Shown piece by piece: positions 1 through 25,473 of a stretch of 25,473 bases of DNA. Positions within the stretch are counted from its first letter, which is position 1; each line of letters starts with the position of its first letter. The notes under the pieces were generated by a model. The model made no database searches and was not told the origin of the DNA. It saw only the letters and a program-made list of their open reading frames with translations. Position numbers and translations under genes: made by a program. Source of the stretch: a virus; IMG/VR virus record IMGVR_UViG_3300027554_000010, positions 1-25,473 of that record. The stretch is one strand, 5' to 3'.

Positions 1-2
1 TT

Positions 3-311
3 GGGCAGAGCTTTATTAGTAAAGGGAGTAATATTGTAGATGCCAACCAAAGATTTTACCGTTATATGTGGGAAACAAAAACCCATATTTGCGAGGAGTG
101 TGGAAAACCTTTGAGCCATTACAGTTCGGTTTTTATTAGTCATATTTTATCCAGAGGAGCAAAGCCAGAAATGGCACACGATTGCAGGAATATAAATATA
201 CTTTGTTTCAATCATCATAACCAATGGGAACAGGAGACCACAAGAAAGACAATGAAAATTTATAAAACCAATTTAATAATAATCCAGATTTTAAAAGATG
301 ATTACAAATGA
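3..311 (+). CDS. HNH endonuclease-like protein, truncated at the left edge
   Basis: The reading frame is open to the left edge, so the true start lies outside the window; an internal ATG at 66 would cut off a conserved-looking stretch (NQRFYRYMWETKTHICEECG). Counted from the first visible codon, there is a Cys pair C30/C33, a histidine in SHILSRG (H47), then D60, N63/N65, C68 and H71/H72. This is a zinc-finger-like HNH arrangement of the kind seen in phage and mobile-element proteins of Bacteroidota. HNH proteins are metal-dependent DNA nicking or cutting enzymes used in recombination, resolution or packaging. The last codons overlap the start of the exonuclease gene (ATGA), so the two are probably translationally coupled. 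The family call is fairly secure; the exact role is not known. Confidence 0.62.
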   Translation, partial: GQSFISKGSNIVDANQRFYRYMWETKTHICEECGKPLSHYSSVFISHILSRGAKPEMAHDCRNINILCFNHHNQWEQETTRKTMKIYKTNLIIIQILKDDYK

Positions 312-1066
312 TACTAAGTAAACCAATAATATTTTTCGACCTTGAAACAACAGGAGTAAATATTGTAAAAGATAGGATTGTGCAAATAGCAATCTTAAAA
401 ATTTCTCCAGATGGAGAGCAGGAGCAAAAAAAGACTTTGGTTAATCCTGGCATTGATATTCCAGAGGGAGCAACAGAAGTTCACGGAATTACAAACCAGA
501 TGGTTCTGGGAGCGCCAAGTTTCAAACAAATAAGCAAAAGCCTTGCAGAGCAAATGAAAGGATGTGATATTGCAGGATATAACAGCGATGTTTTTGATGT
601 ACCGCTTTTAATTGAGGAGTTTAGTAGAGCAGGCATAGAGTTTCCAGATGCAGGAGAGGAGATTAATTTTGTTGATGTTCTAAAGATAGAGAGGAGGATT
701 AATAGCCATAAACTTACTGAAACTTATAAAAGATATACAGGAGAGGAGTTGGATGATGCACACGATGCAATGAATGATGTTATTGGAACTGCAAAAGTAT
801 TATTTGCTCAATTAGAGAAAATGAATGATGATGCAAGAACAAATGATTTTACAGTTGAGGAGTTGGATTTGTTTTGCCAAGATGAGAGAAAGCGAGTAGA
901 TTATGCAGGGAAACTTTATGAAAAGGATGGAGAGGTTTATTGGAGTTTTGGAAAGCATAAGGATTGTTTGGTTAAGGAGGAGAGGCAATATGCTGATTGG
1001 GTTTTGAGGTCGGATTTTCCAACAGACACAAAAAATAGAATTAAAAAAATATTGAGCAATGAGTAA
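308..1066 (+). CDS. DnaQ-like 3'-5' exonuclease (DEDDh family)
   Basis: A 252-residue protein with all the DEDDh exonuclease motifs: ExoI FFDLETTG with D11 and E13, the HGIT motif at 59-62, ExoII NSDVFD with D97, and ExoIII HDAMND with H152 and D157. These residues bind the two metal ions that hydrolyse DNA 3' ends. The fold matches the epsilon proofreading subunit of DNA polymerase III and phage-encoded relatives. A C-terminal part of about 60 residues (YWSFGKHKDCLVKEE, then YADWVLRSDFP) is a tail I recall in Bacteroidota DnaQ-like proteins. It overlaps the HNH gene upstream by four bases and the next gene by eight. A role in replication fidelity or recombination end-processing is likely; proofreading for a particular polymerase cannot be shown because no polymerase is present here. 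Confidence 0.88.
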   Translation: MILSKPIIFFDLETTGVNIVKDRIVQIAILKISPDGEQEQKKTLVNPGIDIPEGATEVHGITNQMVLGAPSFKQISKSLAEQMKGCDIAGYNSDVFDVPLLIEEFSRAGIEFPDAGEEINFVDVLKIERRINSHKLTETYKRYTGEELDDAHDAMNDVIGTAKVLFAQLEKMNDDARTNDFTVEELDLFCQDERKRVDYAGKLYEKDGEVYWSFGKHKDCLVKEERQYADWVLRSDFPTDTKNRIKKILSNE

Positions 1067-1445
1067 AGCAAGAGGAATGAGCAACAATGCTCGAAACAAA
1101 AGGGAGTTTAAAAAAATCCAATTAAAACTCAATGGTTATCTTAATGCTTTTATAAGTATCTGTTATTTTGAGGAGAAAAAATTGGATTGGAATATTATAA
1201 CCGAGAAAGAGTTTACCAGATTGAGAGGTAAATGGAAAGCCTTTTGTAAAAACAAAGGATATTCGGAGGATGTTATTGCAGCTTTTCATTGGGATTGTAT
1301 GTTGCTAAAAGTTGATTTAATAATGCAGACCAAGTATGAGAAAGAGGCAGATAAAAATGAGATATTAGTTTATCTAAAAAAAGGAATGACACCGTTAGAA
1401 GTGGCAGACTATATGTTTAAAAATTCAAAAACAACAGAAGTATGA
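1059..1445 (+). CDS. Hypothetical protein (128 aa)
   Basis: The start is an ATG overlapping the end of the exonuclease gene by eight bases, and the end overlaps the next ATG (ATGA), so it sits inside a coupled operon. The N-terminus is basic (KARGMSNNARNKREFKKIQ), followed by a mixed aromatic/hydrophobic middle that looks helical and globular. The C-terminus (KKGMTPLEVADYMF) resembles a short helix-turn-helix-like segment, but that is weak. No signal peptide or membrane segment is visible. Its neighbours suggest DNA metabolism. I do not recognise the family. Confidence 0.72.
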   Translation: MSKARGMSNNARNKREFKKIQLKLNGYLNAFISICYFEEKKLDWNIITEKEFTRLRGKWKAFCKNKGYSEDVIAAFHWDCMLLKVDLIMQTKYEKEADKNEILVYLKKGMTPLEVADYMFKNSKTTEV

Positions 1446-1693
1446 AACCAGTAAAATTTGACGAGCAAAATATGGTGTTCGGAGAGAACCAGAAAGAGTA
1501 TGGAGATTTACCAGCATTTAGAGACCGAGAGGGGCAAGTGATTACTTGTTGGGAATTAGAGGAGGGAGAGTTGGAGCAAATCCAGAAAACAGGAAAAGTT
1601 TATTTAAGACAATTAACTTTTAATCAACCATTACAACCTGTTTCTTTGCATATAGCATCTCCATTTGTTGAACCAGAAAAAACAGAGGATTAG
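1442..1693 (+). CDS. Small conserved phage protein of unknown function (83 aa)
   Basis: An 83-residue protein starting in an ATGA overlap with the upstream gene. It has the pattern KFDEQNMVFGENQKEYGDLP, then GQVITCWELEEGE, then LRQLTFNQPLQPV. From memory this pattern (agreement of an 'unused path' sentence, a VITCW motif, a terminal TFNQPLQP motif) recurs in phage and prophage proteins of Bacteroidota and other bacteria, always small and without known function. No metal-binding cluster or membrane segment is visible. It is the last gene of the coupled run that begins at the left edge; the HNH gene that follows is separated by 56 bases holding a hairpin. Confidence 0.72.
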   Translation: MKPVKFDEQNMVFGENQKEYGDLPAFRDREGQVITCWELEEGELEQIQKTGKVYLRQLTFNQPLQPVSLHIASPFVEPEKTED

Positions 1694-1695
1694 TT

Positions 1696-1731
1696 ATGAG
1701 TACAGTTAATAAACTTGTTTATGTTATTTAA
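1696..1731 (+). CDS. Possible 11-codon leader peptide before the HNH gene
   Basis: ATG at 1696 opens an 11-codon frame (MSTVNKLVYVI, stop TAA at 1729-1731) lying between the 83-aa protein and the HNH endonuclease. Its codons pass through the left arm and into the loop of the hairpin at 1708-1747. Ribosomes translating it would open the hairpin, which is the arrangement expected of a translation-coupling leader. A frame this short can easily occur by chance, so the confidence is low. Confidence 0.2.
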   Translation: MSTVNKLVYVI

Positions 1732-1747
1732 TTAAAATAAGTTTGTT
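1708..1747 (+). promoter_or_regulatory. Hairpin directly upstream of the HNH start codon
   Basis: Arms 1708-1719 (AATAAACTTGTT) and 1736-1747 (AATAAGTTTGTT) can pair over 12 positions with two G-U pairs around a 16-base loop. The right arm ends two bases before the ATG at 1750, so in RNA the fold would cover the ribosome-binding region. Phage T4 homing endonuclease genes are known to be silenced by start-site hairpins of this kind; that this one does so is inference. The stem is A+T-rich and hence of modest stability. Confidence 0.4.
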
Positions 1748-1749
1748 GA

Positions 1750-2268
1750 ATGTATTTAGAAAAAATAAAAACGCTATATCTGGAGGAAAAATTAAGTACA
1801 ACAGATATAGCAAAAAAATTAGGTTATTCAGTTAGTAAAGTAAGGTATTGGCTAAAAAAAGAGAATTGTTTGAGAAGTCGTGCAGATGGTCATAAATTAT
1901 CAATACCAAAAATGGGAAAGCAAAGTATTGGAAAAAAGCGAGTTTTTACAAAACAGCATAAAGAAAATATGAGTTTATCAGCTTTACAAAGAGGAGAGAA
2001 TAATGCTAAAGGTTATTATAAAAATAGCAATGGTTATCTTGAATTTACAAGAGGAGATTTAAAAGGTAAAATGATACACGTTTTTATAATGGAGTGCTTG
2101 AAAGGCAGAAAACTGAAAAGAAATGAAGTAGTGCATCACAAAGATGGTAACAAAATAAATAATTCAGTTTATAACCTTGAATTAATGTTAAAATCAGAGC
2201 ATTCCAGATTGCATGCAAAAATGAATTTTAAAGACAGAAAAATTAATAATAAAGGACAATTACAATGA
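1750..2268 (+). CDS. HNH homing-type endonuclease with N-terminal helix-turn-helix
   Basis: A 172-residue protein. Residues 16-37 (STTDIAKKLGYSVSKVRYWL) form a helix-turn-helix of the kind used for site recognition. Residues 66-82 (FTKQHKENMSLSALQRG) resemble the NUMOD3 DNA-binding repeat of homing endonucleases. Residues 127-156 carry the HNH core: VVHHKDGNKINN with H129/H130, N142 in YNLELM, then H151 and H155. Such proteins nick or cut a target in a related genome and spread their own gene by repair. The gene lies between unrelated replication genes, is preceded by a hairpin and overlaps ssb by four bases at its end. No intron or inserted host gene is evident, so it is free-standing. Confidence 0.85.
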   Translation: MYLEKIKTLYLEEKLSTTDIAKKLGYSVSKVRYWLKKENCLRSRADGHKLSIPKMGKQSIGKKRVFTKQHKENMSLSALQRGENNAKGYYKNSNGYLEFTRGDLKGKMIHVFIMECLKGRKLKRNEVVHHKDGNKINNSVYNLELMLKSEHSRLHAKMNFKDRKINNKGQLQ

Positions 2269-2687
2269 AAAATTTAGTGATACTTATTGGGAATATAGGA
2301 GATGATATAAAAATGCACCATTTTGAGAATGGAGGATGTATTGCAAGGTTTCCATTAGCTACCTCATCATCTTATACAAATAAACAAACAGGAGAAAAAG
2401 TTACCAATACAGAATGGCACCAATGTGTAGCAAGAAACAAAGGAGCAGAGTTGTTAGAGAAGTATGTAAGCAAGGGAGATAGGTTGTATATTAGAGGAAA
2501 TATAACTTACAGAAAGTGGACAGACAGTAATGGAGTAGAAAGATATAGTACGGAGATTAATGTTGATGATTTCACATTTTTAACAACAAAAAATCAAAAT
2601 CAACAAAATGCCACAAGTAGTCAACCGCCTGCTCAACCGCAACAAAATGGAGGTAGTAATGAGGAATCAGATGACCTACCGTTCTAA
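2265..2687 (+). CDS. ssb: Single-stranded DNA-binding protein
   Basis: A 140-residue protein with the N-terminal OB fold of bacterial SSB (about residues 1-108): NLVILIGNIGDD, then FPLATSSSY, NTEWHQCVARNKGAELL, and KGDRLYIRGNITYRKW. A Gln/Pro-rich flexible linker follows, ending in the acidic tip EESDDLPF, which in this family docks repair and replication partners. It coats single-stranded DNA during phage replication and recombination. The ATG overlaps the HNH stop (ATGA). Length and tail are typical of a full-size SSB. Confidence 0.96.
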   Translation: MKNLVILIGNIGDDIKMHHFENGGCIARFPLATSSSYTNKQTGEKVTNTEWHQCVARNKGAELLEKYVSKGDRLYIRGNITYRKWTDSNGVERYSTEINVDDFTFLTTKNQNQQNATSSQPPAQPQQNGGSNEESDDLPF

Positions 2688-2690
2688 GAT

Positions 2691-2933
2691 ATGAAATTGA
2701 GTTTTGAGAAACTTTGCGATATGATTAATGATGATGCCAAGCTCACGGAATTAAACCGAGTTTGGCATTATGTTGTTAAGCATAAATTAGAATTTACGAG
2801 CAACCAAATTCGTTTCTTAAATGACAGGCTTAATGAGATAGGAGCCAAGGTTATTAATAATGAGGTTATAAAGAAAGAGGAGCAGATTGATTTGTTAATG
2901 ATTAGGATTGTAGATGGGAGATTGGTAAGTTGA
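2691..2933 (+). CDS. Hypothetical protein (80 aa)
   Basis: An 80-residue protein starting three bases after the ssb stop. It looks all-helical and charged (KLCDMINDDAKLTELNRVW, then FLNDRLNEIGAKV). There is no cysteine cluster, signal peptide or membrane segment. Its end overlaps the TTG start proposed for the ASCH gene. The tight spacing on both sides supports a real gene within the ssb operon. The family is not recognised. Confidence 0.65.
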   Translation: MKLSFEKLCDMINDDAKLTELNRVWHYVVKHKLEFTSNQIRFLNDRLNEIGAKVINNEVIKKEEQIDLLMIRIVDGRLVS

Positions 2934-3640
2934 ATGAGTGCTATGATTATGCAATAAGCATTGAGGATGATTTAACCCAGAAAGAAAGAGAGTATTTGGG
3001 AGAGATGTTTTGGTATTGTTACCAAGATATAATTGACAGAGAGCAAAAGGAATATGAACAATTAAAAAAAGAATTTAAAATGCAACATTCAAACAAGGAG
3101 TACAATGCGACTTTACACACAAGAAAAAAAGCGCTAACAGTTAAAAATCCATACGCAGAATATATTGCGAGAGGAGAGAAAAAAATTGAGGTAAGGAGTA
3201 GAGATACAAAGCACAGAGGAGAGTTGATTATTTGTAGTAGTCAAAAGCCTGTAATACAAGAGATGCAAAGCGGATGTATTTTAGCATCTGTAAATTTATG
3301 GCAAACAAAACCTTTCAAAGATTTAACGGAGGAGGAGAAATTGAGCACCAAAATACCAAGAGAGCAATGGGATGGATTGGATGAGCATTATGGATGCTTT
3401 TTAAAGGATGTGATTAGAATGGTTGAGTACCCTGTAAAAGGACAGCTTGGAATTTTCAACCTTGTAATGGATAGGATGGAATTTATACCTTACAATAATG
3501 CAGAGGTTAGTGAGTTGATTGAAACGCACAAACCAAAGGAATTTGATAGGAAAGCAGTTGCAATCGGATGTTTATTTATAATAATTATCTTTGCAATAGT
3601 GGGGTTTGCTATATGGGGCATAATAAAAGCATTCAGCTAA
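2930..3640 (+). CDS. ASCH-domain protein with C-terminal membrane segment
   Basis: A protein of up to 236 residues. Residues about 62-195 form an ASCH domain: ALTVKNPYAEYIARGEKKIEVRSR holds the family signature G82-x-K84-x-x-E87-x-R89, then ELIICSSQKP and ILASVNLWQTKPF. ASCH is a PUA-like fold that binds RNA or modified nucleosides; some members hydrolyse N4-acetylcytidine or act as ribonucleases. Residues about 210-233 (VAIGCLFIIIIFAIVGFAIW) are a clear membrane helix followed by a short tail. Membrane anchoring is unusual for this family. The start is uncertain: the frame opens with TTG at 2930, overlapping the upstream stop; in-frame ATGs occur at 3005 and 3080, both upstream of the ASCH core. 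The acidic N-terminal 50 residues are unrecognised. Confidence 0.8.
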   Translation: MNECYDYAISIEDDLTQKEREYLGEMFWYCYQDIIDREQKEYEQLKKEFKMQHSNKEYNATLHTRKKALTVKNPYAEYIARGEKKIEVRSRDTKHRGELIICSSQKPVIQEMQSGCILASVNLWQTKPFKDLTEEEKLSTKIPREQWDGLDEHYGCFLKDVIRMVEYPVKGQLGIFNLVMDRMEFIPYNNAEVSELIETHKPKEFDRKAVAIGCLFIIIIFAIVGFAIWGIIKAFS

Positions 3641-3717
3641 TCCAAAATAAATTTATAACTCTATGCAGAGCGGATTTGTAAAAACATCGCAAAAAGCATA
3701 TTCATAAAAAATAACCG

Positions 3718-4293
3718 ATGGCAGCAAATAAGAGAAATGATAAACAAAAATCACAGGACAGAACATTGATAGCAAATTGGATGGTTCAAAACAAAACTGT
3801 AAGAAAGATACAGGAGTTGTTGAATGAGAACAATTTGGAGAAAGGGAAAGGCTATACTTTGTCATTAGGACAAATTGCAGCCGATATGAAAATTGTATTG
3901 AAAGAGTGGCAGGATGAGAGAAAGGAGTTTATTGATTTTGTTGTTGATAGGGAGTTAAAGAAATTAGATATTATTGAGGCTGAATGTTGGGAGGCTTGGG
4001 ATAAAAGTAAGCAGGGAAAAAAGACAACTAAATTTTCTGGAGGTCAAATAACAAATACATCCGTATCTGGAGGAAAGATTAAGGAGAGAAGTTTGGAGGA
4101 AACAAGCGGAGAGGTTAAGTACCTTGACAAGATTTTTGATTGTATGGATAGGAGAAAGGATTTACTTGGATATGCAGCAGCTAAAAAAGTTGAGTTTTCT
4201 GGTAGCATAGGAGTTGGAGTTACACCAATGAGCGAGGATGAGATTGAAAAGGAGAAAGAAAGAATTAAGGGAAACTTGCGAAAGGTAGTTTAA
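3718..4293 (+). CDS. terS: Terminase small subunit (probable)
   Basis: A 191-residue protein directly upstream (four bases) of the large terminase. The basic N-terminus (KRNDKQKSQDRTLIANWM) and residues 25-60 (NKTVRKIQELLNENNLEKG, then LSLGQIAADMK) fit a helix-turn-helix DNA-binding domain. A helical central part follows (EFIDFVVDRELKKLDIIEAE), then a C-terminal part with DRRKDLLGYAAAKKVEFSG, a pattern common in small terminases before the KVE(F/V)SG tail. TerS recognises the packaging start and regulates the TerL motor. The assignment rests on both position and these features. It starts 77 bases after the ASCH gene, at ATG 3718 after an A-rich leader. Confidence 0.82.
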   Translation: MAANKRNDKQKSQDRTLIANWMVQNKTVRKIQELLNENNLEKGKGYTLSLGQIAADMKIVLKEWQDERKEFIDFVVDRELKKLDIIEAECWEAWDKSKQGKKTTKFSGGQITNTSVSGGKIKERSLEETSGEVKYLDKIFDCMDRRKDLLGYAAAKKVEFSGSIGVGVTPMSEDEIEKEKERIKGNLRKVV

Positions 4294-4297
4294 GAAT

Positions 4298-5809
4298 ATG
4301 ACCGATGAGAAAATTATTTTAGCCAAAAAAAAACAACTTGAAAAATCAGCAAGAGAATTAGAGACTTTATATGCTATTCGAGCGGATGAGTGTGCAAAAA
4401 GTTTTTACCATTTTTTTATTGAGTTTTGGGATATTATCAACCAAGATGAGTTGCAGTTAAATTGGCATATAAAATATTTATGCGATAAGTTGCAGGAGAT
4501 TGTTGAGAGGGCAATTAGGAAAGAGCCAAAAAAATCTGACTTAATCGCAAACATTCCTCCAGGCTTATCCAAATCAACTATATTTTCTCAAATGTTAGGA
4601 GCGTGGACGTGGATACACGCACCGCATTTTGTTATCATTACCTCAACTCACAGCAACGATCTATCTATTGACCAAAGTTTAAAGAGCAAGGATATTGTAA
4701 AAAGTGAGAGATGGAGCAAGTATTTTCAACCGAAAATATATGCGAAGTATGGAAAGTATATGAACCTCACGAAAGACAATGAGAAAGATTGGAGGAACAA
4801 TTTTGGAGGTGTAAGGTTCTTTACATCCGTTGGAGGAGCGATTATTGGAAAACACGCCCACATGATTATCTGGGATGATTTGATTGATGTAGAGAAAGCG
4901 AATAGCGAGGCAGTAAGAAAAAAAGCAAATCGCCACGCATCAAAAGTTTTACCTACCAGAAAGAAAGATAAAAAAGTAACACCGACCATTGGAATAATGC
5001 AAAGGTTACACGAGGACGACCCAACAGGCTATATGTTGAAATTGGATGAGACCATTGAGCATATTAAATTACCTGCAAAAACTACAGGAGAGGTAAAGCC
5101 AGAAAGTTTAAAAGAATTTTACAAGGATGGATTTTTAGACCCAAACAGATTAGGGCAGGACGTTCTGGATGAGCAAGCGAAATTATTAGGAACGTATGAT
5201 TTTGCAGGACAGTATGACCAAGACCCAACACCAAAAGGAGGAGGAAAGGTTAAAAATGAATGGTTTAATTATATTGATAGCCACGATTTGCCAGAGGGAT
5301 TGATTTGGGATTTATGGATTGATGGTGCATATACCAATAACACAAAGAATGACCCAACAGGATTAGTTTTTAAAGCATTTGATAAAAGGAGGAACAGATT
5401 ATATGTAAGGCACGCAAAAAGTGCTTATTTAGAGATGCCAGAACTGTTAAAAGAAGTACCAAGACTTTGCAATATGTTTGGCGTTGGTAGTCGTTCCAGA
5501 ATTTACATAGAGCCAAAAGCATCTGGGCATAGTATTGAGCAGATGTTGAAAGAGGTTACAGGATTGAGTGCAATATTGATTAAAAGCAAATTAGTTTCAG
5601 AGGGAAAGGATGCGAGGTTATCGGCTGCAAGTCCAAAGATTGAGGCAGGGCAAGTGTTTATTGTAAGAGGAGGATGGAATGAGAATTACGTTGGGCAAAT
5701 TTGTTCTTTTCCTGTTGCAACTCACGATGAGTATGTTGATTTAATTGGCTATGCTTGTGAGGAGTATTTTGGAGGACGAAAAGCAAAAGGAGTTCGCAGA
5801 GTAAATTAA
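4298..5809 (+). CDS. terL: Terminase large subunit (ATPase-nuclease packaging motor)
   Basis: A 503-residue protein of typical TerL length. The N-terminal ATPase has a variant Walker A at 85-94 (NIPPGLSKST), an adenine/coupling region around 113-118 (IITSTH) and Walker B at 190-194 (IIWDD). The motif AGQYDQDP near 304 is a TerL hallmark at the ATPase-nuclease junction. The C-terminal RNase H-like nuclease shows D342 (WIDGAY), E405 (IYIEPKASGH) and D477/D481 (HDEYVDLIGY), the acidic residues that hold metal and cut concatemers. It pumps phage DNA through the portal using ATP and trims it at headful or cohesive ends. All key residues appear present, so it should be active. Confidence 0.96.
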   Translation: MTDEKIILAKKKQLEKSARELETLYAIRADECAKSFYHFFIEFWDIINQDELQLNWHIKYLCDKLQEIVERAIRKEPKKSDLIANIPPGLSKSTIFSQMLGAWTWIHAPHFVIITSTHSNDLSIDQSLKSKDIVKSERWSKYFQPKIYAKYGKYMNLTKDNEKDWRNNFGGVRFFTSVGGAIIGKHAHMIIWDDLIDVEKANSEAVRKKANRHASKVLPTRKKDKKVTPTIGIMQRLHEDDPTGYMLKLDETIEHIKLPAKTTGEVKPESLKEFYKDGFLDPNRLGQDVLDEQAKLLGTYDFAGQYDQDPTPKGGGKVKNEWFNYIDSHDLPEGLIWDLWIDGAYTNNTKNDPTGLVFKAFDKRRNRLYVRHAKSAYLEMPELLKEVPRLCNMFGVGSRSRIYIEPKASGHSIEQMLKEVTGLSAILIKSKLVSEGKDARLSAASPKIEAGQVFIVRGGWNENYVGQICSFPVATHDEYVDLIGYACEEYFGGRKAKGVRRVN

Positions 5810-5823
5810 TTACAAAATAATGC

Positions 5824-5854
5824 TTGTACAACTTAAACTTAAAGTTTAAATTTG
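5824..5854 (+). promoter_or_regulatory. Bacteroidota-type promoter overlapping a palindrome
   Basis: TTG at 5824-5826 and TAAATTTG at 5847-5854 are separated by 20 bases, which fits the Bacteroides/Flavobacterium -33 TTG / -7 TAnnTTTG pattern (spacing about 17-23). Between and over the -7 element lies a perfect inverted repeat, TTAAACTT-A-AAGTTTAA at 5833-5849, which could be a repressor operator. The transcript would begin near 5860 and reach the 83-aa protein at 5886. This is the best promoter match in the window. Confidence 0.6.
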
Positions 5855-5885
5855 ACCATCATTAATAATTAAACCGAGAGCAAAA

Positions 5886-6137
5886 ATGGGAACAGTAATT
5901 AATTTAACAACAAAATTTGAGGAGGGAAACATTTACCAAATGACTTTTATTGGAGATGCTGATTTAAAAGTGTCTTATATCTGTGTAAAGAGAACTAAAA
6001 AAATGGTTACTCTTGAAAAATTCAAAGGAACAGAGGTTTTAAAAAAGAAAATAAATGTTTACCAAGGAGTTGAATATGTAAGAGCAGGGAGTTACTCAAT
6101 GGCACCATCTATTTATGCAGATAAAATAATTGGATAA
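5886..6137 (+). CDS. Hypothetical protein (83 aa), first gene of accessory cluster
   Basis: An 83-residue protein whose ATG follows the leader ACCGAGAGCAAAA. It looks like a small beta-rich fold (GNIYQMTFIGDADLKVSYICV, then KKMVTLEKFKGTEVLKK), with alternating hydrophobic residues and a basic middle. There is no signal peptide or membrane segment. It is the first gene after the promoter-like sequence, so it is probably the first protein made from this cluster, a position often held by host-takeover or anti-defence proteins in phages; that is inference. The family is not recognised. Confidence 0.68.
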   Translation: MGTVINLTTKFEEGNIYQMTFIGDADLKVSYICVKRTKKMVTLEKFKGTEVLKKKINVYQGVEYVRAGSYSMAPSIYADKIIG

Positions 6138-6138
6138 T

Positions 6139-6366
6139 ATGACAATCAATAATGTAACCATTGGAGATAAATTTATACATCCAAATGATAGAAAGAGCAA
6201 AAGAATTTCAGAGGTTTACGATTTTCTGGAGGTCAAAAGTTTAACAACAGGGAAACATCTGGAGTACCTTTGTTGCGTTAAAAAAGATTTTTTAGGGCAA
6301 GTATTATATTCACAAGTAGCATTTTCAACAGTAGTTAGATATAAATTAAAAACCGAGAGCAAATGA
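6139..6366 (+). CDS. Hypothetical protein (75 aa)
   Basis: ATG at 6139 lies one base after the previous stop; an in-frame TTG nine bases earlier would overlap that stop and is less likely. The protein looks beta-rich (TINNVTIGDKFIHPNDRKSK, then SLTTGKHLEYLCCVKKD), resembling in style its upstream neighbour, perhaps a small barrel. It overlaps the next start by four bases (ATGA). Its last codons encode the sequence ACCGAGAGCAAA that serves as leader for the next gene. The family is not recognised. Confidence 0.65.
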   Translation: MTINNVTIGDKFIHPNDRKSKRISEVYDFLEVKSLTTGKHLEYLCCVKKDFLGQVLYSQVAFSTVVRYKLKTESK

Positions 6367-6572
6367 ATTTACAAGAGCAAATTGAATTATTAGAAAACCA
6401 AAAAAAAGCACTATCAAATTATATTGAGATGTGCATTTTTATTAAAGCAGTTCCAAAGCCAGAGATTTTGATGGTATTGGAGGATAATACAAGCATTGAA
6501 AAATTGCAAGAGGCAATGAGAATGTTTGAGGAAACAAAGGAGAAATACACTAAAGCAATACAGGATGTTTGA
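6363..6572 (+). CDS. Small helical protein (69 aa)
   Basis: A 69-residue protein, mostly helical and probably a coiled coil at both ends (NLQEQIELLENQKKALSNYI and LQEAMRMFEETKEKYTKAI). Its start overlaps the upstream stop (ATGA) and is preceded by the repeated leader ACCGAGAGCAA. It has one short hydrophobic segment around residues 22-35 but no clear membrane helix. The family is not recognised; a dimeric adaptor or inhibitor would fit its shape, but there is no direct evidence. Confidence 0.62.
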   Translation: MNLQEQIELLENQKKALSNYIEMCIFIKAVPKPEILMVLEDNTSIEKLQEAMRMFEETKEKYTKAIQDV

Positions 6573-6810
6573 AACAATAGGATTTTCAATAGATTATTAC
6601 GTTGGAGGCAAGTTTGTTGGTTATGTTGTAAATGATGCTCCAGATAGAGAGCAGAATGGATATGCAGGGAGAAAGGTTGAGATATTGAATGAGGATGTTG
6701 TATGTACTAACAGAAAAATAATTAAGGCAGGACAGGAGGTTAAAACAGAGCAAGTGCAGATGTATGGAAAGCTGACGAAAGAATTTAGAAAAAAGGCTTT
6801 TAGCATTTAA
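6565..6810 (+). CDS. Hypothetical protein (81 aa)
   Basis: ATG at 6565 overlaps the upstream gene's end by eight bases; a longer frame from TTG at 6526 would add 13 basic residues inside the previous gene and is less likely. The 81-residue product is probably globular and beta-rich (SIDYYVGGKFVGYVV, then NGYAGRKVEILNEDVV), with a basic tail (LTKEFRKKAFSI). The NGYAGRK part suggests a small barrel or nucleic-acid-binding surface, without firm support. The family is not recognised. Confidence 0.65.
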   Translation: MFETIGFSIDYYVGGKFVGYVVNDAPDREQNGYAGRKVEILNEDVVCTNRKIIKAGQEVKTEQVQMYGKLTKEFRKKAFSI

Positions 6811-6820
6811 AATTAATGTT

Positions 6821-6856
6821 TAAATTTGACCAATTAATAATTGTACCGATGGTACA
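6821..6856 (+). promoter_or_regulatory. Second copy of the cluster promoter core, with an added hairpin
   Basis: TAAATTTG at 6821-6828 sits in GTTTAAATTTGACCA, identical over 15 bases to the sequence at 5844-5858, and is followed by the same ATTAATAATT. No TTG is found at the -33 position, so promoter strength is doubtful. An extra perfect hairpin, TGTACC-GAT-GGTACA at 6842-6856, lies between this core and the leader ACCGAGAGCAAAG of the 291-aa gene. It could be an operator or RNA-level regulatory site. Confidence 0.4.
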
Positions 6857-6874
6857 GAAAAACCGAGAGCAAAG

Positions 6875-7750
6875 ATGAGTACAAGTAAAGATGTTACAGG
6901 ATTACTATTAGAGGATTTATGGGATTTGTGTTACAGAGCGCATAGTTGGATTTCTTTTAGTCCAGAAAAAAGAGCAACCAGATATATCAAAGAATATAGC
7001 GAGTTGTTAAAATCAGATTTGGAACTGTTAGGGGAAAACCAAGGAAACTACAAAGAGAAATTTATTAGCAAGTTTAAGGATTGGATGGGAGCAAAAAGCA
7101 ACTGTGCATCATCCGCTATTACAGGAGGTTCTGGTTTTAATGTAAGGAAAGCAAACAAGGCTAATGATAGAGAGCATAAAAAATGGCAGGATTTCTCAAT
7201 GTGGAGAGATAAGTATTTTAATGCAGTTAATCGTGTGCCAACTAAAAGTCCAGAGGATGAGTTGGAGATTGCAGAGAATTTATTGGAGAAACTTACTTTG
7301 AACCAATTAGAGTATAAAGAGATAAATGCAGAGATTAGAAAGTGCAAAATAACAGACCATTACGAATTGCTGAAATATCTGGGAGAGCAAGGATTTGACA
7401 AGAGTAAATTTGGAGAAATACAGGAGCGAGGAGGTAAATTAAAAATTCCATCATACGTGCTAACTAATAACAATGCGACTATTAAGAGAAATGAGCAAAA
7501 AGTTAAGGTTATGCAAGCAAGAATTGACCGCAAGAATACTTGGGAGGACATCAAATTTGATGGAGGATATGTTACTATTGAGGATGATAGGTTAAAGATT
7601 TTCCACGATGAGAAACCAGAGAGAGTTGTGATTGATGAGATTAAAAAGAATGGTTTTAGATGGTCGCCACATTGGGGATGTTGGTGCAGAAAGCATACAG
7701 GCAATGCGATCTACTCTTTGAGGTTTTTAAGTTTCATTAATCAAAAATAA
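6875..7750 (+). CDS. Conserved phage protein with C-terminal GFRWSP motif (291 aa)
   Basis: A 291-residue protein in two parts. Residues 25-115 (SWISFSPEKRATRYIKEYSE, then KSNCASSAITGGSGFNVRKA and KANDREHKKWQDF) form a charged helical domain that I recall from proteins of Bacteroides phages and mobile elements. The last 60 residues (DDRLKIFHDEKPERVVIDEI, then KKNGFRWSPHWGCWCRK) match a short module found at the ends of many phage and plasmid proteins, often written as 'LKxxGFRWsPxxgxW'. Its function is unknown; fusions to DNA-handling domains elsewhere suggest nucleic-acid binding. ATG 6875 follows the repeated leader. A hairpin terminator lies just downstream. Confidence 0.78.
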   Translation: MSTSKDVTGLLLEDLWDLCYRAHSWISFSPEKRATRYIKEYSELLKSDLELLGENQGNYKEKFISKFKDWMGAKSNCASSAITGGSGFNVRKANKANDREHKKWQDFSMWRDKYFNAVNRVPTKSPEDELEIAENLLEKLTLNQLEYKEINAEIRKCKITDHYELLKYLGEQGFDKSKFGEIQERGGKLKIPSYVLTNNNATIKRNEQKVKVMQARIDRKNTWEDIKFDGGYVTIEDDRLKIFHDEKPERVVIDEIKKNGFRWSPHWGCWCRKHTGNAIYSLRFLSFINQK

Positions 7751-7760
7751 ATATTAATCA

Positions 7761-7790
7761 AATCCTCCAGAAATGGAGGGTTTTAATTCT
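7761..7790 (+). terminator. Rho-independent-type terminator after the 291-aa gene
   Basis: CCTCCA (7764-7769) pairs with TGGAGG (7774-7779) around a stable GAAA tetraloop; flanking AAT can add two or three pairs with the following GTT. T-rich sequence (TTTTAATTCTTTT) follows. The position, eleven bases after a stop codon, is right for transcript end. It shares the string CAGAAATG with the terminator at 8737. Confidence 0.7.
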
Positions 7791-7798
7791 TTTAAAAA

Positions 7799-8032
7799 AT
7801 GTATCTAATTTATAAAACAGACAATCATCATAGTTTTAAAAGCAGAGATGTGATTGGAGTAGTTGAGGAGGAGAAAAATATTATTAAGATTTGCCAATTA
7901 CAGGCTAAAAAAGAAGAGTTTGTAATTACAGGAGAGCAGATATTTAATTTATCAAATTATAAACAAACGCAAGGTTATGTTGGAGATGGAGAGTTTGTTG
8001 TTGAGCAAGTAAATATTAACGAATTATTATAA
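7799..8032 (+). CDS. Hypothetical protein (77 aa)
   Basis: A 77-residue protein starting directly after the terminator's T-rich part. It is acidic and beta-rich (MYLIYKTDNHHSFKSRDVIG, then EFVITGEQIFNLSNYKQTQG). No membrane, signal or metal-binding features are seen. Its start so near the terminator means that it is made either by read-through or from an undetected promoter. The family is not recognised. Confidence 0.6.
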   Translation: MYLIYKTDNHHSFKSRDVIGVVEEEKNIIKICQLQAKKEEFVITGEQIFNLSNYKQTQGYVGDGEFVVEQVNINELL

Positions 8033-8041
8033 AAAATTAAG

Positions 8042-8203
8042 ATGAGCGAAAAGGAGCAAGAATATTTAAAGACAGCATTTATTGAATTAACAATAAAAGT
8101 TCAAGAGCAAAAGGAGGAAATAAAAACTGCCCAAGCAGAGGCAAAGAGAAATTGGGATTGGTTTGTTGCCGAACAAGAGAAAACAAAGCAGATAGAAAAA
8201 TAA
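8042..8203 (+). CDS. Small coiled-coil protein (53 aa)
   Basis: ATG at 8042, nine bases after the previous stop, opens a 53-codon frame ending TAA at 8201-8203. The product (MSEKEQEYLKTAFIELTIKV, then QEQKEEIKTAQAEAKRNWDW and a Lys/Glu tail) is almost fully helical with heptad-like spacing, so a short coiled coil is likely. It fills what would otherwise be a gap in a tightly packed cluster, and codon use is like its neighbours. Function unknown. Confidence 0.5.
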   Translation: MSEKEQEYLKTAFIELTIKVQEQKEEIKTAQAEAKRNWDWFVAEQEKTKQIEK

Positions 8204-8224
8204 TAATTTAAAACGAGAGCAAAA

Positions 8225-8704
8225 ATGGGATTAGATATTTCAGTTTACCAAAACATTAAAAAAGTCATAACAGAAGATTATGAGGAGTTTGATTTTGCGG
8301 CATTTGTCATTAATGAGAGATGGTTGTATAAGATTAAAAATTTAGAAAACAATGCAAAATATGTTGGAGATGTTGCAGAGCCAGAGGTTGGTTATTCTTA
8401 TAGCAGTCATTATCAATTTAGAAATTATTTATGTGAGATTATTTTAGAGAGAGAGGTTAAAAGATTTAGCGATGAGGATTTGGATGAGAAAATGCCTTTT
8501 ATAGAGTTGATAGATTTTGCAGACAATGGGGGATGTTTGGATTGGGAGGTTAGTGAAAAACTTTACAAGGATTTTGTTGAGCATAAGGATAAAGCGGTTA
8601 AATATCTGGAGGAACAAAATGAGCCTCATTTTAGAGATAGATATTTGGATTGGTTAAAAGTATTTGAGGTGGCAAAGGAGAGAGGAGTTGTTGTTTTTAG
8701 ATAA
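8225..8704 (+). CDS. Conserved phage protein of unknown function (159 aa)
   Basis: A 159-residue protein starting MGLDISVYQN, followed by the pattern PFIELIDFADNGGCLDWEVS and KLYKDF. Proteins with 'MGLDI..Y' at the start and a later 'ELI.F.DNEG.IG..VS.KL..DF' pattern are widespread in phages of many hosts and have no known function. Acidic and aromatic residues dominate and there is no membrane segment. The ATG follows AACGAGAGCAAAA, the fourth copy of the cluster's leader motif. It is followed by a strong terminator. In the family this position usually reads DNEG; here it is DNGG. Confidence 0.78.
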   Translation: MGLDISVYQNIKKVITEDYEEFDFAAFVINERWLYKIKNLENNAKYVGDVAEPEVGYSYSSHYQFRNYLCEIILEREVKRFSDEDLDEKMPFIELIDFADNGGCLDWEVSEKLYKDFVEHKDKAVKYLEEQNEPHFRDRYLDWLKVFEVAKERGVVVFR

Positions 8705-8736
8705 AGCAATATATTTACATAACAATTTGGGGATTG

Positions 8737-8775
8737 CCTCGCAGAAAGCAGAAATGCAAGTATGCGAGGTTTTTT
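8737..8775 (+). terminator. Rho-independent terminator ending the accessory cluster
   Basis: CCTCGCA (8737-8743) pairs perfectly with TGCGAGG (8763-8769), followed directly by six T residues (8770-8775). The 19-base loop can form an inner hairpin GCA-GAAA-TGC. It lies 32 bases after the 159-aa gene and separates it from the next one. This is a convincing intrinsic terminator on the + strand. Confidence 0.8.
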
Positions 8776-8789
8776 AATAGCGAGAATTT

Positions 8790-9221
8790 ATGGCGACAAA
8801 AAGCACATTGAGAAAATTAGAGACCAAGGTTAAAAAAGAGTTTGGTTTGATGGAGATGAGATTAACAGTTTTAAAAACCAATCCAACAAATGAAAATCTG
8901 GAGAGGTATTATAAAGCATCGGACAAATTGGATGATGTATTGGATGAGTATTATAGTGCAAGTATTATGTATTTCTCCATTGAGAAACCAGAGCTTTATG
9001 AGTTGTATATTGACCAATCAAAAACCAAGGTCAAAAAGAAATTTTTAAGGCAGATAACAAACTCAAAAAAATCAGCTTTAATGTATAAAACAAATGAGCA
9101 TCGTTTGGAGGTTCTGGAGGAGGAAAAGAGAGCAATGATTAAAAAGAAATACAGAGGAGTAAAATTACAAAGAGTAAGCAAAAGCATATCCAGATTAAAG
9201 AGATGGATGGAATACGATTAG
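8790..9221 (+). CDS. Hypothetical basic helical protein (143 aa)
   Basis: A 143-residue protein rich in Lys and Glu, probably helical throughout (TLRKLETKVKKEFGLMEMRL, then SDKLDDVLDEYYSASIMYFS) with a basic C-terminus (KKKYRGVKLQRVSKSISRLK). The composition suggests a nucleic-acid-binding or scaffold-like helical protein. It stands alone between the terminator at 8737 and the late-gene leader at 9224-9320. The family is not recognised. Confidence 0.65.
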   Translation: MATKSTLRKLETKVKKEFGLMEMRLTVLKTNPTNENLERYYKASDKLDDVLDEYYSASIMYFSIEKPELYELYIDQSKTKVKKKFLRQITNSKKSALMYKTNEHRLEVLEEEKRAMIKKKYRGVKLQRVSKSISRLKRWMEYD

Positions 9222-9223
9222 GA

Positions 9224-9320
9224 TTGACATAATACATTTTTATTTAAAAAATACTATATTTGTCAAAATATCTTTCACAAGGCCTATGGGCAAGCCTCAT
9301 TTTATTAATTTTAAAAACAA
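9224..9320 (+). promoter_or_regulatory. Late-gene leader with promoter-like box and stem-loop
   Basis: The 105-base gap before the 214-aa virion-like gene holds a -7-like TATATTTG at 9255-9262; the nearest TTG (9224-9226) is 28 bases away, longer than usual, so the promoter call is tentative. TTGACA (9224-9229) and TGTCAA (9261-9266) form an inverted repeat around the box. Next comes AGGC-CTATGGGCAA-GCCT (9280-9297), a short stem-loop whose ATGGGCA loop recurs before the capsid and tape-measure genes. The 17-base string TTATTAATTTTAAAAAC (9302-9318) recurs exactly in the capsid leader. An A-rich stretch leads into the ATG. Confidence 0.45.
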
Positions 9321-9326
9321 AAAAAA

Positions 9327-9971
9327 ATGGGATTACTTACAGATTGCCCACGTTCAGCAGCATTAAATTCAGTTCCTTTAGAGAACTGTTTGGAGAGCGT
9401 TGGCCAAATTCAAAAAATGGTTTTTCAGAGAATTAGAAAAACAGATGGAACAAAAAACACATTCGTAACAGCAACAGCAGACCCAGCAGTATTAGCATCG
9501 TGGACTCCTTTACTTGCAGCAGCAGATGATACAAAGGTTGTGCAAACTCCTTTTATCGCTCAACCAGAGTTTGAGCCAGGAGCAGCGAGAAAGTATGGAG
9601 GAGGTAATGCGACACTTGGTGGGATTGAGTTGGTTATTGGTCGAGAGCCAACAACTGCAACTGCAATGTTGTTAAGAAACAGCCAAAAGACAGTCAAAGC
9701 CTTAAAGAAATTTATGGGAGAGGATGTTGGAGTATATTTTATTGATGAGTTCGGACGTATTATTGCGGATAGCGATGGTGCAGAGGCTCCTGTAAATTAT
9801 TACCCATTTCCTATCAATGGACTATTTGTTGGAGATAAGAAGTTTGGAGGATTAGAGGATATTGATAGCAACGCTATTGAGTTTGGTATGTTTCCAAATT
9901 GGTCTGACAATTTACGCATAATCACTCCTACGGATTTTGATGCGTTAAATGACTTGAAAACTCCAGCGTAA
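9327..9971 (+). CDS. Conserved virion-like protein of Bacteroidota phages (214 aa)
   Basis: A 214-residue protein beginning MGLLTDCPRSAALNSVPLEN with SVGQIQKMVFQRI, then PGAARKYGGGNATLGGIELV, GREPTTATAMLL, FIDEFGRII and NAIEFGMFPNWSDNL. I recall near-identical arrangements in Bacteroides phages and prophages, where the gene also sits just upstream of the portal. Composition (Gly/Ala/Thr-rich, beta-prone) and the leader shared with the capsid gene suggest an abundant structural protein. A tail-tube or similar virion role is possible, but the place before the portal is unusual for a tail tube and I cannot name the protein. Neighbours: a 72-aa protein two bases downstream. Confidence 0.75.
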   Translation: MGLLTDCPRSAALNSVPLENCLESVGQIQKMVFQRIRKTDGTKNTFVTATADPAVLASWTPLLAAADDTKVVQTPFIAQPEFEPGAARKYGGGNATLGGIELVIGREPTTATAMLLRNSQKTVKALKKFMGEDVGVYFIDEFGRIIADSDGAEAPVNYYPFPINGLFVGDKKFGGLEDIDSNAIEFGMFPNWSDNLRIITPTDFDALNDLKTPA

Positions 9972-9973
9972 GG

Positions 9974-10192
9974 ATGAGTAAATTAACAGAGGTGGTTTTA
10001 TCCAATGACAACGATAAGGTAGGAGATATTACATTGGAGATAAGCCACGCAGAAAGGGTATTAAAGATGCCTAAAAACGGAGGTTGGAAACTTCCAGAAA
10101 ACTCACCTTATAAATTGGATAAGAATGGCATTGTTAAAAAGTCAAATAAAAGAGATACTCAAAAGTCCAAAGAACAGGGCGACAATAAGTAA
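9974..10192 (+). CDS. Small protein overlapping the portal start (72 aa)
   Basis: A 72-residue protein with a folded-looking first half (KLTEVVLSNDNDKVGDITLE, then AERVLKMPKNGGWKLPEN) and a disordered basic tail (KKSNKRDTQKSKEQGDNK). The first ATG of the portal gene lies 68 bases before its stop, so the tail region would code in two frames. It may be a small virion-associated or portal-linked protein; the position is the only evidence. The family is not certain. Confidence 0.6.
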   Translation: MSKLTEVVLSNDNDKVGDITLEISHAERVLKMPKNGGWKLPENSPYKLDKNGIVKKSNKRDTQKSKEQGDNK

Positions 10193-11864
10193 AGCCGTAA
10201 GGCATGAGCATAGGTTACGCTTCCATATTGATACCAATATGGAGGCTAACAATGTTCGTTTAGTTGTTAATGACTTTCTCAACTATGTAAAGGGATTACT
10301 GCCAAAAGATAAATACCAAATTTTCCTGCAATTATTCTGTTTTCCAATAGCAACAAATGAGTTGACAGAGGAGATATTGAGTGCGTTGGAGAAAGTATAT
10401 GATGGCAAGGATGCTTATGAGGAGTACAATTTTATCAGTCCGCAAGAGTTGGATGATTGGAATAGTTATAGGAGCGAGGTAATTAATGCTTATAGTTTCT
10501 GGAGAGGTACAGCATTTGAAAAAATGAAAACTTGCATCAATGGTTTTATTATTGTTGATTTAAAAGAGGAGCAAGAAACTGAAAAGCCAGAGCCTTATTT
10601 TTATTTTACACCAATTTCAGATATTAAAGACTTTGAATGCAAAACTAATGGAGATGTTGATTGGATTTTAATAGAGCAGGAAAACAGCAGATTAGCAGTT
10701 TTTGATGATGAGAGTTACCGAGTGTTTGAGTTAAATGATAAAAAGGAGATAGTTGGAGAGGCGATAATTGAAAATACCCACGATCTGGGATATTGCCCTG
10801 CATCTTTTTTCTGGAATGATAAACTTACAGAGGATAACAAGGCATTGAAAAAATCGCCATTATCAAATCAACTTGCAAATCTGGATTGGCTTTTATTCTT
10901 TCTTACGAGCAAAAAGCATTTAGATTTATATGCACCATACCCAATTTATTCTGGTTACCAACAGGATTGTGAATTCGAGAACAAAAACAATGGAGATTAT
11001 TGTGATGCAGGATTTATTAAGAATAAAGTTGGAGAGTATTATGTTGACAGGAGTGGAACGTTGAACAAATGCCCTGTTTGTGCTGATAGTAGATTGGCAG
11101 GAGTTGGGAGTTTTGTTGAGGTGCCATTACCAAACAGAGATAATGATTTCAAAGATTTGCGAAACCCTGTACAGATTACCTCTATTGATGTAAATAGTTT
11201 AAAATACAATGTTGATGAGGTGCAGAGATTGAATGATAAAATTTATGCTGCGGTTGTAGGTTCTGGAGGAGATATGAAAATGGATAAGGCATTTAATAAA
11301 GACCAAGTAAAAGCCAACACCGAAAGCAGGAGAAATGTTTTATTATCATTAAAGAAAAACTTTGAAAAAATCCAGAGTTGGACAGAGGACACAGTTTGCC
11401 GATTAAGATATGGAGCAACATATTTAAGCAATACAATATTTTATGGCTCGGATTGGTATTTGTACGATGTTGACCAATTAACAGAGCAGTATAAATTAGC
11501 AAAAGAGGCAGGAGCAACAGATTATCAGTTGGATTTGATACAAGACCAGATAATTGAGACCGAAAACAAAAACAATCCAATGGCTCTCCAGAGAGCAGAG
11601 ATTTTGAAAAACCTTGAACCATACAGGCATCAAACCAGAGCGGAAGTTTTGGAGATGATGGAGAAAGGATTTGGAGATAAGGACTTAATTGCGGTTAAAT
11701 TAAATTTTGCTACTTTTGTTTTAAGATTTGAAAGAGAGAACACGGACATTGTAGAATTTGGAAGTGCATTATCTTTCAGTAACAAAATAAATATAATTCT
11801 AAACACATTTAAAGATTATGGCAGGACAGAGCAAATTAACGGAGGAGCAAGTGGCAGCGAATAA
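10125..11864 (+). CDS. Portal protein
   Basis: A 579-residue protein of portal size, between terminase and scaffold/capsid as expected. Recognisable stretches include KAVRHEHRLRFHIDTNMEAN, EEYNFISPQELDDWNSYRSE, EPYFYFTPISDIKDFE, and ANLDWLLFFLTSKKHLDLYA. The C-terminal half has the long helical NDKIYAAVVGSGG and QVKANTESRRNVLLSLKKNF pattern of portal wing/stem regions. I recall this sequence family as the portal of Bacteroides siphophages. It forms the twelve-part ring at one capsid corner for DNA passage. A four-cysteine cluster (C-x2-D type: NGDYCDAG, then NKCPVC) suggests a zinc-bound insert near residues 285-325. The ATG at 10125 overlaps the upstream gene by 68 bases; a start further in is possible but the conserved part begins soon after. 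Confidence 0.85.
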   Translation: MALLKSQIKEILKSPKNRATISKAVRHEHRLRFHIDTNMEANNVRLVVNDFLNYVKGLLPKDKYQIFLQLFCFPIATNELTEEILSALEKVYDGKDAYEEYNFISPQELDDWNSYRSEVINAYSFWRGTAFEKMKTCINGFIIVDLKEEQETEKPEPYFYFTPISDIKDFECKTNGDVDWILIEQENSRLAVFDDESYRVFELNDKKEIVGEAIIENTHDLGYCPASFFWNDKLTEDNKALKKSPLSNQLANLDWLLFFLTSKKHLDLYAPYPIYSGYQQDCEFENKNNGDYCDAGFIKNKVGEYYVDRSGTLNKCPVCADSRLAGVGSFVEVPLPNRDNDFKDLRNPVQITSIDVNSLKYNVDEVQRLNDKIYAAVVGSGGDMKMDKAFNKDQVKANTESRRNVLLSLKKNFEKIQSWTEDTVCRLRYGATYLSNTIFYGSDWYLYDVDQLTEQYKLAKEAGATDYQLDLIQDQIIETENKNNPMALQRAEILKNLEPYRHQTRAEVLEMMEKGFGDKDLIAVKLNFATFVLRFERENTDIVEFGSALSFSNKINIILNTFKDYGRTEQINGGASGSE

Positions 11865-12273
11865 GCTGTTAAAAGATGCTAAAACTCCAGAGGAAAAAGC
11901 AACAGCAGAAAAAGCAGTTGCAGTCGCTAATGAAAATGCAGAGAAAGCATTGAAAGAGACAGAGGAAAAGGCAAAAGCTGAAAAGTTGGAAAAGTCAAAA
12001 AATACTCCTGTATTGAAAAAGACAAAAGCCAATTATGTTCCAGAGCCAGGAACAGAGCAAAATTACCACGCAAAAATTGAGGTCAAGGCATTTAACGCTC
12101 AATCTGGAAAGAGATTAAGCAAACCAAGTGTACAGATTTTTGCACCGAAAGCATTTAAGACTTTCAAAGAGCAAGCAGTTGGAATAGGATATACAGTTGA
12201 TATATTACACGACCCAACAGATGAATATCCAAAAGTAGGAGTTCAACCAGTAGAGGAGACAAAAGAAAAATAA
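11818..12273 (+). CDS. Small Ala/Lys/Glu-rich protein between portal and scaffold (151 aa)
   Basis: A 151-residue protein. Residues 1-75 are low-complexity and helical (EEKATAEKAVAVANENAEKA, then KETEEKAKAEKLEKSK), while residues 80-140 look folded (NYHAKIEVKAFNAQSGKRLS, then APKAFKTFKEQAVGIGYTVD). The start lies 47 bases inside the portal gene, in another frame. The placement suggests a capsid-assembly or decoration role. A start later than 11818 cannot be excluded, but the first ATG gives the tidy MAGQSKLTEEQ start. The family is not recognised. Confidence 0.62.
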   Translation: MAGQSKLTEEQVAANKLLKDAKTPEEKATAEKAVAVANENAEKALKETEEKAKAEKLEKSKNTPVLKKTKANYVPEPGTEQNYHAKIEVKAFNAQSGKRLSKPSVQIFAPKAFKTFKEQAVGIGYTVDILHDPTDEYPKVGVQPVEETKEK

Positions 12274-12299
12274 CATTAACTTAAAAGGGACATAAGAAA

Positions 12300-13241
12300 A
12301 TGGCATTAAATGCAGATAAATTAAAAGCAAGTACAGCGTTAGCAGGACTAACGGAGGAGCAAATTAAGGCAGTAACAGAGTTGAGTACTAATGATGAGAC
12401 TGCTGTTATAGGAGAAAGAATTGGAAAGTTTTGGGGCGACATTGATAGAGATGTTGAGGAAACCACAGGACTAAAAAAGCCAGAGGGTGTGAAAACATTT
12501 GATTGGCTTAAAAGTGATGTTTTTAGTAAAGTTGGTGCATCATCTAAATTGCAGAAAAAACTTGATACTCTTAAAGGGGAAAAGGAGGAGCTTGAAAAGC
12601 AGTTAAAAGATGGTAAGGTTGATGAGGCTATTGTAAAAAAGTTAAAAGACAATGAGCAACTTGTGAAAGATTTACAAGGTCAAATGGCAACTGAAAAAAC
12701 CAAATACGAAAAGCAATTAACTGATGCACAAAGCCAGAATGTTAGCATTATGGTTAACAATGAGTTTGATAGAGCATTGGTTGGTAAAAAGTTCAAGGAT
12801 GAGGCGATTATACCAAAATCCGTGAGAGATAGTTATATTGGCAATGCCAAACAAGCTATTCTTTCAGAGAACACACCAGATTGGATAGACGACGGAAGAG
12901 GTGGGAAAACGTTAGTATTTAGAGATGCTAATGGAGACATCAAAAGAAACCCAGAAAACAACCTTAATCCGTTCACAGCATCGGAGTTATTTACAACAAA
13001 GATTGCTGATGTATTAGACCAAGGTAAAAACCAAGGTGGTGCAGGAACAGGAGGAAAAGGTGCAGGAGGAGGAAAGACAAGCGAGCTTTCTTTGTCTGGA
13101 GTAAAAACACAAGTTGAGGCTGATGATACGATTACTGATTATCTTATGGGAAAAGGTTTAGTAAGAGGAACAGCAGAATACAACCAAGAATTTGACCAAA
13201 TTAGAACAGAAAACAATGTTGCTGATTTGGACATCCGTTAG
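12300..13241 (+). CDS. Scaffolding-type head assembly protein (probable)
   Basis: A 313-residue protein directly before the major capsid gene. Residues about 80-150 form a long coiled coil (SKLQKKLDTLKGEKEELEKQ, then KKLKDNEQLVKDLQGQMATE). A conserved-looking middle follows (NNEFDRALVGKKFKDEAIIP), then a Gly-rich linker (GGAGTGGKGAGGGK) and a short helical tail. This build - coiled coil plus C-terminal shell-binding tail - is that of phage scaffolding proteins of the GP20/DUF4355 style, which guide capsid assembly and then leave. No protease motif is seen. Position and architecture support the call; a specific family match was not tested. Confidence 0.75.
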   Translation: MALNADKLKASTALAGLTEEQIKAVTELSTNDETAVIGERIGKFWGDIDRDVEETTGLKKPEGVKTFDWLKSDVFSKVGASSKLQKKLDTLKGEKEELEKQLKDGKVDEAIVKKLKDNEQLVKDLQGQMATEKTKYEKQLTDAQSQNVSIMVNNEFDRALVGKKFKDEAIIPKSVRDSYIGNAKQAILSENTPDWIDDGRGGKTLVFRDANGDIKRNPENNLNPFTASELFTTKIADVLDQGKNQGGAGTGGKGAGGGKTSELSLSGVKTQVEADDTITDYLMGKGLVRGTAEYNQEFDQIRTENNVADLDIR

Positions 13242-13289
13242 TATTGATGGGCAGGACTAACAAACTATTTAATTATTAATTTTAAAAAC
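13237..13289 (+). promoter_or_regulatory. Major capsid gene leader with stem-loop
   Basis: GTTAGT (13237-13242) pairs perfectly with ACTAAC (13256-13261) around ATTGATGGGCAGG; the scaffold stop codon lies within the left arm. The loop core ATGGGCA matches the leaders at 9286 and 19827. TTATTAATTTTAAAAAC at 13273-13289 is identical to 9302-9318. No clear -33/-7 promoter pair is visible just upstream. It may be an RNA processing, stability or translation element for highly made proteins. Confidence 0.45.
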
Positions 13290-13297
13290 TTAAAAAG

Positions 13298-14347
13298 ATG
13301 AGTTTGATTAACACAAGAATGCAGAATTTACGTGCTAAGGCAAATCTTGACAAGTGGGAACTGCGCCCATCACGTTACGGAGCTTTAGATTTATTCATGC
13401 AACAAACAGAAGACCCTGCTGGTATCATTACGCAGGAGTTAAAAGACAAAGCCAATGCCTCGATAGGTAGTACTTTGCAAGTTCCTGTTATTGATTTTGA
13501 TGGAGGTATTACCATTGGTAACACCAGAACAGTAACAATCGCAGATAGTGAGAATACAAGTAGATTGGTAACAATCGCATTTGCCACTTATTCGTGGGGT
13601 TTCACAACCGTTCCTGCTGCGTTTATGAATAATGAAATTAGCATCCAAGCTGATTTTGAGAGAAAGTTTAATAAATATCTTTACAAATTTGGAGAGGCAT
13701 TGGATAGTGCAGGAATTGCTGCTATGGATGCAAAGAAAACCCAAGTTTTAAATGATAATTTAGGACTTTACACATTTGCAAGTAATATGGCAACTGCTAA
13801 TTATGCGCAACGTGAGGAGATTATTGGAGATTTAAACCCATTAGAGGCAAGTAACGATTTCTATATGCCATTACATATTGTAGGGAATACAGGAGTTGAG
13901 AGTTTAGTTAGAAAACTTGCAGAGAAAGGGTTGTATAATGAAACCAACAAACAAATCCAATATGCTGATAAGATTTGGCATTGGAGTAACAGAGTTGCAA
14001 ATGCAGCAGACCGTTACGCAACAGGATTTGCAGTACCACAAGGTACAGTTGGGATGTTATCACGTTTCGAGAGAGAGGCGTTGTTAAGAACCAGAGTAAG
14101 AACAGGACACGAGTGGGATATTGATACATTACCAATGTTGAATATGCCAGTTGGAACGTACTACTATGAAAGTGTAGGCGACTTTAGTGGAATTGCAGGG
14201 GCAGCAACAGCTGACCTTACAAGAGCCAAGAAAGAGCATTATGGTTTTTCAGTTGATGTAGCGTTTTTAGTAGCAGAGAATAGCGATGCAGCGAATGAGG
14301 CAAGCGCAATCTTGAAATTCGATATTAAAACAGAGGGTGCAGCTTAG
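13298..14347 (+). CDS. Major capsid protein
   Basis: A 349-residue protein with the size and place of an HK97-fold capsid protein, following the scaffold candidate. Stretches I recall from Bacteroidota phage capsids are KWELRPSRYGALDLFMQQTE, ASIGSTLQVPVIDFDGG, RTVTIADSENTSRLVTIAF, and GFAVPQGTVGMLSRFEREAL. The final beta-rich part (EHYGFSVDVAFLVAENSD) fits the capsid P/A domains. There is no long N-terminal delta region, in line with a separate scaffold. It forms the icosahedral shell. Unlike its neighbours it uses more C-containing codons (CGT, CTG, GCT), consistent with high expression. A strong terminator follows. Confidence 0.9.
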   Translation: MSLINTRMQNLRAKANLDKWELRPSRYGALDLFMQQTEDPAGIITQELKDKANASIGSTLQVPVIDFDGGITIGNTRTVTIADSENTSRLVTIAFATYSWGFTTVPAAFMNNEISIQADFERKFNKYLYKFGEALDSAGIAAMDAKKTQVLNDNLGLYTFASNMATANYAQREEIIGDLNPLEASNDFYMPLHIVGNTGVESLVRKLAEKGLYNETNKQIQYADKIWHWSNRVANAADRYATGFAVPQGTVGMLSRFEREALLRTRVRTGHEWDIDTLPMLNMPVGTYYYESVGDFSGIAGAATADLTRAKKEHYGFSVDVAFLVAENSDAANEASAILKFDIKTEGAA

Positions 14348-14374
14348 GATGTACTTTGATTAATAGCAAACCAG

Positions 14375-14407
14375 AAAGGGTACAGGGGCAATCCTGTACC
14401 TTTTTTT
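14375..14407 (+). terminator. Strong intrinsic terminator after the capsid gene
   Basis: GGTACAGG (14379-14386) pairs perfectly with CCTGTACC (14393-14400) around a six-base loop, followed by seven T residues; upstream AAAG can add pairs with the T run. It lies 31 bases after the capsid stop. As tail genes follow on the same strand without an obvious new promoter, partial read-through is likely, leaving capsid message more abundant than downstream messages. Confidence 0.85.
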
Positions 14408-14420
14408 AATTTAGAAAACT

Positions 14421-15704
14421 ATGTATAGAGCAAGTGCAATATTAGAAAGTTGGAGAGGATTGATTGGATGGAGGCAGAATTATGACCCAAATGGAAAACA
14501 GTTGGAGGATGAGATGGTTGAGAGTGCGAGTAATATGTTTTACCAAGATGAACACCCAATGCTTACTCTCCAGAATTTAGAAAGTATTATGCCAGATTAT
14601 TCATTGGTCAATTATCCTGCTTGGGATATTGCAACGAATTACAAGGCAGATGAGGTTGTAAAGAATGCAGGAGTTAATTATAAAGCCAAGAGAGATAACG
14701 TTGGTTTAATCCCTGGCGACAATCTGGAGGATGATTGGAAAGTATTTAACCCATTTAGTGAATGGCTAAAGCAAAAGACTGATGCAGGGATAATTGATAC
14801 GATCATACAATTTCTCGAAAAGAAAGAATTAAATAAAACAGCCAAGACTATCATTGAGAGAAAGAGTTTATTTGATGGTATTGGTAAGATTGATGATACC
14901 ATACCGAATAAAGACAGGAGAGCAGGATTTGAAATTTTTGCGAGTAGGAGTATGGGTTTAACAGTCCGTTTGGATAGAATTGGATTACAGAGAACAACAG
15001 CAGGAGATGTTACAATACAATTACATCACAGCAGTAAAGAAACGCCCTTAAAAACGCTTATTTTAAGTTTTACAAAACCAAACTCAATACATTGGTTTGA
15101 TTTGGGATGGGATTTACCATATATTTCAGATGATACAGATGGAGGAGGAGCGTATTATGTTAGCTACAAGCAAACAGGAACATCTGGCCTCGCTATCAAA
15201 AAGGAAAAGGAATGGAATGAGGCACCGTGTGAGGGATGCGTAAGTAAAACAGAACTGAATACGTGGAAAGCATACAGCCCATTTGTAGAGTTCCACCCAT
15301 TTACAGTACCAGAGATTGATGGAGAGAACTTATGGGATATTGATGATAACCGCTATGAGTATTCAAGCAACCAAGGTCTTAACTTCCAAATAAGCCTCTA
15401 TTGTGATTATACAGACTTCTTTACAGAGCAAAGAGATTTGTTTAAAAGTGTATTAAGAAAGAGAGTAGCGATAAATCTATTGAGAGAACTTGCATACAAT
15501 ACCAATAGTCGTATCAATCAATCAGAGAGTACTGTTACAAGACAACAATTATTGTATGAAATTGATGGAGATACCAGAGGACGAAAGACAGGAATTAATC
15601 ACGATTACATACAGTCAATGGAAGCAATTAGCTTAAACACAGAGGGGCTGAACAGATTATGCCTACCTTGCAAGAGTAATGGAGTAAGGTACAGGACAGT
15701 TTAA
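14421..15704 (+). CDS. Post-capsid structural protein with carbohydrate-binding-like insert
   Basis: A 427-residue protein found right after the capsid gene. Residues 1-60 (YRASAILESWRGLIGWRQNY, then SASNMFYQDEHPMLTLQNLE) match the start of a family I recall from Bacteroides phages. Residues 66-107 carry a CBM5/12-like pattern: YPAWDIATNYKADEVV with W68 and Y74, then VNYKAKRDNVGLIPGD with Y87 and a closing W106. Residues about 170-245 look like a beta-sandwich. The C-terminal part is helical (DLFKSVLRKRVAINLLRELA). Position suggests a neck or head-surface protein; the insert could bind glycans. Exact role is unproven. Confidence 0.7.
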   Translation: MYRASAILESWRGLIGWRQNYDPNGKQLEDEMVESASNMFYQDEHPMLTLQNLESIMPDYSLVNYPAWDIATNYKADEVVKNAGVNYKAKRDNVGLIPGDNLEDDWKVFNPFSEWLKQKTDAGIIDTIIQFLEKKELNKTAKTIIERKSLFDGIGKIDDTIPNKDRRAGFEIFASRSMGLTVRLDRIGLQRTTAGDVTIQLHHSSKETPLKTLILSFTKPNSIHWFDLGWDLPYISDDTDGGGAYYVSYKQTGTSGLAIKKEKEWNEAPCEGCVSKTELNTWKAYSPFVEFHPFTVPEIDGENLWDIDDNRYEYSSNQGLNFQISLYCDYTDFFTEQRDLFKSVLRKRVAINLLRELAYNTNSRINQSESTVTRQQLLYEIDGDTRGRKTGINHDYIQSMEAISLNTEGLNRLCLPCKSNGVRYRTV

Positions 15705-15850
15705 TGGGATGTAAAAAGTGCAGTAAATGTGGTTGCCAGAAGTATGACCCATTTGCAGGAAAAACATTGATACACGATGAGGAAAAGTGTGGAGGCATCG
15801 TTAAGAGTAAAGAGGATGATATAATTGTTATCTCATTGATGGAGGAGTAA
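15704..15850 (+). CDS. Cysteine-rich mini-protein (48 aa)
   Basis: ATG at 15704 shares bases with the upstream stop (TAATG), a typical coupled start. The 48-residue product begins MGCKKCSKCGCQKYDPFAGK with C3, C6, C9 and C11, and has a further C29, so it can form a small zinc knuckle or bind metal. The acidic C-terminus (SKEDDIIVISLMEE) is unlike a nucleic-acid binder. It lies in the head-tail gene run; a virion or assembly role is possible but unknown. Confidence 0.6.
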   Translation: MGCKKCSKCGCQKYDPFAGKTLIHDEEKCGGIVKSKEDDIIVISLMEE

Positions 15851-15920
15851 TGTGTTTTTTATAAATAGATGTAAGGAGATAGCTGAAAACTTTATAAATA
15901 AAAAACAATAAATTTGTAAA

Positions 15921-16376
15921 ATGGTCAAAGGAATAGATGCGATACAGGATAAGTTGGAGAAGTTAAAGGAGTTCCAACAGAACGCTCCAAAATATGCGAT
16001 TGATGCAGTTATGGAGGAGAAAGCGATTGTATTAGATATGAACTTTGAGGAGCAGTTATATTTGGAGGGTGTGAATAGAAACAATGTGCCTATAATGGAT
16101 TACAAACCTTACTCTCCTGCAACTGAATTTATCAAACAGCAAAAGCGCCAACCTTATGACAGAGTTACGTTGAGAGATGGTGGGGATTTTCATAGCGATG
16201 GAGATGTTGAGAGGATTGATGATGTTACAGCCGAGATAATCAGTACCGACCAAAAGAGCGAATGGCTACAAGATAAGTATGGAAAGGAGATATTGGGATT
16301 AAAGCCAGATAATATGACCGAGTTAAAAGAGAATTACGTTAAACCGTATTTACATAAAAAGTTAGAGGAGATATGA
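15921..16376 (+). CDS. Neck or tail-completion protein candidate (151 aa)
   Basis: A 151-residue protein in the place of HK97-gp10-like or head-closure proteins, between capsid and tail-tube-region genes. It has a helical start (GIDAIQDKLEKLKEFQQNAP, then AIDAVMEEKAIVLDMNFEEQ) and an ordered middle (RVTLRDGGDFHSDGDVERID). The length and the N-terminal helix followed by a beta domain suit the gp10-like family, but no decisive motif was seen. A TAAATTTG string ends four bases before the ATG. The stop overlaps the next start (ATGA). Confidence 0.58.
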   Translation: MVKGIDAIQDKLEKLKEFQQNAPKYAIDAVMEEKAIVLDMNFEEQLYLEGVNRNNVPIMDYKPYSPATEFIKQQKRQPYDRVTLRDGGDFHSDGDVERIDDVTAEIISTDQKSEWLQDKYGKEILGLKPDNMTELKENYVKPYLHKKLEEI

Positions 16377-16951
16377 AAAATGCACCAACAATAATCAATC
16401 CAACAAATCCTGCAATAGTGGATAGAGTGTTAATTGATTTTAATACCAAGATGCTTAATAAATTGGATTGGCTCACAGGAGCGTATGGAAAAGCACAAGT
16501 ATTGACCAGAAAGGATGATAAAAAGAAAATCATTAAATATCCTGCAATCTATACAGGAACAGGGAAAGAGTATGCGAGTATGCTACCGAATGAAAGCTAT
16601 GGCAATTTCTCTTTCTGGGATATGCAAAAGGCTTATGATATTGATTGGATTGATAACCAGATGCAAGTGATTGAGGCAGAGTTTGGATTGGTTGTTTGGT
16701 TTAATATTAACAAGGTTCTGGAGGCAGACCAAAAGAGAAGTTTGGAAAGTATTAAGGAGGAGATGATGGATGTATTTGTTAAGACCAGAGTACTCAATGC
16801 GAGAATTAAGCTAACAGGGATAACGGAGAAAAATGAGGAGATTTACAAAGGTTATTCTATAAAGGAACATGACCAACAGTATTTGATGCACCCATTTGGA
16901 GCGTTGAGGTTTAATGGAGAGATGAGGATTGAGAAATTATGTAACAGTTAA
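16373..16951 (+). CDS. Tail-completion/terminator-type protein candidate (192 aa)
   Basis: A 192-residue protein coupled to the upstream neck candidate by a four-base overlap. Recognisable parts are NTKMLNKLDWLTGAYGKAQV, ESYGNFSFWDM and GLVVWFNINKVLEAD. I recall related Bacteroides-phage proteins at the same place between capsid-neck and tail genes. A helix-plus-beta layout of this size is usual for tail terminators, which cap the tail tube and join it to the head. The assignment rests mainly on gene order. Confidence 0.58.
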   Translation: MKNAPTIINPTNPAIVDRVLIDFNTKMLNKLDWLTGAYGKAQVLTRKDDKKKIIKYPAIYTGTGKEYASMLPNESYGNFSFWDMQKAYDIDWIDNQMQVIEAEFGLVVWFNINKVLEADQKRSLESIKEEMMDVFVKTRVLNARIKLTGITEKNEEIYKGYSIKEHDQQYLMHPFGALRFNGEMRIEKLCNS

Positions 16952-16962
16952 ATTACTTATAA

Positions 16963-17106
16963 ATGAAATTAAAGAGAGCGATTAAGATTTTGAATTACCA
17001 CCAAAGATGGAGGAGAGGAGCTGATATTGAGATGAGATATGAACCAAAAGAATTAACAGAGGCAATAGATGTTTGTTTGGAGAAACTTAATAAAGATATT
17101 GAATAG
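16963..17106 (+). CDS. Conserved small phage protein (47 aa)
   Basis: ATG at 16963 opens a 47-codon frame ending TAG at 17104-17106, immediately before the next ATG. The sequence KRAIKILNYHQRWRRGADIE followed by PKELTEAIDVCLE matches a small protein I recall in very many phages ('NYHxxWRRGxD...PxELGEAID'), of unknown function. The conserved Trp-Arg-Arg-Gly and the helical C-terminus are intact. Its tight packing supports expression. Confidence 0.75.
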   Translation: MKLKRAIKILNYHQRWRRGADIEMRYEPKELTEAIDVCLEKLNKDIE

Positions 17107-17367
17107 ATGGAGGAGTTATTTTATGCAACAATCGTTTATAGCGCATTAGGGAGCAGTATATTTTTAATCTTAACTAAATATAGAGTTATCCAATATCTTC
17201 AAGCGAATGGCAGATTTGGAATAAATAAGGTGGCTCAATGCCACTTTTGTTGTTGTTTCTGGATATGTTTTATTATTTCAGTAATAGGACTTATATTGGG
17301 AGGGCAATGGATTACTTTGATAGCTTCATTATCTGGAGCATCAATAATGAGAGCAATAATTAATTAA
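17107..17367 (+). CDS. Small membrane protein with a Cys-rich turn (86 aa)
   Basis: An 86-residue protein with hydrophobic segments at about 5-24, 50-66 and 68-82, so two or three membrane helices. Between the first and second lies CHFCCCFWIC (C45, H46, C48, C49, C50, C54), a motif I recall as 'CxFCxxFW' in small membrane proteins of phages. It starts directly after the preceding stop and ends in a TAATG overlap with the next gene. It may insert in the host inner membrane; possible roles are superinfection exclusion or lysis support, neither shown. Confidence 0.65.
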   Translation: MEELFYATIVYSALGSSIFLILTKYRVIQYLQANGRFGINKVAQCHFCCCFWICFIISVIGLILGGQWITLIASLSGASIMRAIIN

Positions 17368-17498
17368 TGAGGTTTTATAAAGGATATTGTAATAATTGCA
17401 AGAGAGAGGTTTTAATGTTAGAGAAATTAATTGACCCAAAAGATTGTAATTGTAAAGAGATTGAGAATGTTTGCCAATATTGTAAAGAGAGTAAATAA
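17367..17498 (+). CDS. Zinc-ribbon mini-protein (43 aa)
   Basis: ATG at 17367 overlaps the stop of the membrane protein gene (TAATG) and the frame ends at 17496-17498. The 43-residue product has paired cysteines: YCNNCK (C8, C11), DCNCK (C27, C29) and VCQYCK (C37, C40), enough for one or two zinc sites. Such ribbons usually bind nucleic acids or proteins. It precedes the ParB-domain gene by 14 bases. The family is not recognised. Confidence 0.6.
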   Translation: MRFYKGYCNNCKREVLMLEKLIDPKDCNCKEIENVCQYCKESK

Positions 17499-17512
17499 TT
17501 AAATATCGAGAG

Positions 17513-18142
17513 ATGATTGAATTAAAAAAGATTTTGACCAATCCAGATAACCCACGAGTTATAAAGGATGAGAATTTTGAGAAGTTATGCAAGAGCATAA
17601 AAGAGTTTCCAAAGATGATGGCATTACGACCAATAATTGTGAGAGAGAATTGGATTGTTTTGGGAGGGAATATGAGGAGGAAAGCGTTGGAGCATCTGGG
17701 ATATGAAAAGATACCAAAGGATTGGGTTAAGTTCGCAAAGGATTTCACAGAGGAGGAGCAAAAGAGATTTTTGATTACTGATAATGTTGGGTTTGGAGAA
17801 TGGGATTGGGAGATATTAAACAAGAGTTGGGATGTATCTGCATTGAATGAGTGGAATTTGGATGTGCCTATTGACAAGATGATTGATGGGATGGATGAGG
17901 ATGATGATGAGTTGGAGTTTGAGCAGTCGGTACAGATTGAGCCTGCTGATGAGTATATTATGATAATTGCCCCACCGAACTCTCCAGAATGGGATGAGAT
18001 TAAGGAGAGATTGAAATTAAAGATTGTGAGGAGAGGTGGTTATAAAAAAGGCTCTCCATTTGATACGAATAGTATTGAGAGAGTAATTGAGTGGAATGAT
18101 TTTAAAACCAGATACAAAGATGCTGATAGCGATACCAAGTAA
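17513..18142 (+). CDS. ParB/Srx-fold N-terminal domain protein
   Basis: A 209-residue protein. Residues 1-95 form a ParB/sulfiredoxin-like domain: LKKILTNPDNPRVI, LRPIIVRENWIVLGGNMRRK (GGNMRRKAL at 51-59) and ITDNVGFGEWDWEILNKSWD. This fold includes nucleotide-binding CTPases and DNA nucleases, and phages often link it to DNA-modifying enzymes. An acidic linker (DEDDDELEFEQ) joins a C-terminal domain of about 60 residues (EYIMIIAPPNSPEWDEIKER). No methyltransferase is fused, unlike many phage relatives. Its end overlaps the glycosyltransferase start by 23 bases, which implies linked expression and function. A chromosome-partition role is unlikely without ParA. Confidence 0.85.
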   Translation: MIELKKILTNPDNPRVIKDENFEKLCKSIKEFPKMMALRPIIVRENWIVLGGNMRRKALEHLGYEKIPKDWVKFAKDFTEEEQKRFLITDNVGFGEWDWEILNKSWDVSALNEWNLDVPIDKMIDGMDEDDDELEFEQSVQIEPADEYIMIIAPPNSPEWDEIKERLKLKIVRRGGYKKGSPFDTNSIERVIEWNDFKTRYKDADSDTK

Positions 18143-18839
18143 GAACAGAGCAGGGAATACAACTACAAATAAGATATTGCCTAATATTGGAACTTTCTAC
18201 GTTCCAGAGAGCGAGATACACCAATACCAAAGTTACATAAAGAATGTTGTTGGAGTTCCAAATGATGTAAGAGGGATAACTGCAACCAGAAATTGGATAT
18301 TAAAAAATACAGAGGAGAGATATGTTGTTTTTCTGGATGATGATGTTAAGTATGCAGGATATACCAAGATGGCTAAATACAAAGCTTTAAAGATTGTGAT
18401 TAAGGATGAGGCTTTTTGGTTTAATGAGTTTTATAAATTCTTTGATATGTGCGAGGAGTTGAAATATAAAATTTGGGGATTAAAAACAGAAAGCGCTACA
18501 CGATCTGTTTGTCCATACAAACCTTTCAATTTCAAAGCATACGTTACAGCATCTTGTATGGGGATTGTAAATGATGGAGAGTATATGTTTGATGAGAATT
18601 ACAAAGTAAAGGAGGATTACGATATTTGTTTGAGGCACATAAGAGATAAAGGAGGTATTTTAGCAGTAAGATATTTGCATTGGGAAAATGAGCATTGGAC
18701 TACCGATGGAGGATGTAAGGATTACAGAACTGTTAAGATGGAGAAAGATGCTATTAAACTTCTGGCAAGGAGTTACCCAGGTATGGTAAGGAGAGCAACG
18801 AGTAATGCAAATAAATTCACAATTCAACTAAATTTATAA
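18120..18839 (+). CDS. TET-associated-type glycosyltransferase (TAGT)
   Basis: A 239-residue protein from ATG 18120; a TTG 33 bases upstream would add residues inside the ParB gene and precede the natural strand-one start MLIAIPSKNRAGNTTT. The N-terminal SKNRAGNTTTNKILPN, then FYVPESE, GITATRNWIL and VVFLDDDV (DDD at 73-75, the DxD-type metal/sugar-nucleotide site) fit the TAGT family of GT-A glycosyltransferases, described in phages as sugar-adding enzymes for oxidised or hydroxymethylated pyrimidines in DNA. The later KVKEDYDICLRHI and HWENEHW agree with the GT-A acceptor region. No hydroxylase or hydroxymethylase is present here, so the substrate base is unknown. Confidence 0.8.
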   Translation: MLIAIPSKNRAGNTTTNKILPNIGTFYVPESEIHQYQSYIKNVVGVPNDVRGITATRNWILKNTEERYVVFLDDDVKYAGYTKMAKYKALKIVIKDEAFWFNEFYKFFDMCEELKYKIWGLKTESATRSVCPYKPFNFKAYVTASCMGIVNDGEYMFDENYKVKEDYDICLRHIRDKGGILAVRYLHWENEHWTTDGGCKDYRTVKMEKDAIKLLARSYPGMVRRATSNANKFTIQLNL

Positions 18840-18840
18840 A

Positions 18841-19032
18841 ATGAGTAAAGGAGCGATTGAGTTTAAGATACCAGATGAGGTTTATTTTATTACTGATGAA
18901 ATGAATGAGCCTTTTTTGGTTGTTGGGATAGTTGATAGAGGATATTGTTGGAGGTATCTAATTGGAGGAAAGAATGGAGAAAAAGAGGTTGATGGTTTTG
19001 AAATAAGTAAACAAAAAAGTTACGGAGGATGA
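18841..19032 (+). CDS. Hypothetical protein (63 aa)
   Basis: A 63-residue protein starting one base after the glycosyltransferase stop and overlapping the tail chaperone start (ATGA). It looks like a small beta fold (EFKIPDEVYFITDEMNEPFL, then VVGIVDRGYCWRYLIGG), similar in style to short SH3-like phage proteins. No metal site or membrane helix. The family is not recognised. Confidence 0.62.
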   Translation: MSKGAIEFKIPDEVYFITDEMNEPFLVVGIVDRGYCWRYLIGGKNGEKEVDGFEISKQKSYGG

Positions 19033-19451
19033 AAATAGAGCGAATTGGAAAGCATACTATTGAGAGATATAATAGTATTGATGAGTTACCCACAGAGAGG
19101 TTTTTTACTTACAACAGGATGTTGTTGTTGGATAGTGGTATTGGAGGAGATATGGAGGCGGTTGATGGGCATATTAGCAAGATTATGGGATATGTAGCCA
19201 GAGAAAAAAAAGAGGAGGCAACGCAGGAGTTAATGAATATGCGTAACAGCTTTTACTTTGTCATTGAGAATATGAACCCAAAGCATTTGAGTTATGCAGC
19301 TTTGATACATCGTATTGATGGAAAGTTAATGACTGATTTTAGTGATGAGAATTTAAAGAAACTCATAAAGCAGTTGAGTGAATGGGGGGCAAATAGAGGT
19401 TTTTTTGAGATAGTCATTGAGGCAGTAAAAAAAAAATTCAAAACGAATTAG
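19029..19451 (+). CDS. Tail assembly chaperone, short form (lambda gpG-like)
   Basis: A 140-residue protein just upstream of the tape measure. Sequence: MKIERIGKHTIERYNSIDEL, RFFTYNRMLLLDSGIGGDME, NSFYFVIENMNPKHLSYAAL and a C-terminal helix ending at the A10 run (EAVKKK), then FKTN and stop. The position, the helical make-up and the frameshift site at its end match the short chaperone of siphophages, which works with a frameshifted longer form to fold and load the tape measure. It overlaps the upstream gene by four bases. I recall related proteins in Bacteroidota phages starting with 'TIERYxSLDELPxxRFxxYNKMLLID'. Confidence 0.8.
   Translation: MKIERIGKHTIERYNSIDELPTERFFTYNRMLLLDSGIGGDMEAVDGHISKIMGYVAREKKEEATQELMNMRNSFYFVIENMNPKHLSYAALIHRIDGKLMTDFSDENLKKLIKQLSEWGANRGFFEIVIEAVKKKFKTN
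19427..19436 (+). other. Candidate -1 ribosomal frameshift site (ten A residues)
   Basis: In the chaperone frame the codons read GTA AAA AAA AAA TTC, then a stop at 19449-19451. Sliding back one base on the A run gives AAA AAA AAA ATT CAA GAA-type reading that stays open to 19795 and encodes the natural continuation KKIQNELETYFPEIF. The run contains the classic A-AAA-AAA slippery heptamer. The fused product would be 255 residues. A one-base sequencing error in the homopolymer (eleven A in truth) would give the same fusion and cannot be excluded. Confidence 0.7.
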
Positions 19452-19795
19452 AAACTTACTTTCCAGAGATATTTGATAGTGCTGAAAGTAAGCAGATATT
19501 TGGAGAGATTAAAAGGATGGCTTTGTTAGTTCTGGAGGAGGTCGCAAGAGGAAAGGATAATACGGAGGAGATTAATGAGATAGATGATTATTTATTTGGA
19601 TTTGCTAAACCAAAGGAATACACAGGAAAGAAAGGAGCGGAGGTTACTTACGTTAAGAAGTATGAGGAGATGAGTTTGGTATTGACCAAGTATGCTCAAA
19701 AGGATGCCAAGACTATGACAGTTATGGAATATTACCAAGCATATTTGATGTTGAAAAAAGAGAATAAGCCAAAGCCTCGTAACCGTAAAAAATAA
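19427..19795 (+). CDS. Tail assembly chaperone, frameshift extension (gpT-like part)
   Basis: This is the -1-frame extension of the chaperone, with 19427-19516 open and without a start codon and a possible internal ATG at 19517. The extension reads QNELETYFPEIFDSAESKQI, then FGEIKRMALLVLEEVARGKD, FAKPKEYTGKKG, YVKKYEEMSLVLTKYAQKDA and TVMEYYQAYLMLKKENKPK. Related Bacteroidota-phage proteins, as I remember them, carry this part joined to the short form (KPxxFxGxxSxEVxYDKxFExMxLxL). In lambda the T part binds the tail tube protein while the G part binds the tape measure. The gene ends 62 bases before the tape measure. Independent translation from 19517 would yield a 92-residue protein, which I consider less likely. 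Confidence 0.72.
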   Translation, partial: KKKIQNELETYFPEIFDSAESKQIFGEIKRMALLVLEEVARGKDNTEEINEIDDYLFGFAKPKEYTGKKGAEVTYVKKYEEMSLVLTKYAQKDAKTMTVMEYYQAYLMLKKENKPKPRNRKK

Positions 19796-19800
19796 ATAAC

Positions 19801-19840
19801 TAAATTTGTATTTCAATAGTTAGCTGATGGGTAGGCTCAC
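19801..19840 (+). promoter_or_regulatory. Tape measure leader with -7-like box and stem-loop
   Basis: TAAATTTG at 19801-19808 matches the -7 box pattern but no TTG lies at the -33 distance. GTTAGC (19819-19824) can pair with GCTCAC (19835-19840) with one mismatch around TGATGGGTAG, a ten-base loop like that at 9284-9293. The ATG follows 17 bases later. The shared ATGGGYA loop links it to the leaders of the 214-aa and capsid genes. Confidence 0.4.
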
Positions 19841-19857
19841 ATAATCAATTAAAAGAG

Positions 19858-22800
19858 ATGAGCAACCCAATTAAAGGCAGTGATTTATACCAAGATGATG
19901 GAGCGATTGACAAGGGAATAAAAGACCTTGAAAAAATGAAAGAGGCATATACTGTTATGCTTGATACTATCACAAAGGAGGCAGAGAATTTGATTGCCAA
20001 ATTAAAGGAGGTCAATACTACTACAACAGAGGGGCAAGGTGCAGCAAAAAAAGCAATGACCGATGCCGAGAAATTAAAAAAGGCTCAAAAGGAGTATGCA
20101 AGCGCTTTAAATGATACCAATACGAAAATCCGTGCTTTGAGAGATGCAAAGAGAGAGGATATACGTGAGCAGAAATTACAGAACAAATTAGCGAAGTCAG
20201 CAGAGGGCAGTTACAATAAATTGTCAGCTCAATATTCTTTAAATAAATTAGCTTTAAATAAGATGAGTATTGCAGAAAGAAGTGCAACAAAATCTGGACA
20301 AGCTTTAGAGAAACAAACGAGAGAGATTTATGAGGAGATGAACCGATTGCAGAAAGCAACAGGGAAACATACCTTACAGGTTGGGAATTATGGAATTGCC
20401 ACAGAAAACTTGCATCCAATTTTAGGGAGAGTAAACCAAGGATTGGGAGCTATGGGAACCAGTTTAGAGGTATTGGGTGAAGCTGATAAACCATTTAAAG
20501 TATTAAAAAATGCAGTTCTTAATTTTGGAAAAGCAACCTTGACTTTTTTACTTTCTCCAATTGGATTGGTATTGAGTGCTGTTGGTGCTTTGTTCTATTT
20601 AATTGCGAGTAATAAAGATACTGTTATACAATTTAATTCGGATTTGATTGATGTTGGTAAAACCGCTAATTTATCTGGAGAGGAGTTGAGAGGATTAGGG
20701 CAGGACATTGTTGATTTATCCAGAAAACTCAAAGTAATTGGAACTCCTGCATTGTTGCAGTATGCAAAGGTAGCAGGGCAGTTGGGAGTTAAAGGAAAAG
20801 AGAATATACTTGCTTTTACTGAAAGCCTTGCTAAATTAGAAACTGCAACAAATATATCTGGAGAGGAGGGAGCGAGTAATATTACCAGATTGCTAACTCT
20901 TACAGATGGAGGAGTGCAGAATGTTAAAGATTTTGGAGATGAGATTGTTAATTTAGGAAATAATTTTGCTGCAACTGAAAGTGAGATTTTAACCAATGCA
21001 ACTGCAATTGCACAGAATACCGCACAGTATGGAGTTGGTAGAAAGATTGTATTAGCTTACGCAACTGCAACCAAAGCAGTAGGTATTGAGGCAGAGCTTA
21101 CAGGTTCCACAATAGGGAGGACTTTGGGAATGATGGAGAAAGCTATTAGAACAGGAAAAGGAATTGATAGCATTGCAAAAATAACAGGACAGAATGTTGA
21201 GGAGTTAAAGGCTCAATTTAGAGACGACCCAAGTGCGGTATTTACAAATTTTATTGCAGGATTAAAGGAGGTTAATAGTGCAGGAGGTTCTGTAAATGAG
21301 CAATTGGAAAATATTGGTATTACATCAGTAAGAGACCAAAGAGTAATTTCCTCACTTGCAACAAAAGGATTTGATGTTTTAAAAGGTTCTATTGATGAGG
21401 TCAACAAATCTGGAGGCTCATTGGATAAGGAATTTGGTGCAGCATCTGGAAAGTTAAGCGCTCAACTTAGTAGAGTTGGAATTGCGTGGGATAATTTTGT
21501 TTTAAGCATCGAGGATGGAGAGGGGTTTTTAAGCAAGATAGCAGCTTTTTTTGCAGGAGAGTTTGCAAAGTCAATAGATAGAGCAGCGTTTTTCATTAAA
21601 GTAATGGGAGCAGTAATATCTGGAATTATTGCAGTATTTAAGCAATGGTTTAAAGAGGCCGGCAAGTTTATTCAGTCGATTAGAGATATTGCAGATGTTG
21701 AGATTGATTTTAGCAGTCCGTTGGAGAGTTTAAAGAATATTAAAAATGCTTTTAAGAATGTAGGGAAAACTTATGTGCAAGGAGCGGTTAATACAGCGAA
21801 TGCGTTTGGAGATGCTTTTAAAAAGGAGTTGAGTAGGTCAATGGAGGCTACCAAGAAAGCAATGGAAAAGAGTGGAGATGAGTTGGATAAGATATTGGAT
21901 GAGAGTATTAAAAAAAGTATTCAATCGGTTGGAGATATTGATGCGGAGATTGCGAAGTTAAATAAGACCCTTAAAGGAGCTAAAAGTCGAGGAGAAGCAA
22001 GTAAGATACAGAATGAGATAAAAGCATTGGAAGACAAGCGAAATGCTATTCTGGGAGTGGCTAATGCTAATCTGAAAGAGGCAGAGAGTAGAGCGATGGG
22101 AAAACAGAAAGCCAAGATTGATGTGATGGAGGATGGAGAGAGCAAGGATGTTGCCATTTTAGATATGGAGTTGGCTGAAAAAAGAAAACTTTGGGAAAAG
22201 TATGGATTGGATGTTGCTTTATTAGAGGATTACGAAAAGAGACAGAGGTTTTTGATTTCTCAAAAATGGAGAGAGAAAGAGATTGCTGATGCTAAAGCGA
22301 AACAGGATAAGATTACAGCAGATAGGAGGAAAGCGAATAGCGAGGAGATGGCTATTATAAATGATGCTTATGATTTGAGATTGTCAGAGATTGACATAAT
22401 GAAAAATACAGAGGCTGAAAAAACAAAGTTACGTTTGGAGGCTGAAAAGTCGAGATTGGAAAAGATTTTAAAGCTGAATGAAACCGTTAATAAGCAGTTA
22501 TCTAAAGACCAGATTGATGCAATAAAGAATACCATTAAGAAAATTGATGGAGAGATACAGGGAGTTGGAAGTGGTCAAAAGGATATTTACCAGATGGTAG
22601 GATTGAATTTGGATGATGAGCAGAAACAGGCGATTAGTGATAGTTTAAGTTTTGCGTTGGATAATGTAAATGCTTTTTTAGATGCAAGAGTACAATCGGC
22701 AGAAATTGCAGTACAGAAAGCACAGGAGGAAACGAGTGCAGCAGAAAGTCGATACCAAGCTGAAATTGATGCGAGGAATAATGGATATGCAAATAATGTT

Positions 22801-23460
22801 ATCACAGCGCAGAAAGAGTTGGAGCAAAAGAGAAAGAATGAAAGACAGGCTTTAAAGGATAAGGAAAAGGCTCAAAAAGCACAGGAGGCGATTGATACAG
22901 CAATGCAGATTTCTGGTTTAATTACATCATCTGTTCAAATCTGGAAAAGTTTAGCAGGAATACCTGTAGTTGGCCCCGCTTTGGCAGCAGCAGCAGTTGG
23001 AGTTATGTGGGGTTCTTTTGCAGCATCCAAGATAAAAGCAAAGAGCGTTGCGAAAGAGAAGTATGGAGATGGAGGATATGAGTTTTTAAATGGTGGCTCA
23101 CATAGTTCTGGGAATGATATACCTATTGGCACAACTTCTGGAGGAAAACAAAGAACAGCCGAGGGAGGAGAGGCGTTGGCTATCATCAATAAAAAGAATA
23201 CCAGAAAGTACAGAGGAGTGATACCAACCTTGATTGATAGCTTAAACAAAGGAACTTTTGAGAGAGTGTTTAGTAATTCATTTATTCCAAGCGAGGAGAT
23301 TCCAAGTTTGGTAAATGTTGGTTTTGATAGTCCAGATTTAAAACAGATTGAGGATGATTTGGGAGCGATTAAAAAGAGAGGAGCAACCCAGAGATTTACA
23401 GATGGGCAAGGGAGATTGGTTGAGGTTTATAAGAATGTAACGAGAACTTATGTAGATTAA
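19858..23460 (+). CDS. Tail tape measure protein
   Basis: A 1200-residue protein, the longest in the window, directly after the chaperones. The N-terminal 170 residues are coiled coil (AEKLKKAQKEYASALNDTNT) ending in HTLQVGNYG, a motif seen in Bacteroidota tape measures. Hydrophobic segments at about 226-250 (ATLTFLLSPIGLVLSAVGAL), 577-598 and 1030-1060 could cross the host membrane during DNA entry. Residues about 255-560 resemble the PhageMin_Tail core (ANLSGEELRGLGQDIVDLSR). The C-terminus (GGYEFLNGGSHSSGNDIP, then AEGGEALAIINKKNT) is the standard closing module of these proteins. At roughly 1.5 angstrom per residue the tail would be near 180 nm; that is an estimate. It sets tail length and aids DNA ejection. 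Confidence 0.93.
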   Translation: MSNPIKGSDLYQDDGAIDKGIKDLEKMKEAYTVMLDTITKEAENLIAKLKEVNTTTTEGQGAAKKAMTDAEKLKKAQKEYASALNDTNTKIRALRDAKREDIREQKLQNKLAKSAEGSYNKLSAQYSLNKLALNKMSIAERSATKSGQALEKQTREIYEEMNRLQKATGKHTLQVGNYGIATENLHPILGRVNQGLGAMGTSLEVLGEADKPFKVLKNAVLNFGKATLTFLLSPIGLVLSAVGALFYLIASNKDTVIQFNSDLIDVGKTANLSGEELRGLGQDIVDLSRKLKVIGTPALLQYAKVAGQLGVKGKENILAFTESLAKLETATNISGEEGASNITRLLTLTDGGVQNVKDFGDEIVNLGNNFAATESEILTNATAIAQNTAQYGVGRKIVLAYATATKAVGIEAELTGSTIGRTLGMMEKAIRTGKGIDSIAKITGQNVEELKAQFRDDPSAVFTNFIAGLKEVNSAGGSVNEQLENIGITSVRDQRVISSLATKGFDVLKGSIDEVNKSGGSLDKEFGAASGKLSAQLSRVGIAWDNFVLSIEDGEGFLSKIAAFFAGEFAKSIDRAAFFIKVMGAVISGIIAVFKQWFKEAGKFIQSIRDIADVEIDFSSPLESLKNIKNAFKNVGKTYVQGAVNTANAFGDAFKKELSRSMEATKKAMEKSGDELDKILDESIKKSIQSVGDIDAEIAKLNKTLKGAKSRGEASKIQNEIKALEDKRNAILGVANANLKEAESRAMGKQKAKIDVMEDGESKDVAILDMELAEKRKLWEKYGLDVALLEDYEKRQRFLISQKWREKEIADAKAKQDKITADRRKANSEEMAIINDAYDLRLSEIDIMKNTEAEKTKLRLEAEKSRLEKILKLNETVNKQLSKDQIDAIKNTIKKIDGEIQGVGSGQKDIYQMVGLNLDDEQKQAISDSLSFALDNVNAFLDARVQSAEIAVQKAQEETSAAESRYQAEIDARNNGYANNVITAQKELEQKRKNERQALKDKEKAQKAQEAIDTAMQISGLITSSVQIWKSLAGIPVVGPALAAAAVGVMWGSFAASKIKAKSVAKEKYGDGGYEFLNGGSHSSGNDIPIGTTSGGKQRTAEGGEALAIINKKNTRKYRGVIPTLIDSLNKGTFERVFSNSFIPSEEIPSLVNVGFDSPDLKQIEDDLGAIKKRGATQRFTDGQGRLVEVYKNVTRTYVD

Positions 23461-23462
23461 TT

Positions 23463-25473
23463 ATGATAGAATATAAATGGACTTTACAACATAGAGAAAG
23501 TAATGAGGATAATAAGATTGACCCCTATGCTATAACGCAGGGGTTTTACTGGTTTAATGATAATGAGGATGATAATAGTGCCTGTGCTTATAGTAAAAAA
23601 ATATCAATTTCTCCAAACCAAAATTACCAAGGGAGGATAAATGGGAGTGCTACAACTAATATTTTTAGGTTTGTTACTTTTTATGATTTTAATGGAATGT
23701 ATTTGAGTGATTTGAATGGGTTTGTGGATAGTTTTTTAAGTCCAAGCGGTGCTTATTATTGTATTGTTACTATAAATAGTTTAATTAATGGATTAGATGC
23801 TGAAAATGTAAGTTTAACGTTAGGCTTAGCAAGTGAGTTTGTACCATATTATACAAGCAGGGTTGTTTCTCCTATTTATAAAAAGATGGCAAGAGGATAC
23901 AAGTTAGAAAGTGGAAAGCAGTTTTATAGAGAGAAATTAGATGGAAATGTTAAATTGATTAGAGAGGATTTTGATTACATAGATGCTCTACCATTTGATA
24001 CCGAGTTTAAATTGTTGATTGAGGACTTAACAGGAATATTGCAAGATTATAGAGGTCTGTTTTTTAAAACTGATTGTAAATGGAATGAGGATGATAGGAT
24101 TGTTGAGTTAAAGATGGAGCCAGATGATGAGTATGTTGATTTACTTGCAGGATTAGAGAAAACTTATAATTTGGTAGAATTAGAGCCAGAGATTAATGAG
24201 TTGACATTGAAAAAAAGACCATTAATACAAGTTTATATTCCAGGCGATACAGTTGTTACAAATATTCTGGGAGGAACACATTGGGAGCAAGAGATACAAA
24301 CCGACCCAATATTTGACCATAATGCTTTAATAAATACCTATAAATTTGCCAATCCAAAAAACATCCGTATCGTTCCTGCATCTTATGCTGCTCAATTAAG
24401 TACAGACATTACAGGAGAGTATGATGATAATAGATTGAATGCAAATGGTCTTTATAGATTAGAGGAGGTTGCAACAGGGCAATCATATTGGTATCAAAAA
24501 TATTATCAAATTGTTAGAGTTTCAGATGATGCAGTATTGTATAAAACAGCAAATACAGATTGGAGAAATACAAGTGTAAATAGTTTAGTTTTTAGAGGAG
24601 CAACCAGAAACACAATTACAGAGACAGGAACTTTTTATTTTACTGAATACAAGATTTATGTTAGGTCTTATACCGATTTATTAGAGACAGAAGGAACAGG
24701 GCAAAGTCCTGTTTCTACATATGAAATACCAAGCGAGGATATTATTGCCAACAACCGTAATTATAGGAGGATAATAGGTTACAATATTGATGATTTTTAT
24801 ATTTATGATGAGTTTGTTGAGTACCCAACTAAATTTGGAAAAGTACCAGATGATACTCCAGATGGAGGAAAGTATTACAAAGAGTTTTTGGTACCGGTTA
24901 CAACAGGGTTGAGTAACCCACTTCCTGTAAGTTCATCAAATTGGAAAAGCGTTAGTTTGTGGTTTTTTAATACTTCATCAATTAGATATACCGAGTTTAT
25001 AGATGGTCAAGATTACACATTGAGAGATAGCTACACTTTGGATAGTGTTATTGATGTGTTATTGAGAGAAATGGGCAGTACTGTAAGGCATAAAAATACA
25101 ATTGAATATAGCCAAGTGCTTTATGCTGATCTAAACCCATTAGGAGGATTTACTTATTTGGATTTTGATGGAGGAACTGCAATAGATTATTCTGGAAATA
25201 TTAAACATTTTCTAACTGCAAAATCAAATATCATAGCAGGAGAGTATGACCAACCAAGTCAAAAGGCTAATGCATCATTGAGTCAGATTTTAAATATGTT
25301 GAGAGATTGTTACAGGATTTTCTGGCATATTGAAAATGGAAAATTAAGATTGGAGCATATTACTTGGTATCAAAATGGAGGAACTTATACAGGAACTATT
25401 TTGGGAGCAGATTTAACAACTTTGGTTCAACCTAAAAATGGAAAAAATTGGAGTTTCTCACAAGGAAAGTATG
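23463..25473 (+). CDS. Large tail protein (tail tip/baseplate-type), truncated at the right edge
   Basis: ATG at 23463, two bases after the tape measure stop, opens a frame with no stop to the end of the window (670 codons seen). It begins MIEYKWTLQHRESNEDNK. Residues about 45-110 (KISISPNQNYQGRINGSATT, then FYDFNGMYLSDLNG, SPSGAYYCIVTI and LASEFVPYYT) resemble a beta-sandwich module common in phage tail and fibre proteins, where it ends '...LEKGSxATPYEPY'. Later parts are rich in Asp, Tyr and Gly, beta-prone, without membrane helices. The place after the tape measure is normally that of distal-tail and receptor-region proteins. Role in host contact or baseplate structure is inferred from position. 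Confidence 0.72.
   Translation, partial: MIEYKWTLQHRESNEDNKIDPYAITQGFYWFNDNEDDNSACAYSKKISISPNQNYQGRINGSATTNIFRFVTFYDFNGMYLSDLNGFVDSFLSPSGAYYCIVTINSLINGLDAENVSLTLGLASEFVPYYTSRVVSPIYKKMARGYKLESGKQFYREKLDGNVKLIREDFDYIDALPFDTEFKLLIEDLTGILQDYRGLFFKTDCKWNEDDRIVELKMEPDDEYVDLLAGLEKTYNLVELEPEINELTLKKRPLIQVYIPGDTVVTNILGGTHWEQEIQTDPIFDHNALINTYKFANPKNIRIVPASYAAQLSTDITGEYDDNRLNANGLYRLEEVATGQSYWYQKYYQIVRVSDDAVLYKTANTDWRNTSVNSLVFRGATRNTITETGTFYFTEYKIYVRSYTDLLETEGTGQSPVSTYEIPSEDIIANNRNYRRIIGYNIDDFYIYDEFVEYPTKFGKVPDDTPDGGKYYKEFLVPVTTGLSNPLPVSSSNWKSVSLWFFNTSSIRYTEFIDGQDYTLRDSYTLDSVIDVLLREMGSTVRHKNTIEYSQVLYADLNPLGGFTYLDFDGGTAIDYSGNIKHFLTAKSNIIAGEYDQPSQKANASLSQILNMLRDCYRIFWHIENGKLRLEHITWYQNGGTYTGTILGADLTTLVQPKNGKNWSFSQGKY

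Follow-up and report, generated by a model that had tools for sequence, protein, structure and literature searches.

TAGT-family glycosyltransferases were reportedly defined by Iyer et al. 2013, and the TET/JBP–TAGT hypermodification operons are likewise said to go back to Iyer et al. 2013. T6-type TAGTs glucosylate phage DNA (PMC13216743, PMC13390438), and solitary TAGTs, without an alpha-GT or beta-GT, were counted in 288 of 753 phage genomes (PMC13216743); the role of TAGTs that have no alpha- or beta-glucosyltransferase beside them was left open by this 2026 paper. On the ParB side, the relevant passages of a 2025 survey (PMC12704722) describe phage proteins in which the ParB-CTPase fold is fused to methyltransferases or to DUF4417, report that CTP, ATP or GTP is bound by several of the ParB-fold proteins tested, and give the role of the family motif in nucleotide binding; these passages do not mention a pairing of ParB with TAGT.

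The stretch of DNA analysed here (the window) is a whole virus record of 25,473 bp whose own genome is incomplete. It belongs to a phage of marine bacteria and is collinear with Croceibacter phage P2559S. Within it, a ParB-type gene runs into a TAGT gene, and the 23-base overlap noted in the first-pass annotation is confirmed by the coordinates of the two open reading frames:

17513..18142, + strand: ParB-type protein, predicted adaptor, 209 aa, stop included (PF02195, PHROGs, Foldseek, aligned homologues)
17513..17866, + strand: N-terminal domain of ParB-CTPase fold, aa 1–118, exchangeable between loci, with the GG..R..A motif (G51, G52, R55)
17897..18139, + strand: partner-specific C-terminal domain, aa 129–209, seen only beside TAGT (73/73 loci)
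18120..18142, + strand: overlap of the two genes, 23 bp, exactly this length in 65/73 distinct loci of the window’s TAGT clade
18120..18839, + strand: TAGT-family GT-A glycosyltransferase, 239 aa counted from a conserved ATG, stop included (PF20691, AlphaFold2)
17368..19028, + strand: segment inserted relative to phage P2559S, in which the flanking genes overlap by 4 bp
18841..19032, + strand: 63-aa open reading frame downstream of TAGT, nearly all within the inserted segment, for which no relatives were found

Both family assignments of the first-pass annotation were borne out. The upstream protein matched ParB PHROG families (down to 1e-21), its profile matched solved ParB and Noc chains (ParB chains at 2e-8), and the AlphaFold2 model of its N-domain has the ParB fold, resembling C. 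crescentus ParB and Noc in Foldseek; the match to PF02195 (ParB_N; E = 2.4e-5, 24.7 bits) falls slightly under the curated Pfam cutoff of 26.3. When the protein was aligned with homologues that are 25–62% identical, R55, the P-motif arginine of a nucleotide-binding-type motif, was nearly invariant (the ParB of locus L038 is an exception), and nucleotide binding is predicted. The extra C-terminal domain, which had been proposed to stand in the place of the usual methyltransferase, is real and strongly conserved: the last ~80 residues are more conserved than the N-domain. This part had no separate structural match, and its model is weak (pLDDT about 50–80). No ParA was found among the window proteins and no HTH family, as expected for a central parS-binding domain, among the Pfam or NCBIfam matches of the ParB; a canonical ParABS partition protein was rejected on these grounds. 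The ParB is acidic (pI about 4.7) and the TAGT basic (pI about 8.8).

The TAGT itself is well above the Pfam cutoff (PF20691, E = 8.4e-14, 52.4 bits against 27.5) and matches PHROG_842, ‘beta-glucosyl-HMC-alpha-glucosyltransferase’, at 4.9e-26. Its AlphaFold2 model is a confident GT-A fold (pLDDT 90.7), and the residues D73-D74-D75, an acidic donor-site motif, and D166 are invariant in the alignment (n = 43). Among solved chains, none was related to it by sequence beyond chance-level matches, and a search of genome contigs with the TAGT alignment returned one MAG contig only. Purifying selection acts on both genes (median dN/dS about 0.12 for TAGT and 0.18 for ParB). PADLOC, which covers known anti-phage defence families, gave no match.

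In the stretch that starts with the homologue of DNA polymerase III epsilon and ends with the tape measure gene, most window genes tested have counterparts in P2559S, arranged in the same order (TerL 74% and major head protein 86% identical); the HNH gene and the gene at 6875–7750 do not. The former encodes an HNH endonuclease and lies at 1750–2268. Between the homologues of P2559S_19 and P2559S_20, surrounded by structural genes, the window holds ParB, TAGT and most of the 63-aa reading frame at 17368–19028, where P2559S has two adjoining genes. Considering that these neighbours overlap in P2559S, we read the pair as an inserted cassette. Just downstream, immediately before the tape measure gene, the reading frames at 19029–19451 and 19517–19795 match the first and last parts of the 250-aa phrog_8914 and look like the usual tail-assembly chaperone pair, probably made via a programmed frameshift. 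The first-pass placement inside the tail module holds for this phage, in which the pair lies between two tail genes, but this site is particular to it; the usual site is directly upstream of terminase (at least 48 of 89 testable loci of the window’s clade). Large contigs with close TAGTs have only the pair in common with the window (three also share an SSB, weakly), from which we conclude that the cassette is passed among phages that are otherwise unrelated. In P2559S, the closest isolate, the region between ASCH and terminase (L002, 42666–44307) holds a gene in which a ParB-type N-terminus is fused to an N6/N4 methyltransferase (P2559S_66), together with a gene annotated as S-adenosylmethionine decarboxylase; the window has neither.

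The pairing recurs well beyond this phage. Among 47 IMG/VR loci with TAGTs 53–72% identical to that of the window, the window’s own clade, ParB lies directly upstream of TAGT in 45 of the 46 that are testable, and the same arrangement is found at 59/66 testable loci of a second clade (jlb1 type) and 63/71 of a third (Javan291 type). Exceptions are a few TAGTs without an adjacent ParB (e.g., L033). Using the window-type C-domain alone as the query, all 73 further loci fetched had TAGT next to it, some of these loci being on contigs already in the locus set. As pairing and exact overlap recur in dozens of diverged loci, chance is not an adequate explanation. Most of the records are metagenomic contigs of varied completeness; out of nine fetched whole, only G002 and G003 have terminal repeats, and G001 was left out as a complete genome for its 10-kb near-duplicate. 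In this 44-kb contig, two 10-kb stretches that are 98.8% identical each carry ParB–TAGT (L005/L006), reflecting either a chimaeric assembly or two close phages.

The two halves of the ParB protein behave differently. At four loci, a ParB N-domain of another kind has taken the place of the usual one, with the C-domain and TAGT retained; between L028 and L036, for instance, identity is 33% for the N-domain, 92% for the C-domain and 87% for TAGT. BLAST comparison of 210 distinct ParB proteins from four partner classes gave a similar picture, with N-domains detectably related across classes in 67–97% of pairs, and C-domains detectable in 98–100% of pairs within a class and 0–6% between classes. 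This pattern fits an adaptor, in which an exchangeable part would engage DNA or nucleotide and a partner-specific part would dock the enzyme. The same ParB design lies directly before Tet_JBP at 29/29 testable loci from relatives of Pelagibacter phage HTVC112P, with a TAGT behind the TET at 9 of 36 TET loci. Elsewhere, the neighbour or fusion partner of a ParB-type protein is Methyltransf_23 (BS-TP3), DUF4417 (Javan23, Javan386) or an N6/N4 methyltransferase. As the design partners TET, N6/N4 methyltransferase and Methyltransf_23 enzymes, a role in DNA modification is favoured for the window pair. Several annotations at these loci deserve mention: the Tet_JBP gene after ParB in HTVC112P and its relatives (L078, 2456–3987; L222–L257) is annotated as DnaJ/SNF2-like; in Leptospira phage LE3 (L073, 2486–4107), the ParB gene precedes one for a protein of 366 aa that weakly matches ABC-ATPase and GNAT families, possibly a Mom-like modifier; and in Lactococcus phage P596 (L075, 3001–3660), the 219-aa protein directly after ParB (phrog_21813) is by its position a candidate DNA-modifying enzyme.

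On balance, we lean towards the pair being a mobile, self-contained phage cassette that adds sugar to DNA, with the ParB serving as an NTP-dependent adaptor that takes the TAGT to its substrate. This reading is built on families, folds, pairing, overlap, modularity, reuse of the ParB design, purifying selection and the absence of known hydroxylating enzymes. In the mechanism we envisage, the ParB would bind NTP and load on phage DNA in an NTP-dependent manner, its exchangeable N-terminal domain engaging the DNA for site choice or clamping; its conserved C-terminal domain would physically dock the TAGT, which would then use a nucleotide-sugar as donor and glycosylate a base in the phage DNA, probably late in infection and before packaging. 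The base would lack a hydroxyl, so that the sugar might be attached to some other atom of an ordinary base, such as an exocyclic amine, or else the hydroxyl might come from an unrecognised enzyme. What counts against the cassette reading is that an acceptor hydroxyl has no known source and that DNA is so far only a predicted acceptor for ParB-linked TAGTs; the few TAGTs without a ParB neighbour, the L038 ParB that lacks the motif arginine, and the GREB1 and fold comparisons given below also count against it. A bolder form, which we put forward tentatively, is that ParB–TAGT is a stand-alone system that places sugar directly on an ordinary, non-hydroxylated base at sites set by the exchangeable ParB, in viruses of bacteria and archaea and with intact copies in E. 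coli Rac-type prophages.

The main rival is that the TAGT glycosylates a protein (of the virion, the terminase, a host protein or the ParB itself), with the ParB as its targeting or substrate partner, since GREB1, a eukaryotic TAGT homologue, is reported to act as a protein O-GlcNAc transferase (cited in PMC12645433; PMC4111573). The best structural matches of the TAGT model include TarP, WrtF and ppGalNAc-transferases (the last at Z about 14), and the gene adjoins terminase or structural genes, in records where searches found no source of a DNA hydroxyl. However, as these closest folds include protein, polysaccharide and teichoic-acid glycosyltransferases, the fold leaves the acceptor undecided, and a GT-A match says nothing about it. 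The same ParB design partners TET and DNA methyltransferases, the T6 TAGT acts on DNA (PMC13216743), and the cassette is common to phages whose genes are otherwise unrelated. We regard a protein target as unlikely.

A second alternative, close to the first-pass proposal, is that the pair is the sugar-adding half of a hypermodification pathway in which an enzyme from a family outside those searched, of phage or host origin, provides the hydroxylated base (an unrecognised oxygenase, for example). The first-pass annotation was right that the window lacks such a partner: searches of its 25,473 bp for Tet_JBP, for the thymidylate-synthase/hydroxymethylase family and for C5-methyltransferases were empty, and no methyltransferase was present among the 31 other window proteins. 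The further suggestion, that a base-modifying partner lies elsewhere, fared poorly. Tet_JBP was found in 0/30 records and in 0/47 TAGT-bearing records of 21–54 kb, with all four known TET records detected as positive controls, and PF00303 (thymidylate synthase/hydroxymethylase) was found in 0/30 records, 0/41 TAGT records (about 70 in all) and 0/7 isolates, with the controls RB18, ctUhy936 and LuckyBarnes all detected. Neither Tet_JBP nor a hydroxymethylase family was present in jlb1, Javan291, c5, NTR1, HHTV-2 or the P. gingivalis phage, which are deposited as complete, and neither an oxygenase nor a hydroxymethylase came up when the non-structural proteins encoded by jlb1, Javan291 and G003, a terminally redundant contig, were scanned against Pfam. 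G003 encodes a dCTP-deaminase-like protein. These absence calls are imperfect, as the first look of the genome search missed the TAGT in two records that hold it (G001 and G011).

The half-pathway does have precedent, considering that other phages’ TAGTs follow Tet_JBP or hydroxymethylase genes: those of RB18, ctUhy936 and LuckyBarnes adjoin hydroxymethylase-type genes and have no annotated ParB neighbour. When 46 TAGTs were placed in a tree, the hydroxymethylase-linked proteins grouped with some TET-linked ones, and those linked to ParB fell into large clades of their own. Beside the window’s clade the tree puts two TET-linked TAGTs (support 96/76, on a long branch), and C5-methyltransferases are present in 3/30 records, both of which would suit a split pathway. 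Against it, a missing partner, while possible, would need to be an enzyme that has escaped recognition and on which phages can draw in hosts as unlike as E. coli, Lactobacillus and Haloarcula. Because neither Tet_JBP nor a hydroxymethylase or thymidylate synthase was found by searches that detected their controls, the reading as half a system is weakened, and we give it a low probability. Overall, the first-pass reading of the pair is partly supported. Lastly, although the ParB fold and the often adjoining terminase would suit two unrelated morons that merely sit together, with the ParB acting in partition or packaging, this is very improbable given the near-constant adjacency in three diverged TAGT clades, the fixed overlap, the partner-specific C-domain and the lack of ParA and of an HTH domain.

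The cassette that we favour as a DNA-modifying unit is also found in isolates. ParB–TAGT stands a short way upstream of terminase in two Lactobacillus phages (jlb1 and c5, the pair opening the c5 genome as genes one and two), in Streptococcus phage Javan291, in a phage of P. gingivalis and in Rac-type prophages of E. coli; in Haloarcula virus HHTV-2, it lies upstream of the terminase at a distance of about 3 kb. In Nocardia phage NTR1, TAGT is at the same place, and a ParB beside it is unconfirmed, as the upstream 281-aa gene gave no Pfam match. The Rac-type prophages (L340, L349, L351) have the order trkG–ParB–TAGT–terminase. Among 5,426 complete E. coli genomes in RefSeq, 1,559 match the E. 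coli pair and 885, about one in six, carry at least 80% of it. Strain K-12 MG1655 has lost most of the pair to a deletion, and the remnant, known as ynaK, is the beginning of the ParB gene, now joined to ydaY. In PGAP annotation, the E. coli TAGT appears as ‘GREB1-related protein’, and ynaK copies that are longer are flagged incomplete. The more complete E. coli copies and isolated lactobacillus phages such as c5 make the proposal directly testable.

Compared with the described systems, the window pair shares single elements with each. Like the T6/T2 beta-glucosyl-HMC-alpha-glucosyltransferase, its TAGT is phage-encoded, belongs to PF20691 and is of GT-A type; the substrate of the T6 enzyme, however, is glucosyl-hydroxymethylcytosine, and RB18, a T-even relative, has the gene next to dCMP hydroxymethylase, whereas the window has a ParB partner and no hydroxymethylase was found in it. 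With the TET/JBP–TAGT operons it has the TAGT in common and, in marine phages, also the same ParB in front (ParB–TET–TAGT), but Tet_JBP was found neither in the window nor in the 47 TAGT records. As in the ParB-CTPase-fold fusions (P2559S_66 and those of PMC12704722), a ParB N-domain is linked with an enzyme that acts on DNA or has no known function; the window differs in that the partner, a glycosyltransferase, is encoded by a separate, overlapping gene and the ParB has its own class of C-domain. The findings suggest a general modular scheme in which both the ParB domain and the DNA-modifying enzyme can be swapped, and perhaps a way of modifying bases that have not first been hydroxylated. 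Finally, like the solitary TAGTs (PMC13216743), the window TAGT occurs without an alpha- or beta-GT. What is added here, whether or not some of the genomes are among those 288, is that it belongs to one of three TAGT clades where searches met no known hydroxylase and where a ParB partner with a partner-specific, docking-type domain is nearly constant.
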